Assembly: GCA_024742485.1 (NCBI GenBank) | Contig: JANSYK010000003.1 | Coordinates: 124,001 to 188,000, forward strand | From: Alphaproteobacteria bacterium | GTDB lineage: Bacteria; Pseudomonadota; Alphaproteobacteria; Rhizobiales; Rhizobiaceae | DNA: 64,000 nucleotides | Direction of reading: 5' to 3' | Shown here: positions 1 through 64,000 of the stretch, piece by piece | How the letters are laid out: the number at the start of each line of letters is the position of its first letter | Position numbering within the stretch: position 1 is the first letter of the stretch | Program-made: the position numbers and the translations under genes | Notes under the pieces: generated by a model | Told to the model about the DNA's origin: nothing | The model's database searches: none | What the model saw: the letters and a program-made list of their open reading frames with translations, nothing else

Positions 1-666
1 CTGATGCTCCAGAACGAAGCGCGCATACTCTTCCGGGTTTGGATGTATTTTTTCGGCATCCGTCGGAAACGCACCCGGGGAAATCGCATTGACGGTAATG
101 CCCCATTTGCCAAATTCGCGGGCCCAGGCCCGGGTCAGTCCTGTCAGGGCGCCCTTGGATTGCACATAGGGGGACAGGTTCTCCCACCCGCCATAATATG
201 TGATCGATGTGACATTGATGATCCGGCCCCATTTGCGTGCACGCATGGCGGGCAGTGCCATTGCTGTACAGATCAGTGCAGCATCCACATTGACAGCCTG
301 AACCGCCCTGTGCTCCTCCAGTGTGTAGTCTTCAAACGGCTTGGACGGATAGATCGCCGCATTGTTGATGACGATGTCGAACGACCCTTCATCCAGCAAA
401 GAGGCAAGTGTCTGTTTGAGACTGGCCTCGTCGGCGAGATCCTGACGAACAATGCGCAGGCGATCCCGATATTCGGAGCCACAATTCGCCTCAAGCGACC
501 GGATGTTGTCGCGGCTGTTATCCAGAGCAATGACATAGGCTCCGTCACGCAGCATTTCCCGGGTTGTATCGTTTCCTAGTCCGCCAGCAGCGCCGGTATA
601 GAGCACGCGACGGTCGCGCAATGAAAAGCGGTCGCTGGGTTGTGCGACAGTGCCGGTCATGGTCAT
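1..666 (-). CDS. SDR family oxidoreductase (3' end cut by window edge)
   Basis: This frame is open from an ATG at 666 to the left window edge, 222 codons without a stop, so the ORF track missed it. It is a classical short-chain dehydrogenase/reductase. The cofactor motif TGAAGGLG is at residues 24-31, NNAA at 101-104, and the catalytic YVQSK (Tyr167/Lys171) follows a Ser at 154. These enzymes are about 250 aa, so only the last 30 or so residues are missing. The ATG overlaps the stop of the DUF4432 gene (ATGA), which places it as the last visible gene of the sugar/polyol operon running from 9608. It probably does an NAD(P)-dependent oxidation or reduction of a sugar or polyol intermediate; the substrate cannot be read from the sequence. 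Confidence 0.9.
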   Translation of the reverse strand, partial: MTMTGTVAQPSDRFSLRDRRVLYTGAAGGLGNDTTREMLRDGAYVIALDNSRDNIRSLEANCGSEYRDRLRIVRQDLADEASLKQTLASLLDEGSFDIVINNAAIYPSKPFEDYTLEEHRAVQAVNVDAALICTAMALPAMRARKWGRIINVTSITYYGGWENLSPYVQSKGALTGLTRAWAREFGKWGITVNAISPGAFPTDAEKIHPNPEEYARFVLEHQ

Positions 667-1844
667 GCCCGTCCCCCGATCGGTAGAAAGTGGGATGAGG
701 GTGTTGGATAGTCATCGGCGGGCTGCTCGGCGATGCCACTGATGCGCTGTTCGGCTTCTGCGATTTGCGCGCTGTCCTCAAGCACGCGAAAGCGGGTCTC
801 GTAATTGCGTTCATCGCCGTGTTCGAGCCAGATCAGCTCACCGCGTTCCCGGGCTGCACCCTGTCCGTCGACATGGTTGGTCGAGGGTTCGATACCAAGC
901 GCATATTGCCCGGCCTGGAGGTTCTGCCATTCATACATGCAGGGGAACTGGTCTTTCCTCGTGGTGACCTGAAATCCGATTCCGGCATTGTCATTGACGA
1001 GGGCCACGGGAACGCAACCGTCTGTGTCCGCCTGCATTTCGTGTTGCCAGACCTGTTCATGAAAGCGTGTCTGGGGACCCGGCAATGTGCGGTAACCGAC
1101 ACCCTGCTTGCGATAATCGTCGCCCGCATGGGCAGCCCAGACCACATCGCCGATCGGTGCCAGATAGCGCGAATTCTCATCCAGGATCGGGTAGCACAGA
1201 TTGATGTGGTAGCAGAACATGTGCGGCGTTCTGTAGAAGCCGCGGTTGACGACCCGGTCACGCAGCACGATCTCGTTCGAACCGACCGTCACTTCGATAC
1301 GGCGATGCAGTTCCAGATGTTCGCCGAACACCGTTCCCTGGGTCACGATGCCTTCGCACCACAATGTGCATTCGTCATCGCTCCAGCTTTCGCCGTAGCC
1401 CGTCAACCGGGCAGGGATGGTGCCGACCCGCCCGTGAATTGATTGCTTGACCGTTTTGCGCGGCGCGTAGACATAATTGTCCGCCGGCGCGTCATACATG
1501 AAGAGAATATGATCCAGCCCACAGGTGACCAGCAGACCGGAAAACGAGCGCAGCCAGCCGAGACCGCCTTCGCCCTCATAGTCGTGCAGAGACGGATTGC
1601 GAAAACCTGATGGTGAATGCCAGCCAATGGCATTCCCCCGCCATTCGCAATCGGCAATGTCCAGCGCGCGGTCGATGAGGACCGTGAACCGCAGCCCAGC
1701 GCCGGACCGGAACTCGAGCATGCGAATACCGCGCTCCAGCCCGTCACCGAGCGTCATCAGCCTCACTCCGGCAAACTGGGACAGGGAACCTGTTCGGCTC
1801 TCAAGCTCTTTTCTGGACATGTTCTGCCCGTTGATTTTGACCAT
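663..1844 (-). CDS. DUF4432 family, aldose-1-epimerase-like protein
   Basis: A protein of 393 aa that I recognise as the DUF4432 family, which has the galactose-mutarotase-like beta-sandwich fold. Recognisable stretches include the region around LIDRALDIADCEW near the N-terminus and the EPSTNHVDGQG segment near the C-terminus. The ORF track starts 13 codons upstream, but the ATG at 1844 is preceded by a strong ribosome binding site (GGGAGGGAG) and is preferred. The gene sits between the TIM-barrel epimerase and the SDR gene, overlapping the latter by 4 bp. A sugar-anomer or sugar-acid mutarotase role in the operon is inferred from the fold and context. Exact reaction unknown. Confidence 0.85.
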   Translation of the reverse strand: MVKINGQNMSRKELESRTGSLSQFAGVRLMTLGDGLERGIRMLEFRSGAGLRFTVLIDRALDIADCEWRGNAIGWHSPSGFRNPSLHDYEGEGGLGWLRSFSGLLVTCGLDHILFMYDAPADNYVYAPRKTVKQSIHGRVGTIPARLTGYGESWSDDECTLWCEGIVTQGTVFGEHLELHRRIEVTVGSNEIVLRDRVVNRGFYRTPHMFCYHINLCYPILDENSRYLAPIGDVVWAAHAGDDYRKQGVGYRTLPGPQTRFHEQVWQHEMQADTDGCVPVALVNDNAGIGFQVTTRKDQFPCMYEWQNLQAGQYALGIEPSTNHVDGQGAARERGELIWLEHGDERNYETRFRVLEDSAQIAEAEQRISGIAEQPADDYPTPSSHFLPIGGRA

Positions 1845-1932
1845 GATCTCTCCCTCCCGGGTGATGCGGATCACCCGGACCAAACCATTTTTCGGGAAAT
1901 GCGCGGGCCGATGAGCCGGCCCGCAAGCCTTT

Positions 1933-2847
1933 TCAGACGCCGTTTTCTTTCAGTTTCCGGTCGACGAATTCCTTCGCTCTGGGTACATCGGCCTCTTCCA
2001 GGTGCTCGATGATCATCGAGATGTTGGGATGCTTCTTCGCCAATCGCTGGAAGTAGAGGTCGTAATTGAGCTCGCCCAGTCCGGGTGCCGGCAGTTCGAT
2101 CTCGCCGACGCCACGGAATGTGTGGCTTTCAGCGGCATCGTCGTCGCCAATGTCGGAGTGCTTTTCCGACTTGTCATCGCCCGACCGTTTCACGTCCTTG
2201 GCATGCGCAAGGCAGATCTTGTCGGAGAGTGCGTCGAATACGTAGTTGAGTGTCTCATCCATCTTGTCGATATTGTGGGATTCGAAATAGTTCGTCGGGT
2301 CCATGATGAGTCCCAGTCCCGGATGGTCGACCTCGGCGAACATGCGCAGCGTCTCTTCGACCGACCCGACGACATTGTTGACATAGGTCTCGAGAAGGAA
2401 GACTGCGCCGTGGTCATAGGCGTGCTGGGCAAGATCCGAGATGACTGCGCGACAGTCGGCCCAGCCTTCCTCGGTCTTGTTCTTGGGATGGTGAACCCAG
2501 TCGCTTTCGGTGTCGAAAGTTCCGGTTTCCGAGCAGACATAGGGCGAGCCCAGATATTGTGCATGGGCCAGGACTTCCTTGAAATGGGTGTTGCGCCGGT
2601 TGCGCTCGGCCGGGTCGGGATGGATGATGTTGGTGTAACAGGAGATGGCGCTTACCGGCAGGTGGTGTTCGCGAAACGTCTCACGGATCACCTTGCATTT
2701 TTCCGGCGTGATCTGGCCGGTCGACAAATCCATGTCCTTGAAATGCAGATCAAGCTGAACCGTGTTGAAATTGTGCGAACGGATGACCTTCGCGGTCTCT
2801 TCCAGTGTGTATGGAAAGTATCCTGAGAATATTCCGGTCTGCATCAT
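1933..2847 (-). CDS. Sugar phosphate isomerase/epimerase (xylose isomerase-like TIM barrel)
   Basis: A 304-aa protein of the AP-endonuclease-2/xylose-isomerase-like TIM barrel family. Typical family stretches are visible: an N-terminal strand (MQTGIFSGYF), the SETG segment near residue 107, a metal-ligand-type Glu in FLLETYVNNV, the MDPTNYF strand, the AHAKDV strand and a final IIEHLEE. These match the usual acidic and His metal ligands of keto-sugar or inositol epimerases and isomerases. Start MM with GGGAGGA upstream. It follows the Gfo/Idh gene by 20 bp. Together with that dehydrogenase and the SDR it suggests a pathway that oxidises and then epimerises or isomerises a sugar or cyclitol. 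Substrate not determinable. Confidence 0.88.
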   Translation of the reverse strand: MMQTGIFSGYFPYTLEETAKVIRSHNFNTVQLDLHFKDMDLSTGQITPEKCKVIRETFREHHLPVSAISCYTNIIHPDPAERNRRNTHFKEVLAHAQYLGSPYVCSETGTFDTESDWVHHPKNKTEEGWADCRAVISDLAQHAYDHGAVFLLETYVNNVVGSVEETLRMFAEVDHPGLGLIMDPTNYFESHNIDKMDETLNYVFDALSDKICLAHAKDVKRSGDDKSEKHSDIGDDDAAESHTFRGVGEIELPAPGLGELNYDLYFQRLAKKHPNISMIIEHLEEADVPRAKEFVDRKLKENGV

Positions 2848-2867
2848 GATGAAGTCCTCCCTTTTGG

Positions 2868-3971
2868 TCAGTTGGCTGAAATTTCGTCGAGGCGCACCAC
2901 GCGCCCCTCGCTGATGGAGCGGTAACCTGCTTCAATCAGCTCGATGGTCTTGATGTTGTCCGAAACATCCAGTTGCGGTTTTGATCCGGATTCAACGGCG
3001 TATTGCAACTGCTCCATGACGCCGATGAAGGCTTGCGGAAACCACATGGTTTCCCAGCTCGGGGAGACCCATTTCCCGTCGGTCTCGCGATTGCTGGCAT
3101 AGGACAGCGTCGAGGCTGCTCCGGTAGGCCAGCCGATGGTTCCCTTGGCAACGCCATCGGTGCCTTCGACCCGCCAGTTGATGTGCTGGTCGTCCTCATA
3201 TCCCTCCTCACGCGGTCCGGACCAGACATCTTCCAGGGACAACGCCATGAACCCGGACGGAAAGGTGACTGTCGAGACCACGATCCCATCGGAATGGTCG
3301 AACGTGGTGCGTGGATCCTTGCGGGTCATGGTCGAGATACTGGACGGCTCACCAAACAGGAAGCGAAGCGCGTCGAGATGATGAACACTCATATTGGCCA
3401 GTGTCAGCCGGTCATAGTCTTCCAGAAAGGTCTGCCAATGGGGAATGGCGTGCATGTCGATCTGGGCAAAGACCGGTTCTCCAAGAGCGCCGCGGTCCAG
3501 CAGTTGCTTGAGAACACGCATGGACTGGTCGAAGCGCATGTTCTGATTGACCGAAAGCAGTTTGCCGGCCGCTTCCGCTTCATCCCGCAGGGCGATCGCT
3601 TCCGACAGCGTCAGTGCGAGTGGTTTCTGCACCAGGACCGCCTTGATATGCGGCTGCTTCAGGGCTGCGCTGATGAGCGCCGGTTGGAGATCAGGCGGAT
3701 AGGCAATGTCCAGGATTTCGACGTTCGGATCGGCGATGACAGCTTCCGGCGTGTCGTGCACGGTCGGGATCGACCAGCGCTTGGCAACCTCGGCTGCGTG
3801 ATCCCGTGTTCGCGAACCGATCGCGGCCACGGTGAAGCCGGCCTGAGCATAGGCGGCGAGATGGCAATCGGCCATGATCATGCCGGCACCAATGCACCCG
3901 ATCTTGTATTTTCTGGATCGGATCGCCGGATCCGGACTGAAGGCTGATTGATTCATCGGTGTCTCCATCAT
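2868..3971 (-). CDS. Gfo/Idh/MocA family NAD(P)-dependent oxidoreductase
   Basis: A 367-aa protein with an N-terminal Rossmann fold (GCIGAGMIM near residue 25) and the family motif around VQKPLAL (the EKP-type lysine, here QKP) near residue 137. The C-terminal alpha/beta domain follows. Family members oxidise or reduce sugars, inositols and related polyols with NAD(P). The second residue of the EKP motif has changed (Q for E), which is seen in some subfamilies. The start ATG overlaps the stop of the upstream ATPase gene (ATGA), so expression is coupled to the transporter. Likely a first catabolic step on the imported sugar. Confidence 0.88.
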   Translation of the reverse strand: MMETPMNQSAFSPDPAIRSRKYKIGCIGAGMIMADCHLAAYAQAGFTVAAIGSRTRDHAAEVAKRWSIPTVHDTPEAVIADPNVEILDIAYPPDLQPALISAALKQPHIKAVLVQKPLALTLSEAIALRDEAEAAGKLLSVNQNMRFDQSMRVLKQLLDRGALGEPVFAQIDMHAIPHWQTFLEDYDRLTLANMSVHHLDALRFLFGEPSSISTMTRKDPRTTFDHSDGIVVSTVTFPSGFMALSLEDVWSGPREEGYEDDQHINWRVEGTDGVAKGTIGWPTGAASTLSYASNRETDGKWVSPSWETMWFPQAFIGVMEQLQYAVESGSKPQLDVSDNIKTIELIEAGYRSISEGRVVRLDEISAN

Positions 3972-5008
3972 GTAGCAGCGGCAATGGCGCTGCCGGCCTT
4001 GTCAAAAAAATGAGACTGTGCGGTGTCATGGGCCAGAGCGACTTTTTCACCCACGGTGAAATCCGGCTGGCTGCGCAACGTCGCGCGCAACTGCACGCCC
4101 TGTGCTTCGAGCGTCAATGTGGTGAAGCCGCCAAGCGGTTCCACACTTATCACGCTTGCATTGGGCTGGTCGGAGCGTGTGTGCACCTGCAGGTCTTCGG
4201 GCCGGATGCCGACCGACGATGCATTGCCGGGAAATGCCGGAGGTTCGGGGAATGTCCGGTCCGTTCCGAACAGTTCGGTTGGCACGATATTGATCGCCGG
4301 GGAACCCAGAAGCCGCGCTACATATTCGCTGTTCGGTTGGTCATAAAGCGCTTCCGGTGCTCCGATCTGGCGAATGCGCCCCTGTTCCATGATGGCCATC
4401 GAGTCGGCAACCGACATGGCTTCTTCCTGATCATGGGTCACATAGACAAGCGTATGGCCGAGATCCTGTTGAAGGCGTCGCAATTCAACTCTTGTCTGTT
4501 CACGCAATCGCGCATCCAGAGCCGAAATCGGATCATCCATCAGATAGGCAACCGGATCCCGGACCAGGGCGCGGGCGATGGCGACCCGTTGCCGCTCGCC
4601 GCCGGAAAGCTGGGCCGGCGGTTTTTGAAGAATATGGCTGATGTGCAGCTTTTCGGCGATTTCCGATACCCGACGGTCGATCTCGTCGATCGGAGTGCCA
4701 CGTTCCACCAGGGGAAAGCGGACATTTTGATCCGCTGTCATATGTGGAAAAAGCGCCAGGTTCTGAAACACCATGGCAACATTGCGCTGAGCCGGCGCGA
4801 CATGGGTAACCGGCCGCCCGTCGATGAGCACCTCTCCCTCATCGGGTTGAACCAGCCCCAATATGATCTTGAGGATCGTCGATTTGCCGCAGAGGGGAGG
4901 TCCGAAGAGGCAGAAAAATGCGTTGTCTTCCACTTCGAAGCTGACATTGTCGAGCGCCTGTGTCTTTCCATAGGACTTGCTGACATTGCGGAAACTAATG
5001 GAGGCCAT
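3968..5008 (-). CDS. ABC sugar/polyol importer ATPase A (catalytic Glu replaced by Asp)
   Basis: A MalK/UgpC-type ATPase of 346 aa with an N-terminal nucleotide-binding domain and C-terminal TOBE-like domain (GIRPEDL). Walker A is GPPLCGKST (36-44), the Q-loop VFQNL, the signature a normal LSGGERQR (134-141) and the switch His 192 is in VTHDQ. Walker B reads VAYLMDD (153-159), so the catalytic Glu position is Asp159. The ATG at 5008 has a GGGAGG site and is preferred over the ORF-track start 23 codons upstream. It overlaps ATPase B by 14 bp. The pairing of two different ATPases recalls the rhizobial GlpST glycerol importer; that similarity is from memory and not tested here. Confidence 0.9.
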   Translation of the reverse strand: MASISFRNVSKSYGKTQALDNVSFEVEDNAFFCLFGPPLCGKSTILKIILGLVQPDEGEVLIDGRPVTHVAPAQRNVAMVFQNLALFPHMTADQNVRFPLVERGTPIDEIDRRVSEIAEKLHISHILQKPPAQLSGGERQRVAIARALVRDPVAYLMDDPISALDARLREQTRVELRRLQQDLGHTLVYVTHDQEEAMSVADSMAIMEQGRIRQIGAPEALYDQPNSEYVARLLGSPAINIVPTELFGTDRTFPEPPAFPGNASSVGIRPEDLQVHTRSDQPNASVISVEPLGGFTTLTLEAQGVQLRATLRSQPDFTVGEKVALAHDTAQSHFFDKAGSAIAAAT

Positions 5009-6101
5009 CGGACTGCCTCCCGACTGCTTGACCGCTTTCGATCTCGAAAAACCGTTCCGAACCTTTCGTGATGTCAAGGCTCAGGACTTCGCCGACACGC
5101 GGCAACTCGGTTTGATTGGCGACTATGATCTTGATGGCATTGTCCGGATCACCCAGATGAACGATGGTCCGGGAGCCGATGCGCTCAATGAAGTTCACCG
5201 GGAATCGCAATGCGCCGTCTTGACTGGGAGCCGCTGCTTCCGGCCGGAATCCGAACTGAACGCGCCCGTCGGATTTTGCCGCGGCGGCCTCAATGGCGGT
5301 GTCGCTGACGGTGATGCTTCCATGCGCCCCAAAATCGACAGCGGTAGACGACCCGTCCTGGCGGACGTGCCCCTGCATCAGGTTCATGCCGGGAGACCCC
5401 AGGAAACCGGCGACGAATGTGTTTTGAGGATTGTTGTAGACATCCAGCGGCGTGCCGACCTGCAGCAGCTTACCATGATCCATTACCGCGATCCGGTCGG
5501 CCATGGTCATGGCTTCCAGTTGATCGTGTGTGACGTAGATCATTGTCTGTTTGAATTGGCGCTGGAGCTGTTTCAGTTCCGTTCGCATGACGGCGCGAAA
5601 CGCGGCATCGACATTGGAGAGCGGTTCGTCGAGCAGAAAGATCGCCGGTTCGACAATGGCCGAGCGGCCAATGGCCAGCCTTTGAAGAATATTGACGGAC
5701 AGCCCCGATGCGCGCCGCTTGAGGAGTGGCGACAATTGAAGCAGGGAGGCCGTTTCCTCGACCCGGCGCGCGACTTCGGCGCGCGGTGTGCCGCGTGCCT
5801 TGAGTCCGTAGGCAAGATTGTCCCAGACAGTCATGTGCGTGAAGATTGCGTAGTTTTGAAACACGAAACCGACACCGCGTCGCGCCATAGGAACGCCCCG
5901 CACATCCCGCCCGTCAAATTCGATGCTGCCTGTTGTTGGCTCCAGCATGCCGGCAATCATGTTCATGGTTGTCGATTTGCCACAGCCCGACGGCCCCAAT
6001 AGCGCCATGAACTCGCCATCGGCGATGGTCATGTTCATGTCGGCCAGTGCCGTGAAGGATGCAAAATCCTTGCCGAGATTGCTCAGCCTGATTTCCGTCA
6101 T
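4995..6101 (-). CDS. ABC sugar/polyol importer ATPase B (degenerate signature motif)
   Basis: A second MalK-type ATPase of 368 aa. Walker A GPSGCGKST (36-44), Walker B FLLDE with Glu159 and switch His192 (VTHDQ) are all canonical. The ABC signature is not: where LSGGQ is expected, it reads LSVNILQR (134-141). The C-terminal region carries a TOBE-like domain (FGFRPEAA). The ORF track begins 126 codons early, inside the permease gene; the real start is the ATG at 6101, which overlaps the permease stop (ATGA). It most likely forms a heterodimer with ATPase A on the MalFG-type permeases. Confidence 0.9.
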   Translation of the reverse strand: MTEIRLSNLGKDFASFTALADMNMTIADGEFMALLGPSGCGKSTTMNMIAGMLEPTTGSIEFDGRDVRGVPMARRGVGFVFQNYAIFTHMTVWDNLAYGLKARGTPRAEVARRVEETASLLQLSPLLKRRASGLSVNILQRLAIGRSAIVEPAIFLLDEPLSNVDAAFRAVMRTELKQLQRQFKQTMIYVTHDQLEAMTMADRIAVMDHGKLLQVGTPLDVYNNPQNTFVAGFLGSPGMNLMQGHVRQDGSSTAVDFGAHGSITVSDTAIEAAAAKSDGRVQFGFRPEAAAPSQDGALRFPVNFIERIGSRTIVHLGDPDNAIKIIVANQTELPRVGEVLSLDITKGSERFFEIESGQAVGRQSDGLH

Positions 6102-7042
6102 GTGTCCGCCTCCGGAGACGAGACATGGCGGATGGCATAGGCCGAAACGATCGACAGGGTGATCAGGATCGCAAGCGCAATGGCTGCAACGTAGCCCCAG
6201 ATCAGTTCTTGCTGGGTGACCTTGTAGATGTAGACCGAGATCGTTTCGGTCGCCACGCCCGGTCCGCCACCGGTCATGATGAAGAGCGTGTCGAATATCT
6301 TGAAATTCTCGATCACCCGGATGGCCAGGGCAATGATCATGATGGTCTTCATGCGCGGCAGGACAATGGTGATAAAACGCCGCCACCAGGAGGCACCGAG
6401 CAGGGTCGCCGCCCGCTGCTGATCTTCGGGAACACCCACGAGCCCGGCAAGCAGGATCAGAAACATCAGTGGTGTCCATTGCCAGATATCGGCCACCATG
6501 ACAGCGATCAGGGCAAGGTCCGGGTCCGACAGCCAGGCGATCTTCACGGGCTGTCCGACGAAAAAAGCAAGAATATCGTTGATTGGTCCGCCGGACTGAA
6601 ACAGCATGAAAAACATGTAGCCCGCGACGGCTGGCACCACCATCATCGGGATCAGCAGAACCGAGTAGAGAAACCGCCGTCCGGGAAATTCATCGACGAA
6701 CAGGACGGCAAGGCCGAGGCCGAGAAGAAATTCCACCGGCACGCAAACGACCATGACAAGAAGCGTGCGCAAAAGCGCGCTCCAGAACCGATTATCCTGC
6801 GCGAGGTCGGTATAGTTGGCAAAACTGTTCCACAGTTCCCATGCGCGCCACCATCCGATCCCGTCAAGAGGGGACCAATCGGTCAGGGAGATGTAGATTT
6901 GCATCAAAATGGGAAAGACGGCGATAAACAGAACAAGCAATTGTGCAGGCAGGGAAAGCCAAAGGCCCAGATGACCTTCGTCATTCGGTCTGTCCGCCGG
7001 GGTCTTTTGAACGGTATCAGTGATGTCGGCGATGGTGTTCAT
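6098..7042 (-). CDS. ABC importer permease, MalF/UgpA type
   Basis: A 314-aa inner-membrane protein with about six membrane segments. It begins with the typical first-permease pattern (hydrophobic helix then YISLTDWSP) and contains the EAA loop [13 protein letters not shown] followed by LPRM, which docks on the ATPase. It is a binding-protein-dependent transport component of the CUT1 (MalF) type. The ORF track starts 56 codons too early; the ATG at 7042 overlaps the stop of the MalG-type gene by 4 bp. The order here is binding protein, MalG-type, MalF-type, ATPase, ATPase. Confidence 0.92.
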
Positions 7043-7899
7043 TCCTTCAACGCCCCGAATGTGAGGCCACGGACAAGATGTTTCTGGATTGCGATCCCCA
7101 TGATGACCGGCGGCACGGCGGCAATCAGCCCGAGCGCTGCCTTTGCGCCGTAGAGCTGTCCGGTCATGGAGGATGAAAGGGATGCCATGTAGACCGGGAT
7201 CGTCACCCAATCGCGGGTCGTCAACAGCAAGGCAATCAGATAGTCCGACCAGTTGAGGATAAAGACAAACAGGGCGGATGAGGCCAGTGCTGGCCGCATC
7301 ATCGGCAGCGTTATTTTCACGAAGACCCGAAACCGTGAACAGCCTTCGACCAGGGCCGCATCCTCGATCTCGCGGGGCATGTCATCGAAGAAGGTTTTCA
7401 TCAGCCAGAATGCAAAGGGCAGGGTAACGATCCCATAGATCAGGGCCAGCCCCCACCAGGTATCCGTCAGGCCCAGGAAGGCCCACATGATCATCACCGG
7501 AATCATCACCGCCATGGGTGGAAACAGCCGCAACTGGATGAGTGCCAGAGGAAGATTGGCGCCGCTTCCGAAGCGGGACAGGCCGTAGGCGGCAGTGGTG
7601 CCGGCAACCATTGCAATCACGGTTCCGAAGCTGGCCGATAGAAGCGATGCCAGGATCGGCCGTCCTGCCGTTCGATCGAGCGACACGATCAGTTCGGAGG
7701 ACGACTGCCCGAAGATGAAAGCGAAATTGTCCCAGGTCGGGTTTTTCGGCCACCAGGTCAGATCGCTGCCTGTTGCTGACCACTCGGCGATCGGCTTGAA
7801 CGCCATGGATACCATCCACAATGTAGGGATGAGCGTCAGCGCGACAAACAGCAATATCAAACCGAAGCGGAGCGCTTCATATCCTGCGGAACGTTGCAT
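7039..7899 (-). CDS. ABC importer permease, MalG/UgpE type
   Basis: A 286-aa inner-membrane permease with six predicted helices and the EAA motif [14 protein letters not shown] followed by LPMM. The pattern is the MalG partner type (starting with [22 protein letters not shown]). It pairs with the MalF-type permease directly downstream (ATGA overlap) to form the transmembrane channel. It lies 110 bp after the binding protein gene in the same orientation. No defects seen. Confidence 0.92.
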
Positions 7900-8009
7900 T
7901 GGCGAAATTGCCTCGGAGCGGGTTGTGTTTGAACAGGAGCGATTGAGGCCGGACGATTGGCGACGCGGGCCAATATGCCCGCGTCACGTTTGTCCGGTCA
8001 GACCGGCGC

Positions 8010-9608
8010 CTAGTCGGTCAGGTCGGGCCATGCCGCCTTGTTGGCCTGGATGGCCTCGACCAGCTTGTCTTCACCGACCCGCCGCGAAATGCGTTTCCAG
8101 GAGCGCTCGGTATTGGCCATAGCCTCCTGCGCCGACATCGATCCGGTCAGCGCGCCAACCAGGTTTTCGTCAAGGGCATTGTGGAAGGCCGTGGCGCCCG
8201 GATAATTGATTGTCGGTACCGTGCGCCTTACCGATTCCCGCACCACATCCATATGGTAGTCATGATAGGTCTGACGAACCAGTTCATCGCTGAAATTGGA
8301 CAGCTGGAACGGATCGAAATATCCGCCTGGATTGGCCGTCATCCAGGAATAGATGCGGGACGAACCGAGCCACTGCAGCAGCAGGTAGCAGGCTTCCGGG
8401 TGCTCGGACTGCGATGAGACCGAGGCCGACAGATTGAGCCAAAGAACGGTGCGGCTGACCAACTTGTCGTCATGCATGCGTCCCGGTGGCAGGTGCGATC
8501 CGACCTTGCCTGTGACCTTCGATCCGTCATTGGCTGCATTGTCGAGGAATTTCGGCAAGTTCGAGAACGCACAGGTCATCGCGGCGCCGGCATTGGCGAA
8601 GTTGCCATACTGTTCCGGCCATCCCCAGGAGATGGCATCCGGCGAGTGGTGAGCCAATGACTTCACATACTCTTCTGTTGCCATGACACCGGAGTCCGAA
8701 TTGATGAGCGGTTGCCCGTCGTCGGAAAACAGAAACTGGTTCGGCGAAGCGGTCGATACATATCTCTGGTACCAGTTGGTGTATCCCCATCCCTGGTTCC
8801 TGAGATCGGTGCATCCGATAAGACCGTCATCGGGGCGATGGAAAAACGCCGCGATCTCGTCATGCTCTTTCCAGGTTTTAGGCGGCTTGAGCGCATAGCC
8901 GTGTTTGTCCTCAAAGGCCTTTTGCTCTTCCGGATCGCCAAACAGGTCAGTGCGGTGGTTCCAGGTCTGGAAATCACCGTCCAGCGAAACGCCATAGGTC
9001 GACCCACGGTAATTGTTGAGAAGCGAAACGCCCTGGGCGCCACCCACATAACCGCGCTCGGGATCGTCCCATTCAGGTTTATGCTCGGCGACATATTCGT
9101 CGAGATTGGCGATGCCTCCGGTTTCCGCAAGGTCACCCAGGCGGTTCCACTCAACCGCATAAATGTCGAACGCTCCGCCCTTGGTGGAAATGTCCTGCAT
9201 GACCTTGGTGAATTCCTGGCCATTCGGTACGCCGACAATATCGAGCGTGATTCCGGTCTCCTTTTCCCACAAATCCTTGACCGATGGTGCGCCTGCAGGA
9301 AAGGGTTGCGTGATTTGGCCGATCGAGCCGTCGGACAGTCCCAGCACAATTCGGGTTGGCGCTTTGCCTGCTGCTTTTAGCGCCCGTATGGCCTCAATGG
9401 CGCGGCCTTCAGGCGTATCAGGACCGTATTGATACCGCTCGGCACCGGCAAATCCGGTTGGTCCACCGACCATGCCTTCGGCCAGGCTGTCAGCGGCAAA
9501 GACACGTCCGGGCTTCAGGTAAAAGGGGGCCGCCAGGCCCACGAGAGCAGTTGTCTGCGCCGCTTTCGTGAGAAACCGGCGGCGTGAGACATGCGCGTTA
9601 TTCGACAT
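8010..9608 (-). CDS. Tat-exported extracellular solute-binding protein of sugar/polyol ABC importer
   Basis: A 532-aa periplasmic binding protein, notably longer than the usual 400-430 aa of sugar-binding proteins. Its N-terminus has a twin-arginine signal (SRRRFLTK, then a weak hydrophobic stretch and a VFA cleavage region near residue 38), so it is probably folded before export. It is the first gene of the operon and is divergent from the LacI regulator. Long binding proteins with two ATPases are a feature of the rhizobial glycerol importer GlpVPQST and its relatives. The surrounding sugar epimerase and dehydrogenases argue for a sugar, polyol or cyclitol substrate, which the sequence does not settle. 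Confidence 0.9.
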   Translation of the reverse strand: MSNNAHVSRRRFLTKAAQTTALVGLAAPFYLKPGRVFAADSLAEGMVGGPTGFAGAERYQYGPDTPEGRAIEAIRALKAAGKAPTRIVLGLSDGSIGQITQPFPAGAPSVKDLWEKETGITLDIVGVPNGQEFTKVMQDISTKGGAFDIYAVEWNRLGDLAETGGIANLDEYVAEHKPEWDDPERGYVGGAQGVSLLNNYRGSTYGVSLDGDFQTWNHRTDLFGDPEEQKAFEDKHGYALKPPKTWKEHDEIAAFFHRPDDGLIGCTDLRNQGWGYTNWYQRYVSTASPNQFLFSDDGQPLINSDSGVMATEEYVKSLAHHSPDAISWGWPEQYGNFANAGAAMTCAFSNLPKFLDNAANDGSKVTGKVGSHLPPGRMHDDKLVSRTVLWLNLSASVSSQSEHPEACYLLLQWLGSSRIYSWMTANPGGYFDPFQLSNFSDELVRQTYHDYHMDVVRESVRRTVPTINYPGATAFHNALDENLVGALTGSMSAQEAMANTERSWKRISRRVGEDKLVEAIQANKAAWPDLTD

Positions 9609-9756
9609 ATTATCCTCCCAACGGACATTATTTCATTCGTCCACGGTGAAAAGTAAGTGACGTTTTTTGATGTGATGTCAAACAGCAAAAACCATCATTT
9701 CCAATCATTTTCGTTCAAATTCAGAAAATACGCTTGAATTAGTCAGAATTTGCTTT

Positions 9757-9780
9757 CCAATGATGGCAATTGATGATTGG
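9757..9780. promoter_or_regulatory. Candidate operator in the LacI regulator / ABC operon divergent promoter
   Basis: An imperfect dyad with CCAAT and ATTGG outer arms sits 42 bp upstream of the lacI-type gene. A separate CCAATCAT at 9701-9708 is an exact inverted copy of the ATGATTGG that ends this dyad. Together they give two or three half-sites in the 213-bp divergent intergenic region (9609-9821), which is AT-rich compared with its surroundings. This would suit a repressor acting on both directions. It is unlike the CG-centred operators common for LacI-family proteins, so confidence is low. Confidence 0.3.
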
Positions 9781-9821
9781 GCAATAAATGACCGCCACAA
9801 CCTGACGAGGTAGGACATGCG

Positions 9822-10829
9822 ATGAAATCGACCGTGACTCAAATCGCCAGGGAAGCCGGCGTGTCACCGGCAACGGTGGACCGCGTGTTGAACAACCGGG
9901 AAGGCGTGCGTGCGCGTACCCGCGACATCGTGCTGGAGGTTGCACGGTCTCTTGGATATTTCGGACCGCAGGCCGCGCGGCGCAGCATTGTCATCCGGCT
10001 CGATTTTGTCATGCCGGCGGGGGACAACACCTTCATGTCCGGTCTCAAGCGGCATCTCGTCGAGGCCGTCGAACAGCGCGGTGACGTCAGCGTCAATCTC
10101 CACCTGATAGAAGGGTTCAACCCGGACAAGCTCGCTGCCAAGCTGCTGGAACTGGCGGATGCATCCGATGGGATCGGCATTGTCGCTCTTGACCATCCAA
10201 CCGTGCGAGAGGCGGTCAATCACCTTGCGGACAGGGGCATCAAGATCGCCACGCTGGTCTCGGACATCCACAATGTCAGCAGCATTGGATATATTGGTAT
10301 CGACAACCGGGCGGCCGGCAGGCTGGCCGGTCAAATTCTCGGTCGGTTCCTCAGCGTGCGGTCGCGGCGCAAGGTTGCCGTTTTCGCAGGTTCGCTCGCC
10401 TATCGCGGTCATGAAGAGCGCGAGATGGGATTCCGGCACATATTGTCCGAAGATTTCCCGCATCTCGATATCACGCGGTTGCTGGAGGTCCAGGACGACC
10501 GGCAGCGTGCCTATGAGGAGGCCAAGAGGGTCCTCGCCGAAGAGGATATCTCCGGCATCTACAATATCGGGTCCGGCAATCAGGGTATTGCCCGCGCGCT
10601 CAAGGAGACCGGTCGTTACAAGGATATCGTGTTCATCGGGCACGATCTCACGGAACCGACAAAGGCTCTGTTGCTTGACGGGACCATGGATGCCTTGATC
10701 GACCAGAACCCGCGGGTCGAGGCACGGGAAGTCATCCGGCTGCTGGTCTCGGAGATCAGGGATATTCCCGAGCCCGAATACCTGCCCCGTCTGCAGATCG
10801 TCTTTCGCGAAAATATCCCGCGCCAGTAA
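9822..10829 (+). CDS. LacI family transcriptional regulator
   Basis: A 335-aa protein with an N-terminal LacI-type helix-turn-helix (VTQIAREAGVSPATVDRVL, residues 5-23), a hinge region, and a periplasmic-binding-like sensor domain to the end. Start ATG at 9822 with GAGG about 11 nt upstream; the nearby ATG at 9817 is out of frame. It is divergent from the nine-gene uptake/catabolic operon and is the obvious local regulator, probably responding to the imported sugar or a metabolite of it. Its sensor domain resembles the ribose/xylose-type binding proteins. Confidence 0.9.
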   Translation: MKSTVTQIAREAGVSPATVDRVLNNREGVRARTRDIVLEVARSLGYFGPQAARRSIVIRLDFVMPAGDNTFMSGLKRHLVEAVEQRGDVSVNLHLIEGFNPDKLAAKLLELADASDGIGIVALDHPTVREAVNHLADRGIKIATLVSDIHNVSSIGYIGIDNRAAGRLAGQILGRFLSVRSRRKVAVFAGSLAYRGHEEREMGFRHILSEDFPHLDITRLLEVQDDRQRAYEEAKRVLAEEDISGIYNIGSGNQGIARALKETGRYKDIVFIGHDLTEPTKALLLDGTMDALIDQNPRVEAREVIRLLVSEIRDIPEPEYLPRLQIVFRENIPRQ

Positions 10830-10856
10830 ACCGGTCAGCCGTATTCTGACCGGTTT
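10828..10856. terminator. Bidirectional terminator hairpin
   Basis: A perfect 11-bp stem (AAACCGGTCAG pairing with CTGACCGGTTT) with a 7-nt loop starts within the stop codon of the LacI-type gene and lies 15 bp beyond the end of the convergent ftsH gene. A-rich and T-rich arm ends allow it to act in both directions. Confidence 0.75.
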
Positions 10857-10870
10857 GAAACAGAAGTGCC

Positions 10871-12712
10871 TTAACTCGCCGCTGTCGTTTCGACGGAAGG
10901 CCGGCTGGCGGCGTACGCGCCGATGGGCGGAAAATCTTCCGGTGTAACCGTCTCCTTTTCCAGCAGCATGTTCGCTCCGGATTCCAGAGTTTCCCGCTGA
11001 TGGGTGAGTATGTCGAGCGCCCGCTCATAGGCATTGCTGATCAGGGATCGTACGGCAAGGTCGACCTCGCGGGCCGTGGCTTCGGAATAGTCCTTCGGCC
11101 GCACGTCAAGCACAGTGTCGCCGAGGAACTGTGACCGTTGCTCCTCAAGCACCGCCTGCCCTAGTTGTTCAGACATGCCAAAGCGGGTCACGATCTGCCG
11201 GGCAACATCCGTGACCTTGGCCAGGTCATCGGCGGCACCGGTCGAGATTTCGCCGAACACCAGCGCTTCCGCCGCGCGACCCGCGAGCAACACGGTCATC
11301 CGGTTCTTGAGTTCTTCCGTGGTGATCAGAAACCGGTCCTCGGTCGGCCTTTGCATCGTGTAACCCAATGCGCCGATCGAACGCGGAATGATCGAAACCT
11401 TGTGCACCGGATCGCTGCCTGGAATTGAGGCCGCTGCGAGCGCGTGCCCCATCTCGTGATAGGCCACCCTCCGCCGTTCATCGGGATTCAGCAGGCGCGT
11501 TCGCTGCTCGGAACCGGCGACGATGCGTTCAACAGCACTTGTGAAATCCTCCATGCGAACCCGCTTGCCGTCTCGTCTCGTCGCATGGATTGCCGCTTCA
11601 TTGACAAGATTCGCAAGATCGGCACCCGTAAAACCTGGCGTGATCCCCGCAATCTCTTCGATGTCCAGCCCATCATCCACTTTCACCTTTTTGAGATGGA
11701 CCCTCAGAATGGCCGCGCGACCGGTCCGGTCGGGCCGGTCGACAACGACCTGGCGGTCAAAACGCCCGGCACGCAAAAGTGCCGGATCGAGAATTTCGGG
11801 CCGGTTGGTCGCAGCCAGCAGAACAATTCCCGAACGAGGGTCGAAACCGTCCAGCTCGGCAAGAAGCTGATTGAGCGTCTGTTCCTTTTCATCGCCGCCG
11901 CCGCCGATATTGCCGAGCGGTGACCGCGCCCGGCCGAGCGCGTCCAGTTCGTCAATGAAGATGATACAGGGCGCTGCCTTTCGCGCCTGTTCAAAAAGGT
12001 CGCGAACCCGGGCTGCGCCGATGCCGACAAACATCTCGACGAATTCGGATCCCGAAATCGAGAAAAACACGACCCCTGCTTCGCCAGCGACGGCACGGGC
12101 CAGCAACGTCTTTCCCGTACCGGGTGGGCCAACCAGCAACACGCCCTTTGGAACGCGGGCGCCTAGGCGTTCATATCTTTCCCGGTCCTGCAGGAAGGAA
12201 ACGATTTCCTGCAATTCCATCTTCGCCTGGTCCACACCGGCCACATCGTCGAAATCCACACCGGTTTCGGTTTCCACATACACTTTTGCCTTGGACTGAC
12301 CGATATTCATCAAGCCGCCCATACCCTGACGCTGGGCGATGCCGCGAAACAGGAAGAACCAGATGCCGACGAAAATCACCATGGGCACGATCCATGACAG
12401 GAGATCGGAAAGCCAATTGCTGTCGGTTGCCCCGGAATATTCGACGCCGGACTCCTGCAGAAGTTCGGCTATGTCCCCGCCGACCCTGTTGGTGACGAAA
12501 TAACGCTTACCGTCACTCGGGATCTTGTACTCACCCTGCACGCGTGTTTCCGAAACGACAATGTTGGTAATCTGATCGGTCGAAAGCAGGTCGCGAAAGG
12601 CGCTGTAGGAAATGCGCGTTGTGTCCTGGGCGCCAAGCCACACTTGAATCAGGACGATGATCGCAAGGGTGATCAGGATGTAGCCGAGATTGAGCTGGTG
12701 TTGTTTGTTCAT
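10871..12712 (-). CDS. ftsH: ATP-dependent zinc metalloprotease FtsH (accessory type)
   Basis: A 613-aa membrane-anchored AAA+ protease. Two membrane helices (about 10-27 and 103-123) flank a periplasmic domain. Walker A GPPGTGKT is at 195-202, Walker B FIDELDA near 252, the second region of homology near 300-317, and the zinc site HEMGH is at 419-423 with the third ligand Asp in GAADDLAK. It degrades membrane and short-lived cytosolic proteins. The gene is divergent from a Lon-like protease and stress genes, not next to tilS or folP as the housekeeping copy commonly is, so it is probably a second, condition-specific FtsH. A TTGA-N6-TCAA box is 71 bp upstream of the start. Confidence 0.95.
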
Positions 12713-12782
12713 GTCCGAATGCCTTCAGTCGCCTCTTTCGGGCGTATCCGGCAAAGCCTCGCACGGACACGCTTGGAGGGTC

Positions 12783-12796
12783 TTGACCGGGATCAA
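12783..12796. promoter_or_regulatory. FNR/FixK-type box upstream of ftsH
   Basis: TTGACCGGGATCAA matches TTGA-N6-TCAA. It lies in the 253-bp ftsH/lon-like divergent region, 71 bp from the ftsH start codon. It is one of three such boxes in this cluster. Confidence 0.6.
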
Positions 12797-12878
12797 ACAC
12801 GGCGATTTTGTCGGTGCAGCAGCCAAGGCGATTGCTGACATGCCGAACGGACAGAACGGATTTTGACCCCGACAATCT

Positions 12879-12892
12879 TTGATATGGCTCAA
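12879..12892. promoter_or_regulatory. FNR/FixK-type box upstream of the Lon-like/Usp operon
   Basis: TTGATATGGCTCAA matches TTGA-N6-TCAA. It lies 74 bp upstream of the GTG start of the Lon-like gene, mirroring the position of the ftsH box. The ORF track treats its first TTG as a start codon; the box argues against that. Confidence 0.65.
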
Positions 12893-12965
12893 TTTCAGAT
12901 CCCGGGAAGTTGAGATAGATTGGCCATCGGCAATTGTGCTTTCAAACACGCCAAGGGTGACAAAC

Positions 12966-15392
12966 GTGTCGGAAACAAAACCTCTGGACGCTGCGGTTCT
13001 GCGCCAACGGTGCGATCCCGCGCAACTGGGTTTCAATACAACGGACGACCTCCAGCCTGCGGACAGGCTGATGGGGCAGGAGCGGGCAGCAGACGCCCTG
13101 CGATTTGCGACATCCATGAAGCGTGCGGGCTACAATCTTTTTGTCATCGGCCAGCGCGGTTCCGGCCACCAGCGCTCGGTTCAGCAGTTTCTGACGGGCA
13201 TTGCCAGCACGCAAAGCCCACCGGATGAGTGGGTGTATGTCAACAATTTTCAAATCAGCCGAAAGCCGAAGGCCATCCGGCTTCCACCGGGAACGGCCAT
13301 GCGGTTCCGTCAGGCCATGGAAGAATTGATTGATGATCTGAAGCTGGCCTTGCCGGGTCTTTTTGAAACCGAGGATTACAGAAATCGCCTGCGCGCCATC
13401 AATGACGAGGCCAAGCAGCAGCAGGATCAGGCTTTCGAAGCACTGCGATCAAATGCGGAGGCAGAAGGAATTGCGGTGTTGCGCACGCCAATGGGCTTTG
13501 CGCTGGCGCCCGTCAAAGACGGCAACGTCATTCAACCGGACGATTTCAATGCCCTCGACGAGGCAGAAAAGAAACGCATTGAAACCGTGATTGCCGGCCT
13601 TCAGGGCGAACTGGAAACGGTGCTCGGCAAGATGCCGGTGATCGACAAGAACCGGCGCGACCGTATTCGGAGCCTGAATGCCAAACTGGCATCGTCAACC
13701 ATTGCCGCATCGGTGGCTGCCGTTGCCGAGCTGTTTGCGGACATTGCGCCCATCCTCAACCATCTCAAGGACGCTGAAGCAGACCTCGTACAAAATGTCG
13801 GATTGTTCCTTCAACACAGTGGTCAAGATGAGATGCCGGCGCCGCCGGCTCCAGAGGCCCCCGATGCGCATGATCCGAGATTTCGGCGATATGGCGTGAA
13901 CGTGCTCGTGTCGGACGGTTCGCGGGAGGGGGCTTCCGTCGTCGTTGAAGATCACCCGACCCTTGGTAATTTGCTTGGGCGGGTCGAGCATCTTTCGCAG
14001 ATGGGAGCGCTGGTCACGGATTTCATGCTGATAAAACCCGGCGCGCTGCACCGGGCCAATGGTGGTTATATCGTCCTTGACGCCCGAAAAATACTGACCG
14101 AGGCCTTCGCCTGGGAGGCATTGAAGCGAACACTGTTCGCCAACACCATTCGGATTGAATCGGCGGCCGAGCAAATCGGATTTGCGACCACCGTGACGCT
14201 TGATCCCGAACCCATCCCGCTTGATGTGAAGATAGTTCTGGTGGGCGAACGTTCGCTCTACAATCTGCTGGTGCAGCTCGATCCCGACTTCAGCCGGCTA
14301 TTCAAGGTCGAAGCCGATTTCGAAGATCGGTGGGTGCGCACAACCGAAAACGAAAAACAGATCACCCGATTGTTTTCGACGATCATCAAAAACAACGACC
14401 TGCGTCCGCTGGACGCGATGGGAGCAGCGCTCCTTATCGAGGAAGCGGCACGCTATGCGGATGATTCGGAACGACTGTCGCTACAGATCGGTTATCTGAC
14501 CGATCTGCTGCAGGAAGCCGACTACTGGGCTGGTGAGGCGGACGCCCGGATCATCACAGCCGAGCACATCGATCGGGCGATTGCCGATCGTATCAGGCGC
14601 AAGGACCGGCTGCGGGAGAGGGTTTATGAAGCCATCGACCGTGAGACCCTGTTGATCGATACAGAGGGGTCACAGGTCGGCCAGATCAATGGTCTGTCGG
14701 TGACCGGGATCGGCGACTTCATGTTCGGAAAACCATCACGCATCACGGCGCGTGTTCGCATGGGGGCCGGAAAACTGATCGATATCGAGCGGGAGGTTGA
14801 ACTCGGTGGTCCGCTGCACTCCAAGGGAGTCATGATCCTTGCGAGCTTTCTCAACGCAAATTATGCGCTTGACCATCCCGTATCGCTTTGGGCCAGTCTG
14901 GTATTCGAACAATCCTATGGCGGCGTGGACGGCGACAGTGCATCGTCGGCAGAGCTCTATGCGCTGCTGTCGGCGCTTTCCGGCATACCCATTCGGCAGT
15001 CGCTGGCGGTCACCGGTTCGGTGAACCAGCTTGGCGAGGTCCAGGCCATCGGCGGGGTCAATGAAAAGATCGAAGGGTTTTTCGATATCTGCAAACTGCG
15101 CGGCCTGACAGGCGGGCAGGGGGTGCTCATTCCCCAATCGAATGTCAAACACCTGATGCTCCGGCAGGATGTCGTGACCGCGGTTGAAGAGGGCCAGTTC
15201 AATGTTCACGCCGTGCGGACCATCGACGACGGCATCGCCCTGCTGACCGGACAGGCAGCGGGTGAACGGAACGCCAAGGGGCAGTTTCCACCGGACAGCG
15301 TGAACGGATTGGTGGATGCGAAATTGATTTCATTTGCCGAGGCGAGGCGCGCCTTTTCCGCACGGAGCGAAAGCGACAAACCGGATGAATGA
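12966..15392 (+). CDS. Lon-like ATP-dependent serine protease (AAA_32/Lon_C family)
   Basis: An 808-aa protein of the LonB/YcbZ-like group. The C-terminal Lon peptidase domain has the catalytic dyad Ser658 (DGDSAS) and Lys701 (VNEKIEG), 43 residues apart as in Lon. The nucleotide-binding region is unusual: the Walker A position reads GQRGSGHQRS (62-71), with no lysine, while a family-type Walker B (YIVLDARK) is kept. The chosen start is GTG at 12966 with AAGGGTGA upstream; the ORF-track TTG start falls inside a regulatory box. It is the first gene of an operon with a universal stress protein and an APC permease (8-bp and 1-bp overlaps). Likely a stress protease whose ATP use is uncertain. Confidence 0.88.
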   Translation: MSETKPLDAAVLRQRCDPAQLGFNTTDDLQPADRLMGQERAADALRFATSMKRAGYNLFVIGQRGSGHQRSVQQFLTGIASTQSPPDEWVYVNNFQISRKPKAIRLPPGTAMRFRQAMEELIDDLKLALPGLFETEDYRNRLRAINDEAKQQQDQAFEALRSNAEAEGIAVLRTPMGFALAPVKDGNVIQPDDFNALDEAEKKRIETVIAGLQGELETVLGKMPVIDKNRRDRIRSLNAKLASSTIAASVAAVAELFADIAPILNHLKDAEADLVQNVGLFLQHSGQDEMPAPPAPEAPDAHDPRFRRYGVNVLVSDGSREGASVVVEDHPTLGNLLGRVEHLSQMGALVTDFMLIKPGALHRANGGYIVLDARKILTEAFAWEALKRTLFANTIRIESAAEQIGFATTVTLDPEPIPLDVKIVLVGERSLYNLLVQLDPDFSRLFKVEADFEDRWVRTTENEKQITRLFSTIIKNNDLRPLDAMGAALLIEEAARYADDSERLSLQIGYLTDLLQEADYWAGEADARIITAEHIDRAIADRIRRKDRLRERVYEAIDRETLLIDTEGSQVGQINGLSVTGIGDFMFGKPSRITARVRMGAGKLIDIEREVELGGPLHSKGVMILASFLNANYALDHPVSLWASLVFEQSYGGVDGDSASSAELYALLSALSGIPIRQSLAVTGSVNQLGEVQAIGGVNEKIEGFFDICKLRGLTGGQGVLIPQSNVKHLMLRQDVVTAVEEGQFNVHAVRTIDDGIALLTGQAAGERNAKGQFPPDSVNGLVDAKLISFAEARRAFSARSESDKPDE

Positions 15393-16260
15393 GACAACCG
15401 ACAAAGCGAAAGGCGACAAACCGGAATCGGCGCGTTTGCGGGTTCTTGCCGGGTTTGGTTCCATTGCCGATGAAGCGCCCACCATTGAGGCGGCAATGGC
15501 ACTTGCCGAGGCGTTGGAGGCGGAAATCACCGGCTGTTTTGTCGAGGATGTGGATCTCCTGAACCTGGCTGCGCTGCCCTTTGCAAGAGCCGTCCGTCCG
15601 GCCGATCGCACAGTGCTGGATATCGAGCATGAGCAGATGAAGCGGCAGATTTCGCGCGCGGCATCCACCTGTGAAAACCTGCTTCTCGCCCGCGCGGGCA
15701 CAACCAGCGTTCGGTGCACCTTCCGGACAAGGAAGGGTGGTTACCTGGCGGAAATTGCCAGCGAAACAGCAACCAGCGATATCGTTGTGGTGAACCCGCT
15801 CAACCTGCCGCACCGGCGCCAGGATGCGTTCTCGTTGTTGCTGGATCGTTTACGGCAAGCCACCGGGGCCGTCATTTTGCCGGAGCGAACGCGGCATGGA
15901 ACCGGCGGACCGGTGGTGCTCGTTGCGGCCGGCGCGACCCTGGCGTCAAACGACCTGGATCTTGCTGGGCGCATCGCCCGGACACTGTCCGACCAGATCG
16001 TCATTCTGACCGGCGGCGACCAACCGGCTGACAGGTCAGCGCTTCGTGCGGCAGCGAGGAATCTATTCGGTTCCCGGGTCGACATTCGCGACATACCGGA
16101 CAATCATGTTCAGTCGATGGCTGCGATGCTGGAGGAATTGAAACCGTCATTTGTCCTGTTGCAGCCGCCGCCCGGTCCCTTGAGCGATCCGATGATCGAA
16201 TTGCTGCTCAATGCGGGGCGGGCCCCACTGCTATTGATGCGCAGGTCAGACGATCAGTGA
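15385..16260 (+). CDS. Universal stress protein-like protein
   Basis: A 291-aa cytoplasmic protein that reads as two tandem Usp-like halves. The first half (about 10-150) has the strand-helix pattern starting RLRVLAGFG and an SETATSDIVVVNP segment. The second half begins near VVLVAAGATLAS and ends with the typical RAPLLLMRR strand. The ATG at 15385 overlaps the Lon-like stop by 8 bp, so translation is coupled. The ORF track starts 17 codons earlier. It fits a stress-survival role along with the proteases around it. No clear GxxGx9GS ATP loop is seen, so nucleotide binding is doubtful. Confidence 0.78.
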   Translation: MNETTDKAKGDKPESARLRVLAGFGSIADEAPTIEAAMALAEALEAEITGCFVEDVDLLNLAALPFARAVRPADRTVLDIEHEQMKRQISRAASTCENLLLARAGTTSVRCTFRTRKGGYLAEIASETATSDIVVVNPLNLPHRRQDAFSLLLDRLRQATGAVILPERTRHGTGGPVVLVAAGATLASNDLDLAGRIARTLSDQIVILTGGDQPADRSALRAAARNLFGSRVDIRDIPDNHVQSMAAMLEELKPSFVLLQPPPGPLSDPMIELLLNAGRAPLLLMRRSDDQ

Positions 16261-17504
16261 TGTCGCAACTGCAGGACGACGAGAAGCGAAAACACGCCAA
16301 ACTCAGGCGTACGCTGACCTTGCCATACGTGGTATTCTACGGTCTGGGTGTCACTGTCGGTGCGGGAATCTATGTGCTGATCGGTGAGGTGATTTCAAGG
16401 GCAGGTGCTCACGCGCCGCTGTCGTTCCTTATCGCCGGCTTTGTCATGATGTTTCCGGCCGCTGCATTTGCCGAACTGACGGGCCGGTTACCCTATGCGG
16501 CAGCGGAAGCACATTTCGTCGAGGCCGGTTTCCACTCCAAAAAACTGTTTCTGATTGTCGGGCTCGCCGTTGCTGCTGTCGGCATCGTGTCGTCAGCAGC
16601 CATTGCCCATGGAGCCGTCGGATATCTGTCGCAACTGACCGAGATTCCGACGACGTCTCTTCTTGTCGCGGTCATTTTGACGACAGGCATAGTTTCGGGT
16701 TTCGGAATCCGCGAATCCATTGCGGTTGCTGCCCTTTTGACGATTATCGAAGTCGGAGGGCTGATGGCGATTGTCGGCGGCGCAACCCTGTCCGGCATCG
16801 ATCTGTCGGGCCAGGCGCTGGAAATGGTACCCCAATCATTCTCTCCGACACTATGGGCCGGGATAGCGGGATCCAGCCTTCTGGCCTTTTTCGCCTTCAT
16901 CGGATTTGAGGACATCGACTCCATCGCCGAGGAAACCGTCAATCCGCAAAAGACACTGGCGCGTGGAATCTTCATTACACTCGTCCTGAGTCTCGTCATC
17001 TACGTTCTGGTGGTTGTCGCGGCGCTGGCTGCGGTGTCGGTCTCCGAGATTTCGGGAACACAGGCGCCGCTTGCCCTGGTATTTTCAAAAACAACCGGAT
17101 TTTCGCCGCTGACAATTACACTGATTGCCATTGTCGCAACGGTCAACGGGATCATCGTACAGATCATTATGGCGGCCCGCGTTCTCTACGGGCTGGCCAA
17201 TCGTGGCACACTGCCCAGTGTTCTCGCCCGCGTCAGCAAGAGAACGCACACACCCGTCGTGGCAACCGGTGTGGCGACGGCAATTGTACTGGCGCTTGCC
17301 CTGACATTTCCGATCACGCGGCTGGCCGAGTGGACCTCCGTGATTACGCTGTCCGTGTTCATTGTGGTTTGCGCCGCGCTTGTCCGGATCAAGAAGGAAG
17401 GGACACCGGCACCTGCCGGGACATTCATCATACCGATCTGGGTACCCTATTGCGGGATCGTCGCCTGCGCCGGGCTTCTCATTGCCGGCACCTTGGCTGG
17501 TTGA
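16260..17504 (+). CDS. APC superfamily amino acid/polyamine permease
   Basis: A 414-aa inner-membrane protein with about 11-12 predicted helices. The first helix carries the APC hallmark (GLGVTVGAGIYVLIG near residue 30) and the central FIGFEDIDSIAEET motif near 215 is the typical APC helix 6 region, followed by NPQKTLARGI. It overlaps the stress protein gene by 1 bp (TGATG). It probably exchanges or imports an amino acid or polyamine, and by context may serve acid or anaerobic stress. The substrate cannot be assigned. Confidence 0.88.
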   Translation: MSQLQDDEKRKHAKLRRTLTLPYVVFYGLGVTVGAGIYVLIGEVISRAGAHAPLSFLIAGFVMMFPAAAFAELTGRLPYAAAEAHFVEAGFHSKKLFLIVGLAVAAVGIVSSAAIAHGAVGYLSQLTEIPTTSLLVAVILTTGIVSGFGIRESIAVAALLTIIEVGGLMAIVGGATLSGIDLSGQALEMVPQSFSPTLWAGIAGSSLLAFFAFIGFEDIDSIAEETVNPQKTLARGIFITLVLSLVIYVLVVVAALAAVSVSEISGTQAPLALVFSKTTGFSPLTITLIAIVATVNGIIVQIIMAARVLYGLANRGTLPSVLARVSKRTHTPVVATGVATAIVLALALTFPITRLAEWTSVITLSVFIVVCAALVRIKKEGTPAPAGTFIIPIWVPYCGIVACAGLLIAGTLAG

Positions 17505-17565
17505 GAAGGAGCGCACCTGTCATGAACACGTGATCTGCCTTTGCTTAACGTCATTCTGCCGGCAT

Positions 17566-17579
17566 TTGATGGCGATCAA
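17566..17579. promoter_or_regulatory. Perfect FNR/FixK anaerobox upstream of the acyl-CoA synthetase/GNAT gene
   Basis: TTGATGGCGATCAA is a perfect TTGAT-N4-ATCAA consensus palindrome, 57 bp upstream of the ATG at 17636. It overlaps the earlier ATG used by the ORF track, which supports the downstream start. Confidence 0.75.
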
Positions 17580-17635
17580 TGAACCATCTGCACAGGCCGG
17601 GTATTCGATATCCAACAAGGACGGAACAGTTTCCG

Positions 17636-20317
17636 ATGGGCCCAAGCAAGCTTGAACATCTCTTCAATCCCCGGTCAATTGCGGTTTTCGGGGCAAGTGA
17701 ATCCGGCCGTTCTGTCGGATCCAGGGTTTTTGCGAACCTGCTGGGAGGCGGGTTTGCGGGGCCGATCATTCCGATCAACCCGAAATATGCAACGGTGAGC
17801 GGAAAGCGTTGTTTCAAAACGATTTTGGAGGTTGACGGCTCAGTGGATCTGGCCGTGATCGCGACGCCGGCTGCAACCGTGCCGAAGATCATGCGGCAAT
17901 GCGGTAAAGCCGGAATTCGCAACGCCATCGTTCTGTCGGCGGGCTTTGGTGAGGCCAGGGGTGACGGTCAGACATTGGAAGCCGAACTGATCAAGGCCGC
18001 AAAGCGCCATGAGGTTCGCTTCATGGGTCCGAACTGTGTTGGTTTGGTCCGGCCATGGCTTTCGCTCAATGCGACGTTTCTCAAATCGGCCACACCTCAA
18101 GGCGGACTGGCGCTGGTGTCCCAGTCTGGCGCCCTGTGTTCGGCGATCTCCGACTGGGCAGAACCACACCACCTTGGTTTTTCCATCCTGTTTTCGCTCG
18201 GCAATGCGTCCGATATCGGGTTCGGCGACGTTTTGCAGTTTCTGGCCTCCGATCCCGAGACAAAGTCGATCCTGCTCTATGTCGAAGGGATCAGAGATGC
18301 ACGGACCTTCATCAGCGCGCTCCGGCTCGCTGCGCGGGTCAAACCGGTGCTGGTTCTCAAAGCCGGCCGCCATGCGCAAAGCGCCAAGGCGGCGAACACC
18401 CATACGGGTGCGCTCATCGGGTCCGATGCCGTATTCGATGCTGCATTGGAGCGGGCAGGGGCCGTTCGGGTGGACACTTTCGGTCAACTTTTTGCAGCGG
18501 CCGAAATCCTGTCGTCAAACACCAGGGCATCGGGCAACCGGCTCGGCATCGTGACCAATGGCGGTGGCGCCGGTGTACTGGCGGCGGACCGCACAGGCGA
18601 TCTGCATCTCGACCTGCCCGCGCCGTCTGCCGAGACACTGTGGACGCTGGACGCAAAACTGCCGGCATTCTGGTCACGGGGAAACCCGGTCGATATCCTG
18701 GGCGATGCGCCGCCGGAGCATTTTGGCGCGGCCGTTTCGGCCTGCCTCGCCGACTCCCAATTCGACGGGGTTCTGGTGATGTTGACGCCGCAGGCGATGA
18801 CCGATGCCGTTGCAGCGGCCCGGGCGGTGATCGATGCGGTGCCGGACAACAACAGAAAGCCGGTCCTGGCATGCTGGATGGGTGAGACGTCAGTCGATGA
18901 AGCGCGTCACCTTCTGAGCGCCAACAATATTCCGGACTTTCACACACCCGAGCGCGCTGTTGAGGCCTTTTCCTACCTGGCACGTCATCAACGCAACAGG
19001 GAACTTGCGCTGCAGACACCGGGTCCGCTTTCCGATGTCGAGGAGCCGGATGTGACGAGCGCTCGCAATATTATCGACGCCGTCCTGGCCGATGGCCGCG
19101 CAATGTTGTCCGACATCGAATCCAAAGCGGTGATGCAGGCGTTTCATATCCCCGTCAACGGAGCACGGAGCGCGAGCACCTGCAATGACGCGAAGGCCGC
19201 TGCAAGCGATCTGGGCTATCCGGTGGCGGTCAAGATCAACTCTCCCCAGATCAGCCACAAATCCGATGTCGGCGGTGTTCGGCTCAACGTCGTCGATGAT
19301 GACGACATGGATGCCGCCTGGGCAGAGGTCACCGGCAATGCCCGCGCCGCCATGCCCGATGCGAAGATCGCAGGTGTAACGGTCGAGCCGATGATCGACA
19401 TGAAGGACGGTCGCGAATTGGTTGTCGGATCCAGCCGTGATCCGGTCTTTGGCCCGACCATCCTCTTTGGTGCCGGTGGAACCATGGTCGAAGTGCTGCG
19501 CGACAGTGCCGTATCGCTGCCGTCGCTCAACGCGGTGCTGGCCAATCGCCTGATCAACCGCACACGTGTGTCACGGCTCCTGTCGGCGTTTCGCGGAAAA
19601 CCAGCCGCAGACCGCGACGCCGTCATCAGTGTGCTGTTGCGCCTGTCCGATCTTGTCTGCGAGCTTCCCGAGATCGATGAGCTGGACATCAATCCGCTGC
19701 TGGCGAGCCCGCAGGGAGTGATCTGCATGGATGCCCGCATTGCGGTCAGCCGACAGCCAGATGGAGCCGGGCGCTATCGGCATCTGGCCATCGAACCCTA
19801 TCCCCGCCACCTTGAGCAACGGCTGAATCTGGACGATGGAACGCCGCTCATCATCCGGCCGATCAGACCGGAAGATGCACAAAGCGAACGAAATTTCGTT
19901 CGTGATCTGTCCAATCAGGCGAAAAAGTTTCGATTCATGCACGCCCTCAATGAACTCTCTCCTGCGATGCTCGCTCGGTTTACCCAGATCGACTATGACC
20001 GCGAAATGGCGTTGGTTGCCTTCACGTTGGAAAATGACAAGCCGGTGCAGCAGGGTGTCGCCCGATACAGCATCAATCAGGACGATACGAGTTGTGAATT
20101 TGCAATCGTCGTATCGCAGAAACGGCAAAATCAGGGAATCGGAACCCGTCTGATGAACGCACTGATGGATGCTGCCCGCGGTCATGACCTGACAGTGATG
20201 GAGGGAACGGTCATGGCAGAAAACAAGGGCATGCTGATATTGATGGACGAGTTGGGATTTGCCCGGGAGCGGTCCCGGGAGGACGCCTCGTTGGTCGTTG
20301 TCGAGCGGCAACTCTGA
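17636..20317 (+). CDS. NDP-forming acyl-CoA synthetase fused to GNAT acetyltransferase (Pat/PatZ-like)
   Basis: An 893-aa protein with the domain order of E. coli PatZ (886 aa). It has a CoA-binding Rossmann domain (AVFGASESGRSVGS, residues 16-29), succinyl-CoA-ligase-like domains, an ATP-grasp domain (about 480-700) and a C-terminal GNAT domain with the acetyl-CoA loop RQNQGIGTRL. PatZ-type enzymes acetylate lysines of metabolic enzymes. The phosphorylatable His of true ADP-forming acetyl-CoA synthetases is present here as His256 in NTHTGALIG; PatZ-type proteins are reported to lack it. So this copy may still make acyl-CoA. The start at 17636 is preferred because a perfect anaerobox covers the earlier ATG. 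Confidence 0.9.
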   Translation: MGPSKLEHLFNPRSIAVFGASESGRSVGSRVFANLLGGGFAGPIIPINPKYATVSGKRCFKTILEVDGSVDLAVIATPAATVPKIMRQCGKAGIRNAIVLSAGFGEARGDGQTLEAELIKAAKRHEVRFMGPNCVGLVRPWLSLNATFLKSATPQGGLALVSQSGALCSAISDWAEPHHLGFSILFSLGNASDIGFGDVLQFLASDPETKSILLYVEGIRDARTFISALRLAARVKPVLVLKAGRHAQSAKAANTHTGALIGSDAVFDAALERAGAVRVDTFGQLFAAAEILSSNTRASGNRLGIVTNGGGAGVLAADRTGDLHLDLPAPSAETLWTLDAKLPAFWSRGNPVDILGDAPPEHFGAAVSACLADSQFDGVLVMLTPQAMTDAVAAARAVIDAVPDNNRKPVLACWMGETSVDEARHLLSANNIPDFHTPERAVEAFSYLARHQRNRELALQTPGPLSDVEEPDVTSARNIIDAVLADGRAMLSDIESKAVMQAFHIPVNGARSASTCNDAKAAASDLGYPVAVKINSPQISHKSDVGGVRLNVVDDDDMDAAWAEVTGNARAAMPDAKIAGVTVEPMIDMKDGRELVVGSSRDPVFGPTILFGAGGTMVEVLRDSAVSLPSLNAVLANRLINRTRVSRLLSAFRGKPAADRDAVISVLLRLSDLVCELPEIDELDINPLLASPQGVICMDARIAVSRQPDGAGRYRHLAIEPYPRHLEQRLNLDDGTPLIIRPIRPEDAQSERNFVRDLSNQAKKFRFMHALNELSPAMLARFTQIDYDREMALVAFTLENDKPVQQGVARYSINQDDTSCEFAIVVSQKRQNQGIGTRLMNALMDAARGHDLTVMEGTVMAENKGMLILMDELGFARERSREDASLVVVERQL

Positions 20318-20376
20318 CGGAAGGGGAAAGACATGGCGGGATGGGGCGCACCCCTGATCCGCGTCCTGTCCTGCGA

Positions 20377-20760
20377 TCAGTCCAATGCTGGCGCGGACTG
20401 AGTTAGCGTAACGGCAATCAGATGCAGGGCACCAAAGAAACCGGTGCCGATAATCAGTGTCCACGAACCCGGATTGTTGAACTCGTAGGCGGGATGCCTG
20501 CGAAACATCCAGTGCAGCCCGACATGCAGGACAGCGAAAGCGGACAGGCCCAGGCCTGCCAGGTCATCCGGGTTCGGTAGGACCCACCAGAAAATGGCGA
20601 TCAGGATGGGCACATGCGCCCAGAGAAACACCTGACGGCCCACAGGGTCCGGCAGAAAGCGCGTCAGCGGCAACACCCGCCACTCATGCCGCTGCATGGC
20701 GTCCAGTTCATGCACGACGAAAAACGAGAGCATCAGATTGAACATCAGGTGGGTCATCAT
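20377..20760 (-). CDS. Small four-helix membrane protein (HELDAM motif; possibly DUF6713)
   Basis: A 127-aa integral membrane protein with about four hydrophobic segments, starting MMTHLMFNLMLSF. The conserved-looking HELDAMQRHEW segment near residue 18 and the VLHVGLHWMFR segment suggest the small DUF6713-type membrane family; that assignment is from memory. Start is at the double ATG with AGGAG about 12 nt upstream. It is convergent with the acyl-CoA synthetase gene. Function unknown. Confidence 0.7.
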   Translation of the reverse strand: MMTHLMFNLMLSFFVVHELDAMQRHEWRVLPLTRFLPDPVGRQVFLWAHVPILIAIFWWVLPNPDDLAGLGLSAFAVLHVGLHWMFRRHPAYEFNNPGSWTLIIGTGFFGALHLIAVTLTQSAPALD

Positions 20761-20904
20761 CCAGTCACGGGCTCCTGACAGCTAGGCCGTTTCACGTTTT
20801 GTCAGAATTGGAATGTGTGACGTCCAGACCGACCATCAGTGCCGTTCCTGGACCACAATCACCACACCGACTTCTTCTGATTATTTGCGCCAGGGAATGA
20901 AAAT

Positions 20905-20934
20905 ACAACGCGGATTACAACGGTGCCCACCACG
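20905..20934. repeat. Three hexamer direct repeats at 12-bp spacing upstream of DUF1127 gene
   Basis: ACAACG at 20905, ACAACG at 20917 and ACCACG at 20929 recur at exactly 12 bp. They lie 45-74 bp upstream of the DUF1127 start. The same array occurs upstream of the homocysteine methyltransferase gene at 22965. Spaced direct repeats are the typical target of SARP-type activators, and one is encoded between the two arrays. Confidence 0.65.
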
Positions 20935-20949
20935 TTGGGCTGTCATCAC

Positions 20950-20973
20950 GTCTCCGCAAATCAGAACGGAGAC
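20950..20973 (+). promoter_or_regulatory. Hairpin that covers the DUF1127 ribosome binding site
   Basis: GTCTCCG (20950-20956) pairs perfectly with CGGAGAC (20967-20973), a 7-bp stem with a 10-nt loop. The downstream arm contains the Shine-Dalgarno sequence six nt before the ATG at 20979. The structure could limit translation until opened. Confidence 0.45.
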
Positions 20974-20978
20974 CGATT

Positions 20979-21254
20979 ATGAGCACTTTCTTCAGCGATG
21001 CCGTCAATCGGACGGCTTCACCCGTCAGCAGATCAACCATCACAACCTGGCTGGCGACAGTCAAAAGGATCATGCGTCATATCGCACATTTGCACCAGGC
21101 CAGACTGACCTACAGGCGCCTGTGCGAACTTGATGATCGAACACTCAAGGATATCGGCCTTTGCCGGTCTGGCTTGATGTTTTACAAACACCGCGAGGCC
21201 TTTCATGACATGAACGAAATCTCGCAAAAACCCGGGCACAGGGACGAATTGTGA
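20979..21254 (+). CDS. DUF1127 domain protein
   Basis: A 91-aa basic protein whose central part (RRLCELDDRTLKDIGL, about residues 46-61) is the DUF1127/YjiS signature. Small DUF1127 proteins in alphaproteobacteria are linked to RNA turnover and phosphate or stress responses. This one has a non-conserved N-terminal extension of about 40 residues and a short acidic C-terminus. The leader carries the 12-bp-spaced repeat array and a hairpin over its ribosome binding site. Shares the 14-nt TCAGAACGGAGACC with the methyltransferase gene leader, implying co-regulation. Confidence 0.88.
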   Translation: MSTFFSDAVNRTASPVSRSTITTWLATVKRIMRHIAHLHQARLTYRRLCELDDRTLKDIGLCRSGLMFYKHREAFHDMNEISQKPGHRDEL

Positions 21255-21263
21255 GCGGAAACA

Positions 21264-21287
21264 GGACCGCCGATCTGTCGGCGGTCC
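21264..21287. terminator. Bidirectional terminator hairpin
   Basis: A perfect 10-bp GC-rich stem (GGACCGCCGA with TCGGCGGTCC) and a TCTG tetraloop lie in the 40-bp gap between the convergent DUF1127 and SARP-like genes. There is no long T-tract, so it may be only a partial terminator. Confidence 0.6.
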
Positions 21288-21294
21288 GTCGCGA

Positions 21295-22914
21295 TCAGAT
21301 GCCGTTTTCAGTCAGAAACGCCGAAATCCCGTCCCGACAAACCTCCCAGGCCGGCTCGTGTCCAAGCAGTATATGATTGCGGCTGTCGAGCGGCACGAAA
21401 CGGGCATTCGGGATGCCCGTGGCAACCTCGCGGCCCTGTTCCAATGAGATCCGCTGATCATCCCGGGAATGGAACACGATCGTTGGCACCTGCACCTTAT
21501 CAAGGCGCTCGCGTACATCGATATTGCCGAACGCCTCTTGAAATCGCACGGCATTTTCCGGTGAGGTTGTCAGCCTCTGGAACTCATCGAACCATTCCAG
21601 TTCTTCCGGCTTGGCGTCCGGCATGAAGGTCTGGGAAAAGATATGCCGGTAGGCCGCGTTGTTGGTGCCCCATCCGTGTTTTGTGAGCGTGTACACTGCC
21701 TCCCGCCGTTCCCGCTCTTCCGCAGACGCGCCGATGCGCCAGCCGGTGGCATAGCCCGAGACCAGCACCAGCCCGGACACCCGTTCGGGGTGTCGCACGG
21801 CGTATTCAATTGAAACGGCGCAGCCCTGTGAGATGCCCAGCAATGGAAATCTCTCCAGTCCGAGGGCGTCGACGACGGTTTCCAGATCACGAACGAAAGC
21901 CTCGAAACTGATGTCATCGACCTCCCAGTCCGAAAGACCGTTTCCCCGTTCATCATATCGGATAAATGTCCGGTTCTTTGCTGCCGAGCCGAAGGTCCGG
22001 CCCCAGATCGGGCTGCCCCAATCCAACTCGAGGTGGTTCAGCCAGTTGGCCGCTTTGACCAGTGGCGGTCCCGAGCCCACTGACGCATGGGCAATGCGCA
22101 CCCCATCATTGGCCCGGCAAAATCCAATTGTCTGTTGGCGCAACTGTCTGCGCGGGAAGACATCCCTTGCTTCGCCGGCGGCCACGTCCACCGGCGGCCC
22201 GTCTTCTGGTTCTTTACGGTCGAAGTCGGAAACGTCGATGTCGGCTTCCGCCGCCGCCCGTCTGAAATCCCGCGCAAATGTCTTTGCTTCATCTTCCCGA
22301 CCCGCGGCAGAAAGGGCGGAGACCAGCGTGCGTGCGGCGTCGAGATGATAGGGATCGGCTTCGTGCCAGTGACGCGCCCATTTGACAATTTCTTTTGCCT
22401 CAAGTTCCGGATGAAGGGCAAGCCGTCGAAAAACATTGATCGCCATCAGTCGGCCGTCTTCGCGTTCGGCGGCGAGCCAGGACTGAAAATCATCCCTGCC
22501 GGCATTGTTCAGGCCTTCCATCAGCGGGTAGGAAAGGTCGTCGGCCATCTGCCTCAACTCGGCCGGTGGAATGAAAGGCGGGTCGTCAAAGAGACGGTTG
22601 CGGATACGCACAAAGTCAATGTCGACACCCGAGGCATCGAGGGCAATGCGTTCGCGGTCGGCGACAAAATGCTTCACATCATCCGTCTCGATCGCGCTGC
22701 GCAATTTGCTCAGCGCCCAACGCAGGGAACCCCGCGGATCGTCGGGCAGATCCCAGAAAAGTTCGCAAAGACGCTCCCGGCGGTGCGGCCGGTCGGTCGC
22801 ACAAACAAAGCCGAGCAGCGCACGGGCCTTGCGGGACGAGGGCAGGGGAAGTTCCACACCATCGCGAAGGATGCGAATTTCGCCAAGAAGGCGGATCTGC
22901 GTTGTCTGGGTCAT
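21295..22914 (-). CDS. SARP-like transcriptional activator fused to an alpha/beta hydrolase
   Basis: A 539-aa protein with three parts. Residues 1-95 form an OmpR-type winged helix as in SARP/AfsR regulators (IRLLGEIRILRDGVELPLP, then SSRKARALLGF). Residues 100-245 are a BTAD-like helical domain. From about 265 an alpha/beta hydrolase domain runs to the end, with nucleophile Ser362 in GISQG, an acid in HSRDD and His in RNHILLG. A hydrolase used as a ligand sensor, or as an active enzyme, is plausible. Start ATG at 22914 is preferred over an upstream TTG. It is divergent from the methyltransferase gene, and the repeat array lies between them. SARP proteins are best known from actinomycetes. 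Confidence 0.85.
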   Translation of the reverse strand: MTQTTQIRLLGEIRILRDGVELPLPSSRKARALLGFVCATDRPHRRERLCELFWDLPDDPRGSLRWALSKLRSAIETDDVKHFVADRERIALDASGVDIDFVRIRNRLFDDPPFIPPAELRQMADDLSYPLMEGLNNAGRDDFQSWLAAEREDGRLMAINVFRRLALHPELEAKEIVKWARHWHEADPYHLDAARTLVSALSAAGREDEAKTFARDFRRAAAEADIDVSDFDRKEPEDGPPVDVAAGEARDVFPRRQLRQQTIGFCRANDGVRIAHASVGSGPPLVKAANWLNHLELDWGSPIWGRTFGSAAKNRTFIRYDERGNGLSDWEVDDISFEAFVRDLETVVDALGLERFPLLGISQGCAVSIEYAVRHPERVSGLVLVSGYATGWRIGASAEERERREAVYTLTKHGWGTNNAAYRHIFSQTFMPDAKPEELEWFDEFQRLTTSPENAVRFQEAFGNIDVRERLDKVQVPTIVFHSRDDQRISLEQGREVATGIPNARFVPLDSRNHILLGHEPAWEVCRDGISAFLTENGI

Positions 22915-22964
22915 CCGGCTCAAACCGCTTTTTAGGTCAAATTCAACGGCTGTTCGCCGAAAAT

Positions 22965-22994
22965 ACAACGGTGATCACAACGATGGCAACAACG
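22965..22994. repeat. Three perfect ACAACG direct repeats at 12-bp spacing (SARP-like operator)
   Basis: ACAACG occurs at 22965, 22977 and 22989, exactly 12 bp apart, in the 146-bp divergent region between the SARP-like regulator and the methyltransferase gene. A TCAACG at 22943 may be a fourth unit, 22 bp upstream. The array is a near copy of that at 20905. Confidence 0.7.
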
Positions 22995-23060
22995 GTCCGG
23001 TGGTCAAACCGCAATCTGACACATCCACCAATCAAATCTGTCAGAACGGAGACCATCACC

Positions 23061-23996
23061 ATGACCAGCGCGAACGGATCACTGCCGCATCTCATCGACC
23101 AGACCTGTCTGACGGACGCCGGGCTCGAAACCTGGCTGATCTTCCAGAAAGGAATCGAATTGCGGGAATTCGCGGCGTTTGAACTTCTGCAGGATCCCGA
23201 AGGTCGAAGCCTGCTGGACGCCTATTTCAATCCCTTTCTGGCCATGGCGGCAAGGCAGAACAAGGGCCTCGTGCTCGAAACACCCACCTGGCGCGCCAGC
23301 CCGGACTGGGGCGAGACGCTCGGATACACGAAAAAGCAGATTTTCGACATCAACCGCGAGGCGGTGAAGTATCTCGACACGCTTCGCAGGAATTTCCCTC
23401 ATTCAGGCCCGGTTTTTGTAAGTGGCAATCTCGGTCCGCGCGGAGACGGATACGATGCTGGCACCATCATGAGCGTGGCCGAGGCGCAGGATTATCATGC
23501 ACTTCAGGTTGACGGCTTGACCCATGGCCGCAGCGATCTGATTTCTGCGCTGACGATGACAAATGTCCCTGAGGCAATCGGCATTGTCCGTGCCGCCGGC
23601 GAAGCCGACATTCCTTGTGTTGTCAGCTTCACGCTGGAAACCGACGGCAGGCTGCCGAGCGGCCAGGGCCTTCGCGACGCGATCGAGGAAATGGATTCAA
23701 ATGTCGCCAGCAGACCAGCCTACTACATGATCAACTGTGCCCACCCAGATCATTTCCAACACGTCCTGGAAGCGGGTGCGGAATGGACCGACCGCATAAA
23801 GGGTCTGCGCGCCAACGCCTCGCGCATGAGCCATGCCGAGCTGGATGCGGCAGAAGAGCTGGATGACGGTGACCCATTGGAGTTGGGTGGTCTTTATCGC
23901 CAGCTCGGGACCGTCCTGTCCGATCTGCGGATTATCGGCGGTTGCTGCGGAACCGACCATCGCCACGTTGAACATATGTGTGCCGCAATGCGATGA
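23061..23996 (+). CDS. Homocysteine S-methyltransferase family protein
   Basis: A 311-aa cytoplasmic TIM-barrel methyltransferase. The zinc-binding cysteines are present: Cys in INCAHP and the CC pair in IIGGCCGTDHRHV near the C-terminus. The N-terminal DAGLETWLIFQKG stretch matches the usual DGGxET-type start. Family members transfer a methyl group from S-methylmethionine or a betaine-like donor to homocysteine. The ATG at 23061 follows CGGAGACC; the ORF track starts 53 codons early, inside the operator array. It is likely activated by the adjacent SARP-like protein. Confidence 0.9.
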   Translation: MTSANGSLPHLIDQTCLTDAGLETWLIFQKGIELREFAAFELLQDPEGRSLLDAYFNPFLAMAARQNKGLVLETPTWRASPDWGETLGYTKKQIFDINREAVKYLDTLRRNFPHSGPVFVSGNLGPRGDGYDAGTIMSVAEAQDYHALQVDGLTHGRSDLISALTMTNVPEAIGIVRAAGEADIPCVVSFTLETDGRLPSGQGLRDAIEEMDSNVASRPAYYMINCAHPDHFQHVLEAGAEWTDRIKGLRANASRMSHAELDAAEELDDGDPLELGGLYRQLGTVLSDLRIIGGCCGTDHRHVEHMCAAMR

Positions 23997-24214
23997 TCGA
24001 CAGCGAACTAGGCTACATGGCGCGGGTTCTGGCCCGCATCGAAGCCAACGATCCGTCGTTGTATCGGCGGATCGTCGGTCCCGACTGGCAGGGAGCCGTC
24101 AATCCGCCGTTGCCGAGTCGGGATTCCGATTGCGGAACAGAAATACAATGTCCGCCGGTTGCTCCCCGGCAGGCGCGTGTCATTCAAACGGCCACGCGTC
24201 CACGCGGGAATTGA
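23993..24214 (+). CDS. Hypothetical small protein coupled to the methyltransferase gene
   Basis: A possible 73-aa protein whose ATG overlaps the methyltransferase stop by 4 bp (ATGA), a pattern used throughout this window for coupled genes. The first 30 residues look like a helix followed by a basic patch (LARIEANDPSLYRRIVGPDW); the rest is low-complexity and Pro/Arg rich. No known domain recognised. Its length and composition are also compatible with a chance ORF. Confidence 0.4.
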   Translation: MIDSELGYMARVLARIEANDPSLYRRIVGPDWQGAVNPPLPSRDSDCGTEIQCPPVAPRQARVIQTATRPRGN

Positions 24215-24399
24215 GTGAATCAGTTTTCTAACGTCACGCTTCAATTCATTGATAAAACAGCAAGAACCTGTCGCCTGTCCGACAGGGCAGCCTGATCGAA
24301 GGGAATCGAAGCAAAGCTGTTGCGCGACAAATTTGCCATTCCATTTTTGCCGGCAGGCACGTCGATCCGAATGGTCTGATATCAATCAACGCTTGAAAT

Positions 24400-24412
24400 C
24401 GGCAGCCTGCCG
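24400..24412. promoter_or_regulatory. Short palindrome upstream of murA
   Basis: CGGCAG-C-CTGCCG is a perfect 6-bp inverted repeat 72 bp upstream of the murA start, within the 270-bp gap 24215-24484. Nothing else is evident in that gap apart from spurious ORFs. Could be an operator or a small hairpin. Confidence 0.25.
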
Positions 24413-24484
24413 CTTCACGTTAGTTGGAGTAAATCCGGACGGGAGTGACCGTCTTCAGTTCCAACGCGGATCGGATTGTCTCCC

Positions 24485-25741
24485 ATGGACAAATTGCGGA
24501 TCATCGGCGGTCAAAGGCTGCAAGGAGCGGTGACCATCTCCGGCGCGAAGAACGCCGCGTTGCCGCAAATCGCCGCCTCCCTGCTGAGTGATCAGCCGCT
24601 GGAACTGACAAATCTGCCGGCGGTCACCGACGTGGAGAACATGCTTGGTGTGGTCACGCGTCACGGTGCGCAGATCAAGCGGTCCGCCCATGGTGCTGTG
24701 ATCGACACAAGCACCGCCGTTTCCCGCGAGACATCCTACGATACTGTCAGGCGCATGCGCGCGACCGTGCTGGTACTGGCGCCGCTGCTTGCCCGGTTCG
24801 GTGAGGCCCGGGTTTCATTGCCCGGTGGATGCGCCATCGGCGCCCGGCCGGTCGATATGCATGTACGGGCTCTGTCCACCCTTGGCGCTGATATCGACAT
24901 TGAAAACGGTTTGATCGTGGCCTCGGCTCCCACCGGGCTCACCGGCGCGCGCATTGTCCTGAGCTCCCCGTCGGTTGGTGCAACCGAAACGGCAATCATG
25001 GCGGCAACGGCGGCAAGGGGCGAGACGGAAATCCTCAATGCGGCGCGCGAACCCGAGGTCGCCGATCTCGCCGACTGCCTGAATGCCATGGGCGCCCATA
25101 TCGAGGGCGCCGGCACCCATCGCATCCTCATACAGGGCGCACGCGCCTGGCGGCCCGCGGTCCATGACATCATCCCGGATCGGATCGAAGTCGGAACCTA
25201 TGCGGTTGCCGCCGGAATCACCGGTGGTCAGCTTGAATTGACCCATGCGCGGCTCGAGCACCTCGCATCCGTTGTGCAACTGCTGGAGGCGGCGGGGGTC
25301 AGCGTCTGGCCCGGTGACCGCGGCCTTGTCGTCGCGAGGGAGGGGCCATTGCATCCCGTGGACCTTACAACCGAACCCTATCCCGGTTTTCCGACCGACC
25401 TTCAAGCCCAGTTCATGGCGCTGATGTGCTGCGCGGACGGTGCGTCGCTGTTGCGGGAAACGGTGTTTGAGAACCGCTTCATGCATGTTCCCGAACTGAT
25501 GCGCCTGGGGGCCAACATCACATTGCAGGGCACAACCGCTCTGGTCCGCGGTGGTGAACCCCTGAAGGGCGCGCAGGTCATGGCAACGGATCTGCGGGCC
25601 TCTGTGTGCCTGGTCCTGGCAGCACTCGTCAGCGAGGGCGAAACGACGATCAACAGGATCTATCATCTTGACCGCGGCTATGAACAACTGGACCGCAAAT
25701 TGCGTCTGTGCGGTGCTCGGATCGAGCGGGTCAGCGCATGA
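24485..25741 (+). CDS. murA: UDP-N-acetylglucosamine 1-carboxyvinyltransferase MurA
   Basis: A 418-aa EPSP-synthase-fold enzyme that adds enolpyruvate to UDP-GlcNAc, the first committed step of peptidoglycan synthesis and the fosfomycin target. Key residues are intact: Lys22-Asn23 (SGAKNAALP), Cys116 (PGGCAIGARPVD, E. coli Cys115), the FPTDLQAQF Asp and the DLRAS Arg. Start ATG at 24485. Its stop overlaps the following kinase gene (ATGA), so it heads the salvage operon and is not in the usual housekeeping murA context. It is likely a second, MurZ-like copy; whether the genome has another murA cannot be seen here. Confidence 0.93.
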   Translation: MDKLRIIGGQRLQGAVTISGAKNAALPQIAASLLSDQPLELTNLPAVTDVENMLGVVTRHGAQIKRSAHGAVIDTSTAVSRETSYDTVRRMRATVLVLAPLLARFGEARVSLPGGCAIGARPVDMHVRALSTLGADIDIENGLIVASAPTGLTGARIVLSSPSVGATETAIMAATAARGETEILNAAREPEVADLADCLNAMGAHIEGAGTHRILIQGARAWRPAVHDIIPDRIEVGTYAVAAGITGGQLELTHARLEHLASVVQLLEAAGVSVWPGDRGLVVAREGPLHPVDLTTEPYPGFPTDLQAQFMALMCCADGASLLRETVFENRFMHVPELMRLGANITLQGTTALVRGGEPLKGAQVMATDLRASVCLVLAALVSEGETTINRIYHLDRGYEQLDRKLRLCGARIERVSA

Positions 25742-26628
25742 ACGGTACCGCACGGGATGCTCTCTATCTGCTGGGTGTCGATGGCGGGGGAACCGGCTGC
25801 CGGTCCCGCCTGGAAGATGCGGCTGGAGTGGTTCTGGGGCAGGGATTGTCGGGACCGGCATCCACGCGGCTTGGCATTGAGGAGGCCTGGTCATCCGTGT
25901 CGCGCGCCATTGATGCAGCGATCGACGATGCCGGTTTTTCGGCGTCGCAGATTGCCCGGACCCATGCTGGAATCGGTCTTGCCGGCATGGGGCGCAAGGG
26001 CGCGTTGGAGGCATTGCGGGCCATCGCACATCCCTTTGCCAGCATCGACTTTGTCAGCGATGGAATGGCCGCTTGTCTCGGCGCCCATTCCGGCCGCGAT
26101 GGCGCCATCGTTATCAGTGGCACAGGATCCATCGGTCTGGGCTTTGTCGATGGGCAGGACCTGCGTGCCGGTGGGTACGGGTTTCCGATTTCCGATGAAG
26201 GCAGCGGTGCGGATCTGGGATTGAAAGCCATTCAGTTTGCGCTGCAGGCGCATGATGGCCGCAGCGAGCAGACAGCACTGCTTGGGGAAGTCATGCATCG
26301 GTTTCATGACGAGCCAGCCGAAGCCATCGCATGGATGGATCGAGCAACCGCGACCGACTATGCAGCCCTGGCGCCGATGGTTTTGCGCCATGCCGATCAG
26401 GGTGACCGGTTCGGCCGGCTGATTGTGCAGGGTGCCGCAGAGCAGATCGACACTCTGGTCCGCGTGCTCTTTGAAAAGGGTGCGCCGCGTGTAACGCTTC
26501 TGGGAGGGCTCTCGACAGCGCTCGAACCCTGGCTGGCGCCAGATGTCCGCCGCCGCTTGAAGCCGGCAGATGGAGATGCTGTTTCCGGCGCCATCATTCT
26601 GGCACGCAGGTTGATTTCGGCGATTTGA
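25738..26628 (+). CDS. BadF/BadG-type sugar kinase, probable MurNAc/GlcNAc kinase (MurK-like)
   Basis: A 296-aa ASKHA-fold kinase. Phosphate motif 1 is LGVDGGGTGCRSRL near the N-terminus, followed by VISGTGSIGLG and ISDEGSGADLGL motifs typical of BadF/N-acetylglucosamine kinase proteins. It lies between murA (4-bp overlap) and murQ. In clostridia a BadF-type kinase, MurK, makes MurNAc-6-phosphate for MurQ, so the same role is inferred here: it would replace the phosphorylating PTS (MurP) of E. coli. GlcNAc kinase activity is an equally possible reading. Confidence 0.85.
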   Translation: MNGTARDALYLLGVDGGGTGCRSRLEDAAGVVLGQGLSGPASTRLGIEEAWSSVSRAIDAAIDDAGFSASQIARTHAGIGLAGMGRKGALEALRAIAHPFASIDFVSDGMAACLGAHSGRDGAIVISGTGSIGLGFVDGQDLRAGGYGFPISDEGSGADLGLKAIQFALQAHDGRSEQTALLGEVMHRFHDEPAEAIAWMDRATATDYAALAPMVLRHADQGDRFGRLIVQGAAEQIDTLVRVLFEKGAPRVTLLGGLSTALEPWLAPDVRRRLKPADGDAVSGAIILARRLISAI

Positions 26629-26649
26629 ATAAATTATTCCTCAATCTGA

Positions 26650-26678
26650 TTGACTGATGGAATTTTCAATTCTAAAAC
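26650..26678 (+). promoter_or_regulatory. Candidate sigma-70 promoter for murQ
   Basis: TTGACT (26650-26655) and TAAAAC (26673-26678) are separated by 17 bp, close to consensus. A palindrome begins at the next base, where transcription would start. The promoter lies inside the operon, after the kinase gene. Confidence 0.5.
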
Positions 26679-26700
26679 CTTAACAGATTATGATGTTAAG
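26679..26700. promoter_or_regulatory. Perfect palindrome (candidate MurR-type operator) at the murQ promoter
   Basis: Perfect 7-bp arms CTTAACA and TGTTAAG with an 8-bp spacer. It abuts the -10 element and ends 6 bp before the murQ ATG, a position expected for a repressor. The RpiR/MurR-like protein encoded at 35616 is the natural candidate. Confidence 0.55.
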
Positions 26701-26706
26701 GCAGTC

Positions 26707-27630
26707 ATGACTGAGCAAGGCTTGATATCCGAACTGGACCGGCTGGATTCCGAAGGGCGCAATCCAGACACGATGGGCATCGATCTGTTGCCGACTGTCG
26801 ATATTCTGCACACCATCAATGATGAGGACCGGGTGGTTCCATCCGCCGTCGAAAAGGTCATTCCCGATATTGCAATGGCGGTGGACCGGATTGTCACCGC
26901 ATTCCAGACGGGCGGCCGCCTTGTTTACATGGGTGCCGGCACGAGCGGACGGCTGGGCGTATTGGATGCCTCCGAGTGCCCGCCGACTTTCGGCGTGCCG
27001 ACCGATATGGTGATCGGGCTGATTGCCGGCGGGGACCAGGCGTTGATCCGCGCCACCGAGGGCGCGGAGGATGATGCGCAGGACGGCGCGCGTGTCCTGC
27101 GGAACATCTCGCTGACGGCAAAAGACGTTGTTGTCGGCATCGCGGTGAGCGGGCGCACTCCCTATGTCATCGGCGGATTGAACTACGCAAGGGAAATTGG
27201 CGCCACCACCGTGGCGCTCTCCTGCAACCGCAGCTCGATCATCACCGGCATCGCTGATATCGCGATATCCCCGCTTGTCGGACCCGAGGTACTGACCGGG
27301 TCAACCCGGCTCAAATCGGGGACGGCGCAAAAACTCGTCCTCAACATGCTGACGACCGCCAGCATGATCCGCATCGGCAAGAGCTATGAAAACCTGATGG
27401 TGGATGTCCACCCGAGCAATGGCAAATTGTTCGCCAGGGCGGCCAGGATTGTGATGCAGGCAACCAGATGCTCTGCCGATGAGGCGCGACAGGCCCTTGA
27501 CCGGACGCAGAATGACGTCAAGCTTGCGATCCTGATCACGATGACAGGAATGGGTGTCGACGCTGCCCGTTCCGCGCTTGATGAGGCAGGGGGATTTCTG
27601 CGAAAGGCAATTGGTGACAGGACGATGTGA
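26707..27630 (+). CDS. murQ: N-acetylmuramic acid 6-phosphate etherase MurQ
   Basis: A 307-aa SIS-domain lyase that cleaves the lactyl ether of MurNAc-6-phosphate to GlcNAc-6-phosphate and D-lactate. It is colinear with E. coli MurQ (298 aa): [19 protein letters not shown] with catalytic Glu90 (E. coli 83), EGAEDD with Glu121 (E. coli 114) and [11 protein letters not shown] are all present. The ATG at 26707 has AAGG upstream and matches the family length; the ORF track starts 19 codons early across the palindrome. It is the central enzyme of this salvage locus, fed by the neighbouring kinase and by AnmK. Confidence 0.96.
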
Positions 27631-27698
27631 TTTTCGGGCATGTTGGATGTCCGAACAATGAAAGACCAAAGAATCTGACTTCAGAAAGGGAGAAGACA

Positions 27699-29219
27699 AT
27701 GGCAATACGAACGACAAAGACGCGATTGACGGGGATGGCCGTCGCGGCAATGCTCGGCATTGCGGCTGTTGCGGCACCCGCACAGGCCGAAACATTGCGC
27801 ATGGCCTGGGCTCAGGACGCAACCGGTCTTGATCCGCACAAGCAGACAGCATTCCCGTCGCTGCGCCTTCTCGAACTGGTCTACGAGCCGTTGGTGCGGC
27901 TTGATTCCAAATTGCAGATTATGCCTGCGATCGCCGAATCCTGGGAGTATTCGGCCGATGGGAAAACACTGACCTTCATGATCGACGCCGATGCAAAGTT
28001 TCAAAACGGCGCACCGGTGACATCGGCGGACGTCAAGGCATCCTTCGAACGCATCCTGAATGAAGAAACCGGCGCCGTTGCGCGGGCCAACTTTCTGTCG
28101 ATTGACGGCATTGACGCACCCGATGCCAACACCGTGGTATTCAATCTCAGTCAGCCCGACGCACCGATGCTGACGGCCATGACAGATATCAACGCCGCCG
28201 TGCTTCCGGCCAGCGAGATTGCGGCCGGCTCGGTTGGTACCAAAACCGTCGGGTCTGGGCCGTTCAGCCTCGAAAAGTGGGATCCCAACTCCAAGGCAAC
28301 CCTGGTCGCCAACAAGGACTGGGCAGGGGGAATGCCGGGTGTTGACGGTATCGACATCAGTGTCTTCCCGGATGAATCGGCCATCCTCGCCGCCATGCGC
28401 ACCAAGCAGATCGATTTTGCCTTGATGAATGATCCGTTGATCGCAACACTGGTTCCGCGGGAAAGTGGCCTCCAGCTCAATCGTGAGGCCGTTCTGTCTT
28501 ATCACGTGCTGCAACTCAATCCGTCGCGCTCACCGTTTACGGAGCTGGGTGTCCGCCAGGCCATTTCCTGTGCCATCGATCGGCAGCAAATTCTGGACAC
28601 CGCCTCTCTCGGAGAGGGAAGGGTAACCGGACCCCTGACCATCCCGGCCTATGCTTCGGATCCGAATTCGCTGTTCTGTTATACGCGGGATGTCGAAAAG
28701 GCGAAGAAACTGTTGGCCGATGCCGGCTATGCGGACGGTTTTTCCACGACGGTAATCGCCGCAACCGGCGAACCGCCAACTGCCGCCTCCGAAGCGCAGG
28801 TCATCCAGGCACAGCTCGCCGAAATCGGTATCACGGTCGAAATCGAGATGATGGAACTCAATGTCTATATCGATCGCTGGCTCAAGGCCGATTTCGATAT
28901 GGCCGTGGCGTTGAACGGCGGTCGTGCCGATCCGTTCACCATGTATAATCGTTACTGGACCAAGGCCGGTAACCTGCAGAAGGTCTCCAACTATATCGAT
29001 GACACGCTCGACAGCCTGATGATGAAAGGCCGCGCCGAAACGGACCCGGCGGCCCGCAAGGAGACATTTGCGGCGTTCGAAAAGCATCTGGCTGAAATGT
29101 CGCCATGGATCTGGCTGTACAATTCGTACAACTACACGGCACAACAGGACAATGTGAAGGGTTTCACGCCAACCCCGACCGGTTCTCTGTTCAGCCTGAG
29201 CGAAGTGACGGTCGAATAG
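27699..29219 (+). CDS. Peptide/muropeptide-type ABC importer substrate-binding protein
   Basis: A 506-aa periplasmic binding protein of the DppA/OppA (SBP_bac_5) cluster. It has a Sec signal peptide (hydrophobic AVAAMLGIAAVAAPAQA, cleavage near residue 30) and the family YEPLVRLD segment. Start ATG at 27699 with AAAGGGAG. It starts a four-gene transporter block inside the peptidoglycan salvage cluster. Cargo is probably a muropeptide, anhydro-sugar or cell-wall peptide, inferred only from the neighbours murQ and anmK. Confidence 0.9.
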   Translation: MAIRTTKTRLTGMAVAAMLGIAAVAAPAQAETLRMAWAQDATGLDPHKQTAFPSLRLLELVYEPLVRLDSKLQIMPAIAESWEYSADGKTLTFMIDADAKFQNGAPVTSADVKASFERILNEETGAVARANFLSIDGIDAPDANTVVFNLSQPDAPMLTAMTDINAAVLPASEIAAGSVGTKTVGSGPFSLEKWDPNSKATLVANKDWAGGMPGVDGIDISVFPDESAILAAMRTKQIDFALMNDPLIATLVPRESGLQLNREAVLSYHVLQLNPSRSPFTELGVRQAISCAIDRQQILDTASLGEGRVTGPLTIPAYASDPNSLFCYTRDVEKAKKLLADAGYADGFSTTVIAATGEPPTAASEAQVIQAQLAEIGITVEIEMMELNVYIDRWLKADFDMAVALNGGRADPFTMYNRYWTKAGNLQKVSNYIDDTLDSLMMKGRAETDPAARKETFAAFEKHLAEMSPWIWLYNSYNYTAQQDNVKGFTPTPTGSLFSLSEVTVE

Positions 29220-29309
29220 ACGGCAAGTTTGCTTGAATAGTCGGGGCGGCATGGGCACGATCAAGGCCTGTTTCGCCCCGAACTGATTTGTTTCCAAAGG
29301 TTTTCCGGA

Positions 29310-30269
29310 ATGAACTACCTGACAGGACGGCTGGTCACATTTCCGCTCGTCTTGCTGGGCGTATCGCTGATTGTCTTCATCGCCATCAGACTGGTGCCCG
29401 GCGACTCGATCACCGCGATGCTTGGCACCGAAGCCGGTCTGCTGACACCAAAGCAACGAGAGGCGCTGGCCGCCTATTTCGGCATCGATCAGCCTTGGTT
29501 CATTCAATATTGGCGCTGGCTTTATGATCTCTTTCACGGCGATCTTGGCGTATCCGTCACCTACGGCCGGCCGGTGCTCGATGTGATCCTGGAACGGTTT
29601 CCCCTGACTCTGGAACTGGCGCTCCTGTCGATGATTGTCGCCCTTCTCGTCGGCGTCCCGGCGGGTGTCTATGCCGCCACCCATAACGAGCAGCCGTCAG
29701 ACCTCGGTGTGCGCATCATCGCAATGGTGGGGCAGTCGACACCGAATTTCGTCCTCGGCCTGGTGATCATCTACATCCTGTCGGCAGGATTCGGGATCCT
29801 GCCCGTCATGGGCACATTCACCTCGATCTGGCAGGATCCACTGACCAATCTGAGCCAGATGATCTTGCCGGCCGTTACCCTCGGATTTGCCTTCGCCGCC
29901 TCCGTGACCCGGATTTCACGGTCTGCCATGCTGGATATTCTCAAGGATGACTATGTGAGGACGGCCCGCAGCAAGGGCGCGTCATCACGCGCCGTCATCT
30001 GGCGCCATGCTCTGCCAAATGCATTGATCCCGGTGGTGACGCTGAGTGGCATCGAATTCAGCTATTTGCTGGGCGGTGCCGTCATCGTTGAACAGATTTT
30101 TGCATTGCCGGGTCTTGGTCGCCTGGTGCTGGATGCGATATTGCAGCGCGACTATGCGCTCGTGCAGGGAACCGTCCTGTTCATCGCGTTCAATGTCATG
30201 GTCGTCAATCTTCTGGTTGATCTGGCCTATGCGACACTGGATCCCCGTATCCGGCTGGGTGAACGCTGA
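29310..30269 (+). CDS. ABC importer permease, DppB/OppB type
   Basis: A 319-aa inner-membrane permease with six helices and the classic DppB N-terminus (LLGVSLIVFIAIRLVPGD). The EAA region reads DYVRTARSKGASSRAVIWRH and the C-terminus ends in LVDLAYATLDPRIRLGER, as in nearly all DppB-type proteins. It follows the binding protein by 90 bp and overlaps the next permease by 1 bp (TGATG). Confidence 0.94.
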   Translation: MNYLTGRLVTFPLVLLGVSLIVFIAIRLVPGDSITAMLGTEAGLLTPKQREALAAYFGIDQPWFIQYWRWLYDLFHGDLGVSVTYGRPVLDVILERFPLTLELALLSMIVALLVGVPAGVYAATHNEQPSDLGVRIIAMVGQSTPNFVLGLVIIYILSAGFGILPVMGTFTSIWQDPLTNLSQMILPAVTLGFAFAASVTRISRSAMLDILKDDYVRTARSKGASSRAVIWRHALPNALIPVVTLSGIEFSYLLGGAVIVEQIFALPGLGRLVLDAILQRDYALVQGTVLFIAFNVMVVNLLVDLAYATLDPRIRLGER

Positions 30270-31108
30270 TGGAACAGGTCAGAGCGATTGCCCGTCATAC
30301 CAGCGGCCGCATCGGCGGTGCCATCGTGCTCGTGTGCCTTCTGGCCGCGGCCCTTGGCGCACTTGGCTGGACGCCGCACGATCCCTTGATGCAATACCGC
30401 CTGGACCGCCTTCACGCGCCAAACGGCACCTATTGGATGGGCACCGATCTGTTTGGCCGGGACGTGGCAAGCCGGCTGATGGTGGGGATCGGACAATCCT
30501 TCACCGTGGCGTTTTTCTCCGTCGCTTTTGCAACACTGACCGGAACCGTCCTCGGCCTGGCAGCCGCATGGCTCGGTCGCCGGTGGGACGGTACGCTGAT
30601 GCGGCTGATGGATATGCTGATGGCCTTTCCGGCAATCCTGCTGGCGCTGCTGATTATCGCGATCATCGGTCCTGGATTGTGGACAAGCGTCATCGCCATC
30701 GCGGTCATCTACACGCCGATCTTCACGCGTGTCGTGCGTGGACCGGCCCTGTCGCTCAAGGAGCGCGAATTCGTCGATGCCGCACGCACATTCGGCAGCA
30801 GCCAGAGCTACATTCTCTCTCGCCATCTCCTTCTCAATCTGGTCGCACCGCTGACAGTCCAGGTCACGCTGGCGCTCGCCTGGGCCTTGCTGACCGAAGC
30901 GGGTCTGAGCTTCCTCGGCCTTGGCACTCAGCCGCCAACCCCATCGCTGGGTCTGATGCTGAGCGACAGCCGCAATCTTATGGAAACGGCCCCCTGGCTG
31001 ATGGTGTTCCCGGGATTGGCGATCATGATCAGCATTCTGGGCTTCAATCTTCTGGGTGATGCGCTGCGCGACATTCTTGACCCGAAGATGCGGAGGTCAC
31101 TGGCATGA
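30269..31108 (+). CDS. ABC importer permease, DppC/OppC type
   Basis: A 279-aa permease with the DppC hallmark near residue 55 (YWMGTDLFGRDVASRLMVG) and the EAA-type loop REFVDAARTFGSSQ. It has six predicted helices and ends in GDALRDILDPKMR. It overlaps its partner genes by 1 bp and 4 bp on each side and completes the membrane part of the importer. Confidence 0.94.
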   Translation: MEQVRAIARHTSGRIGGAIVLVCLLAAALGALGWTPHDPLMQYRLDRLHAPNGTYWMGTDLFGRDVASRLMVGIGQSFTVAFFSVAFATLTGTVLGLAAAWLGRRWDGTLMRLMDMLMAFPAILLALLIIAIIGPGLWTSVIAIAVIYTPIFTRVVRGPALSLKEREFVDAARTFGSSQSYILSRHLLLNLVAPLTVQVTLALAWALLTEAGLSFLGLGTQPPTPSLGLMLSDSRNLMETAPWLMVFPGLAIMISILGFNLLGDALRDILDPKMRRSLA

Positions 31109-32886
31109 CCGCGCTTCTTTCCGTTTCCGGTCTGCGCGTGGGTTTCGGGCGCGATCCGCAAAACCACGAAATCGTCCATGGGGTGAGCTTCGATCTTGCC
31201 GCCGGCGAAACGCTGGCCGTGGTGGGAGAGAGCGGTTCAGGCAAGTCGGTCACCGCTCTGTCGATCAATCGCCTGATTGATTTCGGCGGTGGACGGATCA
31301 CCGGCGGTTCGATTGTACTGCAGCGCACCGACGGCTCCAGCACGGACCTGGCCCAGGCCGATGAGGCACAGCTGACCCGCATTCGCGGCGCCGAGATCAG
31401 CATGATTTTCCAGGAGCCGATGACGTCACTCAATCCGGTTTTGACAATCGGCACGCAGATCGAGGAATCCTTCCGTCTGCATCGCGGATTGACCGGCAGG
31501 CAGGCGAAAGCCGCTGCCCGGGACGCGCTCGATCGCGTGCGCATTCCCGACGCCGCGCGGCGGCTCAAATACAATCCCAACCAGCTGTCCGGCGGCATGT
31601 TGCAACGCGTGATGATCGCCATTGCGCTGGCCTGCAGCCCCCGCATCTTGATCGCCGACGAGCCGACAACGGCTCTGGACGTGACGGTACAGGCGCAGAT
31701 CCTGGCCCTCCTGGCGGAACTGAAGCGCGAAACCGGCATGTCGATGATCTTCATCACCCATGACATCGGTCTTGTCGCCGGCATTGCCGACAAGGTCATG
31801 GTCATGCAGGCCGGAGAAGCGGTTGAGCAGGGAGAACTCAATCAGGTTCTCGACGACCCGCAACATGCCTATACGCGGCATTTGCTCCACGCCGTGCCGC
31901 ATTTTTCCAGTGGCCGGGCAACACGCATCGATGGTCAGAGGGGCACGTCGGCCTCCACCGAGCCGGCGCTCAAGGTTGACGGTCTGGTCGTTCGTTTCCC
32001 GGTGAAAGGCGGATTGTTCGGCCGCGCAACCGGTGCAGTTCATGCGGTTGATGGTGTCGATTTCGATCTGCTGCCGGGTGAGACACTGGCCATCGTCGGT
32101 GAGAGCGGTTCGGGAAAGTCAACGACGGCCCGCGCGGTTCTCGGCCTCGAGCAATCGACACGCGGTGCCTTCACCATCGGCAAAGCTGCTGCTGCGGCGG
32201 AGGGTGTCCGGCCCATGCAGATGGTGTTTCAAAACCCCTATGCCTCGCTCAATCCGCGGCTGACCGTGCAGAGCATACTGGCCGAACCGGTCATCGCCAG
32301 TGGCGGCCGCACCGATGCGCGGACGCTGTCGAGGATGACGAAGCTTCTGGCGCGCGTCGGACTGACCGAGGATTGTCTGCAGCGCTATCCACATGAATTT
32401 TCCGGAGGGCAGCGCCAGAGATTGTGTATCGCGCGGGCACTCATGCTCAACCCGTCCGTCGTGGTCCTCGATGAGGCTGTTTCCGCCCTGGACGTCTCCG
32501 TGCAGGCCGACGTACTGGAATTGCTGGTTGACCTTCAGCAGGAGTTCAAGCTCGCTTATCTGTTCATTTCGCATGACATGGCGGTCGTCGAGCGGATCGC
32601 ACACCGGATCGCGGTCATTTATGCGGGCCAGATCGTGGAAATCGGCGAGGCCGCATCAGTGCTTGCGGAGCCCCGGCACTCCTATACGCGCAAGCTTATT
32701 GCAGCCGTGCCGGCCATCGATCGGCGGCATGAGACGTTTGAAATCGACATGCGACAGGTTCCTTCTCTTGTGCGCCCGCTTGGATTTGAACCACAACCGG
32801 CCGATTGGCAAAGTTTTGGGCCGGATCATCTCGCGCGGACAGAGGCCCCGGACGGCGCAAAGCCGCTGGTGACCGACGATGCCTGA
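31105..32886 (+). CDS. Fused two-domain ATPase of the peptide/muropeptide ABC importer (DppD-DppF fusion)
   Basis: A 593-aa protein holding two complete nucleotide-binding domains. The first has Walker A GESGSGKSVT near residue 38, signature LSGGM and Walker B ILIADEP; the second has Walker A GESGSGKSTT near 335, signature FSGGQRQRLC and Walker B VVVLDEA. Both have the switch His (ITHDI, ISHDM). This fusion replaces separate DppD and DppF and is also found in YejF-like and GsiA-like importers. YejABEF-type systems import muropeptides in some rhizobia, which fits the context but was not tested. ATG overlaps the DppC stop by 4 bp. Confidence 0.94.
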   Translation: MTALLSVSGLRVGFGRDPQNHEIVHGVSFDLAAGETLAVVGESGSGKSVTALSINRLIDFGGGRITGGSIVLQRTDGSSTDLAQADEAQLTRIRGAEISMIFQEPMTSLNPVLTIGTQIEESFRLHRGLTGRQAKAAARDALDRVRIPDAARRLKYNPNQLSGGMLQRVMIAIALACSPRILIADEPTTALDVTVQAQILALLAELKRETGMSMIFITHDIGLVAGIADKVMVMQAGEAVEQGELNQVLDDPQHAYTRHLLHAVPHFSSGRATRIDGQRGTSASTEPALKVDGLVVRFPVKGGLFGRATGAVHAVDGVDFDLLPGETLAIVGESGSGKSTTARAVLGLEQSTRGAFTIGKAAAAAEGVRPMQMVFQNPYASLNPRLTVQSILAEPVIASGGRTDARTLSRMTKLLARVGLTEDCLQRYPHEFSGGQRQRLCIARALMLNPSVVVLDEAVSALDVSVQADVLELLVDLQQEFKLAYLFISHDMAVVERIAHRIAVIYAGQIVEIGEAASVLAEPRHSYTRKLIAAVPAIDRRHETFEIDMRQVPSLVRPLGFEPQPADWQSFGPDHLARTEAPDGAKPLVTDDA

Positions 32887-33916
32887 TCCGCGCGACAAAC
32901 AAGGTGCGGCTCATGCGGATCTGACCCGCCGTTTCGAACGAGCGTTCGAGCCGCTGCAGACATCGGTGACCGAAGGGCGTATCCCGGGCGGCGTGCTCGG
33001 CATTGTTGACCGAACCCATGGCCGCATCATCCGGGAAAGCGGTTCGGCGCAGCTGGTTCCGGTCAAACGGCCAATGCGCACCGACACATGGTTCGATCTG
33101 GCCTCCCTGACTAAGGTGATTTTCACGACGCCACGCATTCTTGCGCTGGCGGAAACCGGAACGATCGAACTGGATGCGCCGCTTGTATCCGTTTTGCCGG
33201 ACCTGCGGCAATATGATGGGGGCGCCTGGGAACGCAAGGTCACGTTTCGCCAGTGTCTCGGGCATCAGACGCCCTTTCCCGCGGTGGAACCGATCTACAC
33301 CTATGGCCGCGATGCCGATCTTTTGCGGGCCTTTGTGCTGCAGCGGGAATGGACGGCGGGTGACCCGGTCTATTCGGACATCAATTTCATCCTGTTGGGC
33401 TTTGCCCTGGAGCGATTATCCGGCAAGACCATCCGGCAGATGGATCCCGGGCCGGGTTTCGCCTTTGGGGCCGATCCGGGATCGGTGGCCGCGACGGAGG
33501 ATTGCACCTGGCGACACCGGGTGCTCAGGGGCGAAGTACATGACGACAATTGCGCCGCCCTGAAAGGTGCCGGCCACGCCGGACTTTTCGGGACCGCATC
33601 ATCGGTCCTGGATTTTGCCGAAGGGTTGCTTCACGGAACAACAGCCTCGCAAAGCTCGATCGATCTGATGCGCGCGCCGCTCTCGGCAACCCGCACCCAT
33701 GGTTGGGAGCGGCCTCACGAAGGCTGGTTCGGCGGCAGCAACTGCAGTGCGGGAACAATCGGGCATACCGGGTTTACGGGCACCGGCCTCTGGATCGATT
33801 TCGATCGTGGCAGGGCGTGGACACTTCTGACAAACCGCATCCATCCGACCCGGCACTTCGATTCCGGTATCGCGTCGCTCCGCCAGGCGGTGAGCAACCG
33901 TGTCTCGCAAGAATAG
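32879..33916 (+). CDS. Cytoplasmic serine hydrolase of the beta-lactamase family (possible muropeptide amidase)
   Basis: A 345-aa protein of the class C beta-lactamase/penicillin-binding-like family. The catalytic SLTK tetrad is Ser76-Lys79, the second motif is YSDINF (Tyr165) and the third is GHTGFTG. No signal peptide is visible, so it should act in the cytoplasm. Beta-lactamases proper are exported. In Bacillus subtilis a member of this family, AmiE, sits with murQ and removes the peptide from MurNAc-peptides; the YSD-type motif and gene context suggest the same here. It overlaps the ATPase gene by 8 bp. Confidence 0.85.
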
Positions 33917-33926
33917 GAAAGACGTT

Positions 33927-35042
33927 ATGAAACCAATCTGGGCCGTCGGCCTGATGACGGGAACCGTGTTGGACGGCAATATCGATGTCGCGCTGATCAG
34001 GACCGACGGGGAGGGCATCGATGCGTTCGGACCCTATACGCTGGCGCCCTATCCGCAATCGATCCGCGACCTGCTGGAGGAAACGGTCGAACAGGCCCGG
34101 GCCTGGAATTTCAACGGTGCAGAACCGGCGATCTTCCGGCAGGCCGAAGAAGCGCTGACACGCGCCCAGTCCGAAGCCGTCCGCGATCTGGTGGAAAGCC
34201 ACGGACTGACCATGGCCGATATCGGTGTGGTCGGCTTTCATGGTCAAACCGTCCTGCACCGCGCACCACAGCCGGGCCGGCTCGGCGAAACACGGCAGCT
34301 TGGCGATGGCGAACTGATGCAGAGTATCCTTGATACCCGCGTCGTCTATGATTTTCGTTCGGCCGATATGGCCGCCGGTGGACAGGGCGCCCCATTGTCG
34401 GCGGCCTATCATGCCGCGCTTTTGCGCAAGGCCGGCGCTGGCGTCGATACAGCGGCGCTCAATCTTGGCGGAGTCGCCAACATCACATGGCAGGATGATG
34501 ACGGCGGATTGATCGCCTTTGATACCGGACCGGCCAACGCGCCACTGAACGATTTCGTCAAATCGAAGGGGCTCGGTGAAATGGATGAGGGCGGCGTGCT
34601 TGCGGCGGCCGGAACCGTCGATGAATCCCGCCTCGCCGAGCTTTTGAAACACCCCTATATGGCGGCGCCCTATCCAAAGTCGCTCGACCGTTTCGACTTC
34701 GGTGCGGCGATGGCCGATGGCATGAACACGCAGGATGGCGCGGCGCTTCTGGCGGCCTTCACGGCATCGGCGGTGGGCAAGGCGCTCGACCTGTTGCCGC
34801 AGCGGCCCAAGAGGCTGGTGGTCTGTGGTGGCGGCCGTCACAATCCGACGATCATGGAAATGCTGGGCCCACGCGCCGGTGTGGAGGCCGTTCCGGCTGA
34901 GACATACGGCTGGAGCGGCGACGCGGTTGAGGCGCAGTGTTTTGCCTTCCTCGCCGTGCGGGTGCTGAGAGGACTACCCATCAGCTTTCCGACAACAACA
35001 GGCGTCCCGCAGCCGATGCTCGGGGGGCGTATTGCCGGATAG
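33927..35042 (+). CDS. anmK: Anhydro-N-acetylmuramic acid kinase AnmK (divergent motif variant)
   Basis: A 371-aa ASKHA-fold kinase that opens and phosphorylates 1,6-anhydro-MurNAc to MurNAc-6-phosphate, the MurQ substrate. Recognised by [16 protein letters not shown] at the N-terminus, [30 protein letters not shown] and [11 protein letters not shown]. The usual GTSxDGID phosphate loop reads GTVLDGNID (Ser to Val, one residue inserted) and the usual GPGN is GPAN. Start ATG at 33927, after the hydrolase by 10 bp. End of the plus-strand salvage operon before the regulator. Confidence 0.93.
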
Positions 35043-35072
35043 ATGATCGCTGAGAGAGGCACCCGCTGGACG

Positions 35073-35495
35073 TCAAAACCTCTTCTGCAGATAGATGCGG
35101 CTGCGGCCGATCGGAAAATCCGGAAGAACCCCGAAAGGTTTGTAACCTTGGCGCTCATAGGCCTTCGCCGCTTTTGGATTGAACGTGTCGATCAGCGCGC
35201 CGATGCAGCCGCGTGCAATGGCCTCCTGTTCTGCCGCCTCCAGCATCTGCCCGGCCAGCCGCTGGCCGCGCATGGTTTCATCGACCCAAAGCCATTGCAT
35301 GTAGAGCCAGCCCCAGGCGGTGTATCCGGAAATGCCGCCCGTCAATGTGCCTTCGCTGTTTCGGACGAACACGGCAATGGGGGTGCGCGCTTCCGGTCCG
35401 ACATCGCTGTCGTTGAATGCCGAAAGCTGTTCGTGCAGACGCTTGAGGTCCTCTGCAGCGGGATCTGCCGTTATCTCAAGCGTCTTGTCCATCAT
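35073..35495 (-). CDS. GNAT family N-acetyltransferase
   Basis: A 140-aa single-domain acetyltransferase. The acetyl-CoA loop is around MRGQRLAGQMLEAAE (about residues 75-89) and the C-terminal NPKAAKAYERQGYKPFG is a typical GNAT beta4-alpha4 region. It is encoded on the opposite strand between anmK and the RpiR-type regulator, so it is not part of the salvage operon. The acceptor is unknown; a role with amino sugars is possible but unsupported. Confidence 0.85.
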   Translation of the reverse strand: MMDKTLEITADPAAEDLKRLHEQLSAFNDSDVGPEARTPIAVFVRNSEGTLTGGISGYTAWGWLYMQWLWVDETMRGQRLAGQMLEAAEQEAIARGCIGALIDTFNPKAAKAYERQGYKPFGVLPDFPIGRSRIYLQKRF

Positions 35496-35615
35496 GTGAT
35501 CCTGAGCATTGGTTGAATGATTTATTCTAATGGCCTCTCATCCTTTCGGTCAAAAACCCGCCAGCTTGACAATGCCGGAAAGACCCACATCCTGTCGCCC
35601 ATCAAGGAGACCTGA

Positions 35616-36464
35616 ATGTCCATTCTTGTGAAGATCGAAGCAGCACTTGACGACATGTCCCCGGGCGATCAGCAGATTGGGCAATTTGTGGTCGCCAAAC
35701 CTGAACACGTGCTGCGGCTCTCATCGGCAGCGCTCGCGGCCGAAACGGGCACCAGCCAGTCCAGCATCGTCAAATTCAGCCAGAAGCTCGGCTTCAAGGG
35801 CTATTCCGATCTCAAGCTCGCCGTCAGCGAGGCGCGGGCGCAGCGGCAGGAAATTCCCGATGGCCTCATCCACGGAACCATTCAGGCAAGTGATGACTAT
35901 GCGATGGTGGTCAGGAAACTGACCAGCAGCAAATTGCTGTCGATCCAGCAGACACTTCAGGTCAACAAGGAAATCGACATTCGCCGGGCCCTCGACCTGC
36001 TGAACGCGGCCCGGCGTATCCACCTTGTCGGGGTCGGCGCGTCGTCCCTCGTCGCACGGGACTTTGCCTACAAACTGTTGAAGCTCGGCCACAATGCCCA
36101 TTACGACAGCGACATCCACATTCAGATGGCCAATGCCTCGACTCTGGGAGAAGGGGATGTGCTCTTTGCCCTGTCCTATTCGGGCAGCAGCAAGGAGACG
36201 GTCAAGATTGCCGAATTCGCCAAACAATGCGGCGCAAGGGTGATCGGTGTCTCCCGCGTGGCCAAGAACCCGCTGGACCGTGTTGCCGACATCAGACTGT
36301 TCACGGTTGCCGACGAGGATAAGGTCCGCAGTTCAGCCATCACCGCGCGAGACGCGCAACTGACCCTGACCGATCTTCTGTTCATTCTGCTGGTGCAGAC
36401 CCAGCCCGACGCCAATGAACACATCCTCAAAAGTGAAGCCGCGATGGCCGTGCTGAACGGGTGA
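35616..36464 (+). CDS. MurR/RpiR family transcriptional regulator
   Basis: A 282-aa protein with an N-terminal RpiR-type helix-turn-helix (LSSAALAAETGTSQSSIVKFSQKLGF, about 35-60) and a C-terminal SIS domain (VGVGASSLVARD and ALSYSGSSKET) that binds a phosphosugar. Strong ribosome site AAGGAG before ATG 35616. MurR in E. coli represses murQP and is released by MurNAc-6-phosphate; the location next to anmK and murQ makes the same role likely. The palindrome at 26679 is a candidate target. Confidence 0.9.
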   Translation: MSILVKIEAALDDMSPGDQQIGQFVVAKPEHVLRLSSAALAAETGTSQSSIVKFSQKLGFKGYSDLKLAVSEARAQRQEIPDGLIHGTIQASDDYAMVVRKLTSSKLLSIQQTLQVNKEIDIRRALDLLNAARRIHLVGVGASSLVARDFAYKLLKLGHNAHYDSDIHIQMANASTLGEGDVLFALSYSGSSKETVKIAEFAKQCGARVIGVSRVAKNPLDRVADIRLFTVADEDKVRSSAITARDAQLTLTDLLFILLVQTQPDANEHILKSEAAMAVLNG

Positions 36465-36595
36465 CGGTGGCGTTGCCGAAGCCGTGATGTTGGCTGTGCG
36501 GCCCAACATATTCGACCAATCCCAATCATAAATCTGTGGTGCTGTGTGATGTGTTCGACCGGTGAGGGATGTCGGCCGGTCAAATCCACAATATT

Positions 36596-36618
36596 TGTGA
36601 ATAAAAATTTTGTTCACA
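36596..36618. promoter_or_regulatory. TGTGAA-N11-TTCACA inverted repeat (candidate IclR operator)
   Basis: Perfect 6-bp arms TGTGAA and TTCACA flank an AT-rich 11-bp spacer. The half-site GTTCACA recurs 56 bp downstream. It lies about 100 bp upstream of the promoter-like TTGACA. The IclR-type protein encoded in the same block is a possible binder. Confidence 0.35.
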
Positions 36619-36719
36619 TAGAAACATAAATCACTGTAATCGTTGAGTCTCCCGTTCGAGGGCTAATGTTCACAACGTGCGTTGGGTCGCTACCTCTTTC
36701 CTGAGGCATCTCTACCAAC

Positions 36720-36748
36720 TTGACAATTCACTAGTAAAAAAATATTTC
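36720..36748 (+). promoter_or_regulatory. Candidate promoter of the CoA-transferase operon
   Basis: Consensus -35 TTGACA (36720) and TATTTC (36743) with a 17-bp spacer, followed 15 bp later by a strong GGGAGGTG ribosome binding site and the ATG at 36773. Confidence 0.45.
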
Positions 36749-36772
36749 CTATATCAATTATTGGGAGGTGTT

Positions 36773-37963
36773 ATGGAATCGCAGCCGCCAGTCGATCTGC
36801 CGTTGGACGGCATCACTGTTCTGGATTTCTCACAATTTCTGGCAGGGCCCATGTGCGCGATGCGCCTGGCCGATCTCGGTGCCGACGTCATCAAGATTGA
36901 ACGGCCCGGCAGTGGCGATCTTTGTCGAAAGCTCTGCGTGGCCGACCAGTGGCTGGGTGAGGACAGTCTTCTGTTCCACACGATCAACCGCAACAAGAAG
37001 AGCGTTGTCGCCGACCTGAAAGACGCCGAAGATCTGTCCCGTGTCAAAGCGCTGATCCAACGCGCGGATGTGATGGTTCACAACAACCGGCCCGGTGTGA
37101 TGGAACGGATCGGTCTTGGCTATTCGGAGATCAACGAGCTGAACCCCATGATGATCTACGGTGTGGTCTCCGGCTACGGGCCATCTGGACCGTGGAAGGA
37201 CAAACCCGGGCAGGATCTTCTTGCTCAGGCACGGTCCGGCATGACATGGCTCAGTGGAGATGGCGGACAGGGTCCGGTGCCGATGGGCATTTCGATCACC
37301 GACATCACCGCCGGCGCACATCTGGTCCAGGGCATATTGGCGGCCCTGTTCCGGCGCGCCAAGCGCGGGCAGGGCGCTCTGGTTGAGGTCAGTCTCGTGG
37401 CTTCGGCCATGGACCTGCAGTTCGAGCAATTCACCAGCTATTTGCATGGGTCACGGCAGCAACCTGCCCGAAGCCGGTTGAACGGTGCCAATGTGAATGC
37501 CGCGGCACCCTATGGCCTGTTTCGAACCAATGACGGTTTCATCGCGATAGCCATGACGCCGATCGCGGAGCTTCAGGCGATACTTGGACTTGAGACGCTT
37601 GGTCCGCTGTCGGATCCGGCGGTGGCCTTTGCCAGGCGGGACGAGATCAAACAGATCCTGCAGGACCATTTGCTGACAGGGGCCACCAGCCATTGGCTGA
37701 GCCTTCTGGAACCGGCTGGCCTGTGGTGCAGCGAAGTTCTGGATTGGCCGCAGCTTGAGGCGACCGGTGCGTTGGACGCCCTTGAAGCGGTTCAGACCGT
37801 TTCCGGCCCACAGGGCCAAGACATTCATACAACAACCTGTCCCATCCGGATCGACGGCCGCGCCCTGCCATGTGACCGCGGCGCACCGGCGCTTGGCGCC
37901 GATACGCAGGATGTCATCGCCGGTTTGTCGAATGATCACACCGCAAGGGGGGCCGTCGCGTGA
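36773..37963 (+). CDS. CoA-transferase family III (CaiB/BaiF) protein
   Basis: A 396-aa enzyme with the family N-terminus ([35 protein letters not shown]). The region [13 protein letters not shown] holds the Asp expected to carry the CoA-thioester/anhydride intermediate. Family III enzymes move CoA between carboxylic acids. The ATG at 36773 has GGGAGGTG upstream; the ORF track starts 32 codons early across the promoter. It overlaps the MaoC-type gene by 4 bp (GTGA), a pair seen in activation and hydration of unsaturated dicarboxylic acids such as mesaconate or itaconate. Substrate unproven. Confidence 0.9.
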
Positions 37964-38409
37964 TAGTTGAAGCGTTCTTTGAAGACTATCGGATTGATTA
38001 CACACGCCAGACCTTCGGTCGCACGATCACCGAGGCCGACATCGTGATGCATGCTGGCCAGACCGGCGATTTTTTCCCGCATCACATGGACAAGGAATGG
38101 TGTGCGACCCAGGATTTCGGTCAACGCATTGCCCATGGAACGCTCATATTTTCCGTTGCGGTCGGCATGACGGCATCGACCATCAATCCGCGTGCCTTGT
38201 CCTATGGCTATGACAAGCTGCGCTTCATTCGTCCCGTTCATATCGGCGACACCATCAAGGTCTCGGCAAAAATCAGCGAAAAGCGGGATCATCCGAAACG
38301 AGGGTCCCATGGCTTCGTCCATGAGACCGTCGAAGTGACAAACCAGAACGATGACTCCGTCCTGGTTTGCCAACACCTCTATCTCGTCGAACGCAGGACA
38401 CCGATCTGA
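37960..38409 (+). CDS. MaoC-like hot-dog fold (enoyl-CoA hydratase-type) protein
   Basis: A 149-aa hot-dog fold protein. The hydratase-2-like motif is visible: Asp and His in [13 protein letters not shown] and [10 protein letters not shown]. It starts with GTG at 37960, overlapping the CoA-transferase stop (GTGA). It would hydrate or dehydrate the CoA thioester made by the transferase. It ends 67 bp before the sugar transporter genes. Confidence 0.88.
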
Positions 38410-38476
38410 TCGTCCTGTCGGGTGGGGGAAATCGCGTCGGCCTGGCGCAAACAGCTTTCTTGAAGGAGGAGCAGAC

Positions 38477-39442
38477 ATGACTATCAATATCTCGAAACTG
38501 GTTGCCACGACCGCCGTGCTGACCGTGATGGCCTCGGCGTCGATGGCTCAGGATAAGGGCCCCTACGGGCATTCCAACAACGGCCTGAGCTTTCCTTTTG
38601 CATCAGCCATCGCCAAGGGCTTTCAGGACGCTGCCGACGCTGTTGGTGCCGAGGCGATCATCCTCGACGCGCAAGGCGATGTTCTCAAGCAGACCAATGA
38701 CATCGATGACCTGCTGGCCCAGGGCGTCAAGGGCATTGCGATCGTGCCGAATGATTCAGCCGTTGCAACGGCGTGGGCCGACAAGGCTGCAGCACAGGGC
38801 GTCGAAGTGGTCGCCTCCGCGTCCCAGATCGGAGATCCGGCGACACGCCCGATTGATGATGTCTACGAGAGTCTGGCGGCTCTGGTTACCCAGCAGGAAG
38901 TCTCCGCCGGCCGCGAGGTTGGCCTGATGGCGGCGCGACTGCTGAAGGGAATGGACAATCCAAAGGTTGCGATCATCGAGGGTGCAGCAGGTTACGCTGA
39001 AGTGGCCCAGCGCACCGAAGGGTTTGAAATGGGCATGAAGGAGGCTGGCCAGAACTACACGATCGTTGCAGCTCAGCCAGGCGACTGGACGGCTGAAAAG
39101 GGTGAGGCCGTATGCCAGAATATCCTGGCGTCCAATCCGGAGGTCGATCTGTTCTTCAACCAGGCGGATGACATGGTGGTGGGTTGCGCGCGGGCTGTCG
39201 AGGCAGCCGGCTCAAAGGCCAAGCTGCTTGGTTTTGGTGGTTCGAAGCTGGCGATTGCGGCGCTGAAGGACGGCAAGATCCACGGTACGGTCTGCTACAA
39301 GCCGGAAGAAATCGGCCGCATCTCGTTCACGGTCCTGTACGAGATCGCGAACGGAACCAAGGACTATGAGGCAGAATTCATCACCTATCCGACACCGGCC
39401 GTGACCATCGACAATGTCGATGATTGTGTTGGTCAGTGGTAG
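38477..39442 (+). CDS. Sugar ABC importer periplasmic binding protein (RbsB type)
   Basis: A 321-aa periplasmic-binding-protein of the ribose/xylose type (Peripla_BP_4). It has a Sec signal peptide cleaved near residue 24 (ASASMAQ) and the family segment FASAIAKGFQDAADAVG. Strong AAGGAGGA site before the ATG at 38477; the ORF track starts 42 codons early. First gene of an RbsBAC-type CUT2 importer. Specific sugar or polyol unknown. Confidence 0.92.
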   Translation: MTINISKLVATTAVLTVMASASMAQDKGPYGHSNNGLSFPFASAIAKGFQDAADAVGAEAIILDAQGDVLKQTNDIDDLLAQGVKGIAIVPNDSAVATAWADKAAAQGVEVVASASQIGDPATRPIDDVYESLAALVTQQEVSAGREVGLMAARLLKGMDNPKVAIIEGAAGYAEVAQRTEGFEMGMKEAGQNYTIVAAQPGDWTAEKGEAVCQNILASNPEVDLFFNQADDMVVGCARAVEAAGSKAKLLGFGGSKLAIAALKDGKIHGTVCYKPEEIGRISFTVLYEIANGTKDYEAEFITYPTPAVTIDNVDDCVGQW

Positions 39443-41015
39443 GCAGGTGATCACCGAACCCTCCCGAGCTGGACCGCCGCTTCTGCATCTGACGGGAATC
39501 CAGAAGACATTCGCCAATGGGACTGTCGCCCTTCGGGGTGTGGAATTTGCCGCCTATGCAGGACAGGTTCATGGGCTTCTCGGCGCAAATGGCGCCGGGA
39601 AGTCGACCCTGATCAAGATATTGTGCGCCAGCATACAGGCGACGTCCGGCCAGATGGTCTGGAAGGGTGAGGAGGTTGCGTTTCGCACACCGCTCGAAGC
39701 CAATCGGGCCGGTATCTCCACCATACACCAGGACATTCCGCTGGTTCCAACCCTGTCGGTACTGGAAAACGTCTTCCTGTCGAAGACGGGCGGTTTTCGA
39801 CACAATGCCCGTGACCGGCAAGTGTTTCGCGATCTATGCGACGAGGTTGGCTACGCCGTCAATCCCGATGCCTTGATTCAGGACCTGTCCATCGGTGCGC
39901 GCCAGATGGTCTGCATCCTTCAGGCTTTGAGTTTCGGCGCCGACCTGATCGTGATGGACGAACCGACGGCATCACTTGCCCGGGAAGAACGGCAAGTGGT
40001 CTACCGCACGGTGCGCCATCTGGCTGACAGCGGCAAGGGGCTGATCTTCGTCTCTCATTTCATTGATGAAATCGTTGCCTTGACCGACGAACTGACGGTT
40101 CTGCGCGACGGCAGCACGGTGATGCATGAGCGAACGGCTGACGTTGTCGAAAAGGATATTGCCGAGGCGATTGCCGGCAAGACCGTCAATGCCCTCGAGC
40201 ATCTGCGTCATGAGCGTGGAACCATTCGCGATGATATCGTCCTCGATTGCACGAATTTGCGCTCCCCCGGTAAACTGGCACCAACGAACCTTACCATTCG
40301 CGCTGGGGAGGTTGTCGGGATTGCCGGTCTGCTCGGCTCCGGACGCAGCGAACTGATGCACGTCATATTCGGCGCTGACAAACACGCCGAGGGCGAGGTT
40401 CGGCTTTCGGGCAAGAAGATGCCCAGATCCACCGTCGCGGCGGTACAGTCGGGCATGGCCCTGGTGCCGGAGGATCGCAATCAGCAGGCCATCGTGCCGA
40501 CCTTTGAAATCTGGCGCAATATCACGCTGCCGCACCTGGATGACACCGCGAAGGGCGGGTTTCTCCTGCAGCGCGCCGCAGAATTCGCCAGGGCCGACCG
40601 TGCGATCGAACAACTCAACATCAAGACCGATAGTCCCGAGACCTTCGTGACGGAACTCAGCGGGGGCAACGCCCAGAAGGTGACGGTCGCGCGCTGGCTG
40701 TTCGGCGATGTCAAGCTGCTGCTGCTGGACGAGCCGACGGCCGGGATCGATGTCGGCGCCAAGGCCGATATTCTGGCACTGGTGCGTGATCTCGCCCGTC
40801 AGGGCATGGCCGTTGTGATTGTGTCGTCGGAATTCGAGGAAATTCTGGCTGTCAGCGATCGTGTGCTTGTGATGCGCGACGGTGCGGTTGTCGCCGAGAG
40901 ACCGGCCGGTGAAACAGACGACCATGCCCTGATATTGCTGGCGGGAGCCAATGAAAAATCCAATGGCCACAATGGGGCTGAAACGGCAGGAAACGAGAGC
41001 AAGATCGATGCTTAA
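39414..41015 (+). CDS. Sugar ABC importer ATPase (RbsA type, two nucleotide-binding domains)
   Basis: A protein of about 533 aa with two ATPase domains, typical of CUT2 importers. The first has Walker A GANGAGKST and Walker B LIVMDEP but a non-standard signature (LSIGARQM), as in other RbsA proteins. The second has GLLGSGRSE in place of Walker A and signature LSGGNAQK with Walker B LLLLDEP. The start is uncertain: ATGs at 39414 and 39420 overlap the binding protein gene, while GTG at 39447 lies just after it and is equally likely. Confidence 0.92.
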   Translation: MSMIVLVSGRQVITEPSRAGPPLLHLTGIQKTFANGTVALRGVEFAAYAGQVHGLLGANGAGKSTLIKILCASIQATSGQMVWKGEEVAFRTPLEANRAGISTIHQDIPLVPTLSVLENVFLSKTGGFRHNARDRQVFRDLCDEVGYAVNPDALIQDLSIGARQMVCILQALSFGADLIVMDEPTASLAREERQVVYRTVRHLADSGKGLIFVSHFIDEIVALTDELTVLRDGSTVMHERTADVVEKDIAEAIAGKTVNALEHLRHERGTIRDDIVLDCTNLRSPGKLAPTNLTIRAGEVVGIAGLLGSGRSELMHVIFGADKHAEGEVRLSGKKMPRSTVAAVQSGMALVPEDRNQQAIVPTFEIWRNITLPHLDDTAKGGFLLQRAAEFARADRAIEQLNIKTDSPETFVTELSGGNAQKVTVARWLFGDVKLLLLDEPTAGIDVGAKADILALVRDLARQGMAVVIVSSEFEEILAVSDRVLVMRDGAVVAERPAGETDDHALILLAGANEKSNGHNGAETAGNESKIDA

Positions 41016-42159
41016 ATCCGATTGGAAACGTCACTTTGACCTGCGTGAAGCAGGTGTCTACTACGCCCTGATCCTGCTTGTGATCATGCTGGGCGTGTTC
41101 ACCTCTCTGTCCGGGCGTCCGGCCTATCTGAGCGCAACCAATTTGACCAATATCCTGTATCAGTCGTCGATGATCGGGATGATGGGCGTGGCGATGACCG
41201 TCGTGCTCATCACCGGCAATTTTGACTTGTCGGTCGGATCTGTCGCGGCGCTCGGTGCGGCCATTGTCGTCGGATTGGCAGGGCCGCTGGGGTTCTGGGC
41301 GGCGGCAGCCATCGCGCTCCTGGCCTGCACCGGGGTCGGCCTCCTCAACGGCTCCATCGTTCAATTGCTGGGCATCAACGCCTTCATTGTCACGCTTGGA
41401 ACCCTGACCGCCATACGCGGGCTTGTCTTGATCCTGACAAACGGCCGCTCGCTGATTGTGTCGACGCCTGAAGCAAAGGCGCAAATGGTTTTCTTCGAGG
41501 GCGGCAAGGTTCCAGTGCAAATGGCGTTGATTGTCATCGGGCTGGTTCTGGTCCTGTGGTTCGCAACTGCTTTCTGGCGCGCGCGCCGTGCCGGTACCGA
41601 AATGCCGTTTTCAACGATCGGCGGGATCATCGGCGGAATGCTCATTGTTGCCATTGCCCTGTTGGCCGGTCCGGAACTGACGGTTGCAAAACCGGTGATC
41701 TACACCGGTATCTACACGCTGATTGTCTGGGCCGTGCTGACCTTTACCACGACGGGGCGCCGCATCTATGCCGTCGGTGGAAACCCGATTGCCTCGCGCC
41801 TGTCGGGCATCAATGTTGCGGGCTACAAGATGGCCGGTTTCATGCTGTCCAGCGCCACGGCCGGATTTGCCGGCATCATGTTCGGCTCGCGTTTGGGGGC
41901 CGTCAACCCGACCGCCCTGGGCGGAGCGGAACTGACGGTGATCGCTGCCGCGATACTGGGTGGAACCTCGCTCTTTGGCGGCGCCGGCAGCGTCATCAAG
42001 ACGCTCGTCGGCGCACTGTTGTTGTTCACTTTGACCAATGGATTCAACATCCTCAATCTGGGAGCCAACTACCAGGGCGTGATCGAGGGAACGGTTGTTG
42101 TCACCGCGGCCGCTATCTATACAGTGGGTGGGCAGCGCAGGAAAAAGGCCGCCGGTTGA
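41008..42159 (+). CDS. Sugar ABC importer permease (RbsC/XylH type)
   Basis: A 383-aa inner-membrane permease with ten or more helices. Family segments include LYQSSMIGMMGVAMTVVLITG near 45, FDLSVGSVAALGA, and the GGTSLFGGAGS loop near the C-terminus. The length and a longer central loop around 160-200 (FEGGKVPVQMAL) resemble the xylose permease XylH more than RbsC. The ATG at 41008 overlaps the ATPase stop by 8 bp. Completes the importer. Confidence 0.92.
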   Translation: MLKSDWKRHFDLREAGVYYALILLVIMLGVFTSLSGRPAYLSATNLTNILYQSSMIGMMGVAMTVVLITGNFDLSVGSVAALGAAIVVGLAGPLGFWAAAAIALLACTGVGLLNGSIVQLLGINAFIVTLGTLTAIRGLVLILTNGRSLIVSTPEAKAQMVFFEGGKVPVQMALIVIGLVLVLWFATAFWRARRAGTEMPFSTIGGIIGGMLIVAIALLAGPELTVAKPVIYTGIYTLIVWAVLTFTTTGRRIYAVGGNPIASRLSGINVAGYKMAGFMLSSATAGFAGIMFGSRLGAVNPTALGGAELTVIAAAILGGTSLFGGAGSVIKTLVGALLLFTLTNGFNILNLGANYQGVIEGTVVVTAAAIYTVGGQRRKKAAG

Positions 42160-42202
42160 ACAGGGTGGCGCAGTTCCGGACAAGCTGATTTCCGGGGGGA
42201 TC

Positions 42203-42985
42203 ATGAAAGCCGAACAGCAGGCCGAAGGCAAAAAGACGAACAAATATCTTGTTCCCGCGCTCGACAAGGCGCTGGATGTTCTGGAACTGCTGTCCGACCG
42301 TGCCGTGTCCATGTCGCAAACGGAGATTTCGCGCGCGCTCGATCGCAACCCCAGTGAATTGTTTCGCACACTCAGCGCACTGGAGGCCCGCGGATACATC
42401 CGCAGGACCGGTGGCAGTCGGTTTCGCCTGACCCTGAAATTGTTTGAGCTCAGTCGGGCACACTCTCCCTATGATGAGCTTCTGCGCGTCGCCCAACCCG
42501 TCATGCGGCATCTTTCCGAGACCATCCGGGAAACCTGTCATCTGACGACGCTGCGCGCCGGCGAGATCGTGGTCCTGGCCCAGAATGAAAGCCCCAAGCC
42601 GCTCCGCCTGTCGGTCGAGGTCGGTTCACGCCATTCACCTCTGTCGACAACATCGGGGCGATTGTTGCTTGCGGCAATGAACGACGAGGACCGAAAGGCC
42701 TTTTTGAGCGACTATACGGACTTCGATACGCGGCCCGATGATGTCCGTGACACGTTCCTCACCCGTGTCGAAACCGTCGCTGAACGCGGATATGAAATTG
42801 CTGATGGCGAACGCTTCGTGGGCGGCCTTGATGTCGGCGTAGCGGTTGGCGGACAGAACTCGACCATCAGGGCGGCCTTGATTGTCGCGACCCTGCGCAG
42901 CGCGGGGGGGCCGGATGTCGACGCCATTGTCGAAGCCGTGACCAAAGCCGGCGAGGAAATAACCAGCGCAGCGGGACTGACCTGA
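42203..42985 (+). CDS. IclR family transcriptional regulator
   Basis: A 260-aa protein with an N-terminal winged helix (ALDKALDVLELLSDRAVSMSQTEISRAL, residues 17-44) and a C-terminal IclR sensor domain ending around residue 255. The ATG at 42203 follows a GGGGGGA stretch. It lies between the importer and the RraA/AroE-like genes in the same orientation and is the likely local regulator of the block starting at 36773. Confidence 0.9.
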   Translation: MKAEQQAEGKKTNKYLVPALDKALDVLELLSDRAVSMSQTEISRALDRNPSELFRTLSALEARGYIRRTGGSRFRLTLKLFELSRAHSPYDELLRVAQPVMRHLSETIRETCHLTTLRAGEIVVLAQNESPKPLRLSVEVGSRHSPLSTTSGRLLLAAMNDEDRKAFLSDYTDFDTRPDDVRDTFLTRVETVAERGYEIADGERFVGGLDVGVAVGGQNSTIRAALIVATLRSAGGPDVDAIVEAVTKAGEEITSAAGLT

Positions 42986-43145
42986 ACCAAAGGAAACCGG
43001 ACATGCAGCGTTTTGTCGCCGGAGACGACGGCGGCTCGAAACAACGGACGAGAACGAGCGATCATGTCCACCGTCGAATCATGCTATCGGTCCGCAGAAT
43101 ATCCGATTGAACCGGTGACCACTTTCAACTTCAAGGAAACAGACG

Positions 43146-43817
43146 ATGCAAGAAACCGTATTGTTCAACACCATCCGCGACAATTTGTTCACTGCCGTGG
43201 TCGGAGACATTCTCGACAATATGGGGCATCGCGCGCAGTTTCTGCCGCAGGAGATCAAGCCGCTCGAGCCGGGAACCAAACTTGTCGGGCGCGCCATGCC
43301 GGTTCTGGAGGCCGATTACCTTGAAGGCTCCGGTCAGGGTCCACTGTCGGACAAAGCCTTTGGTCTGATGCTCGAGGCACTGGACGATCTGGCAACCGAC
43401 GAGATCTATATCGCGTCGGGCGCGTCCCTGGAATATGCCCTTTGGGGCGGGCTGATGTCGACGCGGGCCCAGCACCTGAAGGCCGCTGGTGCCATTCTGG
43501 ATGGATTTATCCGTGACACCGGCGAGATCAAATCGCTGGGATTTTCGGTGTTCTCGCGGGGCAGCTATGCGCAGGACCAGGGGGTTCGCGGAAAGGTCCT
43601 GGACTACCGAGTGCCGATACAGGTAGGGCAGGCGTTTGTGCATCCCGGCGATTTGCTGTTTGGAGACGATGAAGGTGTTCTGGTGATCCCGCAATCGGTC
43701 GAAAAAGAGGCGATCGAGGGCGCATTGGAAAAAGTCGCAACGGAAAACGAAGTAGCGGTCGCCATCCGAGGTGGCATGAGCACGCGGGAGGCCTTCGACA
43801 CGTTCGGCGTCATGTGA
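43146..43817 (+). CDS. RraA/HMG-aldolase family protein
   Basis: A 223-aa protein of the RraA-like family, which includes 4-hydroxy-4-methyl-2-oxoglutarate/oxaloacetate aldolases and decarboxylases. The GRAMPVLEADY and GGLMSTRAQHLKAAGAILDGFIRD segments, with the Arg-Asp pair, match the metal and pyruvate site. Starts at 43146 after a 160-bp gap with no other gene. It is a catabolic aldolase candidate, not the RNase E regulator. Confidence 0.85.
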   Translation: MQETVLFNTIRDNLFTAVVGDILDNMGHRAQFLPQEIKPLEPGTKLVGRAMPVLEADYLEGSGQGPLSDKAFGLMLEALDDLATDEIYIASGASLEYALWGGLMSTRAQHLKAAGAILDGFIRDTGEIKSLGFSVFSRGSYAQDQGVRGKVLDYRVPIQVGQAFVHPGDLLFGDDEGVLVIPQSVEKEAIEGALEKVATENEVAVAIRGGMSTREAFDTFGVM

Positions 43818-43852
43818 CACGCGCGTTCCCTTCATCTTGATGGAGACCGGTG

Positions 43853-44701
43853 ATGACCGAGAACTATTTGAGCAATCTGGCCGGTTTGTTTGCCACGCCG
43901 ACGGCGGAAAACCCAACGGTTGTGATTATGGAGGCGGCCTTCCGGCACCATGATCTCGACTGGAAATACCTCAATTGCGATGTCTCGCCGGACAATCTTG
44001 GCGATGCGGTTAGGGGTGCCCGGGCCATGGGTTGGGCCGGGTTCAATTGTTCGCAGCCGCATAAGGTTGCGGTGATCGAGCATCTGGATGGTCTTGCCGA
44101 TTCAGCGAAAATCATTGGTGCGGTGAACACGGTTGTTCGGCGCAATGGATTGTATATCGGTGAAAACACGGATGGCCTTGGGTTCCTGAAGTCGATCGCA
44201 TCAAAAATGGACCCGGCCGGGAAGAATGTGCTGATGTTTGGTGCAGGCGGAGCAGCCCGGGCGGTCGCAGTGGAACTGGCCCTTGCGGGCGCCGCACGCG
44301 TCGACATTGTCAACCGGTCCGTCGGACGCGGTGAAGAACTGGTTGCTCTTCTCAATGCCGATACGTCCGCAACGGCCCGGTATCACAACTGGAGCGCGGA
44401 TTTTGCCATACCGGAAACAACCGACATCGTCATCAACATGACTCCCATTGGCCTGTTCCCGAAGGTGGACGACGAACTTGACGTCGATTTCACGACATTG
44501 AAGAGCCATATGCTGGTCGTCGACGCGATTACCAATCCGCCGGAGACCCGGTTGATACAGACGGCACGGAACAAGGGTTGCGGAACACTTGATGGCCTCG
44601 GCATTGTCGTCAATGTCATCGGAATATGCCTTGAAATGTGGACCGGGGTTGATGTCGACAGACGGGTCATGCTTCAAGCCGTGGCTGATCTCAACGCGTA
44701 A
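43853..44701 (+). CDS. Shikimate/quinate dehydrogenase-like protein (AroE family)
   Basis: A 282-aa protein of the AroE fold. Catalytic-type Lys is in NCSQPHKVAV (usual NVTxPxK), the Asp in ENTDGLGF, the nucleotide loop is GAGGAARAV near residue 128 and the NMTPIGL motif is kept. The substrate-binding N-terminal domain differs from housekeeping AroE (the NVTIP stretch reads NCSQP). Its place in a sugar/organic-acid catabolic block suggests a quinate-type or unrelated hydroxy-acid dehydrogenase and not aromatic amino acid synthesis. ATG at 43853, 35 bp after the aldolase gene. Confidence 0.85.
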   Translation: MTENYLSNLAGLFATPTAENPTVVIMEAAFRHHDLDWKYLNCDVSPDNLGDAVRGARAMGWAGFNCSQPHKVAVIEHLDGLADSAKIIGAVNTVVRRNGLYIGENTDGLGFLKSIASKMDPAGKNVLMFGAGGAARAVAVELALAGAARVDIVNRSVGRGEELVALLNADTSATARYHNWSADFAIPETTDIVINMTPIGLFPKVDDELDVDFTTLKSHMLVVDAITNPPETRLIQTARNKGCGTLDGLGIVVNVIGICLEMWTGVDVDRRVMLQAVADLNA

Positions 44702-44722
44702 GCTCGAGGAAGCTTCGGCGGT

Positions 44723-46516
44723 TCAGATGATCTCCAACCGGATCTCGGGTTTGGCTGACCGCAACGTATAGAGTGCAAATGTACTGCCGATTTGGGTATC
44801 GAGAATTTCAACATGTGACAGCCCGACCGGATTGAGACGGCGGCCATCATTGATGCGGACCTGAAAACAACAGGGATGTGTTGCGATGAGCGTTATGGCA
44901 TTGGCGCTGTAGTGCACTTGAACATCGTTTTCCAGGAATGATTTGACGATCGGCACCGCCTCCCTGGTTTCAAGAAAGGTCAGCCAGGGAAATGTCTTTC
45001 GGACAAAAGCGATGCCGCGCTCGAATTGGTGAAACAGGCCCGTTTGATGGCCGTCTTGATCAGCGCGCCAGGGCAGTGATTGGGCATTGCGCCAGTGTTC
45101 GTTGTCCGGAAAATTCTCGGGCGTCTCGTAAACATCGTCGGTGTGCAGGAAGTGGGTCCAGACACCCATCGTTCCGATTTGCGAGGCCAGCACGAACCGC
45201 GTCATGCCCGACAGGGCATAACCGGACGTTGCGCGCGGAAAGCAAAACAGATCCGGGTTCCAAGGCTCCGGTCCGAACTCACGGTTTTCCCCACGCTCAA
45301 AATCACCGCCGGAGTAGAATCCGCATATCGCATTCATCTCCGGGTAGACTTGGCTCAATGCCCGGGCACCGGCTTTGTCATATTGGTTGATTGGCGGAAC
45401 ATAGGTTGTAGGCAGGGGGCCAAGGCCGCTATCCGTCCATTGGACAGAGGAAACCTGCAATGCCTTGACCATCTTTCCGCTGGTTTCCCAGTGCTCAAGC
45501 AAGAGGGGGAAATGATTGTAGCCATGCAATCCCAATTCACCTTCATCTGCTGCCGCCTGGGCCGCTGCGACATTGAATGGTGAAACTTCTGCGGTGGAAG
45601 GACGGTGGCCGGTGGCATCAAATTCGAGCTCGCTCGGCTGCACATCATCATCATAGTCGAAGACGCAGAGCCACGTGTAGCGCAGTGCGTGTTTCCGCGC
45701 CAATGAAACCATGTCGCCAAACCAGATCTGATCGTAAAATTCCAGGTTGCTCATGTTCGGATATTCCCGCGAAATCGGCTCCAGCGTCTGCTCGAACATC
45801 TCCGGCGGATAATCGTCGATCTGAACTGTGGCAATGTTGGCGATCGGCAGAACGCTCACCGGCTGCACCGCCGCGATGGACTGGACGATCAGACCCCTTG
45901 ACGTTTTCTCTCCAAGAACGACGGTGTTCCAGTAGACAACGCGCCCCTCTCCGAAGCGGTTAAACCAGGCCAGCGGTCTTCCGCCTTCGGACGTTGCGAT
46001 GATTGTGGTTTCTGGAACCGGAATGAGATCGTAGGAGGTGTGTCCCGAAAGTTCATCGTGAGACAGTTGAAGTCCGCCAAATGCGGGAAAGAAATCCGTT
46101 GGAAAACAAAGACCCTCGGTTTCACCCGCCACCAGCTGCGGCCATTTGGAATAGGTTGGGACACCGAACAGATCCGCCAGGGCGACGGACCAGCCTCGAT
46201 ACGCGACGACCAGTCCTCCGCCAAGGGAAACAAACCGCCGAATACTGTCAATCTTGCGCTCATCCAGCCTGTGAAGGGCCTCTGTACAAAGTATCAGAGC
46301 GCTGAAATCGTCCAGATCGGGCCAAAGCGATGGCTCTGACAGATCAAAGCTCCGAAGGTCCATCCGGGCGTAGAAGAGGGATTTTGTGGCATTGTATCGG
46401 ATTGATCCGGAATAGGGATCAGCAGAATCGCAAATCATCAGAACGGCTTGCTTTTGACTCCCGTCCGATTCTGCGGTTGCATTCCGGTCCCACGGATTTG
46501 TTCGTCTGGCTTTCAT
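44723..46516 (-). CDS. DUF2194-like protein with polysaccharide-deacetylase-like motifs
   Basis: A 597-aa protein. The first 230 residues resemble a glutamine-amidotransferase-like fold (ALILCTEALHRLDERKI, SLGGGLVVAYRG). The second half has NodB-like metal motifs: VQIDDYPP (Asp-Asp) and LHGYNHFP (His-x3-His). I relate it to DUF2194, a family found with exopolysaccharide genes; this is from memory. No signal peptide is seen, unlike most deacetylases. The ATG at 46516 is chosen over an upstream TTG. It is divergent from the glycosyltransferase by 128 bp and convergent with the AroE-like gene. Confidence 0.7.
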   Translation of the reverse strand: MKARRTNPWDRNATAESDGSQKQAVLMICDSADPYSGSIRYNATKSLFYARMDLRSFDLSEPSLWPDLDDFSALILCTEALHRLDERKIDSIRRFVSLGGGLVVAYRGWSVALADLFGVPTYSKWPQLVAGETEGLCFPTDFFPAFGGLQLSHDELSGHTSYDLIPVPETTIIATSEGGRPLAWFNRFGEGRVVYWNTVVLGEKTSRGLIVQSIAAVQPVSVLPIANIATVQIDDYPPEMFEQTLEPISREYPNMSNLEFYDQIWFGDMVSLARKHALRYTWLCVFDYDDDVQPSELEFDATGHRPSTAEVSPFNVAAAQAAADEGELGLHGYNHFPLLLEHWETSGKMVKALQVSSVQWTDSGLGPLPTTYVPPINQYDKAGARALSQVYPEMNAICGFYSGGDFERGENREFGPEPWNPDLFCFPRATSGYALSGMTRFVLASQIGTMGVWTHFLHTDDVYETPENFPDNEHWRNAQSLPWRADQDGHQTGLFHQFERGIAFVRKTFPWLTFLETREAVPIVKSFLENDVQVHYSANAITLIATHPCCFQVRINDGRRLNPVGLSHVEILDTQIGSTFALYTLRSAKPEIRLEII

Positions 46517-46644
46517 GGTCGGTCCGGTTTCCGAAAGATCCCAAGGCTCCAATAGGCCATTTTTCGGCGCAAGAATACCGCCAATTGCACGACCGGACTT
46601 GGCACAATAGGAATAGATGTGTGATCAAAGGGTGGGGGAGTCTT

Positions 46645-47862
46645 ATGCAGGGGGGCGGTGACATAAAGGCAACGGAGAATGCGCCCGCGCAGAGCGGAAT
46701 GCCGCTCAGCCGGCCCCTGCGTGTACTGTTGTGCCCGGACCAGCCGGATTGGGCCTTCGACAACATTGCCGACAACGTCATTCGGTATGCACCGGAGCAA
46801 TTCGAGTTTTCGAAACGTTTCACCCGCAAACCGCCGGATCGGGACCTTGGGGCGATTATCGAATGTATTGCCAGTGAAAATATTGACGTTGTTCACTTCT
46901 TCTGGAGAGAGGATCTTTTCGAATTCCTCAGACCACCAAATCTACTGGCTGCTGCTGACCGCATCGGATTGGCACTCGGCGATATCATCGAAATCATAGG
47001 AACACGGGCCTACACCACATCCGTTTACGATCACCTTCACACCGCGCCGGAACGTGTGGCGGAACGAATTGATTCATTTCATCTGATCGATTCCTATTCC
47101 GTGTCCTCCATGAAGCTTCAACACATCTATTCGACCTTGTCCGAACTGCCGGATCCCGATGCGCTGATCACGGACGGCGTCGATCTGGAGTTCTTCTCGC
47201 CGCGCTTTGCCAGCGGGACTGCCCGGCATCCACCGGTCATCGGCTGGGTCGGCAACAGCAGCTGGGGCAAAAGCCAAAAGGGCGACCCCAAGGGTTTCTT
47301 CCGACTGTTCCAGCCGGCACTGGACATTCTGACCAGTCGGGGCGTGCAGGTGCGTTCGCAGGTCGCTGATCCACAGGTCCGTCTGATTCCATTCAGCGAG
47401 ATGCCGGCCTTCTATCAAGGCATCGATCTTTTGGCCTGCACATCGGCTGCCGAGGGTACGCCCAACCCGGTCCTGGAAGCGATGGCCTGCGGCGTCCCTA
47501 TCGTGTCCACCGATGTCGGGATTGTTCCGGACCTGTTCGGGCCACAGCAATCGGCACTGATTCAGAGGGAACCGGAGCCGGAGTCTTTTGCCGACGCATT
47601 GCAGATGCTCCTCGAAGATCGGCTCCTGTACAATGCCATTTCGCAAGAGAACACGGAAAGCATAAGATCGTGGTCCTGGAAGCAACGTGTCGAGCCCTGG
47701 TGGAATTTTTGGCGCGCGGCCTACCAAAAGGCACGGGATCCGAGGTTGGCCCGCCGACGGATGGTGGCGTTGGAAAGAAACTGCATCAGCCATGAGCAGG
47801 CTGTTGCGCGACATGACCGAGGTTGGCCTTTGAATTGGTTGTTGAATTTCTTCCCCAGGTGA
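46645..47862 (+). CDS. Glycosyltransferase family 4 (GT-B fold) protein
   Basis: A 405-aa retaining glycosyltransferase with the GT1/GT4 C-terminal domain. The donor motif EGTPNPVLEAMACGVPIVST (E-x7-E) is near residue 275. The N-terminal half is unusual and does not show a typical Gly-rich loop. The ATG at 46645 has GGGGGAG upstream; the ORF track begins 105 codons early. No export signal or membrane helix. Probably adds a sugar to a surface polysaccharide or lipid acceptor, working with the divergent deacetylase-like protein. Confidence 0.85.
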   Translation: MQGGGDIKATENAPAQSGMPLSRPLRVLLCPDQPDWAFDNIADNVIRYAPEQFEFSKRFTRKPPDRDLGAIIECIASENIDVVHFFWREDLFEFLRPPNLLAAADRIGLALGDIIEIIGTRAYTTSVYDHLHTAPERVAERIDSFHLIDSYSVSSMKLQHIYSTLSELPDPDALITDGVDLEFFSPRFASGTARHPPVIGWVGNSSWGKSQKGDPKGFFRLFQPALDILTSRGVQVRSQVADPQVRLIPFSEMPAFYQGIDLLACTSAAEGTPNPVLEAMACGVPIVSTDVGIVPDLFGPQQSALIQREPEPESFADALQMLLEDRLLYNAISQENTESIRSWSWKQRVEPWWNFWRAAYQKARDPRLARRRMVALERNCISHEQAVARHDRGWPLNWLLNFFPR

Positions 47863-47949
47863 TTTTTCAGTGGACACTCGTGGTATCACGATAGATGTCA
47901 GCTTGAGATATTGCGCGTCCCACTGTATGAATACTGCGGGAGAGTGGTT

Positions 47950-49356
47950 ATGCGTTCAGTTAGTAGTGTTGATTTCGCCCGATTTTTTCAGTGTACTGAA
48001 TTCGGGCGATCGTTTCTTGTCGGTATGGATTCATCCGCGTCCGGTGCGGTCAGTTTATCGGTCCACGCGTCTCGTGTGTCGATGACACGCAAGCAGTCCC
48101 GATACCTGTCCAGAATTTTACGACAAAAGCATCAGGTTAAAACGTGCCGCGTCAAGCGGTACGGTGTGAGAACGCTTGAACGGGCGCGAAGCCTCGAAAC
48201 CTTCATGGCGCCATACCGGCATGACAACATCCTGTATGATCCGACCGGGGTGTTTGAACGGGCATCAAAGCTCCTGCGGATTGCCGGTGAAATCAGGGCC
48301 GAGTTGAACGGTGCAGTCGACAAACTGCTTTGGCAGGGCGACAAAGGTGCCTTGATCGTGGTCCTCAACCAAGGCAATGCCAGCGATGAGGGACGATTTG
48401 GCGATGCTTCGCCGATCACGATTGAAACATCCATTCGTGCGATCCTGAGCGATGTCTGCGATCAAAAGTCATCGGACTTCATACGCGCCGTGCGGGTCGG
48501 TTATTCTGTTCCCAATGTCGCTGCAACGCCAATTGATCAACAGTCCCTGACGTCGCAAGACGGTGTTCTGGAATGGCTCAAGAGCAAAACCGGAACATCC
48601 GCCCTGGCTGCTCTGATCGGCGTTGGCGCCGTCGCCACAGCGCCGGCACAGGATACAACACCGGGTCGGGCCGTATCAGGCGTGAATGGAGAATGGGGCC
48701 TGATTGGAGGAAGTCTGAACGGCGATACGGCGTTCATGACGGAAGGTGCTCTGACATTCCCGATCAGCCATCAGTTTGGCGCCCGGCTCGACGGAACGTT
48801 GGGTGCCCGGGATGGTCATTTCCTGGGTGGTGCGGCCGCTCACTTTTTCTGGCGTGATCCCGACAAGGGATTGCTGGGTGTCGCCGGCGGGTTTGCAAAC
48901 GCAGATACCAACAGTGCGACGGCCGGATCGTCGGACGTGGGGGCGTTCGTCGGGGAGGGGGAACTGTATCTTGAGAACCTGACGGTCTCCGGCCTTGCCG
49001 GATATCAGTTCTCGGATGGCGCCGGCAATGACGGCTTTTTGGGCCGTTTGGATTTTGAGTGGTACGCCACTGATGATCTGCTTTTGACAGCAGGAGCCGA
49101 GACAAATCCGGTGCACGATCTTCTGGGGCGCGTCGGCGTGGAATACCGGCCCGGATTTGATGCCTTGCCGGGATTGTCCTTTTTTGCCGACGGGGCGTTT
49201 GGCGAAAACGATTTCTACCGCGCCTATGGTGGAATTCGCCTCTATTTCGGCAGTTCGACGACCCTCAAGGACAGGCACCGTCGCGATACGTTCCGCTCTC
49301 ATCTGTTCTCAACCCGCCTGACGGATTCGGTACCGAGCGTCGCTTACGGCGACTGA
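47950..49356 (+). CDS. Beta-barrel outer-membrane-like protein with a long N-terminal extension
   Basis: A 468-aa protein in two parts. Residues 1-200 are basic and mixed alpha/beta with no recognisable domain. A signal-peptide-like stretch (SALAALIGVGAVATAPAQ) occurs at about 205-222. After it, repeated amphipathic strands of Gly and aromatic residues (GEWGLIGG, GLLGVAGGFAN, GGIRLYFG) look like an outer-membrane beta-barrel. There is no start codon just before the internal signal in this frame, so the extension is part of the ORF as read. The ATG at 47950 has GGGAGAG upstream. A fusion, a regulated re-start or a relic are all possible. Confidence 0.75.
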   Translation: MRSVSSVDFARFFQCTEFGRSFLVGMDSSASGAVSLSVHASRVSMTRKQSRYLSRILRQKHQVKTCRVKRYGVRTLERARSLETFMAPYRHDNILYDPTGVFERASKLLRIAGEIRAELNGAVDKLLWQGDKGALIVVLNQGNASDEGRFGDASPITIETSIRAILSDVCDQKSSDFIRAVRVGYSVPNVAATPIDQQSLTSQDGVLEWLKSKTGTSALAALIGVGAVATAPAQDTTPGRAVSGVNGEWGLIGGSLNGDTAFMTEGALTFPISHQFGARLDGTLGARDGHFLGGAAAHFFWRDPDKGLLGVAGGFANADTNSATAGSSDVGAFVGEGELYLENLTVSGLAGYQFSDGAGNDGFLGRLDFEWYATDDLLLTAGAETNPVHDLLGRVGVEYRPGFDALPGLSFFADGAFGENDFYRAYGGIRLYFGSSTTLKDRHRRDTFRSHLFSTRLTDSVPSVAYGD

Positions 49357-49528
49357 TTATCAAGCGGTCCAATCGCCGAACTGCGATACGTCCTGTTGCA
49401 ATCTTGCTTCAGGCCCGTTGGTTCTGGCGTCTCTGTGCGATGGCGTGTGGTGAATCTGAAGGTGAACGATCACTGCATCCAACGTGAATCAGGTTCTCCG
49501 TTCATTTTTGCAACCTTTTGTAAATAAA

Positions 49529-49550
49529 TCATTTTTCGCTGAAAAAATGA
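49529..49550. terminator. AT-rich hairpin downstream of the beta-barrel gene
   Basis: TCATTTTT and AAAAATGA form an 8-bp stem with a 6-nt loop, 173 bp after the beta-barrel stop. It could terminate or be part of the ArsR promoter region. The rest of the 284-bp gap holds the ArsR palindrome and nothing else recognised. Confidence 0.25.
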
Positions 49551-49586
49551 GCAAACCTCGAAAATCTGACGGCCACTCTGCATTGC

Positions 49587-49626
49587 ATATTTTGATACTC
49601 AGGTATTGACCTGAGTATCAAAATAT
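49587..49626. promoter_or_regulatory. Perfect 40-bp palindrome (ArsR-family operator) at the arsR-type promoter
   Basis: Two perfect 18-bp arms (left arm ATATTTTGATACTCAGGT) with a 4-bp ATTG spacer end 14 bp before the ATG. The palindrome overlaps a TTGACC -35-like element. A third copy of its half-site, CTGAGTATCAA (49645-49655), lies inside the first codons. Strong candidate for autoregulation. Confidence 0.8.
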
Positions 49627-49640
49627 GAATATTCAGGCGA

Positions 49641-49988
49641 ATGGCTGAGTATCAACAAAAACTTGATCGGGTGTTTCATGCCCTTTCAGATCCGACCCGC
49701 CGGGCGGTCATCCAGCAACTGGGTTCCGGCCCGGCTTCGGTGAGTGCGTTGGCGGATCCACACAAGATGGCATTCCAGTCCTTCTCCCAGCACCTCAAGG
49801 TCCTGGAGGACAGTGGGCTGGTGATCAGTGAAAAAGAGGGGCGCGTACGCACCTGCAAGATCGCCGGCGATGCACTTGTAAATGCTCAGGAATGGATCGC
49901 CGCTCAGCGACGGCGGTGGAACGAACAGTTCGACCTGCTGGATATTTATCTGAGCGAGTTGCAAGAAAAGGATGTCGACGATGAGTGA
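49641..49988 (+). CDS. ArsR family transcriptional regulator
   Basis: A 115-aa winged-helix protein: LSDPTRRAVIQQLGSG then MAFQSFSQHLKVLEDSGLV, which is the ArsR recognition region. There is no obvious Cys metal site; such SRPBCC-paired members usually do not sense metals. Starts at ATG 49641 just after a perfect 40-bp palindrome and overlaps the SRPBCC gene by 8 bp. A repressor of this two-gene operon is the simplest reading. Confidence 0.92.
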   Translation: MAEYQQKLDRVFHALSDPTRRAVIQQLGSGPASVSALADPHKMAFQSFSQHLKVLEDSGLVISEKEGRVRTCKIAGDALVNAQEWIAAQRRRWNEQFDLLDIYLSELQEKDVDDE

Positions 49989-50448
49989 AGAAAAGCCGGC
50001 TCTCACAATCACGCGCCTGTTTCGTGCTCCAAGGCATCTGCTGTTTCGGATGTGGTCCGACTCCAGGCACATGAAAAACTGGGGCTGCCCGGTCGGTTTC
50101 ACCGTGGTCCATTCGACCATCGATTTTCGTGTTGGCGGGAAATGGAGCTCATGCATGCGCGCGCCGGATGGCACGGAGTATCGATTGCTTGGAGAATATC
50201 TTGAGATCGTGCCCGACGAGAGGATCGTCAACACCAGTGCCTGGCTGAATGATGATGGTGATCCGGTTCAGGAGACGATCATCACGCTCAAATTCCGCAG
50301 CGTTGGAAACGATACCGAACTAACCCTCCACCAAACCCCGTTCGAAACGCCCGGTTCACGGGATTCGCATCAAGAAGGTTGGATGGAATCGCTCACAAAT
50401 CTGTCCAACTATCTCGACACGATGGGTGCGCCCGAAGCAGCCCGGTAA
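49981..50448 (+). CDS. SRPBCC/AHSA1 domain protein
   Basis: A 155-aa helix-grip (START-like) protein of the AHSA1 family: LTITRLFRAPRHLLFRMWSD at the N-terminus and a C-terminal HQEGWMESLTNLSNYL, both typical. ATG at 49981 overlaps the ArsR stop. Such proteins bind hydrophobic ligands in a cavity; ligand unknown. The ArsR/SRPBCC pair is a recurrent bacterial module. Confidence 0.9.
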   Translation: MSEEKPALTITRLFRAPRHLLFRMWSDSRHMKNWGCPVGFTVVHSTIDFRVGGKWSSCMRAPDGTEYRLLGEYLEIVPDERIVNTSAWLNDDGDPVQETIITLKFRSVGNDTELTLHQTPFETPGSRDSHQEGWMESLTNLSNYLDTMGAPEAAR

Positions 50449-50487
50449 CGTGTGATCATGGCTGGTTGCTTCGAGATACGGCCCGAT

Positions 50488-51501
50488 CTAGCACCAGCTT
50501 TCCACTCTCGCCAATGTGCCAGGGTTAACAGCAACCCCCTCCCGATCAGCGCGTAGACGCGCGGCCTTGCGGCCGTCGCCCGGAACACGAACGCCGGGTT
50601 GGTCGCGCATGGCTTCGACCAGTGCCGTCAGGCGTTCGGAAAACAGGTCGCCGGACGTAACGTCGGGATTGATGGCCATGAAGAACTGGCCGGTCCTGGG
50701 GGGCCCGCCCTTGGTGCCCGAAAAGGGACTGGCATGAATTCCCAGCGTCGCGCCGGTCATCGCTGCCGCCATGATCTCCACCAATAGTGCCACGCCGACA
50801 CCCTTGTATCCTCCGGTCGGTGCCATTGATCCTTTCAGCGCAATGTCCGGGTCGGTTGTCGGACTGCCGACCGGGTCGAGCGCCCATTCAGGAGGAATTG
50901 GCAGTCCCTCGCGTGCATGTTTCATGATTTCGCTCTTGGCAACGACGCTGGCGCTCTGGTCGATCAGCACTGCGGCATTGCCATTCTCGTCCGGGGCCGC
51001 GATGGAAAATGGATTGGTTCCAACCACCGGCCTCCGCCCCCCCACTGGTGCAATCGATGCCGGTGCATTGGTAAAGCCGATTGCCAGAAGCCGATCATTG
51101 GCGAGTTGTTCGGTGTGATAGCCGAGCACGCCGCAATTGTAGGAATTCTTGACGGCCAGAACGGCAACGCCCTGCTGGCGGGCGGTTTCTTTGAGGGTCT
51201 GAAAGCCGAGCGCGATGGCCGGGTGTGCGAAACCTGTCGCAGCATCTGCGGCGATAACGGACGGGGCGGGGCGTGTGATCCGGGGTTGTGCAGTTCCGTC
51301 AACTTTGCCACAGCGCACGTGTTCGCAATAAATTGGAATGTAGGCGAGGCCATGACTCGCGATGCCGTCTGCCTCGGTCCACGCAGTGGCATGGGCAAGT
51401 GGCCGGGCATTTTCATCTGATGTACCCGCCGCGGTGAGTGCCCGAAAGGCCAGGTCTTCAATCTCGGCCAGCGTCATGGTTACAGCATCTGTCATGATCA
51501 T
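50488..51501 (-). CDS. Ldh family (malate/L-lactate/2-keto or imino acid) dehydrogenase
   Basis: A 337-aa enzyme of the Ldh_2 superfamily, with the N-terminal AGTSDENARPLAHATAWTEADGIASHGL segment holding the catalytic His, the PVGGRRPVVGTNPFSIAAP cofactor loop and the TGGYKGVGVALLVEI motif. Members reduce 2-keto acids or cyclic imino acids (piperideine- or pyrroline-carboxylate) with NAD(P)H. It is the last gene of the LysR-linked operon starting at 58392. Substrate not resolved. Start at 51501 or 51495. Confidence 0.9.
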   Translation of the reverse strand: MIMTDAVTMTLAEIEDLAFRALTAAGTSDENARPLAHATAWTEADGIASHGLAYIPIYCEHVRCGKVDGTAQPRITRPAPSVIAADAATGFAHPAIALGFQTLKETARQQGVAVLAVKNSYNCGVLGYHTEQLANDRLLAIGFTNAPASIAPVGGRRPVVGTNPFSIAAPDENGNAAVLIDQSASVVAKSEIMKHAREGLPIPPEWALDPVGSPTTDPDIALKGSMAPTGGYKGVGVALLVEIMAAAMTGATLGIHASPFSGTKGGPPRTGQFFMAINPDVTSGDLFSERLTALVEAMRDQPGVRVPGDGRKAARLRADREGVAVNPGTLARVESWC

Positions 51502-51507
51502 CTTTTC

Positions 51508-52155
51508 CTAGTCATTGTCGGACAATTCCGTACCGGCCCCCGCAACCCTGGAAGCTTCGGTAGCCGGAGCAAACGTCCGCATCGCGAGAATGTTGAGGCC
51601 TTCCCAAACATCGGAATTGACAGCCAGCACCGATCGCTTTTTCCGAGGATGCCTGAGATCGCTGGCGGTCTGTCTGCAGCGGACGGATTGCGCAATATCC
51701 GGGTTAAGACTGGTCTCGTCATCGGCATAGCTGAGGGTTTCGGCATCCATCAGCAAGACCACATCATCCCAGGCCAATTCAAAGGCTGATCCGGACAGTT
51801 TTGCCGCCGCGGCCAGGTAGGGCGCCAGCAGCAGGGGTTGCAAGGTCGGCCCAAGACGTATTGTTCGTCCGTCGGCCAATTCCGGTGCCTGGTCGCACAG
51901 GGTCGAACCGGTCACAAGCGGGCAGAGCGGGCCCGCTGGTGCCTGCCAGACCCCGGTGATGGAAACGGGTGCGCGCTCGCTTGGCGGTCGACCGTCGGTC
52001 TTCTGGAGGACTGAAAATAGCAGGTCAGGTCCCGGAAGATTTTGTGCGGACAACCAGCGTGCGGCTTTTCCGGCCTCTTCCGCCAGTCCCCAAGACAGTC
52101 CAGCGCCACGCGCCGCGCGTTTTCCCATGGCTTCGATTTCATTCAGGGAGAACAT
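51508..52155 (-). CDS. DUF3726 family protein
   Basis: A 215-aa cytoplasmic protein starting MFSLNEIEAMGKRAARGAGLSWGLAEEAGK, which I recognise as DUF3726. A TTG two codons upstream (52161) overlaps the preceding stop and is an alternative start. It lies between the unknown 566-aa protein and the Ldh-type dehydrogenase. Function unknown; a role as a partner or assembly factor for the pathway is only a guess. Confidence 0.75.
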   Translation of the reverse strand: MFSLNEIEAMGKRAARGAGLSWGLAEEAGKAARWLSAQNLPGPDLLFSVLQKTDGRPPSERAPVSITGVWQAPAGPLCPLVTGSTLCDQAPELADGRTIRLGPTLQPLLLAPYLAAAAKLSGSAFELAWDDVVLLMDAETLSYADDETSLNPDIAQSVRCRQTASDLRHPRKKRSVLAVNSDVWEGLNILAMRTFAPATEASRVAGAGTELSDND

Positions 52156-52157
52156 CG

Positions 52158-53858
52158 TCAAATAGCTCGATCCAGTGGGGAATACGACCAGTCGTCCGCA
52201 TGGCCCGATGCCAATTCGTCCGGGAAGGGCGCGCCGCGGAACATATTGATGCGAACCCAGCGGTCCGACCGCGGATCGAAATGGGTTGCGCCGAAGAAGG
52301 CAAGTTTGCAGCGCAGCAGATCGATCGGCAGCATGGCCGAGGAAATCGTATTGTCTCGTATCTCCGCATATGGATATCGTGCTGCGATCTGTGCGCGCCG
52401 CGCCACATGTCGGTGGTCCGGATGGCGCAACAAAAAGGCTGCGACCGTGTGTTCACCCTTCCAGTCGGTAAGGCACCGATACATGGCTGCAGCATCACGG
52501 CCCGGCGCAAGGGGTTGCTCGTAGGGTTCCACTGGCTCTTCGAAACGTTCGCCCAGCCTGGGCTCGAGCTTTTCCTGAGACACGTACCAGACGCGCGCAA
52601 TGCAGTCGTTTTGGGTCCAGTCGATTTCCAGCGCCCAGCCATAAATATCCTCGACAATGGCCTTGAGGCGGTCAAGGGACATCGCACCATCGATCACGAA
52701 GGCCTCGCTTTCATCCGCGGCCATTGAATCGGTCAGGTCGTCCACGAGCGACCCATAGGGTTCAAGCATCAGGGAAACGAGCTGTTCCTGCCCCTCCAGC
52801 GACAGCCGGTCTTCCGCCCACCCATGGAGCCGGTTCCATGGGGTATCGAGAAAAAGCGCACCATCTGCAACATGCGCCCCGAGGGTTTGAAGGTCGCTCT
52901 TCAACCGTGCAAGTTTGTCGATCTGAAGGGGATGCTCTGAACGCCATTCCCGTGCATTGATGAGGGCGCGGTCCAGCATCCGCCGAAAAACCTTCCTTTC
53001 GTCCGGTGTCGCGCTTGGCAGGGATCTGACTCGCGCAAGACCAGTCTCGCGAGCGGCAATCCAATTGTTCAAAAGCACGGGATGATTGACGATAAAGGGC
53101 GCCAGACCAAGCCCAGTCGAGTTGCCGACACCGAAGCGGCGCCGCAGTGTCGGATCGAGTGTGACGGCGGTTTTCGGAGCGCGTGCTTTCGCCAGATGCT
53201 CAACCAGATCCATCACAAATGCACGTGTCAGAAACACGGACAGCATTTCTGCCTGAAACGGAGCGTTGAGTTCCTGCCGGTTGCTCAGAGTCTCCCGATC
53301 AGCCGCACCGAACTTGCCTGATCCGTACACTGCGGTTGTGCGCATCAGATAACCGACCGCTTCAACCCGGTCCGCATCAGGCTGTTGGCCCGCCGCAAGG
53401 CAGTCGACCACATATTCGAACAGGCGTACGGAGCGGTTGGCGCGGGACAGGCTGATTTCGCTGTTGCTGATCCGTCCCGCCTCCTGTTTGGGAACGTTAA
53501 GCGACAATCGTGCGATGTCGTTCTTGTCGGGAACCCCGTCGAACAGGGTGAATGTTGCGTCCCAGGCATGCGCAATCACGCGGTCGGACCGCAATTCCGG
53601 TGGTAAATCATGTCCAAAACAAATCAGGCTGTAGGTTCGTTCCGGCCCCTTTGCTGTATAAACCGCGACGCCGACACCCTTTTCATCAATTTCAAAGATC
53701 GGTCGCTGAAAGGCCCAATTGTCTCTTTTTAACCGGCGCAACAGGGTGCGCATGAATGAGAGACGACATTGGTGAAATGAACCAAGCCGTTCAAGCTGCA
53801 TGACAGTATCGGCCGGTCGCAGTGGAACATTGACTGTCTGTTCTTGGGGCAAAGTCAC
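52158..53858 (-). CDS. Unknown 566-aa protein in BCCT/dehydrogenase operon
   Basis: Not recognised. A 566-aa soluble protein with no signal peptide or membrane helix. It is rich in acidic and aromatic residues with conserved-looking stretches such as YGSGKFGAADRETL near 175, RRFGVGNSTGLGLAPFIVNHP near 240 and YPYAEIRDNTISSAMLP near 500. It starts with GTG as read, without a good ribosome site; an ATG 19 codons in is possible. It is followed without gap by DUF3726, suggesting the two act together. Context points to the uptake or breakdown of a small nitrogen compound. Confidence 0.7.
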   Translation of the reverse strand: MTLPQEQTVNVPLRPADTVMQLERLGSFHQCRLSFMRTLLRRLKRDNWAFQRPIFEIDEKGVGVAVYTAKGPERTYSLICFGHDLPPELRSDRVIAHAWDATFTLFDGVPDKNDIARLSLNVPKQEAGRISNSEISLSRANRSVRLFEYVVDCLAAGQQPDADRVEAVGYLMRTTAVYGSGKFGAADRETLSNRQELNAPFQAEMLSVFLTRAFVMDLVEHLAKARAPKTAVTLDPTLRRRFGVGNSTGLGLAPFIVNHPVLLNNWIAARETGLARVRSLPSATPDERKVFRRMLDRALINAREWRSEHPLQIDKLARLKSDLQTLGAHVADGALFLDTPWNRLHGWAEDRLSLEGQEQLVSLMLEPYGSLVDDLTDSMAADESEAFVIDGAMSLDRLKAIVEDIYGWALEIDWTQNDCIARVWYVSQEKLEPRLGERFEEPVEPYEQPLAPGRDAAAMYRCLTDWKGEHTVAAFLLRHPDHRHVARRAQIAARYPYAEIRDNTISSAMLPIDLLRCKLAFFGATHFDPRSDRWVRINMFRGAPFPDELASGHADDWSYSPLDRAI

Positions 53859-53958
53859 CTGAAATCATCCATCCTGCTAAAGCGGGTCTTCGGTCAGACC
53901 AGTTCACTGATTGCTCAGGAGATTGGCCGTTGGTGCTATCGGCCCGGTCTGGGGGCGG

Positions 53959-53987
53959 CCACCCCGTCGGTTGACCCGTCGGGGTGG
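53959..53987 (-). terminator. Hairpin downstream of the BCCT gene
   Basis: CCACCCCG pairs with CGGGGTGG (8 bp, extended by 3 bp past one mismatch) 11 bp beyond the BCCT stop on the minus strand. There is no T-tract. It may attenuate read-through into the 566-aa gene. Confidence 0.4.
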
Positions 53988-53997
53988 GTTCTTCGGC

Positions 53998-55839
53998 CTA
54001 TTCGGCCGGCTGCGTTCGGGTTTCGGATGCTGCGTGTTTTTCACGCAGACCGTCACGATACAGAGCCTTGATGAGCGACAGGCACATCAGACCCATGACC
54101 ATGGTGAACGGCAGCGCGCCGATGATCATGGCGCTTTTCAGAGCCTCCATCGGGTCGGCTTCCGTGTTGGTCTTGCCGGCGACCAGCAACGTTCCGATCA
54201 CCAGTGTCAGGATGATGCCCCAGACAATCCGATGCTTGATGCCAGTCTCCTGCTCGCCGCCGGACATGATGGTGTTCATCACCAGGATACCGGAGTCCGC
54301 TGAGGTGACAAGGAATGTCATGATCAACACCACACACATGATGCTCACTGCGGCAAGGAACTCACCGGAGATCATCTGGCCAAGCGTGACAAACAGTTTT
54401 GCGGTGTTGGTGGCACCGATAATCGTGCCGTCGGCACCGCCTGTCAGTTCCAGATCGATAGCGGTTCCGCCGAGTATCGTCATCCAGGCAAAGCACACCA
54501 GTGCCGGTGCAATGACGCACCCCAGGATGAATTCGCGAACCGTCCGGCCCTTCGATATGCGCGCAAGGAACAGGCCGACAAAGGGTGAGAACGCTATCCA
54601 CCAGGCCCAGTAGAATGTGGTCCAGCCGGCCTGCCAGCCAAACTGACGTCCAGGCGTGCCTGCCGCATAGGCGGCAGCCTGCACATCAGCCGGCAGTTCG
54701 GCCGCTGCGCCGCTCAGACCACCCTGAAAGGCTGCGAGAGAACCCCATGCGTTGGTAGCGCCCGCATAGAGATCACCGGCCAGCGGCTCGGCAGAGGCGG
54801 GCAGGGCTGAACTGAAGGCCTGCATTGATTGCGGTGCATAGGCGCCAAACGAAAGTTGCAGAAAGTGCATCAGATAATCGACCAGCGCCGTTCCGTAGGT
54901 CGTCATGGCAAACAGGAACGATCCGAACACAACGAATATGGTCAGCAGGATCAGCGAAAGGACCAGATTGAGGTTGGAAAGATATTTCACGCCGCGTCCA
55001 ACGCCCGATACGGCGGAGATAATGGACAGACCCATGATCACCATCAGCGCCGAGATGAGACCGACGGTGCTGGGCTTGGGTGCGTCTCCGGCGGTTTCAA
55101 CAAGCCAGTCCATTCCTGTGATGGCATACATGCCGTCCACAAACTGGCTGACGCCAAATCCGATTGTTACCGACACACCGAGGATGGTTGCAACGACACC
55201 AAGCACGTCGACGACATGACCGGCAAAGCCATTGACATATTTACCGAACAACGGTGTCAGGGCGGACCGGATCGTCAGGGGCATTTCTCTTGTATAGGCG
55301 TAATAGGCCAGTGAAAGGCCGGTCACGACATAGATGGCCCAGGCATGAAATCCATAGTGAAGGAATGTATAGCGGTACGCCGAACGGACCGATCCTTCCG
55401 AGTTCGCTGCAGCGGCACCGTCCAGAATGACAGGGTTTGACCCCCAGAGGCCCAGCGGTTCGGCTGTCGCAAAAACCATGAGGCCGACACCCAGACCGGC
55501 ACCGAACATCATGGAGAACCAGGAGAAATTCGAAAACTCCGGTTTTTCGCCTGGTGTTCCCATCAGACGCCGACCGGTTTGCGGCAGGATCGCCAGTACC
55601 GCCAGGAAAACTGCAAATAAGCCGACAATGACAACATAAAAGCCATTGAACCCCTCCAGCAGCGCCCAATTCGTGCTGCCAAGCACACCATTTGCGTGTC
55701 CGGGCCAAAACAGCGCCCAGATGACCAGCAGCGCCATTGTGAGCTTGCTGATCAAAGCAATCGGTATGCTGTATCCTTGATAGAATCCCGCCGGAGATTT
55801 CTTGATCTCCAGTTCGGTAAATGGGGGCTTGATCGCCAT
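53998..55839 (-). CDS. BCCT family transporter
   Basis: A 613-aa betaine/carnitine/choline-type transporter with 12 predicted helices. Family signatures are FSWFSMMFGAGLGVGLMVFATAEP near 100 and FYWAWWIAFSPFVGLFLARISKGRTVREF near 375. It carries a loop insert of about 60 residues (about 315-370, Ala/Gly rich) compared with typical members. The ATG at 55839 follows GGAGGAGGAA; the ORF track starts 140 codons early. It imports a quaternary ammonium or related zwitterion, possibly the substrate handled by the co-encoded dehydrogenases. Confidence 0.93.
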   Translation of the reverse strand: MAIKPPFTELEIKKSPAGFYQGYSIPIALISKLTMALLVIWALFWPGHANGVLGSTNWALLEGFNGFYVVIVGLFAVFLAVLAILPQTGRRLMGTPGEKPEFSNFSWFSMMFGAGLGVGLMVFATAEPLGLWGSNPVILDGAAAANSEGSVRSAYRYTFLHYGFHAWAIYVVTGLSLAYYAYTREMPLTIRSALTPLFGKYVNGFAGHVVDVLGVVATILGVSVTIGFGVSQFVDGMYAITGMDWLVETAGDAPKPSTVGLISALMVIMGLSIISAVSGVGRGVKYLSNLNLVLSLILLTIFVVFGSFLFAMTTYGTALVDYLMHFLQLSFGAYAPQSMQAFSSALPASAEPLAGDLYAGATNAWGSLAAFQGGLSGAAAELPADVQAAAYAAGTPGRQFGWQAGWTTFYWAWWIAFSPFVGLFLARISKGRTVREFILGCVIAPALVCFAWMTILGGTAIDLELTGGADGTIIGATNTAKLFVTLGQMISGEFLAAVSIMCVVLIMTFLVTSADSGILVMNTIMSGGEQETGIKHRIVWGIILTLVIGTLLVAGKTNTEADPMEALKSAMIIGALPFTMVMGLMCLSLIKALYRDGLREKHAASETRTQPAE

Positions 55840-55915
55840 GGTTTCCTCCTCCCAGGAATTGTGCAGTCTCAGCTTTGTTCTTCCGGCCGCGTTTGCATGG
55901 GACGGTTGAGCTTGA

Positions 55916-56947
55916 TTATTCGGCCGCCCGCCTTTGGTCGTGGGCGCTGTTTGACGGCTGTGGGCCAAAACTCTGATCGTAAAAATCGAGCCAGTTGCCG
56001 CCCATGATGGCAGCGACGTCAGAAGCGTCGAATCCAACGCTTTTGAGACCGCTTTCAATATTGCCGAAGTCCCGATTGTCATTGAACCATGCGGGCATCG
56101 TGGGGAATCCGGGATTGTCCCGCGTCCCCTCGCCATAGTCGATTTCCCTGGTCCAGCGACCGGTTCGCATCCACTCCACCACATGGTCCGGCTGATCCTG
56201 GCAAAGGTCGGTACCGATACCGATATGATCGGTCCCCATGAGTTCGGCCGTGCGCGCAATCATTTCGCAATAGCTTTCAAGCGTGCAGTTAGAATTGTCC
56301 TTGAGATGATGCGGATATGCGGAAAATCCGAGCATCCCGCCTGACTCGGCCAGCGCGCGAAGCACGACGTCGGATTTGTTGCGCAGGGCCGAATGCCAGA
56401 ATGCCGGATTGGCATGGGTTATGGCGATCGGACGCTCGGAGATTTCCATTGCCTCGAGTGTGGAGCGCTCAGCCGAGTGGCTCATATCGACCACCAGCCC
56501 GACACGGTTCATCTCCTTGATGACCTGACGGCCCATTCGGGTGATCCCGGCATCGTCGGCCTCGTAGCAACCGGTGGCCAACAGCGACTGGTTGTTGTAG
56601 CTGAGCTGCATGAAGCGGGCACCCAGTCGGTGGACAATTTCAACCAGTCCGATGTCATCTTCGATGGGTGAGGGATTCTGAAACCCGAAGAAGATCGCCG
56701 TGCGGCCGGTCTCGCGGGCGCGTCGAACGTCCTGTCCCGAAAAACCCTGAAAGATGAGAGACGGGAACTGCTCAAACCAGCGGTTCCACTTTTCGATATT
56801 GTGGACGGTTTCCCGGAAGTTCTCGTGATAGGCGATCGTCACGTGAACCGCGTCCAGGCCGCCCTGTCGCATCTGGCGAAAAATGGTCTCCGACCAGTTG
56901 CAATATTGCAGGCAGTCAATGCGGATTGGGTGAGTCGGTGCGCTCAT
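55916..56947 (-). CDS. M19 (renal dipeptidase-like) protein lacking several metal ligands
   Basis: A 343-aa TIM-barrel protein of the peptidase M19 family by overall pattern (GRQVIKEMNRVGLVVDMSHSA, HANPAFWHSALRNKSDVVLRALAESGG). The metal site is changed. The N-terminal HxD motif (usually DGHND) reads DCLQY, and the bridging Glu of the EGG motif reads FQN. The two later His (MSHSA, THANP) and the GTDL Asp remain. It is therefore unlikely to be an ordinary two-zinc dipeptidase. It overlaps the aldehyde dehydrogenase stop by 4 bp (ATGA). Confidence 0.85.
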   Translation of the reverse strand: MSAPTHPIRIDCLQYCNWSETIFRQMRQGGLDAVHVTIAYHENFRETVHNIEKWNRWFEQFPSLIFQGFSGQDVRRARETGRTAIFFGFQNPSPIEDDIGLVEIVHRLGARFMQLSYNNQSLLATGCYEADDAGITRMGRQVIKEMNRVGLVVDMSHSAERSTLEAMEISERPIAITHANPAFWHSALRNKSDVVLRALAESGGMLGFSAYPHHLKDNSNCTLESYCEMIARTAELMGTDHIGIGTDLCQDQPDHVVEWMRTGRWTREIDYGEGTRDNPGFPTMPAWFNDNRDFGNIESGLKSVGFDASDVAAIMGGNWLDFYDQSFGPQPSNSAHDQRRAAE

Positions 56948-58392
56948 TGCGGCTCACCTGATGCGATGTACGCGGTCTTGACCGTCGTATAGAACTCTTT
57001 TGCGTAGCCGCCTTGCTCACGCGGACCGTATGAACTGTCGCCGCGGCCGCCAAAGGGAACGTGATAGTCCGTTCCGGCGGTCGGCAGATTGACCATGACG
57101 CATCCCGTGCGCGCATGTCTTCGAAAATGTGAGGCACGGGAAAGCGACTGCGTCATGATGCCCGATGTCAACCCGAAACGGGTATCGTTGACCGTCGCGA
57201 GTGCTTCTTCGTAGGAACCCACTTTGATGACACAGGCTATCGGTGCGAACATTTCTTCGCGATTGATCCGCATCGCGTTGTTCGTGCCTGAAAACACCGC
57301 TGGTGCCATGTAATGTCCGTCATGTGCTCGTGTGAGGCGTTCGCCGCCGCACAACAGCTCTGCACCCTCGGACTTGCCGATTTCGATGTAATCCAGATTG
57401 CCTTGAAGCTGCTCGGCACTGACGACTGGACCGATCTGCGTCCCGGCATCGAGAGCATGGCCGACCTTCAGAGCCCTGGCCCCCGCAACAAGTTTCTCGA
57501 CAAATGCATCATGGACGTGCTCGTGCACGACCAGCCGGGATGACGCCGTGCATTTTTGACCTGTTCCGCCAAATGCACCATTGAGAGCACAGGAAACCGC
57601 GAGATCAAGATCGCAGTCGTCCATGACGGCCAGTGCGTTCTTTGAGCCCATTTCAAGCTGTACCCTGGTGAAGTTTTGCGCGGCTGCCGTAATACCCTTT
57701 CCCACGGGGACGGAGCCCGTGAATGAAATCGCATCAACCTTTCCGCTTTCGACCAGATGCTGGCCGATGGCCTTGCCGGAACCCATAACGAGGTTGAAAA
57801 GTCCGGCGGGGAGTTTTTGCCTCGAAACGATATCGGCAAAGGCAGCGGCGGACGCAGGCGTGATGTTGGCCGGTTTCCAGACAACCGCATTGCCGAACGC
57901 CAGGGCAGGGGCGATTTTCCAACTCGCCGTTGCGACCGGAAAGTTCCACGGTGATATCACGGCGACTATGCCGACCGGTTCGCGCCGGATGTCGATTTCA
58001 ATGTTTGCGCGGGTGGAATCGGCAGTGTCGCCAATCTGGCGCAGGCACTCCGCTGCAAAATAGGTAAAAAACTGGCCGGCCCGATGGACTTCACCAATCC
58101 CTTCGGCTCGCGGTTTTCCTTCTTCGCGGGAAAGCAGTTCCCCAAGCTCTGCAGCGCGTGAGATCATTTCCTGACCGATGCCCATCAAAGCGTCATACCG
58201 CGCTTCGATACCGGCATTTTGCCATTGGATCTGTGCTTCAGCGGCGGCATCCAGGGCCAACTCCAGCTGACCCGTGTCTGCCTGCGCGAAGCGACCGATC
58301 ACGTCCGAAAGATCTGATGGGTTCCGGTTCTCGATTTCGGCTTCGCCGTTGGTCCAGTTCCCGGCGATGAAATTTCGCTGCTCAATCGTCAT
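56944..58392 (-). CDS. NAD(P)-dependent aldehyde dehydrogenase
   Basis: A 482-aa ALDH-superfamily enzyme with catalytic Cys in GGTGQKCTASSR and general-base Glu in LEMGSKNALAV, Rossmann motif FTGSVPVGKGI, and N-terminal PWNFP. Length and sequence resemble alpha-ketoglutaric semialdehyde dehydrogenases, though this is not certain. ATG at 58392 follows GGAGGAAAA. First gene of the minus-strand operon and divergent from the LysR gene. It would oxidise an aldehyde arising from the imported substrate. Confidence 0.93.
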   Translation of the reverse strand: MTIEQRNFIAGNWTNGEAEIENRNPSDLSDVIGRFAQADTGQLELALDAAAEAQIQWQNAGIEARYDALMGIGQEMISRAAELGELLSREEGKPRAEGIGEVHRAGQFFTYFAAECLRQIGDTADSTRANIEIDIRREPVGIVAVISPWNFPVATASWKIAPALAFGNAVVWKPANITPASAAAFADIVSRQKLPAGLFNLVMGSGKAIGQHLVESGKVDAISFTGSVPVGKGITAAAQNFTRVQLEMGSKNALAVMDDCDLDLAVSCALNGAFGGTGQKCTASSRLVVHEHVHDAFVEKLVAGARALKVGHALDAGTQIGPVVSAEQLQGNLDYIEIGKSEGAELLCGGERLTRAHDGHYMAPAVFSGTNNAMRINREEMFAPIACVIKVGSYEEALATVNDTRFGLTSGIMTQSLSRASHFRRHARTGCVMVNLPTAGTDYHVPFGGRGDSSYGPREQGGYAKEFYTTVKTAYIASGEPQ

Positions 58393-58482
58393 TTTTCCTC
58401 CCGGCGCAGGATTGGTTTTGCCGGCCCCGCACATCCAGACGGACTATGGACTTGCCGCATTATTTAAGTCAAAATCAAACTT

Positions 58483-58498
58483 CTGAAGAAAATTTCAG
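58483..58498. promoter_or_regulatory. Candidate LysR-type binding site
   Basis: CTGAA-N6-TTCAG inverted repeat in the 111-bp divergent region between the aldehyde dehydrogenase and LysR genes, just 5 bp before the LysR start. Position fits autorepression; arms are short, so the call is weak. Confidence 0.3.
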
Positions 58499-58503
58499 GA
58501 AAC

Positions 58504-59403
58504 TTGAAATTGGCGATCAAGGTCGAAATGCTCCGTTGCTTTGCAACCGTTGCCCGAAGTGGAAACCTTGCAGATGCCGCTGATCGACTCGGGCGCACGC
58601 CTTCCGCTATCTCAATGATGTTGAAACAGCTGGAAGACCATTTGGGTGCGCCGCTCTTTGAAGCTGGGCGTAAAAGCAAACTGACAGCGCTGGGTGTCTT
58701 TGCGTTGGACGAAGCTTCGCGTGAGCTTGATCATTTCGACCGCGCGGTCCTGTCGATTGAGCATTTTGCCAGGGCGAAATCCGGCCTGGTGCGAATTGCC
58801 GTTGTGCCCTCCGTTGCCGAGACCATCCTGCCCGATATTGTGCGGGCGTTCCTGGCCGATCACCCGGATGTCCATATCGATGTCAGAGATATGGATTCGG
58901 CCGGTGTTATCCGAGAAATCGGACGTGAGCGAGCTGATCTGGGGATTGCCACAGGGGAGGGGGCGAACACCGACATCGCGCGCGAAGAACTGTTTTGTGA
59001 TGTGTTTGGCATTGTATGCCGAAACGATCATCCTCTTGTCAGGTCCCATTCCCCGGTGACCTGGAGCGACCTCTCCCCATGGCCATTCCTCGCCAATGGC
59101 ACCTGTGAACAGATACCGGACCAGTATCTTCGCAGCGTCACCACCGCCTCGAAAATGATGATTCACAATACGACATCCCTCCTGGCGCTGGTCCGCGCCG
59201 GAGTCGGCATAACGGCACTGCCGCAACTGGTCGCTGAACGCTCGGACGCTTCCATTTCGTTCCTGCCGGTTGCGGGAACCCAGACAAAACGACGCATCGA
59301 TTTGTTGCGCCGTACCCACAGGCGCCTTTCACCGGCCGCGGACGCGTTCGAAACAGCGATTCGGGAGGCAATTTTGCATAGAAGGACCAGTCAGGCGCGA
59401 TGA
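58504..59403 (+). CDS. LysR family transcriptional regulator
   Basis: A 299-aa protein with an N-terminal LysR helix-turn-helix (MLRCFATVARSGNLADAADRLGRTPSAISMMLKQLED) and a C-terminal periplasmic-binding-like effector domain. Starts with TTG at 58504 (AGGAAA just upstream); a TTG two codons on is possible. It is divergent from the six-gene aldehyde dehydrogenase/BCCT operon and likely its activator, with the imported compound or a product as effector. It could also control the molybdenum hydroxylase genes downstream. Confidence 0.9.
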   Translation: MKLAIKVEMLRCFATVARSGNLADAADRLGRTPSAISMMLKQLEDHLGAPLFEAGRKSKLTALGVFALDEASRELDHFDRAVLSIEHFARAKSGLVRIAVVPSVAETILPDIVRAFLADHPDVHIDVRDMDSAGVIREIGRERADLGIATGEGANTDIAREELFCDVFGIVCRNDHPLVRSHSPVTWSDLSPWPFLANGTCEQIPDQYLRSVTTASKMMIHNTTSLLALVRAGVGITALPQLVAERSDASISFLPVAGTQTKRRIDLLRRTHRRLSPAADAFETAIREAILHRRTSQAR

Positions 59404-59607
59404 GCTGCAGGTTCAGTGAAACGGCACGGCTGGACATGCGAATTGCCTCTTGCCGACGGCCTGTTGATTGTGGCAGGTTCCACGCTGATATAAGGTTCTG
59501 GACAACCTGATCACCGGTTCGCCGGGATGGATATATTCCGGAATGAAATCGGGCGATGCCCCTCTATATAGATCAACGACAAAGAGCCCTGGACGACAGG
59601 AGAATCC

Positions 59608-60468
59608 ATGCAGTATCACACGCCTGGCAGTTTTGAAGATGCCATCGCGATTGCTTCCTTTGCGGAAGGGGTGACACGTTTTCTGGCGGGTGGCACCGAC
59701 GTATTGGTGCAGCTGCGCGCGGATATCGTGACACCCGACAACCTGATCGATGTCAAACACATCGATGGCGTCACGAAGATCGAGCGCGAAGATAGCGGTT
59801 GGCGAATCGGCATCGCCGTCTCTGGAGCGGAAATGTCGGAACATCCCGACTTGCACAACGAATGGCCGGGCATCGTTGAGGCGATGGACCTTGTTGGCTC
59901 GACCCAGATACAGGGTCGGGCCACACTGACCGGAAATCTGTGCAACGGTTCGCCGGCAGCCGACAGCGTTCCCGCGATGATCGCGGCGGGCGTGTCCGTT
60001 TCCGTGGCGGGGCCAAACGGCACCAGGAAGGTAGCGGTCGAAGACATTCCGGTTGCGCCGGGGCGGACCAGCCTTGAAAAGGGTGAATTGATCAGCGCGG
60101 TGCACATTCCCGCGCGCGGAAGCGATGGCGCAGATGCCTATCTTCGCTTCATTCCAAGAACCGAAATGGACATAGCCGTCGTCGGGTGTGGCGTGAATCT
60201 GCGCCGGGACGGTAAGACGATCACCGAAGCACGGGTGTCGCTGGGCGCGGTCGCGCCGACTGCCTTGCTCGTTGAAGAGGCGGCCGAGGCCATAATCGGC
60301 ACGGCGCTTGACGATGCGGCCCTTGAGACGCTGGCGGCGGCTGCCTCGGCCGCCTGCAACCCGATCGATGACAAACGCGGAACCATTAAATTCCGCAAGC
60401 ATGTGGCGGGCGTGTTGGCAAGACGCACCGCAAAGATAGCCTATGAGCGGGCAGGAGCGTCAATATGA
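59608..60468 (+). CDS. Molybdenum hydroxylase FAD-binding subunit (CoxM type)
   Basis: A 286-aa medium subunit of a xanthine dehydrogenase-family enzyme. The FAD motifs are LAGGTDVLVQLR near residue 28 and TLTGNLCNGSPAADSVP near 110. GGAG lies just before the ATG. Followed by the iron-sulfur and molybdenum subunits in M-S-L order, as in CO dehydrogenase and nicotinate/aldehyde-oxidising relatives. Preceded by a 204-bp gap without a clear promoter motif. Confidence 0.93.
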   Translation: MQYHTPGSFEDAIAIASFAEGVTRFLAGGTDVLVQLRADIVTPDNLIDVKHIDGVTKIEREDSGWRIGIAVSGAEMSEHPDLHNEWPGIVEAMDLVGSTQIQGRATLTGNLCNGSPAADSVPAMIAAGVSVSVAGPNGTRKVAVEDIPVAPGRTSLEKGELISAVHIPARGSDGADAYLRFIPRTEMDIAVVGCGVNLRRDGKTITEARVSLGAVAPTALLVEEAAEAIIGTALDDAALETLAAAASAACNPIDDKRGTIKFRKHVAGVLARRTAKIAYERAGASI

Positions 60469-60944
60469 GCATGGTTCACGTGACCGCGACGGTCAATGAT
60501 GATGAGGTGGAGTTTCTATGTGACCCGCGCGAAACGCTTCTGGACGTTTTGCGCGACAGGCTTGGCCTGACGGGCGCGAAGGAAGGGTGCGGAACCGGAG
60601 ACTGCGGAGCCTGTTCGGTCACTGTCGATGGAAGGCTGGTCTGCTCCTGCCTCATGTTGGGAGCCGAGGCAGAAGGCAAATCCATCGCCACGGTTGAAGG
60701 GATCGCCGATGGGGAAAACCTTCATCCGTTGCAGGAAAAGTTCATTGAACATGCGGCGCTTCAGTGCGGCATCTGCACCCCCGGCATTCTTGTCGCAACC
60801 AAGGCACTGCTGGAAAAGAACCCCGATCCGACTGAAACGGAAGTCCGCTATTGGCTGGCCGGCAATCTGTGCCGCTGCACGGGCTACGACAAAATCATCC
60901 GGGCGGTAATGGACACCGCTTCCGATCTCAGAAAGGCATCCTGA
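60465..60944 (+). CDS. Molybdenum hydroxylase 2Fe-2S subunit (CoxS type)
   Basis: A 159-aa subunit with the plant-ferredoxin-like cluster (EGCGTGDCGACSV, then VCSC) and the second cluster (LQCGICTPG, then NLCRCTGYDKI). It passes electrons from the molybdenum centre to FAD. It overlaps the FAD subunit by 4 bp (ATGA) and the large subunit by 1 bp. Confidence 0.95.
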   Translation: MSMVHVTATVNDDEVEFLCDPRETLLDVLRDRLGLTGAKEGCGTGDCGACSVTVDGRLVCSCLMLGAEAEGKSIATVEGIADGENLHPLQEKFIEHAALQCGICTPGILVATKALLEKNPDPTETEVRYWLAGNLCRCTGYDKIIRAVMDTASDLRKAS

Positions 60945-63193
60945 TGAGCTCTGAAATGGATAGACCAAACGGCTTCAAATTCGTTGGCACCCGCCCGGAC
61001 CGACCAGACGGAATGGACAAGGTCACCGGTCGTGCGAAATTCGGCGCAGATGCCACGGCGCCAGGCATGTTGCATGCGGCTATCGTGCGTTCGCCGCACG
61101 CCCATGCGAAAATCCTGAAGATCGACAGCACCAAAGCCGAAGCCATGAAAGAGGTGAAGGCCGTTGTCACGCGGGCTGATTTCGCCGAAGGCCTCACCGG
61201 GGAAAACTGGAACATTCTGGAAAACGTCATGGCCGGTGACAAGGCTCTCTATGACGGTCATGCCGTTGCCGCGGTCGCGGCCACCACCCCCTTGGCAGCA
61301 AGGGATGCTGCCAAATTGATCGCCGTCGAATATGAAGTGCTGCCGCACGTGACGGATGTTGACAAGGCGATGGCCGAGGGTGCTCCGGTCATTCGTGAAG
61401 GCGCGGCCGACAAATCCGTTCCGGACGGTCTCCATGCCAATGTCGTCCGTTATCACGAGAGCGGACATGGCGATGTCGAAGCAGGCTTTGCCGAGGCCGA
61501 TCTGGTGGTGGAAGAGAGCTTCAAAACCGAGGCCACCCATCAGGGATACATCGAGCCTCACGCCTGTCTCGGTCAGTTGGGTTCTGACGGCAAAGGCGAG
61601 CTCTGGTGCTGCACGCAGGGTCACTTCATCGTTCAGAAAACCTGTGCCGCGCTGATTGGTATCGAAGCCAGCCAGCTTCGGGTCACGGCCTCGGAAATCG
61701 GTGGCGGGTTTGGCGGCAAGACGACCGTGTTCATCGAACCCGTTGCGCTTGCATTGTCGCGCAAGGCCAACCGGCCGGTCAAACTGGTGATGAGCCGCTC
61801 CGAGGTCTTCCGTGCAACCGGACCGACATCGTCCACCTCGATGGATGTCAAGATCGGCATGACCAGGGATGGGACGATTACGGCAGGTGAGGGCGTTTTC
61901 CGCCTGCAGGGCGGAGCCTTTCCGGGTGCGCCTGCGGATTTGACCGCCATGTGCGCCTTCGCGCCCTATGCGCTCAAAAACGTCAAACAGACCGGTTACG
62001 ACGTCATGTCGAACCGTCCCAAGCAGGCGGCCTATCGCGCGCCAGGTTCTCCGATGGCGGCGTTTGCCGTGGAATCGGTGATCGACGAGCTCTGCAAGAA
62101 ACTCGATCTCGATCCGGTTGAGGTCCGACTGAAAAACGCGTCGAAGGAAGGCACCAAATCATCGTTTGGACCGCGCTTCGATCGAATTGGACTTGTGGAG
62201 ACCCTCGAGGCCGCCAAGGCACACCCACATTATTCCGCACCCTTGGAACCAGGTCAGGGCAGGGGCCTGTCCTGCGGCTTCTGGTTCAACCATGGTGGCG
62301 AAACATCCGTTTCCCTGTCTCTATCGGAAGATGGTACGGTTGCACTTTCTGTCGGCACCCCGGACATTGGCGGTTCGCGTGCATCAATGTGCTTGATGGT
62401 CGCAGAAGAGTTGGGAATCCCTTACGAGAATGTCCGCACCACGATCGCGGACACTGCCACCCTGGGCTACAATGATGTCAGCCACGGATCCCGTGTCACA
62501 TACGCCAGCGGGCTCGCGGCGATCAAGGCTGCGAGGGACGTGGTCAACAAGCTGTGCGCACGCGCGGCAAACAAGTGGGGCATCGACAAGGAAGCGGTGA
62601 TCTGGGAAGACGGTTGCGCCAAGCCGGCCGGTCCCAACGCCGGTGATTTCGAGCCATTGCCACTGGCCAGGATCGCGCGAACCATGGGACGCACCGGTGG
62701 TCCGATCTCAGGCCATTTCGAAGCGACGCCTGAAGGTGCCGGCATGAGTTTTGCGACCCATATTGTCGACGCGGAAGTGGACGGAGAAACCGGCCAGACG
62801 AAAGTGACCCGTTACACAGTGGTTCAGGATGCCGGCAAGGCCATCCATCCCTCCTATGTGGAGGGCCAGTTCCAGGGCGGTGCGGCACAGGGTATCGGCT
62901 GGGCACTGAACGAGGAATATATCTATGGCGAAGATGGGCGTCTGCAAAACGCCGTGTTCCTCGATTATCGGATCCCGGTTGCCTCCGATCTTCCGATGAT
63001 CGATACGGTCATCGTCGAAGTGCCGAATCCAGGTCATCCTTATGGAGTGCGCGGAGTTGGAGAAACCTCGATCTGTCCACCGCTGGCTGCCATTGCCAAT
63101 GCGGTTTCCGATGCCGCCGGCGTTCGGCTAACGGAATTGCCGATGTCACCACCGCGTATTCTGGATGCGCTGGAGCGGCAGGCCCATGGTTGA
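60944..63193 (+). CDS. Molybdenum hydroxylase large subunit (CoxL type)
   Basis: A 749-aa molybdopterin cytosine dinucleotide-binding subunit. Motifs in order: GRAKFGADATAPGMLHAAIVRSPHAHA near 30-55, QGHFIVQKTC, EIGGGFGGKT, AAYRAPGSPMAAFAVE and catalytic Glu in GVGETSICPP near the C-terminus. No VAYxCSFR-type CO-dehydrogenase loop is present, so it oxidises an aldehyde, purine-like or N-heterocyclic substrate and not CO. The ORF track starts 31 codons early. Substrate unknown. Confidence 0.94.
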   Translation: MSSEMDRPNGFKFVGTRPDRPDGMDKVTGRAKFGADATAPGMLHAAIVRSPHAHAKILKIDSTKAEAMKEVKAVVTRADFAEGLTGENWNILENVMAGDKALYDGHAVAAVAATTPLAARDAAKLIAVEYEVLPHVTDVDKAMAEGAPVIREGAADKSVPDGLHANVVRYHESGHGDVEAGFAEADLVVEESFKTEATHQGYIEPHACLGQLGSDGKGELWCCTQGHFIVQKTCAALIGIEASQLRVTASEIGGGFGGKTTVFIEPVALALSRKANRPVKLVMSRSEVFRATGPTSSTSMDVKIGMTRDGTITAGEGVFRLQGGAFPGAPADLTAMCAFAPYALKNVKQTGYDVMSNRPKQAAYRAPGSPMAAFAVESVIDELCKKLDLDPVEVRLKNASKEGTKSSFGPRFDRIGLVETLEAAKAHPHYSAPLEPGQGRGLSCGFWFNHGGETSVSLSLSEDGTVALSVGTPDIGGSRASMCLMVAEELGIPYENVRTTIADTATLGYNDVSHGSRVTYASGLAAIKAARDVVNKLCARAANKWGIDKEAVIWEDGCAKPAGPNAGDFEPLPLARIARTMGRTGGPISGHFEATPEGAGMSFATHIVDAEVDGETGQTKVTRYTVVQDAGKAIHPSYVEGQFQGGAAQGIGWALNEEYIYGEDGRLQNAVFLDYRIPVASDLPMIDTVIVEVPNPGHPYGVRGVGETSICPPLAAIANAVSDAAGVRLTELPMSPPRILDALERQAHG

Positions 63194-63431
63194 AGTCACA
63201 CTGTGGTCCGGCCTCAAATCCTTCACGGATGGCCAAACCACGGTTGAGGTGGAGGCCACCAATGTCGGCGAGGTGCTGCGCGGCCTCGTCGAACTCTACC
63301 CGGAGCTTGAAGCCCCCATTGAAGCGGGAGTGTCAGTCGCCGTCGATGGTCGCATCATTGCCAGCAGCCTGACAGAGCCGGTTCAGCCCGACAGCGAAGT
63401 CTATCTGCTGCAGCAACTGAAGGGCGGCTGA
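63186..63431 (+). CDS. MoaD/ThiS-like sulfur carrier protein
   Basis: An 81-aa ubiquitin-like protein ending in Gly-Gly (QQLKGG), as needed for C-terminal adenylation and thiocarboxylation. ATG at 63186 overlaps the large-subunit stop by 8 bp, so it is translated with the molybdenum enzyme. MoaD supplies sulfur for molybdopterin, so a dedicated copy for this enzyme is plausible; a role in another sulfur transfer or protein modification cannot be excluded. Confidence 0.88.
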   Translation: MVEVTLWSGLKSFTDGQTTVEVEATNVGEVLRGLVELYPELEAPIEAGVSVAVDGRIIASSLTEPVQPDSEVYLLQQLKGG

Positions 63432-63458
63432 ACTCGAATCAGAGTATGGTCGGTCTGT

Positions 63459-64000
63459 TCAGCGGACGTTCCAGCCGCGTCCCTCGGTTCCGAACAGTTC
63501 ATATCCGTCAGCCGTAACCGCGACCGTATCCTCGAGCTTGATGAAGCCACGGCGAGGGTGAAGCATGGTTGTTTCGACCGAGATCACCATACCCTCTAGG
63601 AGCGGCCGGATGGCATCCACGCCCTCATAGGCCACCGGGTGGTTGGTCATCAGGAACGGCACCTCATGACTGATCACGCCCATGCCATGGGCGAAGAAGT
63701 CCGTGCAGGCCTTGTTGGTCTGCTGTGCCAATACACCCTGGGCGTGGGAGATCATGTCACCGCCGATCGTGCCTGGCGCAATTTTGGAAAACGCGGCCTG
63801 TTGGACGGTTTCGACCTCTGCCAAAAGGTCCTCGAGCTCGGCATCCGGTTCCCCGAGAACACCCATGCGACAGATATCGCCGATATAACCTCGAAGGTTT
63901 CCGCCAGAGTCGATTGACAGCACATCACCATCATTCCATTTCTGCTCAGAGGCCGCCCGATTGTGACTGGCACCGAGTGTCAGCAGGCAGTATTCGAACT
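63459..64000 (-). CDS. M24 family metallopeptidase (start beyond window)
   Basis: The C-terminal 180 residues of an M24 (pita-bread fold) protein; the frame stays open to the window edge. The five metal ligands are visible: Asp in SIDSGG and in IGDICR, His in HGMGVISHE, Glu in VETTM and Glu in KLEDT. Family members are Xaa-Pro peptidases, creatinases and ectoine hydrolases. The ORF track lists only 154 aa because its GTG is internal. Convergent with the MoaD-like gene. Confidence 0.88.
   Translation of the reverse strand, partial: FEYCLLTLGASHNRAASEQKWNDGDVLSIDSGGNLRGYIGDICRMGVLGEPDAELEDLLAEVETVQQAAFSKIAPGTIGGDMISHAQGVLAQQTNKACTDFFAHGMGVISHEVPFLMTNHPVAYEGVDAIRPLLEGMVISVETTMLHPRRGFIKLEDTVAVTADGYELFGTEGRGWNVR

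Follow-up and report, generated by a model that had tools for sequence, protein, structure and literature searches.

Homologs of a SARP-hydrolase regulator in alphaproteobacteria

The gene at 21295..22914 on the minus strand of the window (the whole 64-kb stretch of DNA analyzed here) encodes a 539-residue protein which combines an N-terminal domain, modelled as SARP-type, with a C-terminal alpha/beta hydrolase domain, and it lies between two arrays of direct repeats that recur beside the genes of its homologs. We propose, with a probability of about 0.75, that this protein is a large SARP which binds the arrays and activates the genes linked to them, and whose hydrolase domain gates the SARP domain.

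Domain architecture of the regulator

The gene models of the regulator, the DUF1127 protein (91 aa; 20979..21254, plus strand) and the homocysteine S-methyltransferase-family protein (S-methyl_trans; 311 aa; 23061..23996, plus strand) all held on checking, and the ATG of the regulator at 22914 corresponds to the same starting residue in its homologs. Residues 1-223 (22246..22914, minus strand) are predicted to form an OmpR-type winged helix (approximately residues 1-99) followed by BTAD helices (approximately residues 100-223), with a mean pLDDT of 93.9. A Foldseek search with this predicted structure recovered six PDB matches at E <= 0.001, every one of them a chain of AfsR (8k60/8hvr) or EmbR (2ff4/2fez), and a sequence profile of the domain matched the same two proteins, in agreement with the fold result. 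Of 22 homologs, 6 gave a Pfam match to BTAD and 3 to Trans_reg_C; in the window regulator Pfam recovered the hydrolase and did not detect the SARP domain, and Pfam alone was therefore rejected as a detector of this domain. The predicted structure, the profile and the Pfam matches of the homologs bear out the OmpR-like DNA-binding and BTAD domains ascribed to the protein in an earlier note on this DNA, and on the strength of the model its N-terminus is a SARP-type domain. Other BTAD-domain proteins, of different kinds, are also encoded in the same genome (G000:C120:317056, C154:925717, C44:56822 and C154:1816858).

The alpha/beta hydrolase domain spans residues 261-536 (21307..22134, minus strand) and its matches include esterases and 3-oxoadipate enol-lactonase. 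It shows the Ser-Asp-His triad and nucleophile elbow of this fold: Ser362 (codon 21829-21831), the elbow serine in the motif GISQG, Asp486 (codon 21457-21459) and His514 (codon 21373-21375) are invariant across 22 homologs, which favors the previous suggestion, centered on Ser362, that the domain is catalytically complete. Inspection of translations revealed the same hydrolase family in fusions with CadC-like winged helices and with class III cyclases; the host's own genome has one fusion of each kind (L006, L007), and further ones are found at L051-L053, L063 and L070. The triad is retained in the eight fusion proteins that were aligned, except for an Asn in place of the His in the own-genome cyclase fusion, indicating that catalysis is not kept in every fusion. 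The repeated fusion of the hydrolase to other signalling modules makes it plausible, and no more than that, for it to be a sensor domain. Alternatively, the SARP domain would bind the arrays and the hydrolase would have no part in sensing, being either an active enzyme or a structural remnant; the complete triad and the enzymatic nature of its closest families could be read in this way. We regard this as rather unlikely, because the family is joined to three kinds of signalling module, a pattern common among input domains, and because the cyclase fusion has lost the catalytic His.

Repeat arrays and promoter geometry

Array 1, ACAACGcggattACAACGgtgcccACCACG (20905..20934, plus strand), lies upstream of the DUF1127 gene with hexamers at 20905, 20917 and 20929, and array 2, ACAACGgtgatcACAACGatggcaACAACG (22965..22994, plus strand), lies in the gap between the regulator gene and the divergent methyltransferase gene, with hexamers at 22965, 22977 and 22989. 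In both, the three hexamers recur with a period of exactly 12 bp, confirming the earlier observation of two leaders with ACAACG-type hexamers at this spacing; the third hexamer of array 1, ACCACG, is still within this type. The array pattern has 2 matches in the 64-kb window against 0.02 expected, and none of 100 shuffles reached 2. A distal hexamer, TCAACG (22943..22948, plus strand), situated 22 bp upstream of array 2, had previously been missed.

An alignment of 35 sites yielded a consensus heptamer, TNCMACG, which together with a 5-bp spacer gives the 12-bp period. Part of the sites additionally show an AT-rich stretch and a hexamer 22 bp upstream, the latter being exact at -22 in 9 of 30 sites and at any other offset in at most 2. 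Downstream of the repeats, A is found at +40 in 25 of the 35 sites and is favored at +42 too; both this column and the distal hexamer fall outside the motif used for site finding. Taking the A at +40 as position 2 of a -10 hexamer would leave 9 bp between this element and the last repeat hexamer, and the conserved column would then place -10-like elements at CATCAC (20944..20949, plus strand) downstream of array 1 and, one base off the modal register, at TCAAAC (23004..23009, plus strand) downstream of array 2. In known SARP sites the direct repeats follow each other at 11 or 22 bp, with 8 bp between the final repeat and the -10 element (PMC10936776), and spacers of 4-15 nt between SARP heptamers are allowed in a review (PMC10972967); the geometry of the arrays fits these published sites apart from the 12-bp period. 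Conserved arrays at a fixed distance from a -10-like column would thus correspond to the operator typical of SARPs, in which direct repeats closely precede the -10 element.

Association of the arrays with SARP genes

We scanned 299 genomes of the host's family with a motif built from 23 sites. All 15 matches of at least 20.6 bits were confined to the 13 genomes that have the regulator, as defined by a P0001 match at E <= 1e-90; taken alone this result is partly circular, since 12 of these 15 sites had served for training. The best match in a genome without the regulator reached 20.0 bits and lay within a coding repeat, and genomes without these SARPs yielded chance-level matches only. To remove the circularity we used leave-one-out scoring, in which the motif for each locus is made from the remaining loci. 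This recovered an array in 25 of 26 full-length homolog loci, L084 being the sole failure, with scores that no more than 2 of 200 sequences from a first-order Markov model attained; the positives include loci that contributed no site to the motif, and some of the arrays are weak. Absence of the repeats from orthologous loci, which the earlier note had named as evidence that would tell against its reading, is thus restricted to one locus. Hydrolase homologs on other N-termini have no array: their loci score 0.5-13.4 bits, with the control loci being mostly shorter, and the SARP loci, with two exceptions, score 15-38 bits.

A few individual matches deserve mention. In Mesorhizobium waimense (L032) the regulator frame is called in separate pieces, suggesting that the gene may be broken, and the array is kept. 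A two-unit array precedes a FecR-domain gene and a CHASE2 cyclase gene at L142 (G684), and may be due to chance. We took as chance an exact double hexamer at G000:C102:22469, with no same-strand gene called within 2 kb downstream, as well as the matches at L146, L149 and L150, which fall within coding sequence.

Matches outside the training set pointed to a second SARP subfamily of about 680 aa that is devoid of the hydrolase; the one Mesorhizobium member scanned has TPR repeats in its C-terminal part. A protein search recovered this subfamily in 24 genomes of the host's family, and none of its loci (L140, L143-L145, L164, L172-L192) had been used for motif building. In 21 of 21 loci analyzed, which are related by descent and do not represent 21 independent events, the array is found at the 5' end of the gene on the opposite strand and is the top-scoring array of the whole 5-kb locus; in some it reaches into the opening codons of the predicted frame. 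A distant genome (G312), likewise unused in training, also has the array at the 5' end of its second-subfamily gene. At L140 and L143-L145 the gene is divergent from a cysteine synthase-like gene. Since the SARP domain is common to both subfamilies that carry the array, the array goes with this domain.

Conservation together with SARP loci and the SARP-like promoter spacing support the earlier proposal that the arrays are the operator of the regulator, and the array is very probably its docking site. One might envisage that another transcription factor, co-occurring with SARP genes, occupies the arrays and that the SARP protein acts elsewhere, since the divergent intergenic region around array 2 would be open to other factors as well. 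We consider this improbable, given that two SARP subfamilies with unlike C-termini and neighbors both have arrays at their gene starts, that genomes lacking these SARPs offer chance-level matches alone, and that the arrays agree with SARP sites both in being direct repeats and in how far they lie from the -10-like column.

Other features of the leaders

An identical 14-mer over both ribosome-binding sites had also been reported. The sequence TCAGAACGGAGACC indeed occurs exactly twice, at 20961..20974 and 23041..23054 (both plus strand), in each case over the ribosome-binding site. The corresponding stretches in the nearest relative (L081, regulator 81% identical) are TGACAACGGAGACC and TCGGATCGGAGATC, which differ from it such that only a Shine-Dalgarno-like core is retained. 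The exact match stands, and the 14-mer as a conserved element was rejected. Hairpins are possible over or beside the ribosome-binding site in the DUF1127 leader (20950-20973) and in both L081 leaders, with z of about -2 to -2.6; in the DUF1127 leader the 7-bp arms are GTCTCCG and CGGAGAC, the 3' arm being part of the first 14-mer copy. Such hairpins are predicted as a possible second layer of control. An RNA-level element as an explanation of the leaders was rejected, as a search of 20760-23100 gave no Rfam match. That the repeated leaders merely reflect local duplication or chance, with no regulatory meaning, might be argued from the shared and unconserved 14-mer and from the weak genome matches that fall by chance within coding sequence, but is scarcely credible in light of the 0.02 arrays expected in the window and the conservation of arrays across alphaproteobacterial families and in the second subfamily.

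The predicted regulon

The DUF1127 gene and the S-methyltransferase gene are the two likely targets in the window. A candidate third site of 21.2 bits was found elsewhere in the same genome (region L138:3869-6123), upstream of a gene for a 467-aa protein with no Pfam or NCBIfam match; next comes a methanethiol S-methyltransferase-like gene (242.6 bits, slightly short of the 270-bit cut-off). This third array is a probable site of the regulator. At the SARP locus L021 a homolog of the methanethiol S-methyltransferase-like gene adjoins an S-methyltransferase gene. Arrays elsewhere precede P450, OsmC-like, AurF-like, glutamine synthetase and STAS genes, and in Mesorhizobium they are again found before DUF1127 genes. 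To judge from these neighborhoods the predicted targets likely differ by lineage, and the methyl-sulfur theme suits some lineages only. The probable third site and the quite different neighbors of the homologous arrays indicate that the regulon is not the self-contained unit it had been thought to be. The genus mates G226 and G085 have methyltransferase homologs that are 53-54% identical, with no array beside them and no SARP-hydrolase match; the enzyme is hence not tied to the regulator, and we rejected their co-occurrence across the genus.

Proposed mechanism and implications

From the sequence and the predicted structure we infer the following course for our proposal. The SARP domain of the activator would bind head-to-tail along the TNCMACG arrays, often with an extra copy 22 bp upstream. 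As the array lies about 9 bp upstream of the -10-like element, the bound protomers would replace the -35 element and recruit RNA polymerase in the fashion of AfsR. The regulator would thereby turn on the DUF1127 gene, the S-methyltransferase gene and the distant pair including the methanethiol methyltransferase-like gene, and array 2 is placed where autoregulation is possible. Control would most likely reside in the C-terminal hydrolase, which might bind, and perhaps hydrolyze, a small ester or lactone to gate the SARP domain. Counting against the proposal as a whole are the 12-bp period as opposed to the classical 11 bp, the locus L084 without an array, and the weak arrays.

In more general terms, alphaproteobacteria might have their own SARP operator code (TNCMACG, 12 bp) in at least two subfamilies, in one of which a catalytically competent hydrolase would be the ligand receptor that gates the activator, controlling methyl-sulfur genes in this lineage. 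We advance this generalization tentatively, at somewhat less than even odds. A conserved operator for proteobacterial SARPs would make their regulons readable from genomes, and the hydrolase-fused SARP is a concrete test case for the conversion of an enzyme fold into a transcription-factor receptor.

Comparison with known systems

To our knowledge almost all known SARPs come from actinomycete antibiotic clusters, and none of the open-access papers retrieved describes, to judge by its title and the opening of its abstract, a regulator of the kind reported here. EmbR of Mycobacterium tuberculosis (2fez, 2ff4) is alike in the SARP fold and differs in its C-terminal part, which is a forkhead-associated phosphopeptide-binding domain. 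The hydrolase domain is distantly homologous to RsbQ and to the strigolactone receptor D14, which are hydrolase folds with roles in signalling; unlike the hydrolase here, which is fused to a DNA-binding domain, they stand alone, and any likeness in their working is by analogy only. SARP-LAL regulators such as PimR have three heptameric direct repeats in their operator (PMC10972967), as in the arrays described here, but these are 11 or 10 bp apart, and the proteins have an ATPase-type C-terminus and belong to Streptomyces polyene clusters. AfsR, the large SARP of Streptomyces coelicolor (8hvr, 8k60), resembles the present regulator in its winged helix and BTAD with extra C-terminal domains and in the direct repeats just upstream of the -10 element; it has an 11-bp repeat spacing and a C-terminus of the NOD-TPR type, whereas the regulator described here combines a 12-bp period with a hydrolase C-terminus in an alphaproteobacterial host.
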